DNA from: Anaerofilum sp. An201
GTDB taxonomy: Bacteria > Bacillota > Clostridia > Oscillospirales > Ruminococcaceae
Assembly (NCBI RefSeq): GCF_002160015.1
Contig: NZ_NFJT01000007.1
Span: forward strand, 1 to 64,000
Length of the DNA stretch: 64,000 nt
Direction: 5' to 3'
Shown: piece by piece, positions 1 through 64,000 of the stretch
Position numbering within the stretch: the first letter of the stretch is position 1
Layout: each line of letters begins with the position of its first letter
The notes under the pieces: model-generated
Seen by the model: the letters and a program-made list of their open reading frames with translations, nothing else
Database searches by the model: none
Told to the model about the DNA's origin: nothing
Translations under genes and position numbers: made by a program

Positions 1-40
1 GGGGGGGGAAGCTGTCGCCGCGGGCGACGGATGAGGGGAG
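1..40 (+). repeat. Dispersed two-hairpin repeat, type B, cut by window edge
   Basis: The end of a first hairpin (GGGGGAAGC) is followed by a second stem GTCGCC/GGCGAC and then GGATGAGGGG. The same order recurs near 27.5, 45.1 and 50.1 kb. A fragment with the CCTCATCCGCC head and CGCTTCCCCC lies at about 94-115. Confidence 0.7.
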
Positions 41-178
41 AGCTCCCGGTCCGCACCCGCTTCCTCCGCACCGCGCAGACGGCCCGGCCTCGGCCTCATC
101 CGCCCCGCTTCCCCCGCTCCGGCGCCATGCAAAACAGCGCCGGGCAAAACTGCCGCGGCGCCGCGAAAAACACAGCGG

Positions 179-1783
179 TCAGGCGCGGTTGGCCTTCCAC
201 TGCAAGTATTCCTCAAATGTGCCGGCGTAATCGGTGCAGCCGCTCTCGCCCGGCATCGCCAGCTCGATGATGCGGTTCGCCACCGTGTCGATCAGCTGGT
301 GGTCGTGGGTGGCCAGCAGCACGTTGCCCTTGTACGCCTCGATGCCGTCGGTGAGGGCGGCGATGCTCTCCAGGTCCAGATGGTCGGTGGGCTGATCCAG
401 CAGGATCACGTTCGCGCCGTTCATCATCATGCGGCTGAGCATGCAGCGCACCTTCTCGCCGCCCGACAGCACCTTCGCCGGTTTCAGCACCTCGTCGCCC
501 GAGAAGAGCATCCGGCCCAAAAAGCCGCGCAGATAGGTCTCGGACGGATCGGGCGAATACTGCCGCAGCCACTCGATCAGGTTCAGCTCGCAGCCCTCGA
601 AGAAGGCGGTGTTGTCCTTGGGGAAGTAGCTCTGGGTGGTGGACACGCCCCACTTGAAGCTGCCCTCGTCCGGCTCCATCTCCCCCGCCAGGATCTGCAT
701 CAGGGCGGTCTGGCCGGCCTCGTTCTCGCCCACCAGCGCGATCTTGTCGAACTTGTTCACCGTGAAGGTGACCTTGTCCAGCACCTTCACCCCGTCGATG
801 GTCTTGGAGATGCCCTCCACGAACAGGATGTCCTTGCCGGCCTCGCGGTCGGGGGTGAACTGGACAAAGGGGTATTTGCGGCTGGAGGCGGGCAGCTCCT
901 CCAGCTGGATCGAGTCGAGGATCTTTTTGCGGCTGGTGGCCTGCTTGGACTTCGACTTGTTGGCCGAGAACCGCTGGATGAAGGCCTGCAGCTCCTTGAT
1001 CTTCTCCTCTTTTTTCTTGTTCTGGTTGCGGATCAGCTGCTGCATCAGGCGGGAGGAATCGTACCAGAAATCGTAGTTGCCGGCGTACAGCTTCACCTTG
1101 CCGTAGTCGATGTCCACCGTGTGGGTGCAGACGGCGTTCAGGAAATGCCGGTCGTGGCTGACCACGATTACGGTGCCGTCGTAGTCCATCAGGAACTCCT
1201 CCAGCCAGGTGATGCTGGCCAGGTCCAGGCCGTTGGTGGGCTCGTCCAGCAGAATCACGTTCGGATGGCCGAACAGCGCCTTCGCCAGCAGCACCTTCAC
1301 CTTGCCCTTGCCGTCCAGCGCGCTCATCGGGCCGTAGTGGTCGTAGCCGGTCAGGCCCAGGCCGTTCAGCAGCTGGGCGGCGTCGCTCTCGGCCTCCCAG
1401 CCGCCCATCTCGGCAAACTCGCCCTCCAGCTCGGCGGCGCGCTCGCCGTCGGCGTCGGAGAAATCGGGCTTGTTATACAGCTCGTCCTTCTCTTTCATGA
1501 TGGCGTACAGGCGCGGGTTGCCCATCAGCACCGTCTCCATCACGGTGTAGTCGTCGTATTTGAAGTGGTCCTGCTCCAGCACGCTCATGCGGCAGCCCGG
1601 CTTGAGGGACACCGAGCCGGTGGTGGGCTCCAGCTCGCCGGACAAGATGCGCAGCAAAGTGGATTTGCCGGCGCCGTTGGCGCCGATGATGCCGTAGCAG
1701 TTGCCCTCGGTGAATTTGAGGTCAACGTGTTTATACAGGGTGGAGCCTGCGAACTGCAGGCTCACGTCGGATACAGTCAGCAC
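179..1783 (-). CDS. ABC-F family ATPase (YbiT/YkpA-like), 534 aa
   Basis: Soluble ABC-F protein with two ATPase cassettes and no membrane segment; the family acts on the ribosome (translation factor or antibiotic protection). The first cassette has Walker A GANGAGKST, a degenerate signature (LDGKGKVKV) and LLDEPTNGLD. A lysine-rich linker (NKKKEEKIKELQ) separates the cassettes, as in the family. The second cassette has a good signature (LSGGEKVR), but its Walker A reads GENEAGQT, with Gln for the catalytic Lys, and its Walker B reads LLDQPTDHLD, with Gln for Glu. It should bind or hydrolyse ATP poorly there. Start chosen: GTG with AGGAG nine bases upstream. The reading frame continues open upstream, but that part is antisense to metY. 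Role on the ribosome is family knowledge; substrate specificity is not visible. Confidence 0.93.
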   Translation of the reverse strand: MLTVSDVSLQFAGSTLYKHVDLKFTEGNCYGIIGANGAGKSTLLRILSGELEPTTGSVSLKPGCRMSVLEQDHFKYDDYTVMETVLMGNPRLYAIMKEKDELYNKPDFSDADGERAAELEGEFAEMGGWEAESDAAQLLNGLGLTGYDHYGPMSALDGKGKVKVLLAKALFGHPNVILLDEPTNGLDLASITWLEEFLMDYDGTVIVVSHDRHFLNAVCTHTVDIDYGKVKLYAGNYDFWYDSSRLMQQLIRNQNKKKEEKIKELQAFIQRFSANKSKSKQATSRKKILDSIQLEELPASSRKYPFVQFTPDREAGKDILFVEGISKTIDGVKVLDKVTFTVNKFDKIALVGENEAGQTALMQILAGEMEPDEGSFKWGVSTTQSYFPKDNTAFFEGCELNLIEWLRQYSPDPSETYLRGFLGRMLFSGDEVLKPAKVLSGGEKVRCMLSRMMMNGANVILLDQPTDHLDLESIAALTDGIEAYKGNVLLATHDHQLIDTVANRIIELAMPGESGCTDYAGTFEEYLQWKANRA

Positions 1784-1821
1784 GGTTTTGTTCTCCTTTT
1801 TCTGATAATGGTCCAGTATCC

Positions 1822-1830
1822 AGTATACCA
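1822..1830 (-). promoter_or_regulatory. Extended -10 promoter of the ABC-F gene
   Basis: Minus-strand TGG-TATACT sits about 40 bases ahead of the GTG start. No good -35 is seen, which fits an extended -10 promoter. Confidence 0.5.
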
Positions 1831-1882
1831 CAAAGGCCCCCGCTTTTCCACCCCGCCGCGCGAAAAAGCCGCCCTTCGCCGC

Positions 1883-1911
1883 TTGACCGCCTGCGCCAAT
1901 GGCGGTACAAT
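1883..1911 (+). promoter_or_regulatory. Sigma-A promoter of metY-metA
   Basis: TTGACC, 17-base spacer, TACAAT. Transcription would start about 34 bases before metY, leaving no room for a SAM riboswitch or a methionine T-box. Confidence 0.75.
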
Positions 1912-1951
1912 AAAACTGCTTGCAGATTTTTGCAAAACGGAGGGAAAGAAA

Positions 1952-3232
1952 ATGAAACTGTCGTTCAACAGCGCCTGCGTGCACGGCGCATACCGGGCCG
2001 AGAGCGGCCAGCCGCAGGAGCTGCCCATCGCCCAGAGCACCACCTATCGCTACTACAGCACCGACGACGTGGCCGCCCTGTTCGACCTGAAGAGCGCCGA
2101 CCACATGTATACCCGCATCTCCAACCCCACCGTGGCCGCGCTGGAAAACAAGATGGCGCTGCTGGAGGGCGGCGTGGCGGCGGTGGCCGCTTCCAGCGGC
2201 CAGAGCGCCACCCTGATGACCCTGCTGAACATCTGCGAGGCAGGCGACCACATCCTGGCCTCCACCAACATCTACGGCGGCAGCCACAACCTCATCACCG
2301 TGAGCTTTGCCAAGCTGGGCATCGCCCACACGCTGGTGGACCCCGACGCCCCGCTGGAGGAGATCGTGGCGGCGGCCACCCCGCGCACCAAGGCCCTGTT
2401 TGCCGAGACGCTGGGCAACCCCGCGCTGAGCGTGCTGGATTTTGAAAAGTGGAGCGCCGCCGCCAAGCAGCTGGGCGTGCCGCTGATCGTGGACAACACC
2501 CTGGCCACCCCCTACTGCTGCCGCCCGCTGGAGCACGGGGCCAACATCGTCCTCCACTCCACCACCAAATACTCCGACGGCCACGCCACCAGCGTGGGCG
2601 GCATGGTGATCGACGGCGGCACCTTCGACTGGACCGCCGGCGGCAAGTATCCCGGCCTGACCACCCCGGACGAGAGCTACCACGGCCTGGTCTACACCGA
2701 GGCGTTCGGCCCGTCCGCCTTCGCGGTGAAGCTGCGCGGCCAGCTGCTGCGCGATTTCGGCGCGGTGATGGCCCCCCAGAACGCATGGCTCACCCATCTG
2801 GGCCTCGAGACCCTGCATGTGCGCATGCAGCGCCACTGCGAGAACGCGCTGGCGCTGGCGGAGCACCTGGAGGCCAGCCCCTATGTGGAGTGGGTGAACT
2901 ACCCCGGCCTCAAGAGCAACAAATACCACGATCTGGCAAAGAAATATCTGGCGAACGGCGCGGGCGGCGTGCTGACCTTCGGCGTGAAGGGCGGCCTGGC
3001 GGCCGGCAAGAAGTTCATCGAGAACCTCGACATGACCAGCCTGGTGGTGCATGTGGGCGACCTGCGCACCAGCGTGCTGCATCCCTCCTCCACCACCCAT
3101 CGCCAGCTCAGCGAGGCCGACCAGATCGCGGCGGGCATCCGCCCGGAGCTGATCCGCGTGTCGGTGGGCATCGAGGACATCGGCGACATCCTGGCCGATT
3201 TCGACCAGGCGCTGGCCGCGGCCTGCCGCTGA
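1952..3232 (+). CDS. metY: O-acetylhomoserine sulfhydrylase (PLP-dependent Cys/Met metabolism family), 426 aa
   Basis: Makes homocysteine directly from O-acetyl-L-homoserine and sulfide, a cytoplasmic step of methionine synthesis. The protein is a full-length member of the PLP-dependent Cys/Met metabolism family. The PLP lysine is in HSTTKYSDGHA; the N-terminal YTRISNPT and ALEGG-like block (ALLEGGVAA) and the C-terminal SVGIEDIGDI are typical. ATG follows GGAGGGAAAGAAA. The next gene, 29 bases downstream, encodes the enzyme that makes the acyl-homoserine substrate, so the pair forms a direct-sulfhydrylation unit. Methionine gamma-lyase is a close paralogue and cannot be ruled out by sequence alone, but the metA neighbour favours MetY. 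Confidence 0.93.
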   Translation: MKLSFNSACVHGAYRAESGQPQELPIAQSTTYRYYSTDDVAALFDLKSADHMYTRISNPTVAALENKMALLEGGVAAVAASSGQSATLMTLLNICEAGDHILASTNIYGGSHNLITVSFAKLGIAHTLVDPDAPLEEIVAAATPRTKALFAETLGNPALSVLDFEKWSAAAKQLGVPLIVDNTLATPYCCRPLEHGANIVLHSTTKYSDGHATSVGGMVIDGGTFDWTAGGKYPGLTTPDESYHGLVYTEAFGPSAFAVKLRGQLLRDFGAVMAPQNAWLTHLGLETLHVRMQRHCENALALAEHLEASPYVEWVNYPGLKSNKYHDLAKKYLANGAGGVLTFGVKGGLAAGKKFIENLDMTSLVVHVGDLRTSVLHPSSTTHRQLSEADQIAAGIRPELIRVSVGIEDIGDILADFDQALAAACR

Positions 3233-3261
3233 GCCCCATTTTGTAAAAAAGGAGCGCACCC

Positions 3262-4188
3262 ATGCCCCTGATCCTGCCCAAAAACCTGCCCGCCGCCGAA
3301 GCGCTGGAGCGGGAGAACATCTTCGTGATGCCCGAGGAGCGGGCACGCAACCAGGACATCCGTCCGCTGCGCATCGTGGTGGTGAACCTGATGCCCACCA
3401 AGATCGCCACCGAGACCCAGCTGGCGCGCCTGCTGGCCAGCACCCCTTTGCAGGTGGTGCTGACCTTTCTGCGCACCGGCACCCACCAGTCGAAAAACAC
3501 CAGCGAGAACCACCTGCAGGCCTTCTACCGCACGGTGGACGAGGTGATGGGCGAGCGGTTCGACGGCATGATCATCACCGGCGCGCCGGTGGAGCAGATG
3601 CCGTTTGAAGAGGTGGACTACTGGCCCGAGCTGTGCCGCATCATGGATTTTTCCAAGAAGAACGTCTGGTCCACCCTGCACGTGTGCTGGGGGGCGCAGG
3701 CGGGCCTGTACCACCATTTCGGCATCCGCAAGCAGCCGCTGGACGAGAAGATGTTCGGCATCTTCCCCCACCGGGTCACCCGGCCGTCCAGCCCGCTGGT
3801 GCGCGGCTTCGACGAGATCTTCTATGCGCCGCATTCCCGCCACACCACCGTGAGCCGCGAGGACGTGCTGGCCACCCCCCAGGTGCGGGTGCTGGCCGAG
3901 AGCGACGAGGCCGGCCTGTACCTGATGGCCACCGATTCCGGGCGGCAGATCTTCGTCACCGGTCACCCGGAATACGACCGCCTCACGCTGGACAGCGAAT
4001 ACCGCCGCGACCTTGCGCGCGGGCTTGCCATCCAGCCTCCGGCCCACTACTACGCGGACGACGACCCGGGCAAGGACGTGCTGTTCCGCTGGCGCGGACA
4101 CGCGCACCTGCTCTATTCCAACTGGCTGAACTACTATGTATACCAGCAGACGCCGTACGATCTGACCGACCTGCCCGGCGGGATGTGA
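3262..4188 (+). CDS. metA: Homoserine O-acetyltransferase, MetA type, 308 aa
   Basis: Acylates L-homoserine for methionine synthesis. Catalytic Cys142 is in [10 protein letters not shown], and the His/Glu pair lies in [14 protein letters not shown]. Residue 111 is Glu (GAPVE). In this family Glu111 marks use of acetyl-CoA, while Gly111 marks succinyl-CoA; this matches the O-acetylhomoserine sulfhydrylase just upstream. Length equals that of characterised MetA proteins. ATG follows AAAAAAGGAGCGCACCC. Second and last gene of the methionine unit, followed by a repeat and an intrinsic terminator. Confidence 0.95.
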
Positions 4189-4264
4189 GCGGACGGTCTC
4201 CCGCCCCCGAGGAAAGCCGCCGCTTTGCACCGCGCTTTTGGGAAACGCACCTGCTGCCGGATGG

Positions 4265-4345
4265 CTTCCACCTCATCCGCCCCCTTCGGAGGCACCTTCC
4301 CCTGTCCGGGGAAGGCGTTCGGTACCGTTGGCTTCCCTCTCCCAC
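4265..4345. repeat. Dispersed two-hairpin repeat, type A followed by type B head
   Basis: Contains CCTCATCCGCC, a small stem (CCCCCTTCGGAGG-like) and the CTTCCCC/GGGGAAG hairpin, then GGTACCGTTGGCTTCCC, the head seen again at 27.63 and 50.09 kb. Confidence 0.75.
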
Positions 4346-4389
4346 ACAAAACAAGGCCGCGCCGCCCTTCCACGCGCCGCGGATATGAG

Positions 4390-4443
4390 ACTGCACAAAA
4401 GAGGAAAAGACAAATCGCCTTCTCCTCTTTTGTGCAGTTTTTA
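4390..4443 (+). terminator. Intrinsic terminator of metY-metA
   Basis: Perfect 16-base-pair stem (ACTGCACAAAAGAGGA and its complement) around a 17-base loop, ending in TTTTT. Confidence 0.85.
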
Positions 4444-4530
4444 TATGGATTATCCCCAAATACTGCGATAAAATTTTATTGGTAGATCCAGTTCGTATAC
4501 ACCCGAATTTTACAGAAAGGAGAATGACCA

Positions 4531-4782
4531 TTGTCTGCGCTGCTGTATGATCTGAACTTTTTACTGACTCAGCTGCACACATGGTGGAGCCTTTGCGGGA
4601 TCGCCAGCGTATTGTTTGCCGTTCTGGTAGCGGCCGCCGTGTGGCTGCACGCCTGCCTGCACCATCCCCGGGAAAACCCCCGCTGGCGCGCGCTGGGGGC
4701 TGCGCTGGCCGTTTTGGGCTTCTGTATCGCTCTGACCGGCAGTTTCCTGCTCTACCTCATCGTGCATACAGCTGCCGTCTGA
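4531..4782 (+). CDS. Small two-helix membrane protein, 83 aa
   Basis: Unrecognised. Two hydrophobic segments are clear: about residues 20-43 (CGIASVLFAVLVAAAVWL) and 55-78 (LGAALAVLGFCIALTGSF), joined by a short basic loop with HPRENPRWR. The start is TTG with AGAAAGGAG eight to ten bases before it. An ATG inside this ribosome site opens another frame that closes after eight codons, so it is not used. It lies alone between two terminators. No function can be given. Confidence 0.6.
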   Translation: MSALLYDLNFLLTQLHTWWSLCGIASVLFAVLVAAAVWLHACLHHPRENPRWRALGAALAVLGFCIALTGSFLLYLIVHTAAV

Positions 4783-4802
4783 CACCTTTTCCCCAAAACA
4801 AA

Positions 4803-4849
4803 CCGCGCCCGGCACAGGGATCCCTCCCTGCGCCGGGCGCGGTCTTTCT
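4803..4849. terminator. Terminator hairpin between the small membrane protein and phosphoesterase genes
   Basis: CCGCGCCCGGC pairs with GCCGGGCGCGG, 11 base pairs, followed on the plus strand by TCTTTCTTTT. It can serve the plus-strand gene and may also stop the convergent minus-strand transcript. Confidence 0.8.
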
Positions 4850-4860
4850 TTTCTTCTGCG

Positions 4861-5406
4861 TTATACCGTGAACTTCCACAGCTCCTCGCCGGTCTCCAGG
4901 TCGATGGCGGTGAAGGCGCCGTTCTCATACAGCATGCAGCTGTGGGTGCCGTCCTTGGGCAGCGAGGCCGAACCGGGGTTCACGATGGCCACGTCGCCCT
5001 TCCACTCGCCGTGCTTGACGTGGATGTGGCCGAAGGCAAAGATGCTGCCTTTCGCCAGCGGGGGCAGGTTGTCGGGGTCGAACAGGTGGCCGTGGGTGAG
5101 GAAAAGCGCCCTGCCGTCCTCCAGCGTCATCTGCGCGTAGTCGGCCCGGATGGGGAATTCCAGCACCATCTGGTCCACCTCGGCGTCGCAGTTGCCGCGC
5201 ACCGCCAAAATGCTGTTCTTGCGCGCGTTCAGCAGCGCAAACACCTCTTTGGGCGCGTATTCGTCGGGCAGGTCGTTGCGGGGGCCGTGGTACAGCAGGT
5301 CGCCCAGCAGCACCAGCTTTTCGGCGCCGCGGGCATCGAACTGCTCCAGCACCTTGCGGGTCCAGAAGGCCGAGCCGTGCAGGTCGGACGCGATGAGAAG
5401 TTTCAT
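4861..5406 (-). CDS. YfcE/MJ0936-type metallophosphoesterase, 181 aa
   Basis: Small cytoplasmic calcineurin-like phosphodiesterase. All metal-binding blocks are visible: ASDLHG near the N-terminus, LLGDLLYHGPRN, VRGNCD, THGHLF and FGHIHV. Family members hydrolyse model phosphodiesters with two metal ions; the natural substrate is unknown. Start chosen at the ATG of MKLLIASD, preceded by GGAAAGGAG; the frame opens seven codons earlier at a site without a ribosome signal. Length is normal. It lies 33 bases downstream of the acyltransferase-kinase gene on the same strand and is probably co-transcribed with it. Confidence 0.9.
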   Translation of the reverse strand: MKLLIASDLHGSAFWTRKVLEQFDARGAEKLVLLGDLLYHGPRNDLPDEYAPKEVFALLNARKNSILAVRGNCDAEVDQMVLEFPIRADYAQMTLEDGRALFLTHGHLFDPDNLPPLAKGSIFAFGHIHVKHGEWKGDVAIVNPGSASLPKDGTHSCMLYENGAFTAIDLETGEELWKFTV

Positions 5407-5438
5407 AGACAAAAGGCTCCTTTCCAAAAAAGAGGGGT

Positions 5439-7058
5439 TCAGCAGTATTCCGCCACGATCGCCTGCATCGCCTCGAACTGGTGCTCCATCTCGTCCACCA
5501 GCTTGAACTGGGTGCGGGCGCGCTCGAGGTTATGGGTGGGATGGGTGGTCTTGAAATAGGTGTCGCCCTGCAGATAGTCTGTCAGAAAACGCATGCCGCA
5601 TTCCAGCGTCAGCAGCTTTGCGCCCCAGGCAAGGCTCTTTTTCTCGGCGCTCGTCAGCACGCTGCCCGCCGTTTCCAGGTAGCCCTTGGCATACAGGCGG
5701 AACAGCTCGATGTCGAAGTGCACCTTGCTGAGGTCCTTTTCGTCCTCGGCCGCGGTGGAGGCGCCGAACCGGATCGAGTCGCCGAAATCGCTGGCGGCCA
5801 GGCCCGGCATGATGGTGTCGAGGTCGATGATGCACAGGCCCTTGCCGGTGGCCTCGTCGAACAGGATGTTGTTCAGCTTGGTGTCGTTGTGGGTCACCCG
5901 CAGCGGCAGCTCGCCGGTTTTCAGCTGGTCCATCAGCACGCCGCACTCGTCCTTGTGCGCCTGTACAAACTCGATCTCGGCGCGGCAGGTGGAGGCGCGG
6001 TCCTTCACGTCGCGCTCCAGCGCGCGGGAGAAGTCGGCATAGCGGTTGGGGGTGTCGTGGAAGCGGGGGATGGTCTCGTGCAGCGTCTCGGCCGGGTAGT
6101 CGCACAGCTGCTTGAGGAAGCGGCCGAACGACCGCGCCGATTCATAGAACTGCTCGGGACGCTCCACCGCCTGGTAGCACACCGAGTCGGCGATGAAGTT
6201 ATAGCAGCGCCACGGCTGCCCCTGGCTGTCCTCGAAGAAGTTGTCGCCCGCCTTGGTGCGGATATAGCTGAGGGTCTCGCGGTCGGGGTCGCCGCCCTCC
6301 GCGATGATGGAACGGCGCAAAAATTCGGTCACGCCGATGATGTTCTCCATCACCTCTTTGGGGCGCTTGAACACGTGGGTGTTCACCCGCTGCAGCACAT
6401 AGCGCAGCTCGTCCTCGCCGTTCTCGTCCGGCATATACACAGCGTAGGTCTCGTTGATGTGGCCCGCGCCGAAGGGCTTCACATAGCTGCAGGTGTTGCC
6501 GAAGCCGAAGGCATACAGCGCGTCCTCCAGCATCAGGTTGTCCACGCCGTCGATCTTGCGGCGGGTGGAGAAGATGACGGTGCCGGCCTCGATCTTCTGC
6601 AGCGGCTTGATGCAGCAGTTGGCCTTGATCACCGCGCCCAGACAGATGTGCACGCCGTCCTCCAGCCGGGTGTCGTGGTCCACGATGGCGCCGCAGTTGA
6701 TGAGGCAGCCCTGCCCCACCTGGCAGGCGGTGTTCACGATGGCGCCCTGCAGCACGATGGTGCCCTCGCCCAGCTTGACCGACGGGCTCACCAGCGCGGC
6801 CGGATGCACCAGCGCCGGCACCTCGAAGCCGGCCTCCAGCAGCTGGTTCACCCAGCGCAGGCGCAGGCGGTTGTTGCCGAAGGCGGCGATAGCGCGGGGG
6901 AACCGGTCTTTCAGATCGGCATAGTCCATGCAGCGGCCCACCACCTTCGCGCCGCGGGCGGCGTCGTCCAGGAAAAACACCTCGTACCCGGCAGCCTCGG
7001 CGGTTTCGGCAGCCACGCGGCCCAGGCCGCCGGCGCCCAAGATCAGCAGTTGTTCCAT
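5439..7058 (-). CDS. Fusion: PglD-like left-handed beta-helix acyltransferase + APH/NahK-like sugar kinase, 539 aa
   Basis: Two enzymes in one chain. Residues 1 to about 175 match the PglD/NeuD sugar acyltransferase plan: a Rossmann start (LLILGAGGLGR), a block with FGNNRLRLRWV, then hexapeptide repeats (GEGTIVLQGAIVNTACQVGQ, NCGAIVDHDT). Residues about 180-539 are an aminoglycoside-phosphotransferase-fold kinase of the N-acetylhexosamine-kinase kind: VKPFGAGHINETY, catalytic HNDTKLNN and metal-binding IIDLDTIMPG. The join lies near residues 170-180 with no stop or frameshift, and one good ribosome site precedes the chain. The natural inference is a cytoplasmic protein that acylates one sugar and phosphorylates the same or a partner sugar. 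Substrates are not visible, and no glycan cluster surrounds it. Confidence 0.8.
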   Translation of the reverse strand: MEQLLILGAGGLGRVAAETAEAAGYEVFFLDDAARGAKVVGRCMDYADLKDRFPRAIAAFGNNRLRLRWVNQLLEAGFEVPALVHPAALVSPSVKLGEGTIVLQGAIVNTACQVGQGCLINCGAIVDHDTRLEDGVHICLGAVIKANCCIKPLQKIEAGTVIFSTRRKIDGVDNLMLEDALYAFGFGNTCSYVKPFGAGHINETYAVYMPDENGEDELRYVLQRVNTHVFKRPKEVMENIIGVTEFLRRSIIAEGGDPDRETLSYIRTKAGDNFFEDSQGQPWRCYNFIADSVCYQAVERPEQFYESARSFGRFLKQLCDYPAETLHETIPRFHDTPNRYADFSRALERDVKDRASTCRAEIEFVQAHKDECGVLMDQLKTGELPLRVTHNDTKLNNILFDEATGKGLCIIDLDTIMPGLAASDFGDSIRFGASTAAEDEKDLSKVHFDIELFRLYAKGYLETAGSVLTSAEKKSLAWGAKLLTLECGMRFLTDYLQGDTYFKTTHPTHNLERARTQFKLVDEMEHQFEAMQAIVAEYC

Positions 7059-7125
7059 ATTGTCCTCCTACATCGTCCCGGCCCAAAGGGGCCGGTCGTT
7101 CTCTGGCAAAGTGTGTTTCTCCTAT

Positions 7126-7134
7126 TGTACCACA
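7126..7134 (-). promoter_or_regulatory. Extended -10 promoter of the acyltransferase-kinase gene
   Basis: Minus-strand TGG-TACAAT about 70 bases ahead of the ATG, without a strong -35 at normal spacing. Confidence 0.45.
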
Positions 7135-7182
7135 TTTTGCTCCGTTTGGGGATGGCAATTCGATCAGATTCGTCTGTTTGGC

Positions 7183-7222
7183 AAAAAAGCGGAGCCGTGC
7201 GAACAAAACGGCACGGCTCCGC
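7183..7222 (-). terminator. Intrinsic terminator of the SGNH gene
   Basis: GCGGAGCCGTGC pairs perfectly with GCACGGCTCCGC, followed on the minus strand by six T residues. Confidence 0.88.
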
Positions 7223-7240
7223 AGATTGGAAAAGCGGGGG

Positions 7241-8227
7241 TCATTCGGCGGCCTGGTAGTAGGGCGAGCCGAGCAGATAGGGGATCGTGGGGCTGTACGC
7301 CGTGTGGCTGGACATGAACTCGATCCAGGCGCGGTAGCCGTCCTGGTCCAGGTGGTGGCCGTCGGGGGCGGCGTATTCGGGGTTCAGGTAGCCGTCGTCG
7401 CCGGCCAGCGCGGTGTTCAGGTCGAGGAAATACAGGCCGCGCTCAAAGGCCATCTGCGCCAGGCGGCAGTTCAGCTGGTAGAGGTGGTCCTGGGTGAACA
7501 TGGCGCGCTCGGCCTCGTACTCGGGGGTCACCGGGGTGATCGACTGGATATAGATCTGGGCGTCGGGCCGCACCACCGATTGCAGCCAGTCGAGCATCTT
7601 CTCGTAGTAGGTGAAGAAGGCGTCGTCCGACAGGTTGATGATCGAGTTGGTGCCGAACAGCACATAGATGTGTTCCGGCTGCTTTTCGGCCAGCTTGGCG
7701 GCGATGTCGTCCTGGGTGGGCACCCGCTCGCCCTGCGGGTTTTTCAGCTGGCCGTTGTTGACGATGGTGTCGGGACCGCAGCTCTGGTAGGCGCAGAGGG
7801 TGACGATGTCCTTGATGTCGGTGTTGTACGACCAGAAGCCCTGGCTGATCGAGTCGCCGATGATCATGGTGTTGGCGAAGTAGCTCATGTCCACCCGGCC
7901 GTTCTCGGGCAGGGCGATCATGCGGTAGTCAGGCGAGGTGATGGTGGCGTCCACCGTCTGCTCCACCGGGCCCACCACGTTCCAGCCCGCCTGCACGGCG
8001 CCGCCGGAGCCTTCGGAGCTGCTGCCGGACGCGGGCGCGGAGATGGACGAGGACGCCCCGCCGCTCTGGGGGGCCTCTTCCCCGGTGATCTTCTGGATGA
8101 TAAAGGTGATCACCCAGGCCAGGGCGGCCAGGATGAGGGCAAGGATCAGCACAAAGACGGCGCGCCGGAAGGTGCGCTTGCGGCGGCGGCGACGGGTCTG
8201 TGCACGGAATTCATGGTAACTGGACAC
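7241..8227 (-). CDS. Membrane-anchored SGNH/GDSL-type hydrolase, 328 aa
   Basis: An N-terminal basic stretch (RRRRRKR) precedes one membrane span (AVFVLILALILAALAWVITF), then a Ser/Gly-rich linker and an extracellular domain. That domain has SGNH blocks: GDSISQGF with the nucleophilic Ser, FGTNSIIN for block III and DGHHLDQDGY with the catalytic Asp-His. Such proteins are often esterases or acetyl-transferring enzymes on surface glycans, an inference here. Start is GTG with GGAGGAG eight bases before it; the ORF extends further upstream without ribosome signals. A well-placed promoter lies upstream and a strong terminator follows, so it is monocistronic. Confidence 0.82.
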   Translation of the reverse strand: MSSYHEFRAQTRRRRRKRTFRRAVFVLILALILAALAWVITFIIQKITGEEAPQSGGASSSISAPASGSSSEGSGGAVQAGWNVVGPVEQTVDATITSPDYRMIALPENGRVDMSYFANTMIIGDSISQGFWSYNTDIKDIVTLCAYQSCGPDTIVNNGQLKNPQGERVPTQDDIAAKLAEKQPEHIYVLFGTNSIINLSDDAFFTYYEKMLDWLQSVVRPDAQIYIQSITPVTPEYEAERAMFTQDHLYQLNCRLAQMAFERGLYFLDLNTALAGDDGYLNPEYAAPDGHHLDQDGYRAWIEFMSSHTAYSPTIPYLLGSPYYQAAE

Positions 8228-8339
8228 TGGGAGCTCCTCCTCTGGCGCGGCAAACGGCGCCTTGTCTATCAGAAACAGCGGCCTGTCCGGCAGGCTGCAA
8301 AGCATCAAAAACACGGGGTAAAAGAACCGCTATGCAGCT

Positions 8340-8368
8340 ATTATACCCCATCTTGCCGCGCGGTTCAA
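8340..8368 (-). promoter_or_regulatory. Sigma-A promoter of the SGNH gene
   Basis: TTGAAC, 17-base spacer, perfect TATAAT on the minus strand, about 110 bases ahead of the GTG start. Confidence 0.75.
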
Positions 8369-8429
8369 GCGCCCGGCAGATTTCCCCGCCGGTTTGCGCC
8401 CAAAACCACAAATCTTTTACAGTTTGTTC

Positions 8430-9803
8430 TTATTCGCGGGTGACGTTGCGGATCCAGCGGCCGCTGAGGATGCGCGGCAGGCAGACGATGGCCTTGACGA
8501 TGTTGTCCGAGCGCATCAGGAAGAACACCACCGGCGCGCTCCAGTGCAGCACGAAGGCGGCCACCAGGCCCAGCGGCACCGCCTGCACCCACAAGAGCCC
8601 GCAGTCCAGCACAAAGTTGGTGTTGACGTCGCCGCCGCCGCGCAGCACGCCCACGATGGACACGCTGCCAAAGCCCATGATCGGCTCCATGCAGCCCAGG
8701 ATGGTGAGCAGGGTATAGGCGGTGGAGGCGGTCTCGGGGGTGACGTTGTAGATGGCAAGCACCGGGCCGCGCAAAAGCAGCAGCACACAGCCCGCGCAGA
8801 TGCTGAGGATCTCGCCCACAAAAATCAGGCTGTTGGCCACCCGCTGGGCCTCCCTCCTGCCCTGCCCGCTGCCGATGGTCTTGCCGCACAGCACGGCGGC
8901 GGCGTTGGCGATGCCGAAGGTGAACACGCTGCACAGCTGGTTCATCACGTTGGCGATGCTGGCGGCGGCCACGAAGGTCTGGCCCATGCGGCCGATGGTC
9001 ATGTTGATCATCGACATGCCCAGGCCCCACAGCAGTTCGTTGCCCACGATGGGCAGGCTGTTGCGCAGATAGTCGGCGCCCAGCCCGCCGCTGCCCAGCA
9101 GGATGCAGCGCGGGGTGAAGCGCACCTTCTTTTCGATACAGGTCATGTACACCAGCACGGCGCAGAACTCAAAGCCGCGGGCGATGACGGTGCCGATCGC
9201 GGCGCCCCGGATGCCGTAGGCCGGAAAGCCCAGCCTGCCGAAGATGAAGCAGTAGTTGAAAAAGACGTTGATGCAGAAGCTGCAGCTGTACACCGCCATG
9301 CTCACCTTCACCTGCTCCACCGCCCGCAGGCACATCAGGTAGCAGTTGGACACGCTGAACAGCACGAAGCTCAGCGACAGGGTTTTCAGATATTCGGCCG
9401 AGGCGGCGATGACCGGCTCTTCACTGGAAAAGATGCGCATCAGCGGCTCGGCGAAGAAAAATCCCGCAAGTGCGAACAGGGCGCTGGCGCACAGCACCAC
9501 CCGCACCGTGAGCGCGATGAGGCGGCGGATGCGCTCGGTGTCTCCCTTGCCCCAGTACTGGGCGATGAGGACGTTGGCGCCGCTGGCCAGCCCGAAGCCC
9601 AGGATGTTGAGGATGAAGAAGGGCTGTCCGCCCAGATTGGCCGCCGTGATGGCCAGGTCGCCCAGGCGGCCCAGCATGACGGTGTCCATCAGGTTCACGC
9701 CCAGGCTGATGATGTTCTGCGCCGCGATGGGCAGGCTGAGCGCCAGCATCGACAGATAAAAGCCGCGGTCGGCGCGGAAATGCTTTTGGAAAAAGGCTTG
9801 CAT
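8430..9803 (-). CDS. MATE-family multidrug/metabolite exporter, 457 aa
   Basis: Integral membrane antiporter with about twelve hydrophobic segments. The family hallmarks appear in both halves: LPIAAQNIISLGVNLMDTVM at the start, GLASGANVLIAQYWGKGD in the first half, then NSLPIVGNELLWGLGMS and GIANAAAVLCGKTIGSGQG in the second. Length is standard. MATE proteins export drugs or metabolites using Na+ or H+; the substrate is not predictable. ATG follows AAGGAGGAACC. A dispersed repeat separates it from folC upstream. Confidence 0.92.
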   Translation of the reverse strand: MQAFFQKHFRADRGFYLSMLALSLPIAAQNIISLGVNLMDTVMLGRLGDLAITAANLGGQPFFILNILGFGLASGANVLIAQYWGKGDTERIRRLIALTVRVVLCASALFALAGFFFAEPLMRIFSSEEPVIAASAEYLKTLSLSFVLFSVSNCYLMCLRAVEQVKVSMAVYSCSFCINVFFNYCFIFGRLGFPAYGIRGAAIGTVIARGFEFCAVLVYMTCIEKKVRFTPRCILLGSGGLGADYLRNSLPIVGNELLWGLGMSMINMTIGRMGQTFVAAASIANVMNQLCSVFTFGIANAAAVLCGKTIGSGQGRREAQRVANSLIFVGEILSICAGCVLLLLRGPVLAIYNVTPETASTAYTLLTILGCMEPIMGFGSVSIVGVLRGGGDVNTNFVLDCGLLWVQAVPLGLVAAFVLHWSAPVVFFLMRSDNIVKAIVCLPRILSGRWIRNVTRE

Positions 9804-9882
9804 GGTTCCTCCTTGTGTGGTGTGAAAAAAGACTGTGCGCGGCACTGGCTGCTTCAGCGGGGGAACGCCAATGGTACGGCCC

Positions 9883-9933
9883 GCCTTCCCCTGGCAGGGG
9901 AAGGCGCCCCGCAAGGGGGCGGATGAGGTCGAA
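9883..9933. repeat. Dispersed two-hairpin repeat, type A
   Basis: CTTCCCCTGG-CAGGGGAAG hairpin, then a GCGCCCC/GGGGGCG-like stem, then GGATGAGGTCGAA. It lies between folC and the MATE gene. Confidence 0.85.
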
Positions 9934-9995
9934 TCTTGCCCCGCGGGCGGCAGGCTTTTCGGCCGTGCGCGCGGCGCATACCGGCCGCTTTCCCC

Positions 9996-11273
<1,278 letters not shown>

Positions 11274-11339
11274 GAAAAACGCTCCTTTCAAAATACAGGC
11301 GGGCCGCGAAAGGCCCGCCTGTGGGTGGTTGTTGTGCCA

Positions 11340-11463
11340 TCGGCTTCCCCCTGGGGGAAGCGGCCGGTATGCGCCGCGCGCACGGCCGAAAGCCGCTGCC
11401 TGCGGGCAGACCCGACCTCATCCGCCCCCTTGCGGGGGCACCTTCCCCTGCCAGGGGAAGGCC
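11340..11463. repeat. Dispersed repeats: type B half and type A copy between valS and folC
   Basis: A CGGCTTCCCCCTGGGGGAAGC hairpin at about 11342-11361 is followed by a type A copy at 11413-11462 (CCTCATCCGCC, CCCCTTGCGGGGG stem, CTTCCCC/GGGGAAG). This fills the valS-folC gap. Confidence 0.8.
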
Positions 11464-11472
11464 TCGCCGGCG

Positions 11473-14172
11473 TCAGCCCATCGCCCGGATGGAATCGGCG
11501 ATCATGGCCAGCTTGTCGCGGCTCTTCTGCAGCTTCTGGCGGATGCCGTCCACCACCGCCGCCGGGGCCTTGTTCACAAAACCCTCGTTGGACAGCTGCT
11601 TTTCAAACATCGCGATCTCCTTCTCGGCGGCGGCCTGCTCCTTGTGCAGACGCGCCAGCTCCTTGTCGCGGTCGATCAGCTCCATCAGCGGGATGAAGCC
11701 GCGGGCCGAGTGGGTCACCACCTGCACCATACCGGCGGTCTCGCCCTCGTATTTGGGGGTGATGGTCACGTCGGTGGCAAAGGCGAACTTGGCCAGATAG
11801 CTCTTGCCCTTCTCGAAGGCCGCGCCGTCGGCGGTCTCCAGAATCAGGCTGGCGCGCTTGGCCGGGTGCACGTTCATCTCGGTGCGCACCGCGCGCACCG
11901 CCTTGATCAGGTCCACGATGCGGGTGAAGTCGGCCTCGTCGTCGGCAAAGGAGAAGGCGGGGTCGAACTCGGGCCATCTCTGGGTCATGATGGTCTCGGC
12001 GCTGCCGGGCAGGGCGCGGTAGATCTCCTCGGTGATGAAGGGCATGAACGGGTGCAGCAGCTTCAGCGCCTGGCTCAGCACATGCACCAGCACCTTGCGG
12101 GCGGTGTCGGCCTCGGCGGCGTTGTCGCTGTTCAGGCGCACCTTGGCGATCTCGATATACCAGTCGCAGTAGACGTCCCAGATGAAGTCCTGGATCTTCT
12201 GCGCGGCCAGGCCCAGCTCGAATTTGTCGAGGTTCTCGGTGACGTTCTTGGCCACCGTGTTCAGGCAGGACAGCACCCAGCGGTCGCTCAAATCGAGGGT
12301 GTCGGCGGCGGGCAGGCCGGCCTCGAAGCCCTCGGGCAGGTTCATCATCACAAAGCGGGCGGCGTTCCACAGCTTGTTGGCAAAGTTGCGGGCGGCGCGC
12401 ACTTTATCGTCCGAGAAGCGCATGTCGTTGCCGGGGGTGGAGCCCATCACCAGCGCCAGGCGCAGCGCGTCGGCGCCGTATTCGCGGATGACCTCCAGCG
12501 GGTCGATGCCGTTGCCCAGCGACTTGCTCATCTTGCGGCCCTGCGCGTCGCGCACCAGACCGTGGATGACCACCGTGTCGAACGGGGCCTGGCCGGTGTA
12601 TTCCAGCGCCGAGAAGATCATGCGGCTCACCCAGAAGGTGATGATGTCGTAGCCGGTCACCAGCGTGTTGGTGGGGTAGAAGTAGGCCAGGTCGTCGGTC
12701 TGCTCGGGCCAGCCCAGCGTGCTGAACGGCCACAGCGCGCTGGAGAACCAGGTGTCGAGGGTGTCGGGGTCCTGCTGCACCTTGCCGCCGCAGGCGGGGC
12801 AGGTGTCCAGATGCTCCACGCTCACATGCACCTTGCCGCAGTCGTCGCAGTAGTAGGCCGGGATGCGGTGGCCCCACCACAGCTGGCGGCTGATGCACCA
12901 GTCGCGGGTGTTCTCCATCCAGTGGAAATAGTGTTTGTCGAACCGCTCGGGCACAAAGCGGATCTCGCCCGAGCGCACCGCCTCGATGGCGGGACCGGCC
13001 AGCGGGACCATCCGCACGAACCACTGCTTGGACACCATCGGCTCGATGGTGGTGCCGCAGCGGTAGCAGACGCCCACCTCATGCTGCAGCGGCTCCACTT
13101 CCTTCAGGAAGCCGCCCGCCTTCAGATCCTCCACGATCGCCTTGCGGGCTTCCATCGTGGTCATGCCGGCGTATTTGCCGCAGTCGAGCACCTCCGGCTC
13201 GCCGGCGGCGGCGCGGCCGCTGGCAAACAGCTCGTCGGCGGCGGCCTTGTCGGCGGCGCCGGTCATTCTGCCGTCGTAGGTGAACACGCGCACCGAGGGC
13301 AGGCTGTGGCGCTGGCCCACCTCGTAGTCGTTGGGGTCGTGGGCGGGGGTGATCTTCACCACGCCGGTGCCCTTCTCCATGTCGGCGTGGTCGTCGCAGA
13401 CGATGGGGATCTCCTTGTTCAGCAGCGGCAGCACCACATGGCAGCCGTGCAGATGGGCATAGCGGGGGTCGGCGCCGTTGATGGCCACGGCGGTATCGCC
13501 CAGCATCGTCTCGGGGCGGGTGGTGGCCAGCTCCAGCATCTCGCCGGTCTCCTTCACCGGGTAGAGCAGATGCCAGAAGTTGCCGTCCTGGGTCTTGTAT
13601 TCCACCTCGGCGTCCGAGATGGAGGTGCGGCAGTGGGGGCACCAGTTGATCATGCGGTTGCCGCGGTAGATGAGGTCCTTGTCATACAGCTGCTTGAACA
13701 CCTTCAGCACGGCCCTGCTGCATCCCTCGTCCATCGTGAACCGCTCGCGGGTCCAGTCGCAGGAGGAGCCCAGCTTTTTCAGCTGCTCCACGATGCGGTT
13801 GCCGTACTGGTTCTTCCAGTCCCAGGCGCGCTCCAGGAAGCCCTCGCGGCCGAGGTTCTCTTTGGTGAGGCCCTCCTCCTTCAGCTTGGCCACCACCTTG
13901 GCCTCGGTGGCGATGGAGGCGTGGTCGGTGCCGGGCACCCACAGCGCGGCGTAGCCCTGCATGCGCTTGTGGCGGATGAGGATGTCCTGCCAGGTGTTGT
14001 CGATGGCGTGGCCCATGTGCAGCTGGCCGGTGACGTTTGGCGGGGGCATCACGATGGTATACGGCTCCTTGTCGGGGTCCGGCTGCGCGGTGAAGTAACC
14101 GCCCTCCATCCAGGACTGGTAGATCTTGTCCTCCACCTGGGCAGGGTCGTACAGCTTTTCCAGTTCTTTCAT
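11473..14172 (-). CDS. valS: Valyl-tRNA synthetase, 899 aa
   Basis: Class I synthetase charging tRNA-Val in the cytoplasm. The HIGH motif is HMGH at residues 52-55 inside PPPNVTGQLHMGHA, and the KMSKS motif is in RKMSKSLGNGIDP. The editing domain includes GVVKITPAHDPNDYEVG, zinc-type Cys pairs are present (VGVCYRCGT, CDDCGK, CPACGG), and a C-terminal coiled coil ends the chain (LMELIDRDKELARLHKEQAA). Length is normal. ATG follows AAAGGAGAGTGCGTACA. Expression should be under the T-box leader directly upstream. folC follows downstream. Confidence 0.97.
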   Translation of the reverse strand: MKELEKLYDPAQVEDKIYQSWMEGGYFTAQPDPDKEPYTIVMPPPNVTGQLHMGHAIDNTWQDILIRHKRMQGYAALWVPGTDHASIATEAKVVAKLKEEGLTKENLGREGFLERAWDWKNQYGNRIVEQLKKLGSSCDWTRERFTMDEGCSRAVLKVFKQLYDKDLIYRGNRMINWCPHCRTSISDAEVEYKTQDGNFWHLLYPVKETGEMLELATTRPETMLGDTAVAINGADPRYAHLHGCHVVLPLLNKEIPIVCDDHADMEKGTGVVKITPAHDPNDYEVGQRHSLPSVRVFTYDGRMTGAADKAAADELFASGRAAAGEPEVLDCGKYAGMTTMEARKAIVEDLKAGGFLKEVEPLQHEVGVCYRCGTTIEPMVSKQWFVRMVPLAGPAIEAVRSGEIRFVPERFDKHYFHWMENTRDWCISRQLWWGHRIPAYYCDDCGKVHVSVEHLDTCPACGGKVQQDPDTLDTWFSSALWPFSTLGWPEQTDDLAYFYPTNTLVTGYDIITFWVSRMIFSALEYTGQAPFDTVVIHGLVRDAQGRKMSKSLGNGIDPLEVIREYGADALRLALVMGSTPGNDMRFSDDKVRAARNFANKLWNAARFVMMNLPEGFEAGLPAADTLDLSDRWVLSCLNTVAKNVTENLDKFELGLAAQKIQDFIWDVYCDWYIEIAKVRLNSDNAAEADTARKVLVHVLSQALKLLHPFMPFITEEIYRALPGSAETIMTQRWPEFDPAFSFADDEADFTRIVDLIKAVRAVRTEMNVHPAKRASLILETADGAAFEKGKSYLAKFAFATDVTITPKYEGETAGMVQVVTHSARGFIPLMELIDRDKELARLHKEQAAAEKEIAMFEKQLSNEGFVNKAPAAVVDGIRQKLQKSRDKLAMIADSIRAMG

Positions 14173-14211
14173 TGTACGCACTCTCCTTTTCGTGTGGGGG
14201 CGGCGGGATAC

Positions 14212-14249
14212 AAAAAAGCCGCCCCATGATGTTGCAAACATGGGACGGC
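14212..14249 (-). terminator. T-box leader terminator ahead of valS
   Basis: GCCGTCCCATG pairs with CATGGGGCGGC, followed on the minus strand by six T residues. It lies between the T-box sequence and the valS ribosome site, as expected for a transcriptional T-box switch. Confidence 0.9.
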
Positions 14250-14478
14250 CTTGTTTCAAAACCGCGGTACCACCCAAATTGCGCCGTTCTTGCAGGAACA
14301 GCGCCCCTTGAAGCCCCGGTAACGGGGGGCCAGGACGGGAAGGGCTACTGGCATTTCACCCCTCCTGCTCCAAAGCGACCATGCCGCCTGTGCGCGGGCG
14401 GGGATCGCAGCGCCCCCCGCTCTCTGGACCGGCGCGTTTGGCCGGCGGCAACCTCTTTTTCACAGCATTTGCGATACC
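14212..14478 (-). ncRNA. T-box riboswitch (tRNA-Val sensing) controlling valS
   Basis: The minus strand at 14262-14275 reads GGGTGGTACCGCGG, the invariant T-box sequence that pairs with the tRNA acceptor end. It is followed by the terminator described separately. Upstream, AGAGAG is visible in stem I. The context GGTCGCTTTGGAG resembles the specifier region of known leaders and would put a GUC valine codon at 14377-14379. By family logic, uncharged tRNA-Val would stabilise the antiterminator and let valS be transcribed. The leader is about 270 bases from the promoter at 14483-14511. The specifier assignment is by eye. Confidence 0.93.
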
Positions 14479-14482
14479 TTTT

Positions 14483-14511
14483 ATAATACCGGGCAAAGCC
14501 GGATTTGTCAA
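14483..14511 (-). promoter_or_regulatory. Sigma-A promoter of the valS T-box leader
   Basis: Perfect TTGACA, 17-base spacer, TATTAT on the minus strand; starts immediately after the pfkA coding end. Confidence 0.88.
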
Positions 14512-14516
14512 CCGTT

Positions 14517-15593
14517 TCAGCCCAGGCAGATACCCATGCGGCGGGCGACGGTGATCATGTCGCAGCCCTCGGGCACCAGGCGGGTCTTGCCGGCCACGTC
14601 CTCCAGCTTGTTCTCGGTGACGGCGTGGTTCTTCATGGCCACGGCCACGCCGTAGCGCTCGTTCTCCACCAGCTTTGCGGCGTGTGCGCCGAACTGGGTG
14701 GACAGCACGCGGTCGTAGGCAGAGGGGCTGCCGCCGCGCTGCATATGGCCGGGCACACACACGCGGGTCTCGAAGCCGGTGGCGGCCTCGATCTGGCGGG
14801 CGATGCGGGCGGTGGCGGTGGTGTCGCCTGCCTTGGCGCGGCGGGCGGTCCACTCCTTGCGCTTCATGCGGGCCTCCTCGGTGTCGAAGGCGCCCTCGGC
14901 CACCGCCAGGATGGAGAAGGTCTTGCCCTGTTTGGCGCGCTTTTCCACGGCGGCGATGACGTTGTTGATGTCGTAGGGCAGCTCGGGCAGCAGGATGATG
15001 TCGGCGCCGCCCGCGATGCCGCTGTACAGGGTGAGCCAGCCAGCCTTGTTGCCCATGATCTCGATCACCATCACGCGGCGGTGGCTGGAGGCGGTGGTGT
15101 GGATGCGGTCGATCACCTCGGTGGCGATGTCCACGGCGGTGTGGAAGCCGAAGGTGACGTCGGTGCCCCAGATGTCGTTGTCGATGGTCTTGGGCAGGCC
15201 GATGATGTTCAGGCCCTCCTGGTGCAGCAGGTTCGCGGTTTTGTGGGTGCCGTTGCCGCCCAGGCACAAAAGGCAGTCCAGCTTCATTTCCTTATAGTTT
15301 TCCTTCATGGCGGCAACCTTGTCCACATTGTCCTCGCCCACCACGCGCATCAGCTTGAAGGGGGTGCGCTTGGTGCCCAGGATGGTGCCGCCGCGGGTGA
15401 GGATGCCGGAGAATTCGTGGGGCTGCATCACCCGCCACTCGCCGTTGATGAGGCCGGAATAGCCGTTGGCGATGCCCACGATCTCCACATCGTCGCCCAT
15501 GCGCTCGTACAGGGCTTTGGCCGCGCCGCGGATGGTTGCGTTCAGGCCGGGGCAATCGCCGCCGGAGGTCAGGATTCCTACACGTCTTTTCAT
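14517..15593 (-). CDS. pfkA: 6-phosphofructokinase, PfkA family, 358 aa
   Basis: Phosphorylates fructose-6-phosphate in glycolysis. The start LTSGGDCPGLNATIRG is the phosphate-donor loop; LCLGGNGTHKTANLL and LPKTIDNDIWGTD form the active site; IEIMGNKAGWL and PGHMQRGGSPSAYDR bind substrate. The donor-specifying positions equivalent to E. coli 104 and 124 read Gly and Lys, a mixture of the ATP-type (Gly/Gly) and PPi-type (Asp/Lys) patterns. Gly at 104 suggests ATP. The Asp of the usual GGDGS is Asn. At 358 residues it is longer than the classic 320. ATG follows GGAGGAGCAACG. Monocistronic. Confidence 0.93.
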   Translation of the reverse strand: MKRRVGILTSGGDCPGLNATIRGAAKALYERMGDDVEIVGIANGYSGLINGEWRVMQPHEFSGILTRGGTILGTKRTPFKLMRVVGEDNVDKVAAMKENYKEMKLDCLLCLGGNGTHKTANLLHQEGLNIIGLPKTIDNDIWGTDVTFGFHTAVDIATEVIDRIHTTASSHRRVMVIEIMGNKAGWLTLYSGIAGGADIILLPELPYDINNVIAAVEKRAKQGKTFSILAVAEGAFDTEEARMKRKEWTARRAKAGDTTATARIARQIEAATGFETRVCVPGHMQRGGSPSAYDRVLSTQFGAHAAKLVENERYGVAVAMKNHAVTENKLEDVAGKTRLVPEGCDMITVARRMGICLG

Positions 15594-15647
15594 CGTTGCT
15601 CCTCCATTTCCACCCTCCCCGCTCCCGGGAGGGTATACTATAAAATA

Positions 15648-15676
15648 AGAGTATTCTTCTTATGGCTCTTTGTCAA
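15648..15676 (-). promoter_or_regulatory. Probable promoter of pfkA
   Basis: Perfect TTGACA with a 17-base spacer to a weak TACTCT on the minus strand, about 55 bases ahead of the ATG; a GGGAGGG-type hairpin lies in the leader. Confidence 0.5.
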
Positions 15677-15735
15677 GAAAAGGCGCGGCCATACACCCCC
15701 GCCGAAAAATTTTTTTATTTTTTTGAAAATACCTG

Positions 15736-15764
15736 TTGACAAATGGCCCAAGGGTGGATATAAT
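15736..15764 (+). promoter_or_regulatory. Consensus sigma-A promoter of the tRNA-Gln/tRNA-Pro unit
   Basis: TTGACA, 17-base spacer, TATAAT: exact matches at both boxes, as expected for a stable RNA promoter. Confidence 0.92.
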
Positions 15765-15806
15765 ATAAAGCGCGGTAAGGACAGCGCACCGCAAATAACA
15801 CAGCAA

Positions 15807-15880
15807 TGGGGAATTGTGTAAGGGTAGCACGACAGACTCTGACTCTGTTTGTGAGGGTTCGAATCCTTCTTCCCCAACCA
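15807..15880 (+). tRNA. tRNA-Gln (anticodon CTG)
   Basis: 74 bases with encoded CCA. Acceptor TGGGGAA pairs with TTCCCCA. The anticodon arm is ACAGA-CTCTGAC-TCTGT, giving anticodon CTG, and the T-loop is GGTTCGAATCC. Confidence 0.95.
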
Positions 15881-15917
15881 TGATGGCAGCAGCAAACCGC
15901 TGCTGCCATTTTCATAC

Positions 15918-15993
15918 CGGGGTATAGCGCAGTTGGTAGCGCGCTGCGTTCGGGACGCAGAGGCCGAGAGTTCGAGTCTCTCTACTCCGACCA
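15918..15993 (+). tRNA. tRNA-Pro (anticodon CGG)
   Basis: 76 bases with encoded CCA. Acceptor CGGGGTA pairs with TACTCCG (one G-T pair). The anticodon arm is CTGCG-TTCGGGA-CGCAG, giving anticodon CGG. A 25-base copy of its 3' end recurs at 16129-16153. Confidence 0.95.
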
Positions 15994-15997
15994 GAAA

Positions 15998-16026
15998 GCA
16001 CCGATCTACAGGATCGGTGCTTTTTT
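15998..16026 (+). terminator. Terminator of the tRNA unit
   Basis: GCACCGATC / GATCGGTGC stem followed by six T residues. Confidence 0.88.
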
Positions 16027-16055
16027 GTTTTGTGCACCGCATCTATGGTTTTCGC

Positions 16056-16153
16056 AGAGAGACTCGAACTCATCGCCGCCAGGCGATTTCAGATCCCTCG
16101 CCCTCGATCCTGCGCGAAGCGCGCAGGATCGAGTCTCTCTACTCCGACCAGAA
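16056..16153. repeat. Duplicated and inverted tRNA-Pro 3'-end fragments (candidate attachment-site scar)
   Basis: Positions 16129-16153 repeat 25 bases of the tRNA-Pro 3' end plus its flank (15972-15996) exactly. Positions 16056-16070 are a 15-base inverted copy of 15969-15983. A perfect hairpin with GATCCTGCGC arms lies between. Duplicated tRNA 3' ends mark tRNA-targeting integrative elements; only about 130 bases remain between the copies. Confidence 0.6.
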
Positions 16154-16156
16154 CAA

Positions 16157-16199
16157 AACAACGGCACTTCGTCAAAAATACGAAGTGCCGTTGTTTTTT
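16157..16199 (+). terminator. Second terminator downstream of the tRNA scar
   Basis: AACAACGGCACTTCGT pairs with its exact complement across a 7-base loop, followed by TTTTTT. Confidence 0.85.
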
Positions 16200-16238
16200 G
16201 TGTTTTGTGTTGTGCTTTTCAGCGTGTCTTATGGCACT

Positions 16239-16787
16239 TTATGGCGCAGCAATTGCAGAGTAACTGCAGAGTACCGCCGCGCCCGCCATGATGGTGGAAT
16301 AGCTGGAACCGTTGCTCATCTGGAACTTCTGAAGCCCGACGGGGATGGTGTACATGAAGTCGCGGCTCAGATATGTCTTGGGATTGATGTAGTCGTTCCA
16401 GCTGCTGGTGAATTGCAGAAGCGTGACCGTCAGCAAAGTGGGCTTGATCTGAGGAAGTATGATCTGCCCGAACACACGGAACTGGCTGGCTCCGTCTATG
16501 ATAGCCGATTCAGACAGCGACCGCGGCACCGACATGAATGCCTGACGCATCAGGAATACGCTGAACACTTCAAACATGGCCGGAAGGATCAGCGCAGAAT
16601 GCGTGTTGGACATGTGCAGCGTCTGGAACAGCAGGTATTTCGGAACCAGGAGCACCTGGTTCGGAACCATCATCGTGGCAAGATAATAGGGCAGGCGCAC
16701 CTTCAGCTGAAAGCCGGTGCACTCCCCCTTTTCATCATAGAGATTGCCGAAGCCCTCTTCGCAAATAATGTATTTTTCAAATAACAC
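16239..16787 (-). pseudogene. Chimeric remnant: DUF6379-like start joined to the middle of a MalG-type sugar permease
   Basis: The first 35 or so codons, after a GTG with GAAAGGAGC ahead, resemble the start of DUF6379 / C-glycoside-deglycosidase beta-subunit proteins (FEKYIICEEGF, GFQLKVRLPYY). The chain then runs without a break into the interior of a carbohydrate ABC permease: VPNQVLLVPKYLLF, the EAA loop SLSESAIIDGASQFRVFGQI, then FTSSWNDYINP. The permease's first spans and its usual C-terminal tail are missing; the chain ends abruptly in SYSAIAAP. I read it as a deletion scar between two genes of a lost glycoside-use operon. The DUF assignment is from memory of the family and is less sure than the permease part. 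Confidence 0.7.
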
Positions 16788-16936
16788 CCTGTTTGCGCTC
16801 CTTTCTGCCAATGTACTCTCTGTAAGCGGCCGCTGTACAGGTTCCTTGTCTTTATTATGCACCCTGTGCCGTTTGTTTTCATCCGCGCCCTGCGCAATCC
16901 GGAAAGGATTTCCGCAAGCGGTTTCGGCACGTGAAA

Positions 16937-16960
16937 TTTGTTGCGTTTTGCCGCAACAAA
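16937..16960. promoter_or_regulatory. Palindromic operator candidate ahead of the RpiR gene
   Basis: TTTGTTGCG and its exact complement CGCAACAAA are separated by six bases, 19 bases ahead of the regulator ATG and in the divergent gap with the transporter remnant. It is likely the regulator's own binding site. Confidence 0.5.
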
Positions 16961-16978
16961 CCAAAAAGGAGTTGGACC

Positions 16979-17770
16979 ATGGACATTCTGACAAAGCTGA
17001 TCTGCGTATACAACAACAAAAGCGAGAGCGCCAACGGCGCTCTCGCCAAGCAGTTTCTCATGCATTTGAATGAGATCCCCCGCCTATCGATCTATGAGCT
17101 TGCAGACCTGTGCTACACCTCCACCACGGCCATCAGCCGATTTGTGCGCAGGTTGGAATACGAAAATTTCCACCAGTTCAAGAGCGTGCTTTCCGCAACG
17201 CTGAATTACTATCCGCAGTACAACAGAAAAATGCCGCTTTTCAAAGCGGAACCGCAGGAGGGGATGATCGCGTGTTATACCAATCTGCTGTGCAGCCAGC
17301 TGCAGAATTTTTCGCAGCGCATCCCGCTGGAAATGCTGGACCGGTTCGTCCAAGAGATCGCCCGGGCAGACCAGCTGATCCTTGTCTCCCCGGCTTCGTT
17401 CGGATTTGAAGCATTCCAGTACGACCTTGCGGTTCACGGAAAGCGCACGCTGTTTTCGGACAATCTGACCGATTCTTTCCAGGATCTCCGGCAGGCAGGG
17501 AGCAGCAGCTTCCTCCTCTTTCTTCTCACAGCGGAACGGGAATCGCGAAGAATGGAAACGCTTTTGCACGCAGCGAAGGAACGCGGGGCCGTGATCGGCA
17601 TCGTTTCACGCGAGCAGTTCAACCTGCCGGGACGGTATACGGATCTGCGGATCTCGTATGAGAGCACAGGGACCGATATGGACGACCGCCTGCTGGCATA
17701 CTGGATGGATCTTCTGATCATCCGGTACCGGCAGTGGTTTATCGACGGACACGGGCAGCCGGGGAAATAG
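16979..17770 (+). CDS. MurR/RpiR-family transcriptional regulator, 263 aa
   Basis: DNA-binding sugar-phosphate sensor. The N-terminal 80 residues hold the RpiR helix-turn-helix (IYELADLCYTSTTAISRFVR, then FHQFKSVL). Residues about 110-240 form a weak SIS domain (RADQLILVSPASFGFEAFQYD, then FLLFLLTAERESRRMETLLH). The family represses or activates nearby sugar genes in response to sugar phosphates. Here the likely target, the divergent permease gene, is a wreck, so the regulator may be an orphan. ATG follows AAAAAGGAG. Its codon use is visibly less GC-rich than its neighbours, fitting transfer with the scar next to tRNA-Pro. Confidence 0.85.
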   Translation: MDILTKLICVYNNKSESANGALAKQFLMHLNEIPRLSIYELADLCYTSTTAISRFVRRLEYENFHQFKSVLSATLNYYPQYNRKMPLFKAEPQEGMIACYTNLLCSQLQNFSQRIPLEMLDRFVQEIARADQLILVSPASFGFEAFQYDLAVHGKRTLFSDNLTDSFQDLRQAGSSSFLLFLLTAERESRRMETLLHAAKERGAVIGIVSREQFNLPGRYTDLRISYESTGTDMDDRLLAYWMDLLIIRYRQWFIDGHGQPGK

Positions 17771-17839
17771 TCTCCGGAGCATGCGCCGAAGCGGACGCGG
17801 AAATACGGCCTGCCGCATCCGGCGAACAATGCGGCCGCG

Positions 17840-18109
17840 TCACCGCAGCAGATCCTGCTGGTCGGGATGCTGGCTGAACCACTTCTGCGCATAGCTGCAG
17901 GTGGCCACCGCCTTGCGGCCGGTGGCGCGCAGGGCGTCGGCGGTGTGCTGCATCAGCTGACCGGCCACCCCCTGGCCCCGCAGCACGGGGTCCACGAAGG
18001 TGTGGTCGATGTTCACCACGCCCTCTTCAAAGGCGGGGAAGGTGATCTCGGCCAGGGTCTGGCCGTCCTGCTGGTAGATGATTCGGTTTTCTTCGGTGAT
18101 GAACGGCAT
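17840..18109 (-). CDS. Small YjdJ-type GNAT acetyltransferase, 89 aa
   Basis: Single-domain GCN5-related N-acetyltransferase of the short COG2388 kind. The acetyl-CoA pyrophosphate loop is LRGQGVAGQLM, and the C-terminal block CSYAQKWFSQHPDQQDLL is typical of this subfamily. Length equals the family norm. ATG follows AAAGGAGCGCACAT. The substrate is unknown. It lies 13 bases after the 57-residue gene upstream, so the two are probably one transcript. Confidence 0.88.
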   Translation of the reverse strand: MPFITEENRIIYQQDGQTLAEITFPAFEEGVVNIDHTFVDPVLRGQGVAGQLMQHTADALRATGRKAVATCSYAQKWFSQHPDQQDLLR

Positions 18110-18122
18110 ATGTGCGCTCCTT

Positions 18123-18296
18123 TCAAATAATCGTATATTCCAGATCGTGGTACAACAGCCGGGTGCCTTCGTCGATCTCCATCGGAAGCAGGAACCGGGC
18201 CACCGGGTTCAGCCCCTCCACTTCCTTGTCCAGCCGTTTCAGGTGGGCGTAATCGCCGTCGATCAGCACCACCTCATACTCGGCGTCCTCCAGCAT
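18123..18296 (-). CDS. Small conserved-looking protein, 57 aa
   Basis: Unrecognised. The chain starts MLEDAEYEVVLIDGDYAHL and ends TRLLYHDLEYTII; it is acidic, soluble and has alternating beta-like hydrophobic residues. The ATG chosen has AGGAGG eight bases ahead; the frame opens 20 codons earlier without a ribosome signal. It is the first gene of a two-gene unit with the small acetyltransferase. Function cannot be assigned. Confidence 0.65.
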   Translation of the reverse strand: MLEDAEYEVVLIDGDYAHLKRLDKEVEGLNPVARFLLPMEIDEGTRLLYHDLEYTII

Positions 18297-18430
18297 GCGG
18301 AGCACCTCCTTTTGCTTTCGTTTCCCTACAGTATATCCGAAAATGCCTCGCCGCACAAGGTGCGGATGACTTTTGGGACGGGATGTGGTACAATTGACTC
18401 ATCATTTCCCCTGAGAGGAGCGTGGTTGTC

Positions 18431-19525
18431 ATGACCATCGAGCTGCATCGCCGCCCTGCCTGTTTGCGGGAGGCCTTCATGCTGTATTTCCGCCGCAATC
18501 GCCCGCTGATCGCCCTGCGGGTGCTGCTGGGCTTTCTGGCGTTCGCCATCCTGCTGCTCAGCTTTGTCCTGCTTTCGCTGGAGGGCCTGATGTGGGGCGC
18601 CGGCCTTGGGCAGATTTTGGCGGTGTACCCCCGCTTCCTGGTGAACGAGGGATACCTCGGCGCGCTGCTGCCGGTCGCGGTGATGCTGGTGCTCCTCTCG
18701 CCGCGGGTGCTGGGATGGATCGCCGGCGCGCTGGCCGGGCGCCGCGGCGCCGACAGCACGCTGGTGCTGTCCGACCTGCGGATGGTGCTCTACCGCCCCG
18801 ACGGCCAGTACGGCGTCTACTACTACAGCGACGTCACCGGCATGGCCGCCAGCCGTCACACCATCACGGTGTTCCTGGGCGGCAATGTGCTGCTCCCGGT
18901 GCCGGTGGCCGACCTCACCCCGGAACAGACCGACCTGCTCATCGCGCTGTGCAGCCGCCGCATCGCCCCGCCCGAGCGCCCGCTCCCCGTGCCGGTGCAG
19001 CCGCACGACGGCGCCGTCTGGGAAGGTTCGGTGGACCTCACCGTCCCCGATCTCGCCAGCGCGCTGTGGGCCAGCCAGCGCAGCGGCCGCACCCCCCTCA
19101 CCCACACCTACGGCGTGCTGGGCGCGCTGTTCGCGGCGGCGGGCGTGTGGCTGGCCGTGACAGGCGATCCCGTCACCGGCATCGCGCTGGCGCTGCTGGG
19201 CGCGGTGGTGATCGTGCTGGCCGCGCTGGCCTGGCAGTATCCCTTCTGGCTGCGCCGCGCGCGGCGTCTGTGTGTCCACCCGCTGGTGCTGCGCGGATAT
19301 TCCGGCCAGGTGTGGATGGACGAAAACGGCCTGTCCCGCGAGGGACCCGGCGGGCTGCAGCGCTGGCAGTGGAGCGAGATCACCGACATCCTCTCCTGGC
19401 GGGGCGGCATCCTGCTGTACAGCCGCCGCCGCTTTGCGGTGTTCCTGCCCGCACGCTGCTTCGAGAGCCAGCAGCAGCTGGACGAGCTGGCCGCCTGGGT
19501 GCGCCGCACCGCGCATCTGCGCTGA
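18431..19525 (+). CDS. Membrane protein with two YcxB-like modules, 364 aa
   Basis: Four hydrophobic segments occur in two pairs (about residues 27-52, 73-95, 225-245 and 250-270). Each pair is followed by a soluble beta-rich stretch of YcxB type. The first has LVLSDLRMVLYRPDGQYGVY and VFLGGNVLLPVPV. The second has MDENGLSREGPGGLQRWQWS, then GGILLYSRRRFAVFLPARCF. The order suggests an internal duplication of a normal single-module YcxB protein. The function of YcxB proteins is unknown. Start chosen at the ATG ten bases after AGGAG; an in-frame GTG is too close to that site. A strong terminator follows. Confidence 0.8.
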   Translation: MTIELHRRPACLREAFMLYFRRNRPLIALRVLLGFLAFAILLLSFVLLSLEGLMWGAGLGQILAVYPRFLVNEGYLGALLPVAVMLVLLSPRVLGWIAGALAGRRGADSTLVLSDLRMVLYRPDGQYGVYYYSDVTGMAASRHTITVFLGGNVLLPVPVADLTPEQTDLLIALCSRRIAPPERPLPVPVQPHDGAVWEGSVDLTVPDLASALWASQRSGRTPLTHTYGVLGALFAAAGVWLAVTGDPVTGIALALLGAVVIVLAALAWQYPFWLRRARRLCVHPLVLRGYSGQVWMDENGLSREGPGGLQRWQWSEITDILSWRGGILLYSRRRFAVFLPARCFESQQQLDELAAWVRRTAHLR

Positions 19526-19531
19526 ACGAAA

Positions 19532-19573
19532 AACCTCCGCCTGTCTGTGTGTGCAGACAGGCGGAGGTTTTTT
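19532..19573. terminator. Bidirectional terminator between the YcxB-like and BlaI-like genes
   Basis: AACCTCCGCCTGTCTG pairs with its exact complement around a 6-base loop; T-runs are present on both strands, so it serves both convergent genes. Confidence 0.92.
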
Positions 19574-19586
19574 GCATCGCTCTGCA

Positions 19587-19895
19587 TCAGCCCAGCTGAT
19601 CCAGCGTGGCCAGCAGGGCAGCCTTTTCGCCGCCAAAGCGCTTGTTCAGCACCCACTGCAGTTCGGCCTGCTGCACCTGCTCCTTGCTCACGAGCGGCAC
19701 GATCTCGAAACCGGGCTCGTCGCGGCGAAGCACCTTTTTCTCGATCAGGCGTTTGATCACGGTGTAGGTGGTGTTTTTCTTCCAGCCCAGCTCCTGCAAA
19801 GCAAAGGCGGCCGCCTGGCTGGCGCTGGTGGGCTGGTTGGCCCACACAAAACACATCAGGTTCCACTCCGCGTCAAATAATTTGGTTGTCTCCAT
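19587..19895 (-). CDS. BlaI/MecI/CopY-family repressor, 102 aa
   Basis: Winged-helix repressor. LFDAEWNLMCFVWANQPTSA and GWKKNTTYTVIKRLIEKKVL match the recognition region of BlaI/CopY proteins. It is about 20-25 residues shorter than typical BlaI (125 or so), with a short C-terminal dimer helix. No BlaR1-type sensor or copper gene is adjacent, so the inducing signal is unknown; many gut Firmicutes carry such orphans. ATG chosen at METTKLFDAE with GAGAGGAAACAGCACA ahead. A promoter lies upstream. Confidence 0.85.
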   Translation of the reverse strand: METTKLFDAEWNLMCFVWANQPTSASQAAAFALQELGWKKNTTYTVIKRLIEKKVLRRDEPGFEIVPLVSKEQVQQAELQWVLNKRFGGEKAALLATLDQLG

Positions 19896-19996
19896 TGTGC
19901 TGTTTCCTCTCAAATCTCTGAATTTCCTTGCAGCCGCAGGCTGCCTTGTCCACGGTAACCTGCCTCGTACCGCCACAAAAATTATCAATTAGCTTC

Positions 19997-20025
19997 ATTT
20001 TAACATCTTATTCGGCGTAATTCAA
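19997..20025 (-). promoter_or_regulatory. Probable promoter of the BlaI-like gene
   Basis: TTGAAT, 17-base spacer, TAAAAT on the minus strand. The rest of the 342-base gap to the ATP synthase operon shows only AT-rich sequence. Confidence 0.55.
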
Positions 20026-20145
20026 TAGTTTTTTGCCAAAACACCGACATTTTCGGCCAACCTTTCCCACAACCTGTGCGCCCGGAAAGACGGGATGTAC
20101 TTTTTGCCGGTTTTGTGTTTATTTCACAGAATTTTTATACAGATA

Positions 20146-20175
20146 TTGAAGATCCTGTGAACAATGTTGTATAAT
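20146..20175 (+). promoter_or_regulatory. Promoter of the ATP synthase operon
   Basis: TTGAAG, 18-base spacer, perfect TATAAT, about 60 bases ahead of the first gene. Confidence 0.75.
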
Positions 20176-20237
20176 AGATTTTATAATGCTTCGCGTTTCC
20201 TGCTCCGGCTGCGGGGCCGGACAAAGGAGGGAAAGAC

Positions 20238-20492
20238 ATGTCGGAATGGATGCGCACGCTGCGGTTCCTGTCGTGGCTCACACAGGTCGGCGTGTCGGTG
20301 GCGGCGCCGCTGGTGCTGTGCATCGGCGGCGGGCTGTGGCTGTACCGGCGGTTTGCGCTGGGGCCGTGGGTGATCGTCCTGGCGGTGGTGCTGGGGCTTG
20401 GCGGCGCGGCGTGCAGCCTGGCTGCCTTCTTCCGGGTGGTGCAGCGCGAGGCGGAAAAACCCGGCGGACACCGCGGCAATTTCAACCGCTGA
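20238..20492 (+). CDS. AtpZ/AtpI-family small membrane protein, 84 aa
   Basis: First gene of the ATP synthase operon. Two membrane helices (TQVGVSVAAPLVLCIGGGLW and WVIVLAVVLGLGGAACSLAA) joined by a short loop with YRRFALGP, the pattern of AtpZ-type accessory proteins. These help assembly of the c ring or bring Mg2+ in other bacteria; the exact role here is inference. ATG follows AAAGGAGGGAAAGAC. The next gene is a second small accessory membrane protein, 24 bases on. Confidence 0.78.
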   Translation: MSEWMRTLRFLSWLTQVGVSVAAPLVLCIGGGLWLYRRFALGPWVIVLAVVLGLGGAACSLAAFFRVVQREAEKPGGHRGNFNR

Positions 20493-20516
20493 GGTCTGCT
20501 TTTGGGAGGTGAACGG

Positions 20517-20927
20517 ATGAAACCACAACAGGCGGTCGTGCGGGAAACGCTGCACATCGCTGCCGGCTGCGGCATTCTGTGCGCCGTGATGCTGGTCATC
20601 TTTGCCGTGTGCGGGCAGCTGGGGCTTCCCGCCGTGCTGGGAGCCGTGCTGGGCGGCGGCTGGGCCGTGCTGAATTTCTTTCTCATGGGCCTGAGCGTGC
20701 AGAAGGCCGCGGCCGATCCCGCCCGCAGCAAACAGATCGTACAGTTCTCGTACAGCATGCGGATGCTGGGCATGGTGGTGGTGCTGATCCTGGGCTTCAC
20801 GGTGCCCTGGCTGCACTGGCTGGCCGTGCTGCTGCCGCAGCTGTTCCCGCGGGTGACCATCGGGGCGATGCAGGCGATGGGGATGTATAAGCCTGCCCCC
20901 GCCCCGTCCGAAGGGGGGGAAGAATAA
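20517..20927 (+). CDS. atpI: ATP synthase subunit I-like protein, 136 aa
   Basis: Four hydrophobic segments with the GxxxG-rich pair GLPAVLGAVLGGGWAVLNFF typical of AtpI proteins, then YSMRMLGMVVVLILGF. AtpI helps assemble the c ring. The C-terminal tail is short, Pro-rich and acidic. ATG at MKPQQAVV is used because GGGAGG stands seven bases ahead; the frame opens five codons earlier without a separate signal. It ends three bases before the atpB start, so translation is probably coupled. Confidence 0.8.
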   Translation: MKPQQAVVRETLHIAAGCGILCAVMLVIFAVCGQLGLPAVLGAVLGGGWAVLNFFLMGLSVQKAAADPARSKQIVQFSYSMRMLGMVVVLILGFTVPWLHWLAVLLPQLFPRVTIGAMQAMGMYKPAPAPSEGGEE

Positions 20928-20930
20928 GCA

Positions 20931-21692
20931 ATGGATGTATCCATCAACGGCTCGCCCATATACTTCACCATCCCGGTGCTGGGCGGCATCAAGATCACGG
21001 CCTCGCTGGTGAACACCTGGCTGGTGATGGCGGTGCTGATCGCGCTGGCCTGGTGGCTGGGGCGCGGGCTGACGGTGCGCAACGTGTCCCGCAAGCAGGT
21101 GGTGGCCGAGTATATCGTCACCACCGTGCAGGGCTTTGTGGACGGCAACATGGGGCCGAAGTTCTCGCATTTCGCGCCCTTCATCGCGGGGCTGTTCAGC
21201 CTGTCGGCGCTGTCCAGCCTCATCAGCATGGTGGACCTGTTCTCCCCCACCGCCGACCTGTCCACCGAAGTGGCCTGGGCGCTTTTGGTGTTCGGCATGA
21301 TCACCTTCACCAAGATCCGCACCAGCGGCGTTTTCGGCTACCTCAAGGGCTTCACCCAGCCCGTGCCGGTGCTGACGCCCTTCAACATCATCAGCGAGCT
21401 GGCCACTCCCGTGTCGATGGCGTTCCGTCATTTCGGCAACATCATCTCGGGCAGCGTCATCAACACGCTGGTCTACGCGGCGCTGGCGCTGGCCTCGCAC
21501 GGGCTGCTCAGCCTTCTGTTCGGCTGGCTGCCGGGCGCGGTGGGCGAAGTGGTGCGCGCCATCCCGTTTTTGCAGGTGGGCATCCCGGCGGTGCTGTCGG
21601 TGTATTTCGACCTGTTCTCCAGCTTCATGCAGGCGTTCATCTTCTGTATGCTGACCATGCTGTATATCGCGTCGGCCGCCGAGGAGGACTGA
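20931..21692 (+). CDS. atpB: F1Fo ATP synthase subunit a, 253 aa
   Basis: Stator channel subunit that passes the coupling ion to the c ring. The essential Arg is in SMAFRHFGNIISG, preceded by PFNIISELATPVS; the C-terminal helix is FDLFSSFMQAFIFCMLTMLY. Five to six hydrophobic segments and normal length. Its start follows atpI by three bases. The ion may be Na+ because of the c-subunit site. Confidence 0.95.
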   Translation: MDVSINGSPIYFTIPVLGGIKITASLVNTWLVMAVLIALAWWLGRGLTVRNVSRKQVVAEYIVTTVQGFVDGNMGPKFSHFAPFIAGLFSLSALSSLISMVDLFSPTADLSTEVAWALLVFGMITFTKIRTSGVFGYLKGFTQPVPVLTPFNIISELATPVSMAFRHFGNIISGSVINTLVYAALALASHGLLSLLFGWLPGAVGEVVRAIPFLQVGIPAVLSVYFDLFSSFMQAFIFCMLTMLYIASAAEED

Positions 21693-21706
21693 ACCTGTCT
21701 TTTTGA

Positions 21707-22003
<297 letters not shown>

Positions 22004-22043
22004 TTCCCCGCGGGAGCATCTTGGACAGGAAAGGAGGCCCCTT

Positions 22044-22544
22044 ATGTACGAGCTTCTGGTGAGCATTGATTTCTGGCGCATCATCTTCCAGATCTGCAAC
22101 CTGCTCATCCTTGTGCATTTCATCAAGAAATTTTTGTTCAACAAGGTCCAGGCGATCCTGGCCCAGCGCAAGGCCGAGACCGAGGCGATCTACACCGACG
22201 CCGAAGCCGCCCGCGAAGAGGCCAACGCCATGAAGGCCGAGTATGAACAGAACATGGCCACCGCGCGCCAGCAGGCGGCGGCGCTGGTGCAGACGGCCAC
22301 CCAGACCGCCCAGCAGCGCACCGACGAGATGCTGGACGCCGCCCGCCGGGACGCCGCCGCCCTGAAGGCGAAGGCCGAGGCGGACATCGCGCAGGAGCGC
22401 AAGAAGGCGGTGAACGAGCTGAAAGACCAGATCGGCGGCATCGCGATGGACATCGCAGGCAAGGTGGTGGAGCGGGAGCTCGACCCGGCCGACCACGCCG
22501 CTCTGATCGACGAATTCATCAAGGATGTGGGTGAGGCATCATGA
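22044..22544 (+). CDS. atpF: F1Fo ATP synthase subunit b, 166 aa
   Basis: Peripheral stalk. One N-terminal membrane helix (FWRIIFQICNLLILVHFI) is followed by a long charged, alanine-rich coiled coil and a C-terminal end (AALIDEFIKDVGEAS). Length is normal. Start chosen at MYELLVSID with AAAGGAGG ahead; the frame is open further upstream without a signal. Its stop overlaps the atpH start by four bases (ATGA). Confidence 0.94.
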   Translation: MYELLVSIDFWRIIFQICNLLILVHFIKKFLFNKVQAILAQRKAETEAIYTDAEAAREEANAMKAEYEQNMATARQQAAALVQTATQTAQQRTDEMLDAARRDAAALKAKAEADIAQERKKAVNELKDQIGGIAMDIAGKVVERELDPADHAALIDEFIKDVGEAS

Positions 22545-23083
22545 CGACGCAGTTTGCCAATGTCTACGGCGGCGCGCTGTACAGCCTTGCCTGCGAGGAA
22601 GGGCTGGAGGCGGTCATCGGCGAGGAGCTGGCCCAGGTGAACCGGCTCCTGAAGGCCGAGCCGAAAGCCCTCAAGCTGCTGGACAGCCCGCTGGTCCCGC
22701 GCGAGGAGCGCTGCGGATGTGTGCAGCGGATGTTCGGCGGGCAGGTGCAGCCCTATCTCGTGAACTTTCTCAAGCTGCTGTGCCGGCGCGGGCAGATGAG
22801 CCAGCTGGCCGGCTGCGCCGCGCACTACCGCGCCCTGTATAACGAGGCGCACAATATCTCCGACGCGGTGGCCGTCACCGCGCTTCCCCTCTCGCCCGAC
22901 CAGACCGCCCGCCTCAAGGCGCAGCTGGAAAAGGTCACCGGCAAAACCATCCTGCTGGAAAATCGGGTGGACCCGGCGGTGCTGGGCGGCGTGCGGGTGG
23001 AGGTGGACGGCAAGCGGCTGGACGGCACGGTGAAGAACCGGCTGGACGGTTTGCGGCGGGCCATCGGCGGCGCAGTGCTGTGA
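22541..23083 (+). CDS. atpH: F1Fo ATP synthase subunit delta, 180 aa
   Basis: Links the b stalk to the top of the alpha/beta ring. N-terminal FANVYGGALYSLACEEG and the C-terminal NRVDPAVLGGVRVEVDGK, then LDGTVKNRLDGL, are the family's conserved ends. Normal length. Translation is coupled to atpF by the ATGA overlap. A 135-base gap to atpA follows, containing a fragment of the dispersed repeat. Confidence 0.94.
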   Translation: MTTQFANVYGGALYSLACEEGLEAVIGEELAQVNRLLKAEPKALKLLDSPLVPREERCGCVQRMFGGQVQPYLVNFLKLLCRRGQMSQLAGCAAHYRALYNEAHNISDAVAVTALPLSPDQTARLKAQLEKVTGKTILLENRVDPAVLGGVRVEVDGKRLDGTVKNRLDGLRRAIGGAVL

Positions 23084-23089
23084 GAAAAC

Positions 23090-23124
23090 GCCGGATGAGG
23101 TCGAATGCGCGCCATTCGCACCCG
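23090..23124. repeat. Fragment of dispersed repeat type A inside the ATP synthase operon
   Basis: CGCCGGATGAGGTCGAAT, then GCCATTCGCACC matches the end of the copy at 38772-38808 with few changes. A GGGGGAGCGTTCCCCC hairpin lies downstream at about 23178-23193. These fill the atpH-atpA gap. Confidence 0.7.
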
Positions 23125-23218
23125 TCAAACACACACCCCGCGCGGCAAAATCCTATACAGTATATCGACAAGCTTCGGGGGGAGCGTTCCCCCTTTGAAC
23201 AGGAAAGCTGGTGATACG

Positions 23219-24733
<1,515 letters not shown>

Positions 24734-24748
24734 GGGAGGTGCAGCCGG

Positions 24749-27412
<2,664 letters not shown>

Positions 27413-27435
27413 GTTCCCCGCCATTTTTCCAAAGC

Positions 27436-27470
27436 AAAGACCGCACCCCGTTTGGGGTGCGGTCTTTTTT
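27436..27470 (+). terminator. Terminator of the ATP synthase operon
   Basis: AAAGACCGCACCCC stem with perfect complement, 4-base loop, then TTTTTT. Confidence 0.93.
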
Positions 27471-27505
27471 GCGTGTTTGTATGCATCCGCTGGCAAACCC
27501 GGAAC

Positions 27506-27651
27506 GGCTTTCCCCTTGGGGGGAAGCTGTCCCCCCCAAGGGGTACTGATGAGGGGAAGTCCGGCGAAACGCACCCTCTCTTCCATGAGTATCGTGCAGA
27601 CGACAGACCGTCTCCCTTGCCGTACCGTTGGCTTCCCCCTGGGGGGAAGCT
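27506..27651. repeat. Dispersed repeat type B, two copies
   Basis: Copy one (27506-27560): GGCTTTCCCCTTGGGGGGAAGC, stem CCCCCCAAGGGG, then CTGATGAGGGG. Copy two (27623-27651): CGTACCGTTGGCTTCCCCC and its hairpin partner. They sit between the ATP synthase terminator and the restriction cassette. Confidence 0.8.
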
Positions 27652-27685
27652 CCATGAGTATCGTGCAGACGACAGACCGTCTCCC
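27582..27685. repeat. 35-base direct repeat, two copies
   Basis: Identical 35-mers at 27582-27616 and 27651-27685, starting TCCATGAGTATCGTGCAGAC and ending GACCGTCTCCC, flank a type B hairpin. The second copy abuts the AT-rich restriction cassette. Confidence 0.85.
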
Positions 27686-27753
27686 GCACATCCAGCATCT
27701 TCTTTATTGCTTAATTTAAAAACGCAAAAATATTTAATTTTCAGAATTTTTTC

Positions 27754-27802
27754 TTGATATTTATCAATATAATCTTGATAAATATCTTTTTTGTGTTACA
27801 AT
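27754..27802 (+). promoter_or_regulatory. Promoter and paired operator of the controller-methyltransferase genes
   Basis: TTGATA, 16-base spacer, TACAAT form the promoter (27775-27802). Two palindromes lie over it: GATATTTATC in 27756-27765 and GATAAATATC in 27777-27786, reverse complements of each other, centred 21 bases apart (two helical turns). The second covers the -35. This is the layout of C-box operators used by controller proteins. Confidence 0.65.
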
Positions 27803-27823
27803 AAACAAACAAGGAGGTTCAAA

Positions 27824-28033
27824 ATGTCTGTAAATTACTCAAAACTATGGAAACTGCTGATTGATAAAAAGATGAATAAGTCGCAGCTTCGGAGTCTTGC
27901 TGGTATCAGCACAAATGCCATTGCAAAATTAGGTAAAAACGAATTCGTTTCATTGGAAACATTAGAGAAAATTTGTTTAGCACTGAACTGCAATATTGAA
28001 GACATTATGGAGTTTACTTTTTCCGCAACATAA
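27824..28033 (+). CDS. Small HTH (Cro/XRE-type) controller protein, 69 aa
   Basis: A short XRE-family DNA-binding protein: KLWKLLIDKKMNKSQLRSLA, then GISTNAIAKLGKNEFVSLET and CLALNCNIEDIMEF. Nearly the whole chain is the helix-turn-helix domain. ATG follows AAGGAGG. It lies 15 bases before a DNA methyltransferase gene, with paired palindromes over its promoter, the arrangement of C-proteins that time restriction-modification expression. That role is inferred. AT-rich, unlike the flanking operons. Confidence 0.82.
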   Translation: MSVNYSKLWKLLIDKKMNKSQLRSLAGISTNAIAKLGKNEFVSLETLEKICLALNCNIEDIMEFTFSAT

Positions 28034-28048
28034 TCAAGGAGTACCTGT

Positions 28049-29077
28049 ATGACAACGCATAAAATACTGGTGGGAGATAGCCGAAATCTCGCTGCAATTC
28101 CTGCATCATCTGTACAACTAATTGTTACATCACCGCCATATCCAATGGTTGAAATGTGGGATAACTCATTTGGAAGACAGGATTTGTCTATAAAAGCGGC
28201 ACTGGAAGCTAATGACGGTATCACCGCCTACCACAAAATGCATTTCGTTCTAAACAAGATATGGGCTGAATGCGACAGAATTCTTTCCGAAAACGGATTT
28301 ATATGCATCAATATAGGCGATGCCACAAGAACTATAAATGGCAATTTTCAGCTCTATCCAAACCACACACAAGTGATTCTATTTTTTCAAAGCAAAGGTT
28401 ATTCTGTGTTGCCGGATATTCACTGGAGAAAACAGTCGAATTCACCCAACAAATTTATGGGATCTGGAATGTATCCTGCTGGTGCTTATGTCACGTATGA
28501 GCACGAATATATTTTGGTATTTCGGAAGGGCGGAAAACGACTTTTCTCTGGCGAATCAAAGAAAAAGCGGCAGAAAAGCGCATATTTCTGGGAAGAGCGC
28601 AATATTTGGTTTTCTGATTTATGGGATATTAAGGGTACGTCTCAGTCAATTACAGTTCCGAATACTGGACGTGATCGGAATGCTTCGTATCCTTTTGAAA
28701 TTCCTTATAGACTCGTTAATATGTATTCGTCCGAAGGCGACACAGTTCTTGATCCATTTGCCGGCTTAGGTACCACCTGTTTGGCTTGTATGGCTTCTAA
28801 TCGAAATAGCATTGGTGTCGAAATTGATCCCACAATAGCTGATCTGGCACTTAAAAACATCCATGTCACACCCGATGCATTGAACGGGATTATTCGCAGC
28901 CGTTTGGCTAAGCATGTGGCATTTATTGATAGCCTTCCAGCCGAGAAAAAAGAAAAGTGTTATCAAAATACCGCCCACGACTTCAAGGTGAAAACCAAAC
29001 AGGAAACTGCCATAAAAATTGATCCGATCAAATCTGTACTTTCAGCAGGAAATACTGTAACGTGTATATATGAATAA
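28049..29077 (+). CDS. Type II DNA methyltransferase (N4-cytosine/N6-adenine, beta-class order), 342 aa
   Basis: The catalytic motif IV is TSPPYP at residues 27-32, and the SAM-binding motif I is DPFAGLGTT at 235-243, near the C-terminus, giving the permuted beta-class order. SPPY favours cytosine-N4 methylation. The convergent neighbour is an MjaI-family endonuclease, whose prototype cuts CTAG; protection of CTAG is therefore the first hypothesis. GC content is far below the neighbours, indicating recent transfer. A strong hairpin separates the two convergent genes. Confidence 0.88.
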   Translation: MTTHKILVGDSRNLAAIPASSVQLIVTSPPYPMVEMWDNSFGRQDLSIKAALEANDGITAYHKMHFVLNKIWAECDRILSENGFICINIGDATRTINGNFQLYPNHTQVILFFQSKGYSVLPDIHWRKQSNSPNKFMGSGMYPAGAYVTYEHEYILVFRKGGKRLFSGESKKKRQKSAYFWEERNIWFSDLWDIKGTSQSITVPNTGRDRNASYPFEIPYRLVNMYSSEGDTVLDPFAGLGTTCLACMASNRNSIGVEIDPTIADLALKNIHVTPDALNGIIRSRLAKHVAFIDSLPAEKKEKCYQNTAHDFKVKTKQETAIKIDPIKSVLSAGNTVTCIYE

Positions 29078-29080
29078 AAG

Positions 29081-29135
29081 CGGCCGGGTACATGGGACAC
29101 TGTTTCCTATGTACCCGGCCATAAACCGCTTTTTA
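29081..29135. terminator. Hairpin between methyltransferase and endonuclease genes
   Basis: GGCCGGGTACAT and ATGTACCCGGCC form a long stem within flanking GCGG/CCGC bases, followed by TTTTT on the plus strand. It can separate the convergent transcripts. Confidence 0.85.
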
Positions 29136-29149
29136 GCCGTTTATATTTC

Positions 29150-29734
29150 TCAAAATTCAATTTTCAATCCTGTCTTGGTCTTTGTATAATAGATAATTGT
29201 AACATCAATTGTTTCAGACAGACGCCCCATCGTTTTGTAGGTATCCGGTTTTATGGAAAATGGTTCATTTCCTACAAATCCATCAATCCCTTTCGCTTCT
29301 TCTTCCGGTGTTGCGAGGCGATATGTAGTGCCTCTTTTCTCCGCTAAGAAACCCAAAATTGCCTTTTGGACATAAAGGCCATTAAAGGTTTTGCAAACCA
29401 CTAAGTCTTCCACCCACTGCTCAACCATTTCCCTGTCAATCAGGGTAATGGCTTCGCGCAGATTCTGCACTTGTGCATAGATTTTATCTGTTGCTTTTTC
29501 AAATGCTTCGGGATACCGCTCAACATACCACTGTCGCCAAGTATCAATTGTTATTTCAGATTCAGAAGCCAAAAATTGTGGAAAAAGCTCCGACATTTGC
29601 CCAACAACCACTGGGCGGGTACCCTGTGCATTTTGATTTGCCCAGTTGATTAACTGTGACGTATATTTAGGAAACACCCGGCTTTTGCTTGCGTTATAGA
29701 ATTCTATCTCTTCATTTTTTATTGTATAATTCAT
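29150..29734 (-). CDS. MjaI-family type II restriction endonuclease, 194 aa
   Basis: The start EIEFYNASKSRVFPKYTSQL and the block PVVVGQMSELFPQF are characteristic of MjaI-type endonucleases. The candidate catalytic segment is GIDGFVGNEPFSIKP (Asp followed by Ser-Ile-Lys). The prototype recognises CTAG. Length is close to the family. ATG follows AAGGAAGGGAAACAA. It is convergent with its methyltransferase and has no controller of its own next to it. Strongly AT-rich. No frameshift is seen, so it is probably active. Target site is inference. Confidence 0.85.
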   Translation of the reverse strand: MNYTIKNEEIEFYNASKSRVFPKYTSQLINWANQNAQGTRPVVVGQMSELFPQFLASESEITIDTWRQWYVERYPEAFEKATDKIYAQVQNLREAITLIDREMVEQWVEDLVVCKTFNGLYVQKAILGFLAEKRGTTYRLATPEEEAKGIDGFVGNEPFSIKPDTYKTMGRLSETIDVTIIYYTKTKTGLKIEF

Positions 29735-29859
29735 TTGTTTCCCTTCCTAAAGTTTTTTATAATTTTTTTGCGACCTTCGATGCCTCTTAATTCTCAAAAT
29801 CCAATTCTAATGTCGTCACAGCAGTTATCCATACAGTACATTGTATGAATTTTCATTCA

Positions 29860-31089
29860 TTATAAATCTCTGCTCCCCTTCGCCGCCCGCGCGGCCTGTT
29901 CCACCGCCTGCAGGGTCGTCCCGCAGCGGCGGGCGGCGGCGGCGAGGTCGGCGTATTCGGGCTTTTCCTTGCAGATGCCCTCGCCCCGCGCCGTCTTTAC
30001 CCGCACCGGGCCATAGGGGGTCTCGCGGGTCTCCACACTGCGCGCCAGCGTATACCGGCGGCAGACCGTCTCCCGCACGCCCAGCGTGGTGGTGTGCAGC
30101 AGGAGCAGGCGGGCCATCCGGTCGGCGTCCTCGCGGCGGCAGACACAGCACAGCACAAGGCCCGGCCGTCCCTTTTTCATCCCCGCCGCCAGCGTGTAGA
30201 CGTCCAGCGCGCCCTGTTCCAGCAGCGTTTCGCAGGCAAAGGCCACCGCTTCGGGGGTCATGTCGTCCAGATTGCAGCACAGCTCGGCCACCTCGCCGCG
30301 CGTGCCGGTCTCGCCCAGGTGCGCGCGCACACAGTTGGCCGCCTCGAAGTCCTTGGCGCCCATGCCGCAGCCGGTGGCCAGCAGGGTCATCACCGGCATC
30401 TCGCCGAAGGCATCGGCAAAATGGCGCAGCAGCGCCGCTCCGGTGGGGGTGCACAGCTCGCCCCGGATGCGCCCGCCGTACACCGGCACGCCCCGCAGCA
30501 GATACGCCGTGGCAGGCGCCGGCACCGGCAGGATGCCGTGGGCACATTGCACCTGCCCGCTGCCCACATGCACCGGCGACACCACCACCCGGTCGGGCGA
30601 GAGCTGCTCCATCAGCAGGCAGACGCCCACCACGTCGGCCACCGCGTCCAGCGCGCCCACCTCGTGGAAATGCACCTGCTCCACCGGGCAGCCGTGGGCG
30701 TGGGCCTCGGCCTCGGCAATGGCGGCATACACCGCTTTGGCATGCGCGCGGACCCCTTCGCTCACCTCCAGCCCGTCCAGCAGCGCCGCGATGTCGGGCA
30801 GGCCGCTGTGGGCGTGGTGATGATGGTGGCCGTGTTCATGCTCATGGCCGTGATGGTGCCCGTGGCCGTCCACGTCGTGGCTGTGCTCCTCCTCGCCGCG
30901 CACCGTCACCCGCATATGGGTGCCGCGCAGGCCGCACTTCTCGCTCTCCTCGGCCTGCACCTGCAGGCCGGGGAACAGATGGTTCATTTTGTGCAGGAAG
31001 CCCGCCTTGTCCTCCGCCAGCTCCCACAGCGCGGCCATCAGCATATCGCCCGCCGCTCCCATCGCGCATTCCAGATACAGTGTTTTCAT
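29860..31089 (-). CDS. larC: Nickel-pincer cofactor cyclometallase LarC, 409 aa
   Basis: Inserts Ni into pyridinium-3,5-bisthiocarboxylate mononucleotide, using CTP, to complete the cofactor of lactate racemase and relatives. The N-terminus is LYLECAMGAAGDM, and a His-rich stretch (GHGHHHGHEHEHGHHHHH) at about residues 74-93 fits metal binding. Later blocks are VHFHEVGALDAVADVVG and CTPTGAALL. In Lactobacillus plantarum the gene needs a programmed frameshift; here it is one open frame. The start overlaps the larB stop by four bases. No larA is in the window, so the client enzyme lies elsewhere. Confidence 0.94.
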   Translation of the reverse strand: MKTLYLECAMGAAGDMLMAALWELAEDKAGFLHKMNHLFPGLQVQAEESEKCGLRGTHMRVTVRGEEEHSHDVDGHGHHHGHEHEHGHHHHHAHSGLPDIAALLDGLEVSEGVRAHAKAVYAAIAEAEAHAHGCPVEQVHFHEVGALDAVADVVGVCLLMEQLSPDRVVVSPVHVGSGQVQCAHGILPVPAPATAYLLRGVPVYGGRIRGELCTPTGAALLRHFADAFGEMPVMTLLATGCGMGAKDFEAANCVRAHLGETGTRGEVAELCCNLDDMTPEAVAFACETLLEQGALDVYTLAAGMKKGRPGLVLCCVCRREDADRMARLLLLHTTTLGVRETVCRRYTLARSVETRETPYGPVRVKTARGEGICKEKPEYADLAAAARRCGTTLQAVEQAARAAKGSRDL

Positions 31090-31841
31090 TCTGCCGCCTC
31101 CATGTGATTGATCATACTGGCGAGGTATCCCGCGCCAAACCCGTTGTCGATATTCACCACGCTCACGCCGCTGGCGCAGCTGTTGAGCATCGAAAGCAGC
31201 GCCGCCACCCCGCCGAACGACGCGCCGTAGCCCACGCTGGTGGGCACCGCGATCACCGGGCAGTCGGCCAGGCCGCCGATCACGCTCGCCAGCGCGCCCT
31301 CCATGCCCGCGATGGCCACGATCACCCGCGCGGTCATGATCTCGTCCATGTGGGACAGCAGCCGGTGCAGCCCGGCCACCCCCACGTCGTACAGCCGCAC
31401 CACCCGGTTGCCCAGCGCCTCGGCGGTGAGGGCGGCTTCCTCGGCCACCGGCATGTCGCTGGTGCCGCCGGTGGCCACCACGATCGTTCCCCCGCGCGGC
31501 GCGGGCAGCTCGCCCACGATGCCCACCCGGCTGAGCGGGTCGTAGCGCAGCGGCAGCGCCTGTCCCGCCAGCCGGGCCGCCTCGGCCGACATGCGGGTGA
31601 TGAGGATGGTTTTCTGTCCCCCCTCGTACATGGCGGCGGCGATCTCCCGGATCTGCTCCGGCGTCTTGGACGCCCCGTAGATCACCTCGGCCGCCCCCTG
31701 CCGCAGCGCGCGGTGGCGGTCGATCTTGGCAAAGCCCAGGTCCTCGAACGGCTGTTTTTTCAGCTGCAGCAGCGCGTCGGCGGCGGTGCACTCGCCCGCC
31801 TCCACCCGCTTCAAAAGGTCGTAGATCTCGTGTTGTTCCAT
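31086..31841 (-). CDS. larB: Nickel-pincer cofactor synthase LarB, 251 aa
   Basis: Carboxylates and hydrolyses nicotinic acid adenine dinucleotide to pyridinium-3,5-biscarboxylate mononucleotide, the first cofactor step. The C-terminal half has the PurE-like fold: IVVATGGTSDMPVAEEAALT, DVGVAGLHRLL, VAIAGMEGALASVIGGL and VPTSVGYGASFGGVAALLSM. The N-terminal helical part contains FAKIDRHRALRQGAAEVIYG. ATG follows AAAGGAGATACCG. It sits 12 bases after larE and overlaps larC. Confidence 0.95.
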   Translation of the reverse strand: MEQHEIYDLLKRVEAGECTAADALLQLKKQPFEDLGFAKIDRHRALRQGAAEVIYGASKTPEQIREIAAAMYEGGQKTILITRMSAEAARLAGQALPLRYDPLSRVGIVGELPAPRGGTIVVATGGTSDMPVAEEAALTAEALGNRVVRLYDVGVAGLHRLLSHMDEIMTARVIVAIAGMEGALASVIGGLADCPVIAVPTSVGYGASFGGVAALLSMLNSCASGVSVVNIDNGFGAGYLASMINHMEAAE

Positions 31842-31853
31842 CGGTATCTCCTT

Positions 31854-32597
31854 TCAGCGCGGGCGCAGGTCCAGCAGCACGCCGTCGAACAGCGCCCCCA
31901 GCGCGGCGGTGATCTCCTGCCGGCGGCCGAACGCCTGCGGCAGCTGGTCCTGCGGCAATTGCAGGCAGGCGGTGCTGCCCAGCACCCGCACCCGCAGGTC
32001 GGAAAAGCCCATCTGCATCAGCAGCTCCTCGGCCCGCTCGATCCGCCGCAGCAGCCCCTTTTCCAGCCGCTGGCCGGTGGGCACCCGGGTGGCCAGACAG
32101 GCATAGGCCGGCTTGTCCCACACCGGCAGGCCCAGCTCCTTTGCCATGCGGCGCACGGCGGCCTTGTCCAGCCGGCAGTCCCGCAGCGGCGAGCGCACGC
32201 CCAGCTCCCGCAGCGCCCGCATGCCCGGGCGGTCGCCGGCGTCGTCCGAGGCGTTGGTGCCGTCCAGCAGGACGGTGCGGCCGTCGTCGGCGGCGCGCCG
32301 GGCCAGCGCCGAGAAGATGGCGTTTTTGCAGCGGTAGCAGCGGTCGGGCGGGTTTTCGGCCACCTGCGGCACGGCCAGCACATCCAGCTCGATCACCGTC
32401 AGCGGCACGCCGCACAGCCGGGCCACCTTCTGCGCGTCCTCCAGCTCAAAGGCGGGCTGAAAGGCGGTCTTTACAAAATAGGGCTGCACGTCGGCGCCGG
32501 AGCGGCGGGCCGCGGCCAGCAGCAGCGCCGAGTCCACTCCGCCCGACAGCCCCAGCGCGGCGGGGGGAAGGCCGCGGAAAAATTCCTGTAAGGTCAT
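31854..32597 (-). CDS. larE: Sulfur-donating ATP-pyrophosphatase LarE, 247 aa
   Basis: Turns the two carboxylates of the cofactor precursor into thiocarboxylates. The PP-loop is SGGVDSA at residues 18-24; ENPPDRCYRCK and ACLATRVPTG (Cys167) are the Cys-bearing blocks, the latter matching the sacrificial sulfur-donor Cys of LarE. With Cys87 and Cys90 it could alternatively hold an iron-sulfur cluster, as in some LarE proteins. ATG follows AAGGAGGAACCT. It lies 15 bases downstream of the FmdE-like gene. Confidence 0.94.
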   Translation of the reverse strand: MTLQEFFRGLPPAALGLSGGVDSALLLAAARRSGADVQPYFVKTAFQPAFELEDAQKVARLCGVPLTVIELDVLAVPQVAENPPDRCYRCKNAIFSALARRAADDGRTVLLDGTNASDDAGDRPGMRALRELGVRSPLRDCRLDKAAVRRMAKELGLPVWDKPAYACLATRVPTGQRLEKGLLRRIERAEELLMQMGFSDLRVRVLGSTACLQLPQDQLPQAFGRRQEITAALGALFDGVLLDLRPR

Positions 32598-32612
32598 AGG
32601 TTCCTCCTTGTT

Positions 32613-33137
32613 TCACCAGCCCCGGTCATAGGGGGAAAAGCAGTCGAGACACACCGTCCTGCCGTCCTGCAGGCGCATCGCATACTCGGCGGCGGGCTCG
32701 CCGCACACCTCGCACACACAGGTGCGGAACAGCCGCGCGGGTTCGGGCATCCCGCAGCGGGGGGCGGTGCGGCGGAAAACGGCCTCCTCGGGGGCGTTCA
32801 GCAGCCACTCGATCTTTTCGGCGCGGGGAAGGTCCGGGATGTCGGCGCGCAGCACCAGGCGCAGGCTGCGCCCGCTTTTGCGCTCGAAAAAGGTGAACGC
32901 CTGCCGTCCGCGCAGCCGGAAGAGCAGATTCCCCTTGCCGGCGGTGCAGCCCAGGATGGCCTGGATGCCGTCCACCCCGCAGGCGTCGTTTTCGCACACG
33001 CAGACCAGCTGCTCGTCCTCGGCGCGTGCGGCCGCAAAATGGTCCCGCGCCGCCAGCGCGGCCCTCACCCCGATGGCAAGCCCCGGGCAGGCGTGGCCGT
33101 GGAAGGCCACCGCGGCGTTCCATGCGTTCGTGTCCAT
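32613..33137 (-). CDS. FmdE/FwdE-family metal-binding protein, 174 aa
   Basis: Related to the small E subunit annotated in formylmethanofuran dehydrogenase loci, which in bacteria occurs far from methanogenesis. The N-terminal block FHGHACPGLAIGVRAA and CENDACGVDGIQAILGCTAG are the family's ligand-rich core. The C-terminus has a zinc-ribbon-like set (CVCEVCG and CLDCF). First gene of the larE-larB-larC operon, so a job in metal handling for the nickel cofactor is a reasonable inference. ATG follows GAGGAGGAAGGAT, directly after an intrinsic terminator in its leader. Confidence 0.85.
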   Translation of the reverse strand: MDTNAWNAAVAFHGHACPGLAIGVRAALAARDHFAAARAEDEQLVCVCENDACGVDGIQAILGCTAGKGNLLFRLRGRQAFTFFERKSGRSLRLVLRADIPDLPRAEKIEWLLNAPEEAVFRRTAPRCGMPEPARLFRTCVCEVCGEPAAEYAMRLQDGRTVCLDCFSPYDRGW

Positions 33138-33288
33138 ATCCTTCCTCCTCAAAAAAAGAAGCCGCCGCCCCCCTGCCCCGCAGACACGGGGGCGAGGGGG
33201 CAGCAGCCTTCCTGAACTGCACTGTTTTGTGGGATGCGCCAAAAGGCCGCCTTGTCGGTGCAGCGGCCGCCGGCCTGGGGCCGGCATT
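33138..33288 (-). promoter_or_regulatory. Structured 5' leader of the fmdE-lar operon (candidate riboswitch or attenuator)
   Basis: About 150 bases between promoter and first gene. It has GCCGGCC/GGCCGGC, a CTGCAC...GTGCAG pairing enclosing a GGCGGCC-TTTT-GGC arm, and finally a strong terminator just before the ribosome site. The CTGCAC/GTGCAG helix would be the receptor-like domain. I do not recognise it as a known class; nickel, molybdenum or a nicotinate-derived compound are possible signals. Confidence 0.5.
33151..33198 (-). terminator. Intrinsic terminator inside the fmdE-lar leader
   Basis: On the minus strand GCTGCCCCCTCGCCCC pairs with GGGGCAGGGGGCGGC (one bulge, one G-T), followed by CTTCTTTTTTT and then directly by GAGGAGG of the fmdE-like gene. 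Confidence 0.8.
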
Positions 33289-33294
33289 TGTTTT

Positions 33295-33323
33295 ATTGTA
33301 GCAAACCGGGCGGGGGCTGTCAA
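33295..33323 (-). promoter_or_regulatory. Sigma-A promoter of the fmdE-lar operon
   Basis: Perfect TTGACA, 17-base spacer, TACAAT on the minus strand. Confidence 0.85.
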
Positions 33324-33359
33324 GGCTGGCCTCCTTCCCGGCGCACCGGCGGGTTTCTT

Positions 33360-33455
33360 CAAAGGCTTCCCCCTTTTGCCGGGGGCGGGTGCGGAGGAAG
33401 CGGGCAAGCTTCGACCTCATCCGGCGCTTCGCGCCACCTTCCCCTGAGGAAGGCA
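33360..33455. repeat. Dispersed repeat, type B half and type A copy
   Basis: GGCTTCCCCC...GGGGGC at 33364-33386, then TTCGACCTCATCC, a GGCGC-TTC-GCGCC stem and CTTCCCCTGAGGAAGG (33409-33455). Lies between the lar promoter and the URO-D-like gene. Confidence 0.75.
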
Positions 33456-33517
33456 GGCCGTACCCTCCCTCTGCAACCGCGCGGTCCCGGGCCTTTGCCT
33501 GGATAGGGGGAGAGGGG

Positions 33518-34753
33518 TCATGCGTTCCAGTTGTTCGCGATCTCCTCGCGGATGATCTGCACATAGCGGCGCACCTTGTCGGCGCTGCGGGACACGGTGT
33601 AGACGTCGCGCTGGGCAAATTCCAGCGTGCAGCCCTCGGCGGCCTTCAGGGTCTTGCGGATGTGCTCGCGCAGGGCCTCCTCGTCCATCACGTCGCCCAC
33701 GCCCAGATAGTTGGGGCTGGGCTTGCGCAGATACACGATGTTTTTTCCGCGCAGCTGCCGGCCCATGAACTCCTCGTCGCACCAGGGCGAGACGCTCACC
33801 TTGCACAGGTTCTCCATCGTCTTGATGTCGTCCCACACGGCGCTCACCGGCTCGCAGCAGCCGTAGGACAGCTTGCCGAACGCCCTGCCGATCCGCTGGT
33901 AGCAGGGGAAGATGAACTCGTGGAACATCTCGGGCGAGATGCTCACCGTCTCCTGCGAATCCATGAAGCCCCACACCTGGCGGGTGTCGGTGATCGGGCC
34001 GGCGGGCAGGTCGTCGGTGAAGCACTTGCTGCCCTGGTTCAGCAGCTCGAAGCCGGTGGTGGAGCACAGGAAGCCGCCCTTGGCCAGGTAGTCGAAATAG
34101 GCCAGATAGTCGTCGGCGATGCGGCTCATCATCTCCTTGAACAGCTCGGGGTAGTCGTACATGGCAAAGCACATGTTCTCCATGCCCATCAGGTGCACCA
34201 CCTGCTGGGTGGGCACGGCGCCCAGGCTCTGCATGGTCATGCGCACCGGCAGGATGTCGCCGAAGGCCTCCTGCGCGGCCTGGAAATAGCGCTCGGTGGC
34301 GGCGGTGTCCACCCCGAAGTCGGCCTTGCCCAGCTTGTCCCAGTCGTCTTCCAGGTCGCCGATGACATAGTCGAACTGGTGGCCCACGGTGTTGCCGTTG
34401 ATGTCGGTGGCGGTGTGGGAGGTGACCTTGTGGCCGAAGGGATGGAACCAGGTCTCCCACTTCACGCCGAAGTAGTCGGGCGCCACCCAGTCGTCGTCAA
34501 ACTCGGCCAGATTATAGAAATTGCGGTACAGATCGGTCTCCAGGCGGCGGGCGACCGGATCGGTGCACTGCAGCAGCGGCTCGATCACCTCGTGCTCGAA
34601 GGTGTCGGTCTCCACGTGCAGCATGGGGCGCTCGCCCCGGCAGGCATTGTGCAGCTTCCAGAGGGCAATGCGGCGCTGATTCTTTTCGCTGTGAAACACT
34701 TCCAGCTGCCGGTTGGCAAGCCGGCGCAGACGTTCGCGCTCGGCGGCAGTCAT
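33518..34753 (-). CDS. Uroporphyrinogen-decarboxylase-like protein, 411 aa
   Basis: Resembles the URO-D-like barrel proteins that act as corrinoid methyltransferases or related enzymes rather than in haem synthesis; no haem genes are near. Recognisable parts are LPVRMTMQSLGAVPTQQV, GGFLCSTTGFELLNQGSK, then FIFPCYQRIGRAFG and the late YGCCEPVSAVW, where Cys could bind zinc. At 411 residues it is longer than HemE (about 350). ATG chosen at MTAAERERL after AAGGAAGGGACC. It is divergent from an AraC regulator, which probably controls it; the substrate is unknown. Confidence 0.75.
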   Translation of the reverse strand: MTAAERERLRRLANRQLEVFHSEKNQRRIALWKLHNACRGERPMLHVETDTFEHEVIEPLLQCTDPVARRLETDLYRNFYNLAEFDDDWVAPDYFGVKWETWFHPFGHKVTSHTATDINGNTVGHQFDYVIGDLEDDWDKLGKADFGVDTAATERYFQAAQEAFGDILPVRMTMQSLGAVPTQQVVHLMGMENMCFAMYDYPELFKEMMSRIADDYLAYFDYLAKGGFLCSTTGFELLNQGSKCFTDDLPAGPITDTRQVWGFMDSQETVSISPEMFHEFIFPCYQRIGRAFGKLSYGCCEPVSAVWDDIKTMENLCKVSVSPWCDEEFMGRQLRGKNIVYLRKPSPNYLGVGDVMDEEALREHIRKTLKAAEGCTLEFAQRDVYTVSRSADKVRRYVQIIREEIANNWNA

Positions 34754-34890
34754 GATGGTCCCTTCCTTTCGCGGCTGCGCAAAGCGCACAGCCCGGCTTT
34801 TTTTTCTTTTATCATAGCACATCCGGGCGGCGGGCGGAATACCGGCAATTGCCCCAAAAATACAAAAAATTGCTGTGCTCTGCGCGCGGG

Positions 34891-34899
34891 GTGTGGTAT
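34891..34899 (+). promoter_or_regulatory. Extended -10 promoter of the AraC-type gene
   Basis: TGG-TATACT about 25 bases ahead of the ATG, with no strong -35. Confidence 0.5.
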
Positions 34900-34922
34900 A
34901 CTGAAACAAAGGGGGCAAAAAC

Positions 34923-35753
34923 ATGGAACGGTTCGATTCGATCTCGGTGCCTCTGTACCGCAGCGCCGGGCTGGAGGAGCGGGGCGTGTGCATCACCATC
35001 GCCGGGTGCTACAGCCAGGTGTACACCCACAACCTGCCGCCGCGGCGGATGTCGGAGTGGATCCTGATCCTGTGCACCGAGGGCGGCGGCTGGGTGCAGA
35101 TGGAAGGCCAGGCACGCCGCCGGGTGGCGGCCGGGCAGATGCTGCTTCTGCCGCCGGACCTGTCGCATTCCTACGGCAACGGGCCGGACGGCTGGACGGT
35201 GCAGTGGCTGCACTGCACCGGCGGGGTGGCGCAGACGCTGTGCCAGCGCATCTGTGCGGGCAGGGCGCCGGGCACCCCGCTTTCGGGGGCGCAGACCCAG
35301 CCGCTGCTGGAGCAGATCCTGCACCGGCTGAAGGGCGGGCGCGGCCTCACCGACGTGCTGTGCGCCGAGGCGCTGCTCACTCAGCTGCTGTGCAGCGTGC
35401 TGGAGGCGGTGCAGAACACCGCGCTGGGCGGCAGCCAGGCCACCACCGTGCAGGCGGCGGTGCAGTTTTTGCAGACCACCACCGACTACACCCTCTCGCT
35501 GGACGAGCTGGCCGCCCGGATGGGGCTGTCGAAATATTATCTCATCAAGCTGTTCCGCCAGTACACCGGCGATACCCCGATGGAGTATTTCCAGCAGGTG
35601 CGGCTGCGGCGCGCCTGCGGCCTGCTGAGCACCACCAGCCTTTCGGTGGCCCAGATCAGCGAGCAGCTGGGCTACAGCAGCCCCTTCCATTTTTCGGGCG
35701 CATTCAAGCGCTGTTTCGGCATTTCGCCCAGCCGGTACCGCCGCCTTTTGTGA
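34923..35753 (+). CDS. AraC-family transcriptional regulator, 276 aa
   Basis: N-terminal cupin-like sensing domain (about residues 20-100: EWILILCTEGGGWVQMEGQA and AAGQMLLLPPDLSHSYG), then the C-terminal double helix-turn-helix (LSLDELAARMGLSKYYLIKL and VAQISEQLGYSSPFHFSGAF, ending KRCFGISPSRYRR). Standard length. The sensor type is shared with regulators of sugar use. The divergent URO-D-like gene, 169 bases away, is the obvious target. A good terminator follows. Confidence 0.93.
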   Translation: MERFDSISVPLYRSAGLEERGVCITIAGCYSQVYTHNLPPRRMSEWILILCTEGGGWVQMEGQARRRVAAGQMLLLPPDLSHSYGNGPDGWTVQWLHCTGGVAQTLCQRICAGRAPGTPLSGAQTQPLLEQILHRLKGGRGLTDVLCAEALLTQLLCSVLEAVQNTALGGSQATTVQAAVQFLQTTTDYTLSLDELAARMGLSKYYLIKLFRQYTGDTPMEYFQQVRLRRACGLLSTTSLSVAQISEQLGYSSPFHFSGAFKRCFGISPSRYRRLL

Positions 35754-35763
35754 GAAACGAACA

Positions 35764-35801
35764 CCGCCCCCGCTGCGCTGGCAGCGGGGGCGGATTTTTT
35801 T
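35764..35801 (+). terminator. Terminator of the AraC-type gene
   Basis: CCGCCCCCGCTGC pairs exactly with GCAGCGGGGGCGG across a 4-base loop, followed by ATTTTTTT. Confidence 0.92.
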
Positions 35802-35833
35802 GCGGTGTTTGGGGGAAGCCGGGCGGTACGGCA

Positions 35834-35867
35834 AGCCTTTCCCCGACAGGGGGCGGATGAGGTCGAA
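35834..35867. repeat. Dispersed repeat type A, shortened copy
   Basis: CCTTTCCCCGACAGGGGGCGG followed by ATGAGGTCGAA; the second stem appears merged or deleted. Confidence 0.65.
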
Positions 35868-35907
35868 GCCCTCCCGCCGCGCCCCGCGGCCGTATCCAAA
35901 CACGCAA

Positions 35908-35961
35908 GCGCCCGCCGGGCGGCTGTGCAGCCACGCCCGGCGGGCGCTTTTGGGTTTTTAT
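35908..35961. terminator. Hairpin at the tail of the MobA-like gene
   Basis: GCGCCCGCCGGGCG pairs with CGCCCGGCGGGCGC; the plus strand continues TTTTGGGTTTTT. The minus-strand T-run is weak, so its use by the MobA-like gene is uncertain. Confidence 0.55.
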
Positions 35962-36551
35962 TGTTCGGTTGTGCCGCGGGATGCGATCGCCTCCAGGCGC
36001 TCCAGCTGGGCGGGGGTGTCGGCGTCCCACAGTTCCCATTCGGCGGCGGCCTCCACCAGGCGAACCTCGCCTTCGTGCGCGCGCAGCACCGCGCCGCCTC
36101 CCTGCTGCGGGCCCAGGGCGCGCAGCCCGGCCAGCGCCGACGCCGGGAACAGCGCCGGGCTGCCTCCCTCGCCCCGCCAGGCAAGGCGGTAGTAGCCGGG
36201 CCGGGCCGCGAAGGCGGCGCAGAGCCTGCGCCAGCTGTCCGGGGAGACCAGCGGCTGGTCGGCCTGACAGAAGGCCCAACCGGCCTCGCCGGCCAGCCGT
36301 TCCATCGCCAGCGCGATCCCCTCGCCCCGCCCGGTGCGGCCGTGCAGCAGCACCTCGCAGTCCATTTCCCGCGCAATGGCGGCGGCCTCCGGCCAGCGGG
36401 TGACCACCAGCACCCGGGAGAAGGCCTCCCGCGGCAGGTTCTGCAGGGTGTATCCCAGCAGGGTGACGCCGCAGAACGGCTCCACCAGCTTGTTGCGGCC
36501 AAAGCGCTTTGCCTGCCCCGACGCCATCACGATGCAGGCCGGGCGGCTCAT
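35958..36551 (-). CDS. MobA-like nucleotidyltransferase, 197 aa
   Basis: GT-A fold NTP transferase related to MobA/MocA, which transfer a nucleotide to molybdopterin. The N-terminal loop MASGQAKRFGRNKLVEPF is the nucleotide-binding signature (G-x-x-x-RFG-x-NKL), and CQADQPLVSPDSW carries the metal Asp. Its start overlaps the tyrA stop by four bases, so it is translated with the aromatic genes; no molybdenum genes lie beside it. Either a cofactor enzyme riding in the operon or an unrelated small-molecule nucleotidyltransferase. Confidence 0.8.
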   Translation of the reverse strand: MSRPACIVMASGQAKRFGRNKLVEPFCGVTLLGYTLQNLPREAFSRVLVVTRWPEAAAIAREMDCEVLLHGRTGRGEGIALAMERLAGEAGWAFCQADQPLVSPDSWRRLCAAFAARPGYYRLAWRGEGGSPALFPASALAGLRALGPQQGGGAVLRAHEGEVRLVEAAAEWELWDADTPAQLERLEAIASRGTTEQ

Positions 36552-37396
36552 TTGTCGAAGGCCGCGCGGCGGCGGGTGCTGGTGACGAACATCTCCTCCA
36601 GCGCGGCGCGGTCGCCGTCCAACAGGTGGGATTTCAGGGTTTGCAGGGTGGCGGTGAACTGGTCGATCTCGGCGGCCAGGATCTCGCGGTTTTCCAGGAA
36701 CAGCTCGCTCCACATCGTCTCGTTGATGCGGGCGATGCGGGTGAGGTCGCGGAAGGAATCGCCGGTATACTCGGCCAGATGGGCGTTGTCGCTGGCGCAC
36801 ATCAGGCTCACGGCGATGGCGTGGGTGAGCTGGCTGACATAGCCGATCATCCGGTCGTGCGCTTCGGGCGACAGGGTGCAGATATGGGCAAAGCCCAGCG
36901 TTTCGGCCAGCACCCGCGCAAAGGCAAGCCCGGCCGGGGTGTTTTTGTCGGTGGGGGTGATGATAAAGTTGGCGGGGGCGAACATCGCGTCGGTGGCGTT
37001 CTGCACGCCGCTCACCTCCCGCCCGGCCATCGGGTGACTGGCGATGAACTCCACCCCGTCGGGCAGCATGGCCTGGATCGGCTCCACCACCCCCTGCTTG
37101 ACGCCCGACACATCGGTGAAGATCAGGCCCGGCCGGAACAGGTGCTTATAGGTGCGCACCCACTCGACGAAGGCCGCCGGGTAGAGCGCAAAGACGATGC
37201 GGCCGGCCCTTTCCACCAGCGGCTCGAAATCGCGGCTGGCCCCTTCGTCGATGATGCCCTTTTCCCTGGCGTAGGCGAGGGCGAATTCGTCCCGGTCGAT
37301 GGCCGACACCCGCCAGCCCCGCTTCGACAGGCCCATCGCGTAGCTGCCGCCCAGCAGGCCCAGCCCCACGATGAGAATCTCTTTCTTTTTATCCAT
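36548..37396 (-). CDS. tyrA: Prephenate dehydrogenase, 282 aa
   Basis: Oxidative decarboxylation of prephenate toward tyrosine. The NAD-binding start is LIVGLGLLGGSYAMGLSKRG; substrate-side blocks are FTDVSGVKQGVVEPIQ, ASHPMAGREVSGV and the helical ARINETMWSELFLENRE. No ACT domain follows, making it a short TyrA. Start chosen at MDKKKEILIV. It overlaps the end of aroA by eight bases and the MobA-like gene by four. Confidence 0.93.
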   Translation of the reverse strand: MDKKKEILIVGLGLLGGSYAMGLSKRGWRVSAIDRDEFALAYAREKGIIDEGASRDFEPLVERAGRIVFALYPAAFVEWVRTYKHLFRPGLIFTDVSGVKQGVVEPIQAMLPDGVEFIASHPMAGREVSGVQNATDAMFAPANFIITPTDKNTPAGLAFARVLAETLGFAHICTLSPEAHDRMIGYVSQLTHAIAVSLMCASDNAHLAEYTGDSFRDLTRIARINETMWSELFLENREILAAEIDQFTATLQTLKSHLLDGDRAALEEMFVTSTRRRAAFDK

Positions 37397-38666
37397 CGGT
37401 CCGCACCACCTTTGCTCCCAGTTGTTCCAGCGTTTCAAAAAAGCTCGGCCAGCTCTTGGCCACCGCGCCCGCGTCCTGCAAAACGGCCGGCACCCCCGCC
37501 GCCAGTGCGGCCACGGCGCAGGACATCACCACCCGGTGGTCGTTGTGGCTGCACAGCGCCTGCTGCGGCGCCCGCACCCGGCAGCCGCCGATCTCCACCG
37601 TGTCGGGGTCCGGCTGGCGCACCGATGCCCCGAATTTGGCCAGCTCGGCGGCCATCGCGGCGATGCGGTCGCTCTCCTTGATGCGCAGCCGTCCCGCGTT
37701 GCGGATGCGGGTGGTGCCGGTGCAGAACATCGCCAGCGCCATCAGCACCGGGCCGAGGTCGGGGCAGTCGGCGAGGTCGATGTCGATGCCGTGCAGCGGC
37801 GCGGGCTCGAAGCCGAGCAGGCCGTTCTCCCACCGCGCCTGTGCGCCGCATCGCATCAGAATGTCCAGGATGACGGCGTCGCCCTGGGCGCTTTGGGGGT
37901 CCAGCCCCGCCACCTGCACCGCGCCGGTCAGCGCGCCCAGCACCGCCGGGAAGGCGGCGTTGCTCCAGTCGGCCTGCACGCGGCAGCTGTGGGGCCGGTA
38001 GCGCTGCCCGCCCTCCACCGCGAAGGCGGTCTCGTTTTCCCCCTCGCAGGGGTGGATCTGGATGCCGAAATCGGCCAGCGTGTCCAGCGTCAGGCCCACA
38101 TAGCTGCGGCTCTCGAAGGGGTGCCGCACCCGGATGACGGAATCCTCCTCCGCCAGCGGCAGCGCGAAGAGCAGCCCGGTGATGAACTGGCTGCTCACGT
38201 CGCCGCGCAGGGCGTACTCCCCGCCCGGCAGCGGGCCGCACAGGGTGATGCCCTCGCTGTCCTGCGCAAAGCGCGCGCCCTTTTGGGCAAAGAGGTCGGC
38301 GTACACCTGCTGCGGGCGCTGGGGCAGACGCCCGTGCCCCACCAGGCGCACCGGCCTGCCGGTCTGGGCCAGAATGGGGGCCAGAAAGCGCAGGGTGCTG
38401 CCGCTTTCGCCGCAGTCCACCGGGGCGGCGGGCGCAGCGGGCATCCCGCAGCCGCGCACGGCGATCCTGCGCTCCTCCTGCCGCACCTGTGCGCCGAAGG
38501 CGCGCGCGGCGCGCAGGGTGGCGCGCAGGTCGTCCGACCATTCCAGCCCCTCCACCCGGCTCTCACCGGCCGCCAGCGCGGCGGCCAGCACCGCGCGGTG
38601 GGCCAGACTTTTGGAGGGCGGAGCCTGCACGACGCCGGCGGCCCGGCCGCTGAGGGTGATGTTCAT
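37389..38666 (-). CDS. aroA: 5-enolpyruvylshikimate-3-phosphate synthase, 425 aa
   Basis: Joins shikimate-3-phosphate and PEP. PPSKSLAHRAVLAAALA and DCGESGSTLRFLAPIL are the substrate-binding loops; LRGDVSSQFITGLLFALPLA, RIKESDRIAAMAAEL and NDHRVVMSCAVAAL follow in the usual order. Length is standard. ATG at MNITLSGRA follows GGAGGACACCCC. The glyphosate-relevant loop is not the classic LFLGNAGT, so class cannot be given by eye. Separated from aroF by repeats; probably the same direction of transcription as the other aro genes. Confidence 0.95.
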   Translation of the reverse strand: MNITLSGRAAGVVQAPPSKSLAHRAVLAAALAAGESRVEGLEWSDDLRATLRAARAFGAQVRQEERRIAVRGCGMPAAPAAPVDCGESGSTLRFLAPILAQTGRPVRLVGHGRLPQRPQQVYADLFAQKGARFAQDSEGITLCGPLPGGEYALRGDVSSQFITGLLFALPLAEEDSVIRVRHPFESRSYVGLTLDTLADFGIQIHPCEGENETAFAVEGGQRYRPHSCRVQADWSNAAFPAVLGALTGAVQVAGLDPQSAQGDAVILDILMRCGAQARWENGLLGFEPAPLHGIDIDLADCPDLGPVLMALAMFCTGTTRIRNAGRLRIKESDRIAAMAAELAKFGASVRQPDPDTVEIGGCRVRAPQQALCSHNDHRVVMSCAVAALAAGVPAVLQDAGAVAKSWPSFFETLEQLGAKVVRTDG

Positions 38667-38739
38667 GGGGTGTCCTCCATTTCGTATGCGGTCGGGGCCG
38701 CCCGCGCACGGCGGAGCGGCCCCTGCTTGTGGTTTGGTG

Positions 38740-38790
38740 GCCTTCCCCTGGCAGGGGAAGGTGGCGCGAACGCGCCGGATGAGGTCGAAT
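38740..38790. repeat. Dispersed repeat type A
   Basis: CCTTCCCCTGG-CAGGGGAAGG hairpin, stem GGCGCG-AA-CGCGCC, then GGATGAGGTCGAA, between aroF and aroA. Confidence 0.85.
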
Positions 38791-38840
38791 GTATGCCATA
38801 CGCACCGCGCTATCCCCCGGGGACAGCAAGTGCCAGCCGC

Positions 38841-38898
38841 TGGCTTCCCCCTCATCAGTCAGGCTGCGCCTGCCAGCTTCCCCCCAGGGGGAAGCCTT
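38841..38898. repeat. Dispersed repeat type B, reverse orientation
   Basis: CCCCTCATCAGTCAGGCTGCGCCTG, then AGCTTCCCCCCAGGGGGAAGCC; the stem arms are AGGC/GCCT instead of those of other copies. Confidence 0.85.
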
Positions 38899-38908
38899 TG
38901 GGCGGCGC

Positions 38909-39925
38909 TCACATGTCGCGGCCCACCACGCGGGCGATGGTGCGGCCCTTTTCGATCACGTCGGCGAAGCGGTCGGGCTTGAGGCTCTGGGCGCCGTCGC
39001 TCCAGGCGTGCTCGGGATCGGGGTGCACCTCGATGATCAGGCCGTCCGCGCCGGCGGCGATGGCGGCCAGGCTCATGCTCTCCACATACTTCCAGTTGCC
39101 GGTGGCGTGGCTGGGGTCGATGATGATGGGCAGGTGGGTCTTTTCCTTGATGATGGGGATCACAGACAGGTCCAGCGTGTTGCGGGTGTACTTTTCAAAG
39201 GTGCGGATGCCGCGCTCGCAGAAGATGACGTTCTCGTTGCCGCCCGCCATGATGTACTCGGCCGACATGATCCACTCCTCGATGGTGTTGGCCAGGCCGC
39301 GCTTGAGCAGCACCGGCTTTTTCATCTTGCCCACCGCCTTCAGCAGCTGGAAGTTCTGCATGTTGCGCGCGCCGATCTGCACCAGATCCACATATTCCTC
39401 GAACTCGTCGATGCGGTCCTCGCTCATCAGCTCGCTGACGATGGGCAGGCCGGTCTCCTCGCGCGCCTTCACCATGTCCAGGATGCCCTCGGTGCCCAGG
39501 CCCTGGAAGGCATACGGCGAGGTGCGGGGCTTATAGGCGCCGCCGCGCAGCATGGTGCCGCCGGCCGCCTTCACGGCGCGGGCGATCTCCAGCGTCTGGG
39601 CCTCGCCCTCGATGCTGCACGGGCCGCCGATCACCGCGATCTTCTCCTTGCCGCCGATCTTCACGCCGCCGGCGTCCACGATGGTGTCGGCCTCGTGGAA
39701 CAGGCGGTTCGCCTTTTTGTAGGGCGCGGCCACGCGGGTGACGCTGTCCACCCAGGGATTGGCGGCGATGATCTTCTCGTCCAGCTTGGTGGTGTCGCCC
39801 ACCAGGCCAAAGACGTTGTAGTCGGTGCCGCGGATCAGGGTGACCGAGAGGCCCTGTGCCTCGAAGCCCCGGATGATCTTCTCGATCTCCTGGGGGGGTG
39901 TGCCTCGTTTGGTGGAAATGATCAT
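38909..39925 (-). CDS. aroF: 3-deoxy-7-phosphoheptulonate synthase (AroF/AroA-beta type), 338 aa
   Basis: First step of the shikimate pathway, from PEP and erythrose-4-phosphate. An N-terminal ferredoxin-like regulatory domain (residues 1-70, MIISTKRGTPPQEIEKIIRG) precedes the barrel, as in Thermotoga-type enzymes. IGGPCSIEGEAQTLEIA, LRGGAYKPRTSPYAFQGLG, LLKRGLANTIEEW and IDPSHATGNWKYV are catalytic and metal loops. Normal length. ATG follows AAAGGGAGAGAAGAAAC. Downstream of aroQ by 77 bases. Confidence 0.95.
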   Translation of the reverse strand: MIISTKRGTPPQEIEKIIRGFEAQGLSVTLIRGTDYNVFGLVGDTTKLDEKIIAANPWVDSVTRVAAPYKKANRLFHEADTIVDAGGVKIGGKEKIAVIGGPCSIEGEAQTLEIARAVKAAGGTMLRGGAYKPRTSPYAFQGLGTEGILDMVKAREETGLPIVSELMSEDRIDEFEEYVDLVQIGARNMQNFQLLKAVGKMKKPVLLKRGLANTIEEWIMSAEYIMAGGNENVIFCERGIRTFEKYTRNTLDLSVIPIIKEKTHLPIIIDPSHATGNWKYVESMSLAAIAAGADGLIIEVHPDPEHAWSDGAQSLKPDRFADVIEKGRTIARVVGRDM

Positions 39926-40002
39926 GTTTCTTCTCTCCCTTTTTTCCCTCTATTTGTACGGCGCCGCCCGTCCGGGGCGGCGGAGCCGCTCGCAGCGGCC
40001 GC

Positions 40003-40443
40003 TCATTCGGCCTGCTCGATCTTCTCTTTCAGCTGCCGGGCGGCGATCGCATACCCCGCGACGCCCTGCCCGATCACATGCACACAGCAGGCCATCCCGG
40101 CGTAGCTGACCTGCCGGAAGGCTTCGCGCTTGGTCACGTCGCTGATGTGCACCTCGGCGGCGGGGATGGCCACCGCCTTCAGCGCGTCCAGGATGGCGAT
40201 GCTGGTGTGGGTGTAGGCGCCGGGGTTGATGACGATGCCGTCGAATCTCCCCCGCGCGGCCTGGATGGCGTCCACCAGATCGCCCTCGTGGTTCGACTGG
40301 TAGAACCCGGTCTCGATGCCCAGTTTCGCGCATTCCTGGCGGGTGATGCGCACCATGCCGTCGTAGTCCACGCTGCCGTAGATGCCCGGCTCACGCACGC
40401 CCAGCAGGTTCAGGTTCGGGCCGTTGAGTACCAGAAATTTCAT
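40003..40443 (-). CDS. aroQ: Type II 3-dehydroquinate dehydratase, 146 aa
   Basis: Dehydrates 3-dehydroquinate. LVLNGPNLNLLGVREPGIYG, YQSNHEGDLVDAIQAA, INPGAYTHTSIAILDAL and EVHISDVTKREAFRQVSY are the family's four blocks, with the active-site Tyr, His and Arg in place. Standard size for the dodecameric type. Its first 53 bases overlap the end of the aroE/aroK fusion in another frame, with AGGAGGCATTTT ahead of the ATG inside that gene. Confidence 0.96.
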   Translation of the reverse strand: MKFLVLNGPNLNLLGVREPGIYGSVDYDGMVRITRQECAKLGIETGFYQSNHEGDLVDAIQAARGRFDGIVINPGAYTHTSIAILDALKAVAIPAAEVHISDVTKREAFRQVSYAGMACCVHVIGQGVAGYAIAARQLKEKIEQAE

Positions 40444-41671
40444 AAAATGCCTCCTCGATGGCCCGGGCCGTCTCTTCAAACGTCCCGGTGTTGGATACCG
40501 TGCGGTGGGCGGCGGCGCGGTAGAGCGGGCCGCGCACCCGGAGCATCTCCTCCAGCGCCCCGCGGCTTTTGGACAGCGGCCGCTTTCCCCCCACCGCCAG
40601 CTGGTCCAGCGGGCGGTCGATGTGCACCACCGGCCCGTTCTGGCGCAAAGCGCGCACGTTCTCTTTGCGCAGCACCGCGCCGCCGCCGGTGGACAGCACC
40701 TGCCCGTTTTTCGCGCCGAAGCGGCGGCAGACCTCGCTCTCAAGGTCCCGGAACCCCGCCTCGCCCTTCTGGGCGAAGATCTCCGGGATGGGCATGCCCG
40801 CCTCTTTTTCGATCTCGTCGTCGAGGTCCACGAAGGTCTTGCCCAGCCGCGCGGCCAGCGCTTTGCCCAGGCTCGACTTGCCGCAGCTGGGCATCCCCAC
40901 CAGCGACAGGTTGCTCAGCTTTGCTTTCAGGATGCCGTGCACCCGGGCGATCTCGCTCTCGGGGATGTCCCGGCCGGTGAACTGCCGCGCGGCGTACACC
41001 GCCTGGGCCACCAGCATCTCGAATCCCCCCGCGGCGGGGATGCCCGCGTCCCGGGCGCGCAGCACCAGCTCGGTACAGAAGGGGTTATACACCACGTCGA
41101 ACACCGCCTCGCAGGCGGGGAACCACTCCATCTGCACCATGCAGCCGCCGTTGTCGGGGAACATCCCGGCGGGGGTGGTGTTGACGATCACCTGCACGTC
41201 CCGGCGGGCGGCGGCCTGTTCATAGGTGAGCGCGCCGTCTGCGCCGGTGCGCCCGGCGCGCAGCACTTCGGCGGCCCCGGCCCGGCGGGCGGCGGCACAG
41301 ACGGTGCGGCTGGTACCGCCGGTGCCCAGCACCAGCACCGTTTTGCCCTCCATGCTGCACCCGTGGGCGCGCACGAGGTATTCAAACCCGGCGAGGTCGG
41401 TATTATAGCCGTACAGACGCCCCTCCCGGTTCACCACCGTGTTCACCGCCCCGATGGCCAGCGCCCCCTCGTCCACCTCGTCCAGCAGCGGGATCACCGC
41501 CTGTTTATACGGAATGGTGACGTTCAGCGCCTTGAATTCCCGCTTTGCGAACAGCTCCTCCAGCTGTTCCGACTCGAGGGGGCAGAGATCGTATGCATAC
41601 CCGCACAGCATCTCGTGGATGATCTTGGAATAGCTGTGGCCCAGCCTGCGGCCGATGAGTCCGTATTCCAT
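40391..41671 (-). CDS. aroE/aroK: Fused shikimate dehydrogenase - shikimate kinase, 426 aa
   Basis: Residues 1 to about 255 are AroE: YGLIGRRLGHSYSKIIHEML, ALNVTIPYKQAVIPLLDEV, GAVNTVVN, GYNTDLAGFEYL and VLGTGGTSRTV. Residues about 265-426 are AroK: P-loop LVGMPSCGKSSLGKALA, DLDDEIEKEAGM, FRDLESEV and LSTGGGAVLR. These catalyse consecutive steps (dehydroshikimate to shikimate to shikimate-3-phosphate), so the fusion may channel the product. The C-terminal tail GTQRPEPEPAGRA lies wholly within the overlap with aroQ. The gene begins three bases after aroC. Confidence 0.94.
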   Translation of the reverse strand: MEYGLIGRRLGHSYSKIIHEMLCGYAYDLCPLESEQLEELFAKREFKALNVTIPYKQAVIPLLDEVDEGALAIGAVNTVVNREGRLYGYNTDLAGFEYLVRAHGCSMEGKTVLVLGTGGTSRTVCAAARRAGAAEVLRAGRTGADGALTYEQAAARRDVQVIVNTTPAGMFPDNGGCMVQMEWFPACEAVFDVVYNPFCTELVLRARDAGIPAAGGFEMLVAQAVYAARQFTGRDIPESEIARVHGILKAKLSNLSLVGMPSCGKSSLGKALAARLGKTFVDLDDEIEKEAGMPIPEIFAQKGEAGFRDLESEVCRRFGAKNGQVLSTGGGAVLRKENVRALRQNGPVVHIDRPLDQLAVGGKRPLSKSRGALEEMLRVRGPLYRAAAHRTVSNTGTFEETARAIEEAFYEISGTQRPEPEPAGRA

Positions 41672-41674
41672 CGC

Positions 41675-42784
41675 TCATCCCTCCGTCTGCCAGCCGGGGC
41701 CGAACTGCTGGGTGTACAGGTCCAGCAGGCCGATCGCGCAGGCGGCGTCCTGCACGGCGCGGGCGCGGGGCAGGATGCAGGGGTCGTGGCGGCCCTGGAT
41801 CTGGATATCGGCGTTCTGTTTGGCGGCATAGTCCACCGTCTGCTGCGGCTTGTAGATGCTGGGGGTGGGCTTGACCACCGTGCGCAGCACCACCGGCATG
41901 CCGTTCGTGATGCCGCCATTGATGCCGCCGTTGCGGTTGGTGGCGGTGACGACGCGGCCGTCCTGCATGCGGAAAGGGTCGTTGGCCGCGCTGCCGCGCA
42001 GCGCCGCGAAGCCGAAGCCCTCGCCGAACTCCACGCCCTTCACCGCCGGGATGCTGAACAGAAGCTGTGCCAGCGTGCTCTCAACGCTGCCGAAGAACGG
42101 CTCGCCCAGCCCGGCCGACAGGCCGGTGACCGCCGTCTCCAGCACGCCGCCCACGCTGTCGCCCTCGGCGGCGGCCGCGCGGATGGCGATGCGCATGGCG
42201 TCGCCGGCGGCCTCGCTGAGCACCGCGAAGTCCATCCCGTTCAGCTTCTCCTGCTGGGCGCGGAGGGTCTCCTCGTCGGCGGCAAAGGGGCGGTCCTCCA
42301 CCCCGGCGCAGCAGCGCAGATGGGTGGCGATGACCACCCCCTTCTGCTCCAGCGCATACCGGCACAGGGCGCCCGCCGCCACCAGCGCGGCGGTGATGCG
42401 GCCGGAGAAATGCCCGCCCCCGCGCGCGTCCTGCCAGCCGTGGTATTTGGCGTGGGCGGTGTAGTCGGCGTGGCCCGGGCGCAAAAGGTCGGCCGTTTTG
42501 GCATAGTCGCCGCTGCGGGTGTTCTGATTCCTTATAAGAAGGGTCACGGCGGTGCCGGTGGTGCGGCCGTTGTACACGCCGCTGACGAACTCCACCCCGT
42601 CCGCCTCGGTGCGGCCGGTGGACAGCCCGTCCGCGCGGGCGCGGCGGCGGTCCATCTGGGCGGCGACGTATCCCTCTTCCACACGCAGGCCGGGCGCGAG
42701 GCCGTCGATCACCGCGCCTACCGCCGGGCCGTGGCTTTCGCCGAAGATGGTCACCGCCACGGCGGTGCCGAAGGTGTTTTTCAT
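41675..42784 (-). CDS. aroC: Chorismate synthase, 369 aa
   Basis: Makes chorismate from EPSP using reduced FMN. GESHGPAVGAVIDGLAPGL, GRTTGTAVTLLIRNQNTRSG, RPGHADYTAHAKYHGW and GGGHFSGRITAALVAAGAL, then NRNGGINGGITNGMPV, are canonical. Full length. The ATG overlaps the aroB stop by four bases. Confidence 0.96.
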   Translation of the reverse strand: MKNTFGTAVAVTIFGESHGPAVGAVIDGLAPGLRVEEGYVAAQMDRRRARADGLSTGRTEADGVEFVSGVYNGRTTGTAVTLLIRNQNTRSGDYAKTADLLRPGHADYTAHAKYHGWQDARGGGHFSGRITAALVAAGALCRYALEQKGVVIATHLRCCAGVEDRPFAADEETLRAQQEKLNGMDFAVLSEAAGDAMRIAIRAAAAEGDSVGGVLETAVTGLSAGLGEPFFGSVESTLAQLLFSIPAVKGVEFGEGFGFAALRGSAANDPFRMQDGRVVTATNRNGGINGGITNGMPVVLRTVVKPTPSIYKPQQTVDYAAKQNADIQIQGRHDPCILPRARAVQDAACAIGLLDLYTQQFGPGWQTEG

Positions 42785-43836
42785 TCCTCTTCCCCCTTTG
42801 TGCGGGGGGCCACGCCGTCCGACGTGCCCAGCACCACCGCTTCCACTTCCGCAAACGGCACCTTGTCCAGCCGGAACTGCCCGGCGCGCGGGATCTTCAC
42901 CACCGTGATGAAGCCGCTCTGGGCCTTTTTGTCGTGCCGCATGGCGGCGGCCACCGCCGGGCGGTCGTAGTGCACCCGGGCGGGCAGGCCCAGCCGGCGG
43001 TAGATGCGGCGCACCCGGGCGGCCAGCTTTTTGTCCTCCAGCATCGGCAGGATGCCCAGCGCCACGCACTCGCCGTGGTACAGGCTGCGGTGGCCGTGCA
43101 GCGCGGCGGCGCTCTCGATGCCGTGGCCGATGGTGTGGCCCAGGTTCAGCGCGGCGCGGTCGCCCTGCTCGGTCTCGTCCCGCTCCACGATATTCTTTTT
43201 CACGATCAGGCTGCGGTAGATCACTTCCTCGATCCGGTCGCGGTAGTCCTCCTCCTCGAGCAGGCGCAGGATCTCGGTGTCGGCCAGAAGGCCGGCTTTC
43301 ACCGCCTCGGCCAGACCCGCCGCATAGTGGCGCGGCTCGAGGGTGTCGAGGGTGTCGGGGTCGACGACCACCAGCCGCGGCTGCCAGAAGGCGCCCACGA
43401 TGTTCTTGGTCCCGGCAAAGTTCACCGCCGTCTTGCCGCCGATGGAGGAATCGATCTGCGCCAGGGTGGTGGTGGGGATGTTCACGAAGTCCACGCCGCG
43501 CATATAGCAGGCCGCGGCGAACCCGGCCAGGTCGCCCACCACGCCGCCGCCCACCGCGATCACCAGATCCCGGCGGCCGAAGTTCTCCTCCAGCATCCTG
43601 GCCAGCAGCTGCCGCCACATCTCGATGCTCTTGCTGCCCTCGCCCTGCGGCACGGTGACGGTGAAGGGCTGTCCGCACTGGCCGGCCACCGCCTGCACAT
43701 ACTGCACCGGCACGCCGTCGTCGGTGACGATGAGCACCTTGCGGTCCAGATGGATCAGCTGGCCCAGACGGCCCAGGCTCCCCCGTTTGATGATGATGTC
43801 GTAGCTGCGCTGGCCCAGCCGCATGGTCAGTTTCAT
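42781..43836 (-). CDS. aroB: 3-dehydroquinate synthase, 351 aa
   Basis: Cyclises DAHP to 3-dehydroquinate with NAD and a divalent metal. VPQGEGSKSIEMW, AVGGGVVGDLAGFAAACYMR, NIPTTTLAQIDSSIGGKTAV and LNLGHTIGHGIES (metal ligands) are present in order. Normal length. ATG at MKLTMRLGQ follows AAAGGAGGAAACGAT; coupled by overlap to both pheA and aroC. Confidence 0.96.
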   Translation of the reverse strand: MKLTMRLGQRSYDIIIKRGSLGRLGQLIHLDRKVLIVTDDGVPVQYVQAVAGQCGQPFTVTVPQGEGSKSIEMWRQLLARMLEENFGRRDLVIAVGGGVVGDLAGFAAACYMRGVDFVNIPTTTLAQIDSSIGGKTAVNFAGTKNIVGAFWQPRLVVVDPDTLDTLEPRHYAAGLAEAVKAGLLADTEILRLLEEEDYRDRIEEVIYRSLIVKKNIVERDETEQGDRAALNLGHTIGHGIESAAALHGHRSLYHGECVALGILPMLEDKKLAARVRRIYRRLGLPARVHYDRPAVAAAMRHDKKAQSGFITVVKIPRAGQFRLDKVPFAEVEAVVLGTSDGVAPRTKGEEE

Positions 43837-44912
43837 ATCGTTTCCTCCTTTGTAAAGACGCCCAGCAGCTTCACGCTGCGGCACACCCCGCGCAGGTCCT
43901 CCAGCAGCCGCCCGGCGTCGGGCGCGGCCACGTTGCCCACCAGCTCGGCGTAGAAATAGTATTCCCACGGCGTGTTGGGCAGCGGGCGGCTCTTGATGCT
44001 CTCCATATTGAAGCCCTGCCGGCCGATGGTCTCGATCACCCGCGCCAGCTGCCCGGCCTTGTGGTCCACCGTGAACAGGATGCTGAACCGGTTGCCCCCG
44101 GCGGGCAGCTGCGGCGCGATGACGATGAACCGGGTGGTGTTGCCGTCCGCACCGTTCACCCCCGCCGCCAGCACCTCCAGCCCGTACAGCGCCGCCGTCT
44201 CGGCGCTGGCGATGGCGCCCAGCGTCCTGTCTCCCGTCTCGGCCACATGCCTGGCCGCCAGCGCGGTGTTGGGGTACTCGATGCCCGCCGCGCCCAGCTG
44301 GCGCAGAAACCGCGCGCTCTGGCGCAGGCCCTGCGGGTGGCTGTATACCGTTTTGATGTCGGCCAGGCTCGCGCCGGGCAGGCCCAGCAGGTTCTGCACC
44401 ACCGGCAGGTCGTACACCTGCACCACATGGCAGCTGTGCGCAAAGCACAGGTCCAGCACCTCGCCCACGTCGCCGGTGCTGGAGTTTTCAAACGGCAGCA
44501 CGCCATAGGCGGCCTCGCCCTTCTCCACCGCCTCGAACACGTCGCTCCAGGCGGGATAGTGCACCGCCTGCGCGCGGGGGAACAGGCGGGTCAGCGCGAT
44601 GTGCGCGAAGGCACCCTCCACCCCCTGGTAGGCCACCTTGTCGCGGCCCAGCACCCGCGCCTGGTACTGGCGGGAGAGGGCCATCAGGTCCTTCTGCCAG
44701 GCGGCGTAGTAGTCCCGCAGCGCGGGCGACTGGATGCGCGCGGTATTCTTTTCGATCACCTCGGCCTCGCGGGAGGCGTCCAGCACCGGCATGCCGGTGG
44801 CTTTTTTATATTCGATCACTCCCTGCACGGCCTGCATGCGCGCTTCAAACAGGCGGGCCAGCTCGGCGTCGATGGCGTCGATCTGTGCGCGGGACTGCTG
44901 CAATTGATCCAC
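43833..44912 (-). CDS. pheA: Bifunctional chorismate mutase - prephenate dehydratase, 359 aa
   Basis: P-protein for phenylalanine synthesis. The N-terminal 85 residues are an AroQ-class chorismate mutase (IDAIDAELARLFEARMQAVQ and VLDASREAEVIEKN). Prephenate dehydratase follows (VAYQGVEGAFAHIA, LPFENSSTGDVGEVLDL, SHPQGLRQSARFL, GNTTRFIVIAPQ), then an ACT domain (FSILFTVDHKAGQLARVIET and NMESIKSRPLPNTPWEYYFY), where phenylalanine would inhibit. The start codon is GTG after GAAGGAGGAACCACGACA. First gene of the aromatic operon behind a good promoter. Confidence 0.95.
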   Translation of the reverse strand: MDQLQQSRAQIDAIDAELARLFEARMQAVQGVIEYKKATGMPVLDASREAEVIEKNTARIQSPALRDYYAAWQKDLMALSRQYQARVLGRDKVAYQGVEGAFAHIALTRLFPRAQAVHYPAWSDVFEAVEKGEAAYGVLPFENSSTGDVGEVLDLCFAHSCHVVQVYDLPVVQNLLGLPGASLADIKTVYSHPQGLRQSARFLRQLGAAGIEYPNTALAARHVAETGDRTLGAIASAETAALYGLEVLAAGVNGADGNTTRFIVIAPQLPAGGNRFSILFTVDHKAGQLARVIETIGRQGFNMESIKSRPLPNTPWEYYFYAELVGNVAAPDAGRLLEDLRGVCRSVKLLGVFTKEETI

Positions 44913-44960
44913 TGTCGTGGTTCCTCCTTCTGCTCCGGCAGCGCCGGGTTAGATAGAATC

Positions 44961-44989
44961 AGTATAGCACATTCAACAAAAACCATCAA
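44961..44989 (-). promoter_or_regulatory. Promoter of the pheA-aro operon
   Basis: TTGATG, 17-base spacer, TATACT on the minus strand with TG-C before the -10. The leader of about 40 bases is too short for a riboswitch or leader peptide. Confidence 0.75.
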
Positions 44990-45122
44990 GAAATTTGGAA
45001 CAAAATGCAGTTTTTTCGTATAAAAAAACAAGAGGCCCTGCGGCCCCTTTCCGGTGCAAAATGACGAAAACTGCGCGCGCCTGGGAGCAGAACCCCGGCC
45101 AGCGGGGCGATTTTCGGCGCCA

Positions 45123-45270
45123 AAGGCTTCCCCCTTGGGGGGAAGCTGTCGCCGCAGGCGACTGATGAGGGGAAAGCTGCCGGTATCCACAAACCCGCCG
45201 CAAACACGAGGGTTCTGTAAACCAAGCCCTGTGCAGACGGCACGGCTTCCCCTTCATCCGCCCGGCTTCT
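45123..45270. repeat. Dispersed repeat type B plus partial second copy
   Basis: 45123-45174: GGCTTCCCCCTTGGGGGGAAGC, stem GTCGCC-GCA-GGCGAC, then TGATGAGGGG and a tail with CCGGTATCCACAAACCCGC. 45231-45270: GTGCAGACGGCACGGCTTCC, then CATCCGCCCGG, matching the head at 50.02 kb. Fills the pheA-sdaAA gap. Confidence 0.85.
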
Positions 45271-46124
45271 CACCCGAACAGCTGCCGCGCGATCTCCTTG
45301 CCGGTGGCGGTGGCCGCGATGCCGCCCAGCGCCGTCTCCCGGAACTCCACCGGCAGACGCCGCCCCACCTTGTACATGCTCTCGATCACCTCGTCGGCGG
45401 GGATCAGGCAGCTCTGTCCCGCCAGCGCCATGTCCGCGCTGGCCAGCGCGTTCACACTCTGGCTGGCGTTGCGGAAGGAACAGGGCAGCTGCACCAGCCC
45501 CGCCACCGGGTCGCAGATCAGGCCCATGCAATTGATCAGTGCGATGGCGCAGGCTTCGGCGCAGGCCTTGGCGCTGCCTCCGGCCATCTGCACCGCACCG
45601 GCCGCCGCCATCGCCGCCGCCGTGCCGCACTCGGCCTGGCAGCCCCCCTCCGCGCCCGACACGGTGGCGTTGCGGGTGATCACCGCGCCGATGCCGGTGG
45701 CCACCACCAGCGCCTGCAGCACCTGCTCCTCGCTCGCCTGCAAACGCTCGGCCGCCGTCAGCAGCACGGCCGGAAGGATGCCGCAGGCGCCCGCGGTGGG
45801 GGCGGCGCAGATGCGTCCCATCCCGGCGTTCACCTCGCTGGAGGAAAAGGCCATCGCCATCATGTGGTTGATGTCGGCCCCCATCAGCCCGGCGCCGTAG
45901 CTCTCCTGCCGGGCGGCCTGCCCGCTGATGAGCCCGCCGATCATCGGCTGCGGCTGGGCCAGCGCCCGCTGCGCGCTGGCCTTCATCACCTGCCAGCGGC
46001 GCGCGAACTCGTCCCAGATCTCCGTTTCCGGGCGCTGCGACAGCGCCGCCTCATCCTCCACGATCACCGTATACAAGGGCTTCGAGGTGGCTGCCGCCAC
46101 CAGCTGCTTGACAGTGTTATACAT
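45270..46124 (-). CDS. sdaAA: L-serine dehydratase, iron-sulfur type, alpha subunit, 284 aa
   Basis: Deaminates L-serine to pyruvate, oxygen-sensitive. GICAAPTAGACG-like block RICAAPTAGACGILPAVLL and the Cys ligands in GGCQAECGTAAAMAAA, INCMGLICDPVAGLVQ and PCSFRNASQ hold the [4Fe-4S] cluster. Normal length for the two-subunit type. It overlaps the beta-subunit gene by eight bases. No clear terminator follows; a dispersed repeat does. Confidence 0.95.
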   Translation of the reverse strand: MYNTVKQLVAAATSKPLYTVIVEDEAALSQRPETEIWDEFARRWQVMKASAQRALAQPQPMIGGLISGQAARQESYGAGLMGADINHMMAMAFSSSEVNAGMGRICAAPTAGACGILPAVLLTAAERLQASEEQVLQALVVATGIGAVITRNATVSGAEGGCQAECGTAAAMAAAGAVQMAGGSAKACAEACAIALINCMGLICDPVAGLVQLPCSFRNASQSVNALASADMALAGQSCLIPADEVIESMYKVGRRLPVEFRETALGGIAATATGKEIARQLFG

Positions 46125-46803
46125 CGGCGTCCTCCTTCGCGTTCAGGTCCACCACCCGCACCGACAGCACCTCCGGCAGCTGCCGCAGACGGCCGGCCAC
46201 CGCAGAGGGGACCGGTGAGTCGGTCTCGATGATGGTGGTGGCGGTCTCGCCCCGCCCTTTGCGGCTCACCCGCATCACGCCGATGTTCAGCCCGGCCGCC
46301 GCCAGCTGTCCGGTGATGCCGCTCACCACCCCTTGCACGTCCCGCTGGGTGATGAGCAGGGTGGGCGCTTCGGCCGAGAAGCCCGCCGCCGTGCCGTCGA
46401 TGGAGGTGATGCGGATGCGCCCGCCGCCGATGCTGCTGCCCTCGATCTCGCTGAGGGTGCCGTCGGTGTGGAAAAAGGTGATCCTGGCCGAATTCTCATG
46501 CGCGTCGGGCAGTTCCAGTTCGTAGAAGCTGTAGGCCGCGCCCGCCTGCTGCGCCAGCTCGAAGGCGTCGCGCAGGCGCTCGTCCTCCTCGTGCAGGCCC
46601 AGCGCGCCCGCCAAGAGCGCCTTGTGGGTGCCGTGGCCGCGCCCTGTCTTGGCAAACGATCCGTGCAGGCCGAACTCCACCTTCACGAACGGCTTGCCGG
46701 CGATCAGGCGCGCCGCGCGCCCCAGCCGGGCCGCCCCGGCGGTGTGGCTGCTGGACGGCCCGATCATCACCGGCCCCAGCACCTCAAACAGGCTCACATC
46801 CAC
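46117..46803 (-). CDS. sdaAB: L-serine dehydratase, iron-sulfur type, beta subunit, 228 aa
   Basis: Partner of the alpha subunit. FEVLGPVMIGPSSSHTAGAA is the family signature at the N-terminus; residues about 148-220 form an ACT domain (LLITQRDVQGVVSGITGQLA and NIGVMRVSRKGRGETATTII), a likely serine-sensing site. The start codon is GTG with GGGGGAGAAGG immediately before it. First gene of the pair, with its own promoter. Confidence 0.94.
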   Translation of the reverse strand: MDVSLFEVLGPVMIGPSSSHTAGAARLGRAARLIAGKPFVKVEFGLHGSFAKTGRGHGTHKALLAGALGLHEEDERLRDAFELAQQAGAAYSFYELELPDAHENSARITFFHTDGTLSEIEGSSIGGGRIRITSIDGTAAGFSAEAPTLLITQRDVQGVVSGITGQLAAAGLNIGVMRVSRKGRGETATTIIETDSPVPSAVAGRLRQLPEVLSVRVVDLNAKEDADV

Positions 46804-46847
46804 CCTTCTCTCCCCCTTTTACTTTGCCCGCGGGCAATATCCTTTTT

Positions 46848-46877
46848 ATTGTAGCACGGACCGTTCGCTTTTTGCAA
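46848..46877 (-). promoter_or_regulatory. Promoter of sdaAB-sdaAA
   Basis: TTGCAA, 18-base spacer, TACAAT, with TG-C ahead of the -10, on the minus strand. Confidence 0.65.
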
Positions 46878-46985
46878 GCTGCCGCGCCTTTCGATTTTTG
46901 CACAAAATCTTTTTACCGATGCACAAAAACTTTGGTTTCTTTCAACCTTTTTTCTCATCAGGGTGTTAAGTTCGTGTGAAATCTC

Positions 46986-47014
46986 TTGTTTTTTTGAAAG
47001 AAAGACCCTATACT
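46986..47014 (+). promoter_or_regulatory. Promoter of the glycosyltransferase gene
   Basis: TTGTTT, 17-base spacer, TATACT. The leader contains a CCCTGTG/CACAGGG hairpin at 47040-47061. Nothing else is seen in the 300-base gap. Confidence 0.65.
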
Positions 47015-47103
47015 GTTCGTTTAATGAAAGTGATTTCCCCCTGTGAGGAAATTCCACAGGGCTTTCTTTTTTGTGTTCAATCGTCAGAAAGGAGCTTTTG
47101 AAT

Positions 47104-48387
47104 ATGCTGGATCTGGTTCAAACGATCAATCTGATCCTGGTTGTGCTGCTGACGGCAGCCTATTCCTATCAAATCTTTTTCCTGTTGTACGGACTTGTGA
47201 AGCGCAAAAAGGCGTCCCGCAACATCGCGCGCAGGCTGCACCGCTATGCGGCGGTGATCTGCGCGCGCAACGAGGAGCAGGTGATCGGCGATTTGATCGC
47301 CAGCCTGCGCCGCCAGAAATACCCCGCGGAACTGCTGGACATCTATGTGGTGGCCGACAACTGCACCGACGACACCGCCGACGTTGCCCGCAAGGCCGGC
47401 GCGATGGTCTACCGCCGGTTCAACCAGGCCCAGGTGGGCAAGGGCTACGCGCTGGACTACCTCTTCCGCCTGCTGCGCCAGCAGGAACGCCTGGACCGCT
47501 ACGACGGCTTTTTCGTATTCGACGCCGACAACATCGTCGATCCCAACTTCGTTGCCGAGATGAACAACACCTTCGATTCCGGCGACTACCACGCCATCAC
47601 CTGCTACCGCAACTCCAAGAACTACGCCTCCAACTGGATCTCGGCCGGCTATGCGCTGTGGTTCCTGCGCGAGAGCCGCTTTTTGAACCATCCGCGGCAG
47701 CTGCTGGGCACCAACTGCGCCATCTCGGGCACCGGTTTCCTGCTGTCTGCCAAGGCGGTGAAGGAGAACGGCGGCTGGCCGTTCCACCTGCTGACCGAGG
47801 ACATCGAATTCTCGGTGAACTGCGCGCTGCAGGGCAACCGCATCGGCTACTGCGACCGCGCGGTGGTCTACGACGAGCAGCCCACCCGCTTCTCCCAGTC
47901 GTGGGACCAGCGCCTGCGCTGGTCGAAGGGCTTCTATCAGGTGGACTGGCACTACGGCCTGTCGCTGGTGCGCCGCTGCCTGCGCGGCAAGCGCCGCTTC
48001 TCCTGCTACGACATGCTGATGACGGTGGCGCCCGGCATGCTGCTCACGCTGGCCGCCATCCTGCTCAACAGCGTGTTCGTGGTGGCCTGCCTCACCCAGC
48101 CCGCCTACATTGCCCGCCAGGTGCTGTCTGTGTCGGTCGAATTCATGCTGTCGTCGGTGGTGAACTTCTATCTGGGCCTTTTGCTGTACGGCCTGCTGAC
48201 CACCCTCTCCGAGTGGGACAAGATCCGCGCCGGCAGCGGCAAAAAGATCCTGTTCGTGTTCACCTTCCCGCTGTTCATGTTCACCTATGTGCCCATCGCG
48301 CTGTCGGCGCTGGTGCGCCGGGTGTCCTGGAAGCCCATCCAGCACGGCTGCACCGGCGTGGAGGAAGTGGTCGCCTGCAGCGCCTGA
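47104..48387 (+). CDS. Processive-type family 2 glycosyltransferase, membrane-bound, 427 aa
   Basis: One N-terminal membrane helix (LVQTINLILVVLLTAAYSYQ) precedes a GT-A catalytic domain: AVICARNEEQVIGDLIASLR, YVVADNCTDDTADVARKAG, VFDADNIVDPNFV (DxD), LTEDIEFSVNCALQG and the QRLRW product-binding motif (SQSWDQRLRWSKGFYQ). Three or four C-terminal helices follow. This is the plan of processive beta-glycan synthases such as hyaluronan or poly-N-acetylglucosamine synthases. Product unknown; no partner genes are adjacent. ATG chosen because AAAGGAG lies just ahead, inside a TTG-started extension. A terminator follows. Confidence 0.9.
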   Translation: MLDLVQTINLILVVLLTAAYSYQIFFLLYGLVKRKKASRNIARRLHRYAAVICARNEEQVIGDLIASLRRQKYPAELLDIYVVADNCTDDTADVARKAGAMVYRRFNQAQVGKGYALDYLFRLLRQQERLDRYDGFFVFDADNIVDPNFVAEMNNTFDSGDYHAITCYRNSKNYASNWISAGYALWFLRESRFLNHPRQLLGTNCAISGTGFLLSAKAVKENGGWPFHLLTEDIEFSVNCALQGNRIGYCDRAVVYDEQPTRFSQSWDQRLRWSKGFYQVDWHYGLSLVRRCLRGKRRFSCYDMLMTVAPGMLLTLAAILLNSVFVVACLTQPAYIARQVLSVSVEFMLSSVVNFYLGLLLYGLLTTLSEWDKIRAGSGKKILFVFTFPLFMFTYVPIALSALVRRVSWKPIQHGCTGVEEVVACSA

Positions 48388-48404
48388 CCCTCCCGCCCCT
48401 CTTC

Positions 48405-48430
48405 CCGGCCGGTCTCCGGCCGGTTTTTTT
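48405..48430 (+). terminator. Terminator of the glycosyltransferase gene
   Basis: CCGGCCGG-TCT-CCGGCCGG hairpin followed by seven T residues. Confidence 0.9.
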
Positions 48431-48490
48431 CGGCATCTTCCCACAACAATATTGCATAAAAACAGCACAAAAGTCTATGCACTTTGCCAA

Positions 48491-48519
48491 TAGACTTTCC
48501 CCCCTGCAAACGCTATAAT
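48491..48519 (+). promoter_or_regulatory. Promoter of the candidate large noncoding RNA
   Basis: TAGACT (4 of 6 to consensus), 17-base spacer, perfect TATAAT. It stands after the upstream terminator, so it must drive its own transcript. Confidence 0.7.
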
Positions 48520-48525
48520 ATAGAC

Positions 48526-49731
48526 AAAGGAAGACAAGGGAAAGCAAAAGAGAAAAGGAAACGATGTCAGGTTTCCCCAAAAGCCCAGCTTCCGCCGGAA
48601 GGATGCAAGATCAAAAGCTGTGGTTGGATCGCATCTGTGGAATGTGAACGGCAGATTTGGATCTGTGAGCTGGTATCGCAGAAAACGGATGTGCCGGCAC
48701 AAACAGCAGGCGAACAAAAACAGACGGATCGGCTCCCGAAGGTAGATCATGCAGAAAGAGGTGTGACCCGTGAACTTTGAAGAACCCGTTCAGTTTGCGC
48801 GGGTCCGCTGGTAAAAAAGAAACACGCACCTGCCATTGGCTGTGATTTCAGCCGGCTTATATAAAAGCAACCGTGCAGAATGGTTGCGAATGTTTCTGAA
48901 CCAGCTGGCCTGCGGGAAAAGAACCGAGATGTGGTGAAGCCCCACTGAAACAAAGGCCGGTAAATGTGACGAAACATGGCTGACCGGAAATATCAAAAAG
49001 CAAAAGGATCGCTGTTCTTTCCAAAAAGAAAGGCAGAAAGATCGGGTATGGAACCGGTTGGACACAAGAGGAACTTATAAGAAGATTTTTCACCGAAAGG
49101 TTTTTGTTTGCGCCTTGAAAAAGCAGAGCCACTGGAAAAAAAGTGGTTTTGCAAGGACAAAAAAGATTGCCAGCAAGCCAAATGGAAAGCCGGAAAGTAG
49201 GTTGTCGGCTGCACAAGATGGCAGTTTTGTTCCCCGCATGCGGATGGAAGACGGCTGAAAAAGAAGGTGCTTTCAGCAAAGGCACTTTGAAGGCGATCCC
49301 AAACGGAAAGGCAGAGCAACGATACAAAGGGTTTGGATGTGATGCGGCAAACCAGTGTTTGGAATGCCGAAAGAACCTGTACTGTGTTGGCAGCAAGCAA
49401 AAAACGGCACAATGTGATGTTGGCCGGAAAGAAAGTCATGTTCCCGTTTTGTTGACGGATACCGATAAAACCGTTTGATGTGATGTCAGAACGTGTTTTC
49501 CAATGCCCCTGTAAATGAAAATGAACAGGGAGACTTTGATAAAGAAGCGAGTCCAATGAAATAGCGTAATCGTCTCGCGCGAGAGCGATCCACCATTTCA
49601 GAAAGAAAGGTTTTGAAAGGCAGCTACTCCAATGTACTAATTACAGCTTGGATGTCTCCTACCGAACCAAGACAGACAATTGAATAGCAGCGGGGTGCCT
49701 GTCGGAACGTGCGGCAGGCGCCCCGTTTTTT
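48526..49731 (+). ncRNA. Candidate large structured noncoding RNA, about 1.2 kb
   Basis: A stretch bounded by its own promoter and a strong terminator, with no ORF that has a ribosome site or family resemblance. The plus strand is A-rich with short GC stems and is visibly poorer in GC than the flanking genes. I count at least fifteen short hairpins, among them GGAAAC/GTTTCC (48557-48576), GCAACC/GGTTGC (48867-48887), nested CCGGT/ACCGG with ATGT/ACAT (48957-48987), CCACT/AGTGG (49129-49146), CCCTGT/ACAGGG (49507-49530) and a TCTCGCGCGAGA stem (49569-49589). GAAAGGCAG occurs three times (49028, 49306, 49615). Size and texture recall ornate large RNAs such as OLE, GOLLD and ROOL, but I cannot match it to any. 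It lacks RNase P, tmRNA and SRP hallmarks. A 76-residue two-helix membrane protein follows at once. Confidence 0.6.
49691..49731 (+). terminator. Terminator of the candidate large RNA
   Basis: CGGGGTGCCTG pairs with CAGGCGCCCCG (one G-T), extended by three further pairs, then TTTTTT. Confidence 0.92.
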
Positions 49732-49764
49732 ACACAGGAATCTTTTATCCGGGAGGGATCGCTC

Positions 49765-49995
49765 TTGAACAGAGAACTCAGCCTGCTGCGCAGACTTTTG
49801 TATTTTGGGATATTCTGTGCAGGCCTTGCCCTGATCTTTTTCAACACATCCGCTATGATCGGCGGCTCCGGTTTTGACGGCATGACCGGCTCGTCCATCG
49901 CCGCAGACCGGCGCACCGTGTATATTTTCATCGCCCTGTTCGGACTGGTGAGCTATTTTGTGGAAATGGTGCGGGATTTCCTGCAGAAAAAATAA
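49765..49995 (+). CDS. Small two-helix membrane protein, 76 aa
   Basis: Unrecognised. Two hydrophobic helices, about residues 9-30 (RRLLYFGIFCAGLALIFFNT) and 50-68 (TVYIFIALFGLVSYFVEMV), are joined by a Gly/Ser/Met-rich loop and end in a basic tail (RDFLQKK). The start is TTG after GGGAGGGATCGCTC. It begins 34 bases after the terminator of the large RNA, so it may be expressed by read-through or have a promoter hidden in that end. A link with the RNA is speculation, prompted only by adjacency. Confidence 0.65.
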   Translation: MNRELSLLRRLLYFGIFCAGLALIFFNTSAMIGGSGFDGMTGSSIAADRRTVYIFIALFGLVSYFVEMVRDFLQKK

Positions 49996-50015
49996 CGCGC
50001 CCACAAGTTGGCGCT

Positions 50016-50190
50016 GTGCAGGCGGCATGGCTTCGACCTCATCCGCCCCCTGTCGGGGGCACCTTCCCCTGCCAGGGGAAGGCTTTGGGTACCGTTGGCT
50101 TCCCCCTTGGGGGGGAAGCTGTCACGCGAAGCGTGACGGATGAGGGGGAGTCTCTCGGCATGCACGAATTCCCGCAAAAACATCCTTCCC
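50016..50190. repeat. Dispersed repeats types A and B in tandem
   Basis: Head GTGCAGGCGGCATGGCTTCG, type A at 50032-50083 (CCTCATCCGCC, CCCCTGTCGGGGG stem, CTTCCCC/GGGGAAG), joint GGTACCGTTGGCTTCC, type B at 50094-50152 (hairpin, then GTCACGC-GAA-GCGTGAC stem, GGATGAGGGGG), tail TCGGCATGCACGAATTCCCG. This is the fullest copy in the window. Confidence 0.9.
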
Positions 50191-50198
50191 AAACACCA

Positions 50199-50233
50199 AG
50201 CCCCCCGCTGCCGTTTTGCGGCAGCGGGGGGCT
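50199..50233 (-). terminator. Hairpin downstream of ruvX
   Basis: AGCCCCCCGCTGCC pairs exactly with GGCAGCGGGGGGCT; the T-run on the minus strand is weak (CTTGGTGTTT). Confidence 0.6.
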
Positions 50234-50280
50234 GTGCGTTTGGAGGGATCTTCGGGCGCTTCTCCCCTTCCCCGTCCGGG

Positions 50281-50709
50281 TCAGGTCTCGTCGGGGTGGT
50301 TGCGGCGCCAGGCCATGAAGCTCTCCAGGATCACGGCGGCAGACACCGCGTCCAGCTTGTCCTTGCGCTTTTTGCCGAAGGTGCCGTTCTCGGTGAGGAT
50401 GCCGGCGGCGGTGACGGTGGTGCTGCGCTCGTCCCACAGCTTCACCGGGATGGGCAGCAGCGGCTCCAGGATGGACACCAGCTTGCGGGTTTTCTGGGCG
50501 CGGGCGCCCTCGGTGCCGTCCATGTTGCGGGGCAGACCCACCACCAGCATCTGTACGTCGAATTCGCGGGTGGCGTAGATGATCTTTTCCGCCACCTTGG
50601 CCATGCTCTTTTCCTCGATCTGTCCCACCGGGCTGGCCAGAAACTCGGTGCGGTCACACACGGCAAGCCCGGTGCGGGCGTCGCCGTAATCAACAGCCAT
50701 GATTTTCAT
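50281..50709 (-). CDS. ruvX: Putative Holliday junction resolvase RuvX/YqgF, 142 aa
   Basis: RNase H-fold nuclease family, also linked to 16S rRNA 5'-end processing. MAVDYGDARTGLAVCDR holds the first catalytic Asp, VVGLPRNMDGTEGARA is the central block and WDERSTTVTAAGIL, then DKLDAVSAAVILESF, complete the active site. Normal length. ATG at MKIMAVDYG follows AAAGGAGAACCCGC; the frame opens seven codons earlier without a signal. It lies downstream of, and probably with, the YibE/F gene, although a hairpin separates them. Confidence 0.93.
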   Translation of the reverse strand: MKIMAVDYGDARTGLAVCDRTEFLASPVGQIEEKSMAKVAEKIIYATREFDVQMLVVGLPRNMDGTEGARAQKTRKLVSILEPLLPIPVKLWDERSTTVTAAGILTENGTFGKKRKDKLDAVSAAVILESFMAWRRNHPDET

Positions 50710-50787
50710 GCGGGTTCTCCTTTGCGCCAAACTGTTTTTTGGAATCCATCCCGATTATACCACACCCCGCCGCGCAAGTAAACCAAC

Positions 50788-50825
50788 GGCCGGACCGCCT
50801 CCCGCCGGGGGAGCGCGGTCCGGCC
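50788..50825 (-). terminator. Hairpin downstream of the YibE/F gene
   Basis: GGCCGGACCGC pairs exactly with GCGGTCCGGCC; followed on the minus strand by GTTGGTTTACTT, a modest T-run. Confidence 0.6.
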
Positions 50826-50849
50826 TTGCACAGAGAAGAAGATGCAGGT

Positions 50850-51998
50850 TTATTTTGCGCCGGCTTTTTTCTTCGGCGCGGGGGCGGGCAGCTCTTCCAT
50901 CAGCACCGAGGTGGCGATCGCCGTCACCGGGGTGGCCAGCACCACCGCCATGCTGCCGATGATGCCCTTGACGATCTCCACCACCATGAAGTCGGTGTTC
51001 AGGAGGCTGATGGCCGGCATACAGTACATGTAGTAGATCACCATCAGGTTCAGGCTGCTGCCCGCAAAGGCCAGGACCAGGGTGTTGGTCATGGTGCCCA
51101 TGACGTCCTTGCCGATGTTCATGCCGCTCTGCCGCAGCTGTTGGCGGGAGATACCGGGGTTCTGATCACGCAGTTCGTACAGCGCCGACACGATCGACAT
51201 GCTGGTGTCCATCACCGCACCCATCGCCGCGATCAGGATGCCCGCCACCAGCAGGTTGTCGATGCGGAAATTCGAGTTCTGGGTGATGAACAGCAGGTCC
51301 TCCACCTCGGGGGTGTTGAGGGTGGAGATGTTGCCGACCTTGCTCACGATCCAGGCCAGCAGTCCGGCAAAGGCGGTGCAGGCGGTGCAGCACAGGGTGG
51401 CGATCATGCTCTTGCGGCAGACGCCGTTCAGCACCACCATCGTGTACAGGGAGGACAGCAGCACCACCAGGATCGCCGCCGGGATGGCCGGCATCCCGTT
51501 GATGAGCAGCGGGATGAACAGGAACACCACGTTCAGCAGGGTCACCACCAGCCCCGCGATGGCCGCCACCCCCTTTTTGGCGCCGTAGAACAGCACCATC
51601 GCCAAAAACGCCGCCACCAGCAGCACCAGCAGCGAGGTGCGGTCGTAGTAGAGGATGGTGGAGGTGATGAAGCCGTCGTAGCTGCCCACGATGTATTTGG
51701 TGCCCACCTGCCCCGCCAGCTGGGTGGTGCGGGTGACGAAGGTGGGGGCGGTGATGGTCTTGCCGGCGTATTCGCCGCCGTGGATGGTGAGCTCCAGCGT
51801 CTGCTTGCCCACCTGGATGTAGTCGAAGTCGGGGTCGGGGCCCATCTCCTGCTCCACCACGCGGGTGACGGTGGCGCGGGCGTATTCCAGCCCTTCGGGG
51901 TAGTCGCCGGGGCGGGTGAATTCCAGATTGCTGTTGAAGATCCACAGCGCCAGGCAGTACAGCACAAGGAACGCGATGTGCAGCGCGGTCTTTTTCAA
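50850..51998 (-). CDS. YibE/F-family membrane protein, 382 aa
   Basis: N-terminal helix (TALHIAFLVLYCLALWIF), an extracytoplasmic beta-rich part up to about residue 125 (ARATVTRVVEQEMGPDP, then TLELTIHGGEYAGKTI), then seven or eight membrane helices with the family's LVAGILIAAMGAVMDTSMSI and FAGSSLNLMVIYYM. The function of YibE/F is unknown. The start is uncertain: a TTG seven bases after GAGGGA fits best, and the frame runs upstream without better signals. The C-terminal tail is short and lysine-rich. Confidence 0.85.
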   Translation of the reverse strand: MKKTALHIAFLVLYCLALWIFNSNLEFTRPGDYPEGLEYARATVTRVVEQEMGPDPDFDYIQVGKQTLELTIHGGEYAGKTITAPTFVTRTTQLAGQVGTKYIVGSYDGFITSTILYYDRTSLLVLLVAAFLAMVLFYGAKKGVAAIAGLVVTLLNVVFLFIPLLINGMPAIPAAILVVLLSSLYTMVVLNGVCRKSMIATLCCTACTAFAGLLAWIVSKVGNISTLNTPEVEDLLFITQNSNFRIDNLLVAGILIAAMGAVMDTSMSIVSALYELRDQNPGISRQQLRQSGMNIGKDVMGTMTNTLVLAFAGSSLNLMVIYYMYCMPAISLLNTDFMVVEIVKGIIGSMAVVLATPVTAIATSVLMEELPAPAPKKKAGAK

Positions 51999-52128
51999 AA
52001 AGAATCCCTCATTTCCGGCGGACGGCCCCGCCTCTTGCTGGCAGCACCACAGCACAGAAACCCACGGCCGACAGGGCACGGCCGCAGGCTTTGTGCACGG
52101 GATGCTGAAGGATATCGGTCAGCCGCGA

Positions 52129-54132
52129 TTATTTCGCGTAGCTGGCGATGATGACGTAGTCCAGAGTGTTCACTTCGCCGTCCAGGTTGACATCGCAGCT
52201 GGCTTCGGCGGTCTGGTAGTTCACCAGAGCGATGGCCAGGTCGGCCAGCGTCACGCTGCCGTCCTTGTTGATGTCGCTGGCGGCCTTATAGGAGTAGATG
52301 GTGGTGGTGGCTTCCCCCTTGATGATGGTGGATACCACGTCCTGGCTGGTGATGTCGCTGCCCTCGCCGGTCACCTGCACGGTGTTGGCGCGGGTGAGGG
52401 TGACGGTGGTGTCGCCGGGCTGCACGCCGTCCTTCAGGCGGAAGGTGAAGGTGGCCACATCCATCTTCTCATTGCTGGTGAAGGGGTCCTGCACGCCGGA
52501 GATCAGGCGGGCGGTGCCGTTCTCGCCGGAGGCGTCGGTGAAGATGGTGTCCTCCAGGGCGCTCTCGCTGGAGACCAGCTCCATCACAGAGGGATCGTAG
52601 CTGATCTCAACGTCGAAGGCGTTGGTGTCGATGACGTTGTCGAAGGAAACGGTGTACTCGAGGGTGTTGTCCTCCAGCTCGGTCACGACCAGGTCGGTGC
52701 CGTCGATGTAGGAGGCGGCGCAGTCGGCCAGGTCACGCTTGACGCTGAAGCTGTCGTAGAGGTATTTGTCGGTGGTGATGGTGTCGGTATTGGTGTCGTA
52801 CTTGAAGTTGTAGGTGTTCACGTTCACCTGCTCGGGGGTGACTTCCACCATCACGATGACCTGCTCTTTTTTGATGTCGCTGCCGGTATCGGTGGAGTTC
52901 ACGTCCAGGAAGGCGTAGTTGGGGGTCAGGGGATCGCCTTCAGACACGGTGTAGTTCTTCTTGGAGTACCACTTCAGGCCGCCCGCATGGCCGCCCACCA
53001 TGTACAGGGGCGCGTTGCTGGGCTGGAGGATCACGCCGGAGTCGTCCTTGGCGGGGTTGGCGTTCTGGCCCTCGGCGGTCACGAAGCCGCGGGAGTAGAC
53101 ATGGTCATGACCCTGCAGGACCATATCCACATCCAGCTCGGAGAAGATGGGAGACCAGAACTTGCGGGCGTCGATGATGTCGCCGTCGGTGATGTGGGAA
53201 GCGCCGGTGTACAGCGACTTGTGGAAGCCCACGATGGTCCACTGGCCGTTGGCCTTGGCGTCCTGCACCGCCTCGCGCAGGTAGGCTTCCTGCTGGGCGC
53301 GGGCGTCGGTGCTGTAGCGGGCGGCCTCGAGGTTCAGGATGATGAACTTGGCGGTGCCGTAGTCGAAGCTGTAGACGATGTTGCCGGCCTCCGCAGGAGC
53401 GTTGATGTGCTGGTACATCTCGTTGTTGTCGTGGTTGCCCTGGGTGACGGCGATCAGGTTGTTGGAGAACATCTCCTCGCCGCCGTTCGGGAAGGCGCCG
53501 TCGTTGTTGAACAGCCACTCCCACTGGGCTTCGCTGGTGGCGGTATTGGTCACGTCGCCGGCCAGGTAGACGAAGTCGGGATTCATGTTGTTCACTTCGG
53601 CCAGCGTGGCGCCCAGCGCTTTGGCGTCGCTGGCGGAAGCCACCTGGGTGTCGGCCAGATAGGCGAAAGTGAAGCTCTCCTCGCTGTTCTTGGGCAGGGC
53701 GGTCTTGAAGGTGCCCTTGGCGCTGTTGAAGCCGTCGCCCACCGTGTACTCATACTCGGTGTTGGCCTCGAGGCCGGTCACGGCGATCTCGTGGATGTAC
53801 TTGCCGGCCAGGCCCTGGTAGGAGCTGCCCTCCACATAGATCACATTGCTGTCGCCCACCTTGTTCAGGCTGATGATGGTCTGGGTGTCGGCAACGGTGG
53901 TGTAGGTGACGTTCACCTGGGTGGCGGCGTCGGTGCCCACGTGCACGTTCAGCTGGCGGGGCGTTTTGTTCTCGTCCACCACATTGTAGACCACCTGCTC
54001 GCTCTGCTCCTGGGCGGCGGGCTCGTCGGCCAGCACCACGCTGGTGCTGCCGGCCAGCATCATCGCGGCCAGGGCCAGCGCGCCGGCCTTTTTCACATAG
54101 ACGCGGGCGCCGTTTTCATTGTTCCAAAACAT
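52129..54132 (-). CDS. Secreted purple-acid-type phosphatase with cohesin-like and dockerin modules, 667 aa
   Basis: A signal peptide (ALALAAMMLAGSTSVVLA, cut near residue 35) starts the chain. Next come a fibronectin-like N-domain (about 60-145) and a metallophosphatase (about 150-400) with FAYLADTQ, YLAGDVTN, TQGNHDNN and QGHDHVYSR. A cohesin-like beta domain follows at about 470-605 (SFDNVIDTNAFDVEISYDPS). The C-terminus, residues 620-667, is a dockerin with two calcium loops (DINKDGSVTLADLAIALVNY and DVNLDGEVNTLDYVIIASY). A phosphatase carrying both modules could dock and also recruit. ATG follows AGGAGAGAGTAGGAAAC. The next gene upstream, 31 bases away, encodes a cohesin-like wall-anchored protein, its likely docking partner. 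Confidence 0.88.
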   Translation of the reverse strand: MFWNNENGARVYVKKAGALALAAMMLAGSTSVVLADEPAAQEQSEQVVYNVVDENKTPRQLNVHVGTDAATQVNVTYTTVADTQTIISLNKVGDSNVIYVEGSSYQGLAGKYIHEIAVTGLEANTEYEYTVGDGFNSAKGTFKTALPKNSEESFTFAYLADTQVASASDAKALGATLAEVNNMNPDFVYLAGDVTNTATSEAQWEWLFNNDGAFPNGGEEMFSNNLIAVTQGNHDNNEMYQHINAPAEAGNIVYSFDYGTAKFIILNLEAARYSTDARAQQEAYLREAVQDAKANGQWTIVGFHKSLYTGASHITDGDIIDARKFWSPIFSELDVDMVLQGHDHVYSRGFVTAEGQNANPAKDDSGVILQPSNAPLYMVGGHAGGLKWYSKKNYTVSEGDPLTPNYAFLDVNSTDTGSDIKKEQVIVMVEVTPEQVNVNTYNFKYDTNTDTITTDKYLYDSFSVKRDLADCAASYIDGTDLVVTELEDNTLEYTVSFDNVIDTNAFDVEISYDPSVMELVSSESALEDTIFTDASGENGTARLISGVQDPFTSNEKMDVATFTFRLKDGVQPGDTTVTLTRANTVQVTGEGSDITSQDVVSTIIKGEATTTIYSYKAASDINKDGSVTLADLAIALVNYQTAEASCDVNLDGEVNTLDYVIIASYAK

Positions 54133-54163
54133 GTTTCCTACTCTCTCCTTCTCGCTTTGTGTA

Positions 54164-54784
54164 TCAGGCTTGCTTGCGCTTGTTATATATCAACGCCCCC
54201 ACAGCCACAGCCGCTGCGGCAGCGCAGGCAGCCAGCAGCCAGACGGCGTCAATATCGTTGGTCTGGGGCAGGGTCTCGGGCACAGCGACGGTCTGCTGTG
54301 CGCCGGTGTCGAGGGTGACCACGAGGTCGCTGGGGATCTGGGTGGCCGAGAACTCCTCGCTGCCCACGGTATACTGCTTCACATCCCGGATGGCGATGGC
54401 CGCCTCCACGCCCGGCTCACACTTGCCTTCCACCGTGACGGTGGAGGTGCCGGAAAAGCTGTCCTCGCCGTCGAAGTAGCCGAACCAGACAAGGCCGTTG
54501 GCCTCCTTCGGGCCGGTGGAGGAGACATTGTCGCCCACCTGCACGGCGGTGATCTCGGTGCCCTCGCTGCAGATGACGCCGAACTCCATGCCGGCATAGC
54601 TCTCCGGGCAGTCCACCTGGATGTCGAAGCGGAAATTGCCGGTGCTCTCGTCCACAGCCACCTCGCTCACCGGCAGCTGGACCGTGGCGGCGGTCTCGGC
54701 GGCAAAGGTTCGGGACACCAGCAGCGCCGGGACCAGCAGCAGCATGGCCAGCGCGGCGGCGGAAAGCCACATCGTTCTCTTCAA
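54164..54784 (-). CDS. Cohesin-like surface protein with LPxTx sorting signal, 206 aa
   Basis: A signal peptide (MWLSAAALAMLLLVPALLVS, to about residue 28) precedes one immunoglobulin-like cohesin-type domain (about 33-160), with FRFDIQVDCPESYAGMEFGV and ITAVQVGDNV in the typical positions. A sorting signal follows: LPQTN at 172-176, a hydrophobic helix at 181-200 and the basic tail NKRKQA. LPQTN departs from LPxTG only in the last residue. Start is TTG after AAAGGATGACCCCGC; an ATG four codons later is an alternative. First gene of the pair with the dockerin-bearing phosphatase. Cohesin assignment is by pattern and is moderately sure. Confidence 0.75.
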   Translation of the reverse strand: MKRTMWLSAAALAMLLLVPALLVSRTFAAETAATVQLPVSEVAVDESTGNFRFDIQVDCPESYAGMEFGVICSEGTEITAVQVGDNVSSTGPKEANGLVWFGYFDGEDSFSGTSTVTVEGKCEPGVEAAIAIRDVKQYTVGSEEFSATQIPSDLVVTLDTGAQQTVAVPETLPQTNDIDAVWLLAACAAAAAVAVGALIYNKRKQA

Positions 54785-54924
54785 AGCGGGGTCATCCTTT
54801 CTGTGTGCATTGTGTGTGTGATTTGTGATCGCATGTTTATTGTACCGGCCGGCGTGTAAAATCCAATAGCGGCAAATTGTAAAGAATTGGCGTGCCGGAT
54901 GTAAGAAAAAACCCGGACGCAAGC

Positions 54925-54969
54925 AAAAAAATCCCCCGCATCCGGGGGAAACTCTCCCGAATGCGGGGG
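54925..54969 (-). terminator. Terminator of the Gld-like ABC operon
   Basis: CCCCCGCAT pairs with ATGCGGGGG around a loop containing a second partial stem; seven T residues follow on the minus strand. Confidence 0.88.
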
Positions 54970-54980
54970 CGCCGGGGATC

Positions 54981-56468
54981 TCATCCCAGCAGGCCGGTAA
55001 ATTCTGTTTGCAGGCTCTCCACGTCGCGCCGGTTCACAAGGCCGATGCTCTGGCCCATGAAGGTGGCGGAGTAGAAGCTGCTGTCGTACACCGCCAGCTC
55101 CAGGCTGACCGTGTCGCCGTTGGTGAAGTGGAAGTCCACCCGGAAGGAGGTCTCGCCGGTGGGCTCCACCGCGCCGGGCTGTTCCAGCTCGACGCCGCAC
55201 AGGTTGCCGTAGAAGGTGAACAGGGCGCTCTCGTCCAGCTCGCCGCCGGTGCGGGACCAGGTCTCGTCGTTCGAGGTGGCGCCGTCCTCGTCGGTGTTCA
55301 CCACGCGGGTGACGCGGAAGGTCTCGCTGGTGCCCTCGCTGGTGACGGTGAAGCTGTCCAGCTCGCTCATCGGCACGTTGCACATGGTGGCGGGCAGCAG
55401 GCTGGAGGGCGACAGGTTGGCGATGCCGTCCAGCAGGTCGGCGGACACCAGGCCCACCTGTCCCCCGCCCTGCTGCATCGCATACAGGCCGTCGGCGGCG
55501 GTGTTGCCGAACAGCAGGGTGTACTGCACCGGCGTTTCGGTGGTGATGGCGTTGCCCTCCTCGTCGGTCTCGCCGGTGTCGGTGGTCTGGGTGTACTGCA
55601 CGGTCATCGTGCAGACCGGCGTCTCCAGCCCGAACGAAGCGAGGTCCTCGGTGTTCCAGGCCGCGCAGGCGGTGAACTGCACGCTCACCAGATTGCGCAG
55701 CAGCTCGGTGACTGCATCGTCGTCGGCCGAATAGGTCTGGCCGTTCTGCTCCACCTGCCAGTGGCGCATCCCGCCGGTGCCCGGCACGCCGTCCTCCATA
55801 TAGGTCAGCTGCACGCTGCCCGACGGGCCGTTGAAGGTCAGGCCGGTCACCTCATCCAGCGCCGCCGCGGTGAGCGTTTCCAGCTGCACCAGTTCCAGCG
55901 GGTCGGTGGGGAAATCGGCGGTGAAGTCGTCCGACACGGTATAGATGCCGCTGTCGCCCTCCAGCATCACATACACGTCGCCGGTGGTGTCGTTCACATC
56001 GCCCACCAGCAGGGTGGCGGCCTCCTCGCCGGCGGTGAGGGTCACCGAGAAGCGCGGGCTGTCCAGACCGTAGTCGGCGGGGTCACGGTCGGCGCCCAGA
56101 TAGCGGCTGGCCGTCAGCCCGGTGAGGGTGGAGGCCAGGCCGGCCGCTTTGGTCTGGTTCACCGGCAGGGTGGTGTCGTCCGGCCAGATCCACAGGGTGG
56201 ACCCGGCGCTTTCCGACGAGGAGGAGGCCGACGAGGCGTCCGCCGTTTCGTCCTCCACCTGCTCCAGCGCGAGGGTCTGGCCGTCGGCGGTCCATTCGAT
56301 GCGCTGCACCTCGTCCGAAGCGCCGCCCAGCAGCACGGTGCCGTCCCCGGCCGCGCCGGAGGAGGAAGCGTCCTCCTCGCCGGCGGTGTTTTTCAGCACC
56401 GCCCACAGCGCCAGCAGTACCACCAGAGCCACCGCCAGAATGACGAGAGTGCGTTGTTTTGTTTTCAT
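54981..56468 (-). CDS. DUF4340-type membrane-anchored protein, 495 aa
   Basis: N-terminal membrane anchor (LVILAVALVVLLALWAVL) and an acidic, Ser-rich linker, then repeated extracytoplasmic beta modules typical of DUF4340: LGADRDPADYGLDSPRFSVT, LLVGDVNDTTGDVYVMLEGD, then ASFGLETPVCTMTVQYTQ. DUF4340 proteins accompany Gld-like ABC systems; biochemical role unknown. ATG follows AAGGCGTGACGCT, a poor ribosome site, but the gene starts four bases after the upstream gene ends, so translation is probably coupled. Last of four genes. Confidence 0.85.
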   Translation of the reverse strand: MKTKQRTLVILAVALVVLLALWAVLKNTAGEEDASSSGAAGDGTVLLGGASDEVQRIEWTADGQTLALEQVEDETADASSASSSSESAGSTLWIWPDDTTLPVNQTKAAGLASTLTGLTASRYLGADRDPADYGLDSPRFSVTLTAGEEAATLLVGDVNDTTGDVYVMLEGDSGIYTVSDDFTADFPTDPLELVQLETLTAAALDEVTGLTFNGPSGSVQLTYMEDGVPGTGGMRHWQVEQNGQTYSADDDAVTELLRNLVSVQFTACAAWNTEDLASFGLETPVCTMTVQYTQTTDTGETDEEGNAITTETPVQYTLLFGNTAADGLYAMQQGGGQVGLVSADLLDGIANLSPSSLLPATMCNVPMSELDSFTVTSEGTSETFRVTRVVNTDEDGATSNDETWSRTGGELDESALFTFYGNLCGVELEQPGAVEPTGETSFRVDFHFTNGDTVSLELAVYDSSFYSATFMGQSIGLVNRRDVESLQTEFTGLLG

Positions 56469-56472
56469 AGCG

Positions 56473-57924
56473 TCACGCCTTTCTGCGTTTGATGACGATG
56501 GCGATGCCCACCGCCACCGCCGCTGCCGGCAGCAGATACATGGTGATGATGCTCCACAGGTTGGCCTGGCCGGTGGTGAGGGTGAGGTATTCCACGTCCA
56601 CCGACTTGGCGGCGATACCGGTGCTCTCCACGTCCTGGCCGCACAGGCTGCCCAGCACAGACAGCACCACGGCGGAGTTGTTGCCGTTCATATACAGGTC
56701 GGCCTCGTCGTTCAGCAGGCTGCTGGAGGCAAACCACACCACGTTGGTCTCGGTGTCGTCCACCGTTTCACTGGCCCACGCGCCCAGCGAGAAGGGGCCG
56801 GCCAGGTCGCCGTCCTCCTTGTCCCAGGTGGTGAGGTTCTGCCAACCGGGCTTGCTGTAGGCGGAATCGCTGGTCTGCAGCAGGCTGGAGACGGTCAGGG
56901 TGCTGCGCACGTCGGTGTCGATGACGATGCCGGTGCTGCTGCTCATCAGGACATAGCCGTTCTGGTCCACGCCGCTCAGCAGGCTGGAGGACTGGATGTC
57001 CGGCAGGGTCTGGTAGGGCACGCGGCCATAGATGTGCTGGCTGTCCCCTTCCACCACCAGGCCGCCGCTGGGCGCCATGCCGTACTCGTCCAGCAGGGCG
57101 TAGAGGTTGGGCATCTCGGTGTCGGTCAGGTCGGTGAAGAGCACGAGGTTGCCGCCGCCTTCCAGATAGCCGCGCAGGCGCTCGGTCTCCTCGGCGGTGA
57201 GGTCCTTCTGGGGCGACACCATCATCACGGCGGCCGCGTCCTCGGGCACCGTCTCGGTGTTCACCAGGTTCAGGGTCTCGGTGGTGAGGTTCTGGTTCTG
57301 CAGCGCGGTGGTGAAGCTGGAGGACAGGCTGGCCTCCTGATGGCCCTGCAGCAGATAGACGATGGGGGTCACGTCGCTGGTCACATACCGCAGCGCCGCC
57401 GTCAGCTGGTTCTCGCCGTCGAAGCTCTGGCTGGACGCGCCGGTGGTATAGTCGTAGTCGTAGGTGTACAGGTCGTACAGGCCCAGCACCTGGTATTTGT
57501 CGCCGCAGGTCACCACCACGCTGCCCTCGGAGGCGTCGTCATAGTTGTGGGCGAAGGTGGGGTTTTCCACCGGGTCCTCCTGCTGCCAGGTGAAGTGGTC
57601 GCCGGCCTCGGCATAGCGGTCCAGCATGCCGGTGACGAGGCTGTCCTCGCTGCCGATCTGGGCGATGTAGTAGGCGGTCACGTCCTTTTCCATGCCGGAC
57701 AGCATCGTCTTGGTGGTGTCGGACAGGGTGTACAGGCCGGTGCTGGTGAGGTCGGCGCGGGTCAGCGAGACGGGCAGCGCGGCAAACGCCGCATTGGCCG
57801 CCACCACCACGGCCACCACCAGCACACAGGTGACGGTGGCCATCGCGCCGGTTTTCACCTGCCGGCGGTTCGGGCGCGCAGGGCGTGCAAAGCGCACCTG
57901 TTTCATCTTTTCAAACAGTTTCAT
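56473..57924 (-). CDS. GldG-like ABC auxiliary protein, 483 aa
   Basis: Two membrane helices bracket an extracytoplasmic domain. Helix 1 is about residues 27-50 (AMATVTCVLVVAVVVAANAA); the last helix is ITMYLLPAAAVAVGIAIVI. The domain has the ABC-auxiliary features LTSTGLYTLSDTTKTML, VTAYYIAQIGSED, VYLLQGHQEASLSSSF and LRGYLEGGGNLVLFTD. In Bacteroidetes GldG works with GldF and GldA in gliding; here it is part of an ABC unit of unknown cargo. ATG follows AAGGAGGTGCCCCG. Confidence 0.87.
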   Translation of the reverse strand: MKLFEKMKQVRFARPARPNRRQVKTGAMATVTCVLVVAVVVAANAAFAALPVSLTRADLTSTGLYTLSDTTKTMLSGMEKDVTAYYIAQIGSEDSLVTGMLDRYAEAGDHFTWQQEDPVENPTFAHNYDDASEGSVVVTCGDKYQVLGLYDLYTYDYDYTTGASSQSFDGENQLTAALRYVTSDVTPIVYLLQGHQEASLSSSFTTALQNQNLTTETLNLVNTETVPEDAAAVMMVSPQKDLTAEETERLRGYLEGGGNLVLFTDLTDTEMPNLYALLDEYGMAPSGGLVVEGDSQHIYGRVPYQTLPDIQSSSLLSGVDQNGYVLMSSSTGIVIDTDVRSTLTVSSLLQTSDSAYSKPGWQNLTTWDKEDGDLAGPFSLGAWASETVDDTETNVVWFASSSLLNDEADLYMNGNNSAVVLSVLGSLCGQDVESTGIAAKSVDVEYLTLTTGQANLWSIITMYLLPAAAVAVGIAIVIKRRKA

Positions 57925-57936
57925 CGGGGCACCTCC

Positions 57937-58800
57937 TTAGCTCCAGCGGCGCTTCTCCAGCGCCTGCACCGTGAAAAAGACGAACAGCCCCGCCGCCGAG
58001 ATCAGGTAGAGATAAGCTCCCAGATCCAGCGTGCCGTTCAAAAACCCGCTGAACCGGTCGAACAGCGCCAGCGAATCCAGAACACTGGTAAACGCGCTGG
58101 TCACAGCGCTGCTGCGGGTGGCGGTGACCACCGCCAGCGCCAGCTCGGCCACCGTGAAAACGCCCGCGCCCAGCACAAAGCTCTTGGTGAAATACCACAA
58201 AAGCCCGCCGATGGCCGCCGCCAGCACCGAGAACAGCACCAGCGCCGAACCGCTGCCGGCCGTGATGATGGTCTGCAGGCCGGTCATCAGATAGCTCACC
58301 ACCAGCACCACAACCGCCGTCACGAAGGCGACCACCTGGTGCTCGGTGATGGAGGAGAAGAACATGCCCACCGCCAGGCAGGCCGCCCCCAGCAAAAAGA
58401 AGGCCAGCAGGGTGGCGTAGGTCTCGGCCATCGGCACCGCGCCGTACTGGTTCAGGATCAGCGGATACAGCGCAAAGATGCCGGTGGGGATGGCAAACAC
58501 GGTCAGCAGGGCCAGGTATTTGCCCATCACGATGTTGCCCACCGACACCGGCGCGGTGAGCAGGAGCTGGTCGGTTTTCTGGCGTTTTTCCTCGGCGAAG
58601 GTGCGCATGGTCAGCGCCGGGCAGAGGAACACCAGAAAAAAGCTGACCGAGCTGAGAACATAGCCAAAATAGGGCAGGCCGTAGTTCAGGTTGCCGTTGG
58701 TGAAATAGATGCCTGCGATTCCCAGCAGCACCGCGATGACCACCCATCCGATCATGCTGCGCAGCATCGAGGCGGTCTCCCGTTTATAGATCGCGATCAT
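57937..58800 (-). CDS. ABC-2 type permease, GldF-like, 287 aa
   Basis: Six hydrophobic helices. The start IAIYKRETASMLRSMIGWVV and FLCPALTMRTFAEEKRQKTD, then LLLTAPVSVGNIVMGKYLALL, are the standard ABC-2/GldF cytoplasmic face. Partner of the ATPase encoded just upstream, which its start overlaps by four bases. Export substrate unknown. Confidence 0.92.
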   Translation of the reverse strand: MIAIYKRETASMLRSMIGWVVIAVLLGIAGIYFTNGNLNYGLPYFGYVLSSVSFFLVFLCPALTMRTFAEEKRQKTDQLLLTAPVSVGNIVMGKYLALLTVFAIPTGIFALYPLILNQYGAVPMAETYATLLAFFLLGAACLAVGMFFSSITEHQVVAFVTAVVVLVVSYLMTGLQTIITAGSGSALVLFSVLAAAIGGLLWYFTKSFVLGAGVFTVAELALAVVTATRSSAVTSAFTSVLDSLALFDRFSGFLNGTLDLGAYLYLISAAGLFVFFTVQALEKRRWS

Positions 58801-59777
58801 TCTGCCTCTTCCTCCTGTTCCGCCTCATCCGGCTCGCTTTGCTGTTCGCCCTCCGGCTCGATCAGCTGCAGGAACACATCCTCCAGGCTCATCCGCTGCT
58901 CGGCCATCGCCAGGATGGGGCATCCCGCCTGCACCAGCGCGCAGGACAGCGCGGCGCGGCGGTCGGTGTCGTCGGGGCTTGTGATCGACAGCAGCAGCCC
59001 GTCGTCGGTGGCTTTCGCCTGCACCTCGAGGGCGCTGTCCACCCCCGCCACCGCGGCGCGGGCGTCGCTCTCGCTGCCCTGCACCGTGATCTGCCAGCAC
59101 AGATGCCCGGCGGCGGCGCGGGCCAGCTCGGCGGGCGTGCCGCTGGCCACCAGCTTGCCGCCCGACAGGATCAGCACATGGTCGCACACCGCGCTCACCT
59201 CGCTGAGGATGTGGCTGGAGATCAGAACGGTGTGGCTCTTGCCCAGCTCGCGGATCAGCGCGCGCATCTCGATCATCTGCTTGGGGTCGAGGCCGACGGT
59301 GGGCTCGTCCAGGATCAAAAAGGGCGGGTGCCCGATCAGCGCGGCGGCCAGGCCCACCCGCTGCCGGTAGCCCTTGGACAGGTTGCCGATCAGCCGGTCC
59401 ATCACGTCCTCCACGCCGGCCTGTCCGGCGGCGGCGGCGATCTCGGCGGCGCGGTCCTTTTTGGGGATGCCGCGCAGCTGCGCCACGAAACTCAGCTGTT
59501 CGTTCACCTTCATGTCGGCGTACAGCGGCGGGATCTCGGGCAGATATCCGATCTTGCGCCGCGCCTCCAGCGGCTGATCCAGGATATCGCATCCCTCGAT
59601 GCGCACGGTGCCGTCGGTGGGCGCCAGATACCCGGTGAGCATGTTCATCGTGGTGGACTTGCCGGCGCCGTTGGGCCCCAGCAGCCCCACGATCTGCCCG
59701 GCCGGCACGGAGAAGGACAGGTCCTCCACCGCACAGCGGTTTCCATACCGCCGGGTCAGATGGGAAACTTCGATCAC
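58797..59777 (-). CDS. ABC transporter ATP-binding protein, GldA-like, 326 aa
   Basis: Walker A LLGPNGAGKSTTMNML, signature LSKGYRQRVGLAAALIGHP, Walker B LILDEPTVGLDPKQ and switch His (VLISSHILSEV). After about residue 215 it has a C-terminal extension with two beta modules and an acidic tail (EPDEAEQEEEAE), as in GldA/CcmA-like ATPases. Start is GTG after AAAGGAGCGATCGTTT; the frame opens seven codons earlier at the ribosome site itself. First gene of a four-gene operon that ends at the terminator near 54.93 kb. Confidence 0.93.
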   Translation of the reverse strand: MIEVSHLTRRYGNRCAVEDLSFSVPAGQIVGLLGPNGAGKSTTMNMLTGYLAPTDGTVRIEGCDILDQPLEARRKIGYLPEIPPLYADMKVNEQLSFVAQLRGIPKKDRAAEIAAAAGQAGVEDVMDRLIGNLSKGYRQRVGLAAALIGHPPFLILDEPTVGLDPKQMIEMRALIRELGKSHTVLISSHILSEVSAVCDHVLILSGGKLVASGTPAELARAAAGHLCWQITVQGSESDARAAVAGVDSALEVQAKATDDGLLLSITSPDDTDRRAALSCALVQAGCPILAMAEQRMSLEDVFLQLIEPEGEQQSEPDEAEQEEEAE

Positions 59778-60003
59778 AAACGATCGCTCCTTTCGCATGG
59801 ATTGCTTTTTTCAGTGTACGTCCGGGGTGTGACAAAAGCGGGGGGGCGATTTGAAAAAACTGTGAAAAAACGTTGCAGTTGTGTAAAAAGCAGCGCGCGA
59901 ACACAAAATTTTATGAAATATTGAAACAGCTGCCCCCCGCGCCTCGTTTATAGGATATACCGCTGTGAGCGGCAATTTCTGACGAATCGAGCGTATACGA
60001 ACT

Positions 60004-61830
60004 GTGAAACATTGTTCCTATTCTCATCTGCAGCGCGCCCTGTGCGCTCATCCGCTGCGCACGGCAGCCGGCGCGGCAGCGGGCGGCGCGCTGCTGGGCC
60101 AGCTGCTCACCGAGATGGTGCGCCGCGACAGCCTGCGGGCGTCGGTGCTCTGGGCAGCGCAGAACCCGCCGGGCTTTTTCGTGGGCGCCGGGCTGCTGGC
60201 GCTGGCCATCGGCCTGCTCACGGTGCTGCTGCGCCGTCCCTGGGCGGCGCTGGGCGTGGTGTGGCTGGCGCTGCTTGCGGGCAGCTACGCCTCCTTTTAT
60301 AAGCAGGCCTATCGCGGCGACCCCCTGCTCCCGGCCGACATCCTGCTGGCCGCCGACGCCGCGTCGGTGGCAAAGGGCATGTCCATCTGGCCCACCTGGC
60401 GGATGCTGGCCTTTGCGCTGGCCGCCGTCGCGGCGATGGTGTTCCTTCGCCGGGTGCGGCTGGGTCCTTCCCGCTGGCCGCGCACGCTGGGCTGTGCCGC
60501 GGTGCTGGCCGGCGGGCTGTGGCTGTGGGGACAGGTGTGGCTGCAGAGCGGCTTTTTTGCCTTCTTCCAGCCCTCTCCCGGCAATCCCGGCGCGCTGTAC
60601 GACCGCGCCGGCTTCACCTGTTCCTTTGCCGTCTACCTGGGCCGGCTTTGCCCCCAAAAGCCGGACGGCTACACCTCCGCGGCCGGGCAGGCGGCGGTGG
60701 ACGAGCTGGGCGACGCCCCCCAGACCGACAGCCGCCCCGACATCGTGGTGGTGATGATGGAGAGCTACTACCATCTGGACAACTACCCCGGCCTCACCGG
60801 CTGCGAGGAGCTGACCCAAACCTACGACCGCCTGGCGAAGGAGGGCATCTCCGGCTATTATTACAGCGACAAATATTCCGGCGGCACCGCCGACATGGAA
60901 TTCGGCGCGCTCACCGGCTTTTCCACCAGCTTCCTGCCCGAAGGCGTGGTGCCGTACAGCCAGTATGTGGCGAAGGACGGCGATTTCTATGCCTATCCGC
61001 GCTATCTGCAAAGCCTCGGCTACCGCACCGTGGCCATCCATCCCTTTGAAGGCGGCATCTATTCCCGCAGCGAGGCCTACCCGAACATGGGCTTCGACAC
61101 CTTCCTCGACCGCGACGACATGACCCACACCGGCCTCGCCGGCGCCTACATCGCGGACGAACAGGCCGCCGAGGAGCTGATCGACCAGTACGAGGCCGCC
61201 GCAAAGGACGGCCCGGTGTTCCTGCACATGGTGACGATGCAGAACCACATCCCCAACCTGCCGGGCGAGTACCCCGCCGCAGACCGGGTGGACGCCCGGC
61301 TGGACGGCATCCCCGACTACTACGAGCAGAGCCTGCAGAGCGTGGCCACCGGCCTGCGGGACGCCGACCGGATGATGGCGCAGATCACCGAGTATTTCAA
61401 GTCGGTGGACCGCGAGGTGATCGTGCTCTTTTTCGGCGACCACCAGACCGCCATCGGCCAGGAGGAGGGCATCGAGCTGCTGGACATCACCGGCCGGCTG
61501 GAGGGCCTGTCTGCCGCCGAGCGCTGGCAGGCCACCCACGCGGTGCCCTACCTGATGTGGTCGAACCGCGGCTGTGCGCAGGCCGGCGCCAGCGCGGGCA
61601 GCTTCCCGCCGTATCTGCTGCTGCCCAACTTCCTGCACGCCTTCCAGGCGCCCCGCACCGCCTGGTTCGAGTGGCTGTACAACAGCCAGTCCACCCTGAA
61701 GGGGATCAGCGGCAGCTATCTGCTCGACCCCCAGTCCCGCATCCAGACGGCCCCCTCCGAGCAGCAGCGCAGCCTTTTGGAGCGGCAGGCCACCCTGCAA
61801 TACGCCCTGATGTTCGACGATGCGGCGTGA
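60004..61830 (+). CDS. LTA synthase-family membrane phosphoglycerol transferase-like protein, 608 aa
   Basis: Four to five N-terminal membrane helices (to about residue 190) precede an extracellular sulfatase-fold domain: IVVVMMESYYHLDNYPGL (metal Glu253), YSGGTADMEFGALTGFST (catalytic Thr295), FLHMVTMQNHIPN and VLFFGDHQTAIG (metal Asp-His). These match LtaS-type enzymes, which move glycerophosphate onto teichoic acids or glycans. Donor and acceptor cannot be told. The start is a GTG with only a weak GAG ahead, so the true start could lie elsewhere. Divergent from the Gld-like operon. Confidence 0.85.
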   Translation: MKHCSYSHLQRALCAHPLRTAAGAAAGGALLGQLLTEMVRRDSLRASVLWAAQNPPGFFVGAGLLALAIGLLTVLLRRPWAALGVVWLALLAGSYASFYKQAYRGDPLLPADILLAADAASVAKGMSIWPTWRMLAFALAAVAAMVFLRRVRLGPSRWPRTLGCAAVLAGGLWLWGQVWLQSGFFAFFQPSPGNPGALYDRAGFTCSFAVYLGRLCPQKPDGYTSAAGQAAVDELGDAPQTDSRPDIVVVMMESYYHLDNYPGLTGCEELTQTYDRLAKEGISGYYYSDKYSGGTADMEFGALTGFSTSFLPEGVVPYSQYVAKDGDFYAYPRYLQSLGYRTVAIHPFEGGIYSRSEAYPNMGFDTFLDRDDMTHTGLAGAYIADEQAAEELIDQYEAAAKDGPVFLHMVTMQNHIPNLPGEYPAADRVDARLDGIPDYYEQSLQSVATGLRDADRMMAQITEYFKSVDREVIVLFFGDHQTAIGQEEGIELLDITGRLEGLSAAERWQATHAVPYLMWSNRGCAQAGASAGSFPPYLLLPNFLHAFQAPRTAWFEWLYNSQSTLKGISGSYLLDPQSRIQTAPSEQQRSLLERQATLQYALMFDDAA

Positions 61831-61908
61831 TCATGTCCCATAGATGGGGCCGGTGCGTGCCGAATTGTGAATCTTTCGCTTTGTATGGTATATTTTTCCT
61901 GTCTGGTC

Positions 61909-61937
61909 TTGAAATTTTATCAATAAAAAGGTATAAT
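61909..61937 (+). promoter_or_regulatory. Sigma-A promoter of hup
   Basis: TTGAAA, 17-base spacer, perfect TATAAT; leader of about 105 bases without clear structure. Confidence 0.85.
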
Positions 61938-62050
61938 ATGAACGAATCAATGGCGATTTGCCCGCAAAATTCTGGGTAAAAGAAACAAATGCCGGCATGG
62001 CGCGGCGCGCCGTTGCGTCAAGCCACAATCGCTTAGCAGGAGGGTTTCAT

Positions 62051-62332
62051 ATGACCAGGTCACAGCTCATCACGAAGGTATCGGCAGATACCGGCCTGCC
62101 CGCCGCGCAGGTGGAGCAAGTGATGGACAGCATCTTCGACAACATCACCGACAACCTCAAACAGGGCGAGAAGGTCACCATTGCAGGGTTTGGCCGCTTT
62201 GAGATGCGCACCCGCAAGACCAAGGCCTTCACCAACCCCAAAACCAAAGTTTCCTCGCAGCTCGCACCCACGGCGATCCCCGGCTTCAAGGCCAGCGGGA
62301 TCCTGAAGGCAAAGCTGGGCTGCGAAGACTGA
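62051..62332 (+). CDS. hup: DNA-binding protein HU, 93 aa
   Basis: Nucleoid protein. TRSQLITKVSADTGLPAAQV and VTIAGFGRFEMRTRKTKAF are the dimer and arm regions. The DNA-wrapping arm lacks the common RNPQTG: it reads TNPKTKVSSQLAPTAIPGFK, so it is a slightly divergent HU. Length normal. ATG follows AGGAGGGTTTCAT. Monocistronic between promoter and terminator. Confidence 0.93.
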   Translation: MTRSQLITKVSADTGLPAAQVEQVMDSIFDNITDNLKQGEKVTIAGFGRFEMRTRKTKAFTNPKTKVSSQLAPTAIPGFKASGILKAKLGCED

Positions 62333-62358
62333 CGCCGCCATCCATCCTTTGCTGTCCC

Positions 62359-62391
62359 CAGCGGGCCGGAGCCTCCGGCCCGCTGTTTTTT
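62359..62391 (+). terminator. Terminator of hup
   Basis: CAGCGGGCCGG pairs exactly with CCGGCCCGCTG, then TTTTTT. Confidence 0.93.
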
Positions 62392-62470
62392 GTGCTTTTT
62401 CCGGGGCATCCCCGGTACCATCAGTCCCTTTCACCGCCGCGCATCCGGGCGGGCGCACTGCCTTTGCCGG

Positions 62471-62550
62471 ACTCGACCTCATCCGCCCCAAAGGCGACGG
62501 ATGAGGGGGAATCTTCCGGCATGCACAAATCCCCGCAAAAGCGCTCCGCG
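62471..62550. repeat. Dispersed repeat, compressed copy
   Basis: GACTCGACCTCATCCGCCCC, then a short GGCGACGGATGAGGGGGAA and a tail CCGGCATGCACAAATCCCCG that matches the tail of the copy at 50.15 kb. The first hairpin is missing. Confidence 0.75.
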
Positions 62551-62585
62551 GGATGCTGTTTTGTGTTTTCTTTCGGCGCAAAAAA

Positions 62586-62594
62586 TGGTACAAT
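62586..62594 (+). promoter_or_regulatory. Extended -10 promoter of the DEAD-box gene
   Basis: TGG-TACAAT about 45 bases ahead of the ATG; -35 poor. Confidence 0.5.
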
Positions 62595-62639
62595 AATATT
62601 CGTATCGACCCAAAAGACTATACCAAAGGGAGAACCTCT

Positions 62640-63809
62640 ATGTTATACGAAGAACTGAACACCCTTCCCCAGATCCGGCAGGCCGCCGCCGCGATGGGCT
62701 TTGTCACCCTCACCGAGGTGCAGGAGAAGGCCATCCCGGTGATGCAGGCCGGGCGGGACATCATCGCCAAAGCCCCCACCGGCACCGGCAAGACCTGCGC
62801 CTTCGGCATCCCGCTGATCGAACGTGTGGACCCCGAAGCCAAAAACCCCGGCGCGGTGGTGCTGGCTCCCACCCGCGAGCTGGCCCAGCAGATCGCCCAG
62901 GACCTGCGCGACCTGGCGCGCTTTCTGCCCTATGTCCACGTCGTCTGCCTGTACGGCGGCGCGAACATGAACCGCCAGATCGAGCAGCTGAAAAAGGGCT
63001 GCCAGATCGTGGTGGCCACGCCCGGCCGCCTGATGGACCACATGGAGCGCCGCACCATCGACATCCGCAGCGTGCAGACGGTGGTGCTGGACGAGGCCGA
63101 CGAGATGCTGGACATGGGCTTCTACAAAGACGTGCGCAAGATCATCGACCGCATGAAGGCCCGCAAGCAGCTGGCGATGTTCAGCGCCACCATCAGCCGC
63201 GAGGTGATGGACATCGGCTGGCTCTACCAGCGGGACGCCGAGGAGATCACGGTGCAGCCGGTGGAGGCCAGCGCGCCCAAGATCGCCCAGTACCAGCTGC
63301 ACACCACCGGCCGCAACAAGCTGGCCGACCTCACCGACATCATCCTGAAAAAGGGCTACAAGCGCGTGATGGTGTTCTGCAACACCAAATACAACACCGC
63401 CATGCTCACCAACCAGCTGGTGCGGCTGGGCTTTGTGGCCGACTGCCTGCACGGCGATCTGTCCCAGGCCGACCGCAACAAGATCATGGCCAGCTTCCGC
63501 GAGGGCAAGCTGGCGGTGCTGGTGGCCACCGACGTGGCCGCCCGCGGCATCGACGTGGATGACGTGGACGCCGTTTTCAACTACGACCTGCCCCCTTCCA
63601 ACGAATACTACACCCACCGCATCGGCCGCACCGGGCGCGCCGGGCGCGAGGGCGTGGCCTACATCCTCTACACCGACGAGGACAAAAAGCGCCTGGACGA
63701 GATGCTGCGCCTCACCCGCAACACCGCCGTGCCGGTACACTGGGAGAACGGCGAGCTGGTGGAAGAGGCCGTGCAGAAGCGCGATTTCCAGATCCGCCAA
63801 TATTTCTAA
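62640..63809 (+). CDS. DEAD-box RNA helicase, 389 aa
   Basis: ATP-dependent RNA helicase core without C-terminal extension. Q motif region MGFVTLTEVQEKAIPVMQAG, motif I APTGTGKT (45-52), APTRELAQQ, VVATPGRLMDH, VLDEADEMLDMG, MFSATIS, then domain 2 VMVFCNTKYNT, VLVATDVAARGIDVDDVDAV and HRIGRTGRAGREG. The domain 1 and 2 motifs are complete, so it should be active. It resembles CshB/YxiN-like small helicases in size, acting in mRNA or ribosome metabolism (family inference). ATG follows AAAGGGAGAACCTCT. Confidence 0.95.
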   Translation: MLYEELNTLPQIRQAAAAMGFVTLTEVQEKAIPVMQAGRDIIAKAPTGTGKTCAFGIPLIERVDPEAKNPGAVVLAPTRELAQQIAQDLRDLARFLPYVHVVCLYGGANMNRQIEQLKKGCQIVVATPGRLMDHMERRTIDIRSVQTVVLDEADEMLDMGFYKDVRKIIDRMKARKQLAMFSATISREVMDIGWLYQRDAEEITVQPVEASAPKIAQYQLHTTGRNKLADLTDIILKKGYKRVMVFCNTKYNTAMLTNQLVRLGFVADCLHGDLSQADRNKIMASFREGKLAVLVATDVAARGIDVDDVDAVFNYDLPPSNEYYTHRIGRTGRAGREGVAYILYTDEDKKRLDEMLRLTRNTAVPVHWENGELVEEAVQKRDFQIRQYF

Positions 63810-63865
63810 CCCTGCGCCGCCGGCCGCACAGCGTTTTGGTCCGGCGGCCGATCGAGGACGCGAAC

Positions 63866-64000
63866 ATGAAGGAATACACCTATATCACCCTGCGGCAGGC
63901 GCCGGAATGGAAAGAGGCCGCCGCCGCATGGTTTCACGACAAATGGCAGGTGCCGCAGGAGGCCTACCTCGCCTGTATGGACGCCTACCTCCGCAAAGAG
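63866..64000 (+). CDS. GNAT-type acetyltransferase, N-terminal part, cut by window end
   Basis: Only 45 codons are present. MKEYTYITLRQAPEWKEAAA, then FHDKWQVPQEAYLACMDAYL resembles the start of a GCN5-related acetyltransferase group common in gut Firmicutes. The ATG has GAGGACGCGAAC ahead, a weak ribosome site (GAGG). It begins 57 bases after the helicase gene on the same strand and may be co-transcribed. The acetyl-CoA motif would lie outside the window, so the call is tentative. Confidence 0.55.
   Translation, partial: MKEYTYITLRQAPEWKEAAAAWFHDKWQVPQEAYLACMDAYLRKE

Follow-up and report, generated by a model that had tools for sequence, protein, structure and literature searches.

We report that the genome of Anaerofilum sp. 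An201 very probably encodes, as judged from comparative sequence analysis, a member of a class of structured RNAs that carry translated micro-ORFs. This new RNA class apparently spans at least two families of one order of gut bacteria, is apparently transcribed alone from its own promoter, and looks built for ribosome engagement at several points. To the whole statement, that the fold of this giant structured RNA, a member of a new class, is coupled to ribosomes engaged on a series of minigenes, we assign a probability of about 0.5, and the ribosome-gating mechanism that it includes we offer as a tentative proposal. The original prediction for this locus was of a structured noncoding RNA with its own promoter and terminator; large structure, promoter and terminator were all recovered, and it is the term noncoding that we would now withdraw.

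The locus occupies positions 48491-49731 of the window, by which we mean the whole stretch of 64,000 nt that was analysed (Table 1). A TATAAT promoter at its front, a terminator at its back, an A-rich and lower-GC texture and a threefold repeat had each been claimed for it, and each is present: the terminator stem has 16 pairs as compared to the 14 claimed, GC and A contents are 0.476 and 0.323 as compared to 0.637 and 0.174 for the window as a whole, and GAAAGGCAG lies at 49028, 49306 and 49615 with no other plus-strand occurrence in the window, the third copy holding the Shine-Dalgarno of the two-codon ORF we call MY. The further claim that there is no credible protein gene survives for the longer ORFs, since the longest plus-strand ORF wholly within the locus (111 aa), the minus-strand ORFs of up to 187 and 179 aa and a 98-aa plus-strand ORF at the front had no Pfam match at E <= 0.01; it does not survive for the shortest, as a 15-codon ORF1 and two two-codon ORFs (49556-49564 and 49632-49640) are embedded there. 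The RNA of the window additionally contains five ATGTGA hexamers, in which a start abuts a stop (48642, 48964, 49337, 49412 and 49478), as compared to 0.41 expected, a count reached in none of 2000 base shuffles; by eye, only the second and third are preceded by a Shine-Dalgarno-like stretch.

Table 1. Positions of the features of the candidate RNA in the window
Feature	Positions	Strand	Remarks
Palindromic promoter element TCTATgcactttgccaATAGA, possible operator	48474-48494		19 nt upstream of the -10 box
-10 box TATAAT	48514-48519	+	followed by ATAGACA, conserved in the genus
Predicted stand-alone transcript, about 1.2 kb	48525-49731	+	from promoter, terminator, homologues and fold z
ORF1 Shine-Dalgarno region AGAAAGAGGTG	48753-48763	+	
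ORF1 hairpin, GACCCG with CGGGTC	48758-48805	+	pre-start bases with bases about 30 nt into ORF1
ORF1, GTG start, MNFEEPVQFARVRW then stop	48770-48814	+	15 codons, stop counted
5' strand of a longer-range helix, from the 3' half of ORF1	48799-48812	+	pairs with 48900-48913
Genus-conserved block TTGCGAATGTT...ACCAGCTGGCCTGC	48884-48913	+	its end is the 3' strand of the ORF1 long helix
Stretch with three GAAAGGCAG copies	49028-49623	+	
Two-codon ORF ATG-AAA-TAG (MK)	49556-49564	+	context GCGAGTCCA
Two-codon ORF ATG-TAC-TAA (MY)	49632-49640	+	context GAAAGGCAGCTACTCCA
ACAATTGAATAG	49676-49687	+	directly before the terminator
Intrinsic terminator	49689-49731	+	16-pair stem, then T run

The palindromic element at the promoter has one perfect match in the genome of the window. 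Of 40 homologues, 31 have it ahead of ORF1 at up to four mismatches to the consensus, and its arms often change together (TCTAT/ATAGA, TCCAT/ATGGA, TATAT/ATATA); among the 40 searched it was not found in G398, G396, G033, three genomes of genus g110 and three of g48. Genomes G000, G310 and G268 each hold one perfect site, the promoter of the candidate RNA itself, and respectively six, nine and nine sites with one mismatch, as compared to four, one and seven for a reversed control pattern. The element is possibly an operator, a function we infer, and the excess in G310, unlike the two other genomes tested, possibly reflects a small regulon. The promoter region also drew early blastn matches to G159 and G392 (L013 and L014), which were rejected as type IV pilin-like genes by eye; over 36 nt their promoter and the beginning of their leader are 89% similar to the Anaerofilum RNA at its 5' end. 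At the other end of the RNA, ACAA(C/T)TGAATA stands ahead of the terminator in 4/4 genomes of g1 and 3/3 of g110 and, on visual inspection, in the three loci of g165 (family f13); G396 of g31 has ACAATTGAAT, and the motif was not found in the remaining genomes searched of f1, the family of the window.

The gene that follows the RNA differs by genus: it is a small ORF without Pfam match in the window and elsewhere, by Pfam, an HTH regulator, an Asp/Glu racemase or a UvrD helicase, or else, by eye, a NUDIX-like or GIY-YIG-like gene. No recurring partner protein was found in the flanks of 27 homologues, nor a conserved downstream gene among the homologue loci compared. Because the flanking genes vary in this way between genera, the RNA looks like a stand-alone transcript, and neither like a leader nor like a member of an operon that has a constant partner gene. 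We note that the small ORF right after the terminator in the window (49765-49995, TTG start, 76 aa) is membrane-protein-like by eye, and that an HTH regulator takes its position in Anaerofilum relatives. Between this ORF and a yqgF-like gene, at about 50035-50150, lies a GC-rich imperfect inverted repeat, and a similar stretch near 45130-45165 gives it, by eye, the looks of a dispersed repeat.

In Rfam 15 no family reached its gathering score in 48491-49731, and at E up to 5 over 48400-49800 there were two matches only (E 0.094 and 3.9), both at 48400-48438, the terminator of the preceding gene. The homologues gave weak sub-gathering matches that lie at terminators or outside the RNA; a T-box match in locus L204 (71.1 bits, gathering 93) was rejected and lies downstream of the hairpin match of that locus. 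The models of OLE, ROOL and GOLLD, presumably RF01071, RF03087 and RF02032, had no match at E up to 5 in 48400-49800 or in the homologues searched. The view that the RNA could not be placed in a known class was thus sustained, every Rfam family remaining below threshold in the covariance search, while the suggested likeness to OLE, GOLLD and ROOL holds for size and ornateness and finds no match to their models. Genes for GOLLD and ROOL often lie close to tRNAs. They are described as encoded in phages and prophages in the available part of PMC12286853; for the RNA of the window no similar phage or plasmid record was found, and the ORF1 pattern was not found in viral contigs. Other RNA genes lie nearby in some homologues, namely three tRNA genes in G027 (L057 1494-1727, about 300-550 nt upstream of the RNA on the opposite strand) and a 6S RNA gene in g97 (L103 2480-2672, G099), upstream of the candidate RNA and on the other strand.

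Homologues occur in ten genera of f1 (42 genomes examined) and in three genera of a second family, f13; the 42 f1 genomes relied on are those whose sequences were inspected by eye or by script. A DNA search of the genus (four genomes including its own) located the RNA in G002 and G003, and a search with the G002 RNA added G001, where it is cut by the contig end, and two other genera, represented by G033 and G027. Within these, blastn recovered it from 7/7 genomes of the genus of G027 and 10/11 of that of G033, the eleventh, G265, being matched by R1, a sequence-only model of ORF1. At E <= 0.01, R1 matched 77 genomes out of the 396 in the family; many of the weak matches are probably chance, and L102 is a protein gene. 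The 42 genomes have a common layout of promoter, ORF1, mini-ORFs (35/42) and terminator, and the size from promoter to terminator, estimated by eye, is about 0.35-1.4 kb, with most f1 members near 1 kb. The Anaerofilum genome holds one copy.

At the level of the order, the model R2 matched 7 of 394 genomes at E <= 0.001, four of them outside f1. In G689 (genus g216 of f13) its match shares the context around the start, GAAAGGGGTGAGTCCAATG, and has an ORF1 beginning MVTEE and a tiny ORF, MGQTA, directly before the terminator, and blastn with the G689 RNA found matches in 23 of 25 g216 genomes. R3, a covariance model of one hairpin domain of g216, matched 23 of 394 genomes of the order at E <= 0.01, namely eleven of g216, five of g138, three of g165, G466 and three false matches; across the class it gave G411 again only (1/167), and it matched no f1 RNA (best 15.1 bits, E 0.022, in L068). 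G466 (L204) has the hairpin alone and was left out of the homologue count, and L102, L153, L154, L156, L157, L205, L206 and L209, matched by R1, R2 or R3, were discarded as protein genes or chance on inspection. The ORF1 of f13 takes the forms MG(F/L/I/T)EESCFQ..., MVSESSYF... and MV(S/T)EIEQ(Q/E)F.... Only the layout, the surroundings of ORF1 and some short motifs connect the two families, and a shared origin of their RNAs is likely; the GGCCGATGGGC hairpin common to g216 and g58 is suggestive of homology. A further hairpin, CCGATGGGCATAC(T/C)GATG(A/G)GTATGG, is almost invariant over the three f13 genera (L158-L203, L207, L208); the CUGAUGAG within it is reminiscent of hammerhead cores, and no ribozyme family appeared among the Rfam matches of the homologues.

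Evidence for a large fold is strongest in g216. An alignment of 21 g216 sequences (A4) gave with RNAalifold a closed and ornate structure of 179 pairs in 33 helices, with 94.2% of cells paired. In it 49 pairs are changed on both sides, as compared to 18.3 +- 2.9 in shuffles, 0/500 of which reach 49, and to 8-24 in slid controls; derivation of the structure from this very alignment gives it an advantage over the slid controls, and relatedness among the sequences is not preserved by the shuffles. RNAalifold energies, judged against 20 column-shuffled controls in which dinucleotides are not kept, gave z of -22.1 for g216, -20.5 for g9, -17.6 for g58 together with G022 of g20, -11.4 for g25, -11.2 for g48, -9.3 for g110, -14.1 and -17.0 for two g31 pairs, and -7.5 for three sequences of g1. 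The RNA of the window without its terminator folds at -364.8 kcal/mol, a z of -3.67 relative to 40 dinucleotide shuffles (-324.7 +- 10.9); the antisense has z -1.88, and eight homologues range from -1.96 to -5.39. The middle of this RNA (about 49000-49500) aligns poorly with two full-length, shorter genus relatives, and since it is not shared with them the fold of the window RNA itself rests on the three sequences with z -7.5 and on energy. A large covarying secondary structure is shown by comparison for g216 and indicated more weakly, mostly on energy, for the genus of the window. A collection of homologues with a check of covariation had been proposed for this locus, and the homologues and the 49 double-sided changes are its outcome; conserved codons rather than covarying stems had been named as the contrary result, and both are seen, the stems covarying and the micro-ORFs conserving their start and stop codons.

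ORF1 stands near the 5' end across the homologues, with 14-29 codons. The f1 homologues share its start, its reading frame and a core resembling EP(V/I/G/K)(Q/H) (EEPVQ-like in this family), and all 43 homologues have a start, ATG in 42 and GTG in one, as picked by eye. Parts of ORF1 sit in helices. When the 16 nt before the start were paired with the ORF1 body in 43 homologues selected from the two families, the best partner strand of a hairpin began at +30 to +38 in 37/43 despite differing sequences, with arms such as GCGCAGACC with GGUCUGCGC, GUGAGUC with GACUCAC and GGUGAGUCC with GGACUCGCC; only 17/43 are individually significant at p<0.05 when compared with base shuffles, the mean z being -1.7 and p 0.053 for the window. 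The longer-range helix of the 3' half (48799-48812 with 48900-48913) has -27.0 kcal/mol, with -21.9 in G003 and -27.4 in G002, and is maintained in the three genus members despite substitutions. Counterparts elsewhere are a 26-pair helix in g216, between the 3' half of ORF1 and a strand several hundred nt downstream, and helices of 20 pairs in g25 (100% of cells paired) and 15 pairs in g58.

Farther downstream, most of the RNAs carry mini-ORFs of two to five codons, which in f1 are mostly of two or three codons. The filter used for them, a Shine-Dalgarno followed by CC(A/C/G)ATG, was written after the first examples had been seen and was run over 42 f1 genomes and G689 for up to 1400 nt, a stretch that passes the terminator in the shorter RNAs. 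It yielded 97 sites, or 70 after deduplication, and 51 of the 70 reach an in-frame stop after one codon (39) or two (12), as compared to 7/70 and 3/70 in the other frames (Fisher p 7e-23, kinship ignored). Genomes of one genus are not independent samples, and when each of the ten genera is represented by a single genome the figures are 18/24 in frame and 3 and 2 in the others (Fisher p 6e-8). As a control, occurrences of this motif in the flanks or on the opposite strand gave 1/26 in frame and 5 and 1 in the other frames. Both the inclusion of sites after the terminator and the failure of the MK ORF, which has a weak Shine-Dalgarno, to pass the filter work against the count of 51/70. At least one Shine-Dalgarno-led mini-ORF is present in 35/42 f1 genomes, with up to four in one RNA; the filter found none in the other seven, namely all three of g41, G099 of g97, G260, G398 and G384 (cut by the contig end), and no two- or three-codon ORF in G689.

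The window itself has two clear mini-ORFs only, one of which fails the filter, and the last of them lies about 50 nt before the terminator stem; the MK site reads ATG-AAA-TAG in G003 and ATG-AAA-CAG-TAA in G002 and was not found in G001 in the genus comparison. The second residue of the mini-ORFs varies among Y, C, H, W, K, Q and N. At orthologous sites of g58 the stop after TAC is TAG, TGA, TGA, TAA and TGA, and that after TGG is TAA, TGA, TAA, TAA and TAG; other sites, for instance in g110 and g48, keep a single stop codon throughout. The terminal ORF of g216, at the terminator, encodes M(E/K/D)IW(K/M/N), mostly MEIWK, in 17 of 22 sequences, always ends in TAA and has silent GAA/GAG and ATC/ATT changes. 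In g25, g58 and g9 the last mini-ORF has its Shine-Dalgarno paired with the nucleotides that immediately follow the stop codon of the mini-ORF before it. The pattern of start, one to few codons and in-frame stop indicates that the micro-ORFs are selected as ORFs, as far as sequence can tell.

These observations bear directly on the alternative that the RNA is a purely structural giant noncoding RNA of the OLE, GOLLD or ROOL kind, in which the blocks of Shine-Dalgarno, CCnATG, codon and stop would be RNA motifs that resemble ORFs. The strong covariation in g216 speaks for it, and as ORF1 and the mini-ORFs lie partly in helices the constraint on their sequences need not be coding. Structure by itself, however, does not predict in-frame stops at one or two codons despite differing codons, the exchange of TAA, TAG and TGA at orthologous sites, the silent changes in the g216 terminal ORF, or a distance from the ORF1 start to its Glu-Pro core that varies only in threes (9, 12 or 15 nt, a multiple of three in 14/14 representatives, with starts picked by eye), and we regard this alternative as unlikely.

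Alternatively, the RNA might be a polycistronic micropeptide mRNA, with the peptides, that of ORF1 above all, as its product and the rest as a structured mRNA body. An ORF1 peptide with a shared core across ten genera and the terminal pentapeptide of g216 would fit such a function; di- and tripeptides whose second residue varies are nevertheless improbable products, and a conserved fold reaching more than 500 nt beyond ORF1 would be unneeded, so that we think it quite improbable that the peptides are the purpose of the RNA.

A toxic role may also be considered, in which the RNA is a minigene toxin or peptidyl-tRNA sink that releases short peptidyl-tRNAs and slows growth, as do overexpressed two-codon minigenes in E. 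coli. Two-codon ORFs with a strong Shine-Dalgarno are reported to be the most toxic kind, and TGA and TAG stops less toxic, in the accessible part of PMC8708949; stops here include both TGA and TAG. The operator-like element would suit a need for controlled expression, but the single copy in its own genome comes with no recurring neighbour as a candidate antitoxin, and the fold would be left unexplained, which makes this a poor prospect. Finally, that the RNA is a very long leader, or attenuator, in which ribosomes on the last mini-ORF by the terminator permit readthrough into the downstream gene is very unlikely, for although in g25, g58, g9 and g216 that mini-ORF lies, by eye, only a short way from the terminator, genera differ in the gene that follows and in the window the last mini-ORF is about 50 nt ahead of the terminator stem.

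Returning to the reading of a giant structured RNA coupled to ribosomes on its minigenes, we can sketch how it might work. With the ORF1 start in a hairpin, its 3' half in long helices and the last Shine-Dalgarno paired, a ribosome on one ORF should open the next site, and with a stop following so soon after each start, ribosomes would recycle on the spot and not move through. A ribosome on ORF1 or on a mini-ORF would open the helix containing that ORF, the opening would free the next site, and the amount of initiating ribosomes might in this manner set the fold of the whole RNA, which could then sense initiation capacity or serve to park ribosomes, with translation shielding it from decay. 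In its strongest form, which we hold to be possible and somewhat doubtful, this would be the first known giant RNA class in which ribosomes on a string of ORFs of minimal length operate the global fold, where translating one opens the next Shine-Dalgarno, the RNA counts or parks initiating ribosomes and the peptides are by-products. Reports on two-codon minigenes, as given in the available part of PMC8708949, are that they act in cis and perhaps protect the RNA, and that with a strong Shine-Dalgarno they allow reinitiation without dissociation.

To find giant structured RNAs of a new class in common gut bacteria would be a rare event in itself. Conserved di- and tripeptide ORFs within such RNAs blur the line between coding and noncoding, suggest that two-codon ORFs, which annotation usually ignores, can be kept by selection across genera, and offer a concrete route to asking what giant RNAs do, with the ribosome as the obvious partner. 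Among the matches listed, in open-access literature only and within the accessible parts of PMC11109978, PMC8040213, PMC12286853 and PMC13009471, no described RNA or mini-ORF array of such kind was found.

The candidate RNA is of the same size class as GOLLD, ROOL and OLE and shares their ornate secondary structure, and the function of those RNAs is likewise unknown; they are not known to carry arrays of two- or three-codon ORFs. Ribosome-dependent leader attenuators such as those of trp and erm have a short ORF embedded in alternative helices, a trait common to both, and the candidate RNA is unlike them in that it has no conserved downstream gene and several ORFs in a chain. Many of its start sites have the potential to pair with the 16S tail beyond the core (AGAAAGGnGGTGAnTCC). 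Such pairing is shared with the aureus system as described in the available part of PMC13009471, where it concerns start sites in general, so that it does not explain the mini-ORF array. Parallels are also found in leader minigenes such as axe-txe mg2, LEE1 ler and ycbK, which, in the accessible part of PMC8708949, likewise consist of a Shine-Dalgarno, a start, one codon and a stop, and for which ribosome occupancy in cis is proposed; they stand singly or in pairs before a protein gene, whereas the RNA described here has up to four and no fixed protein gene.
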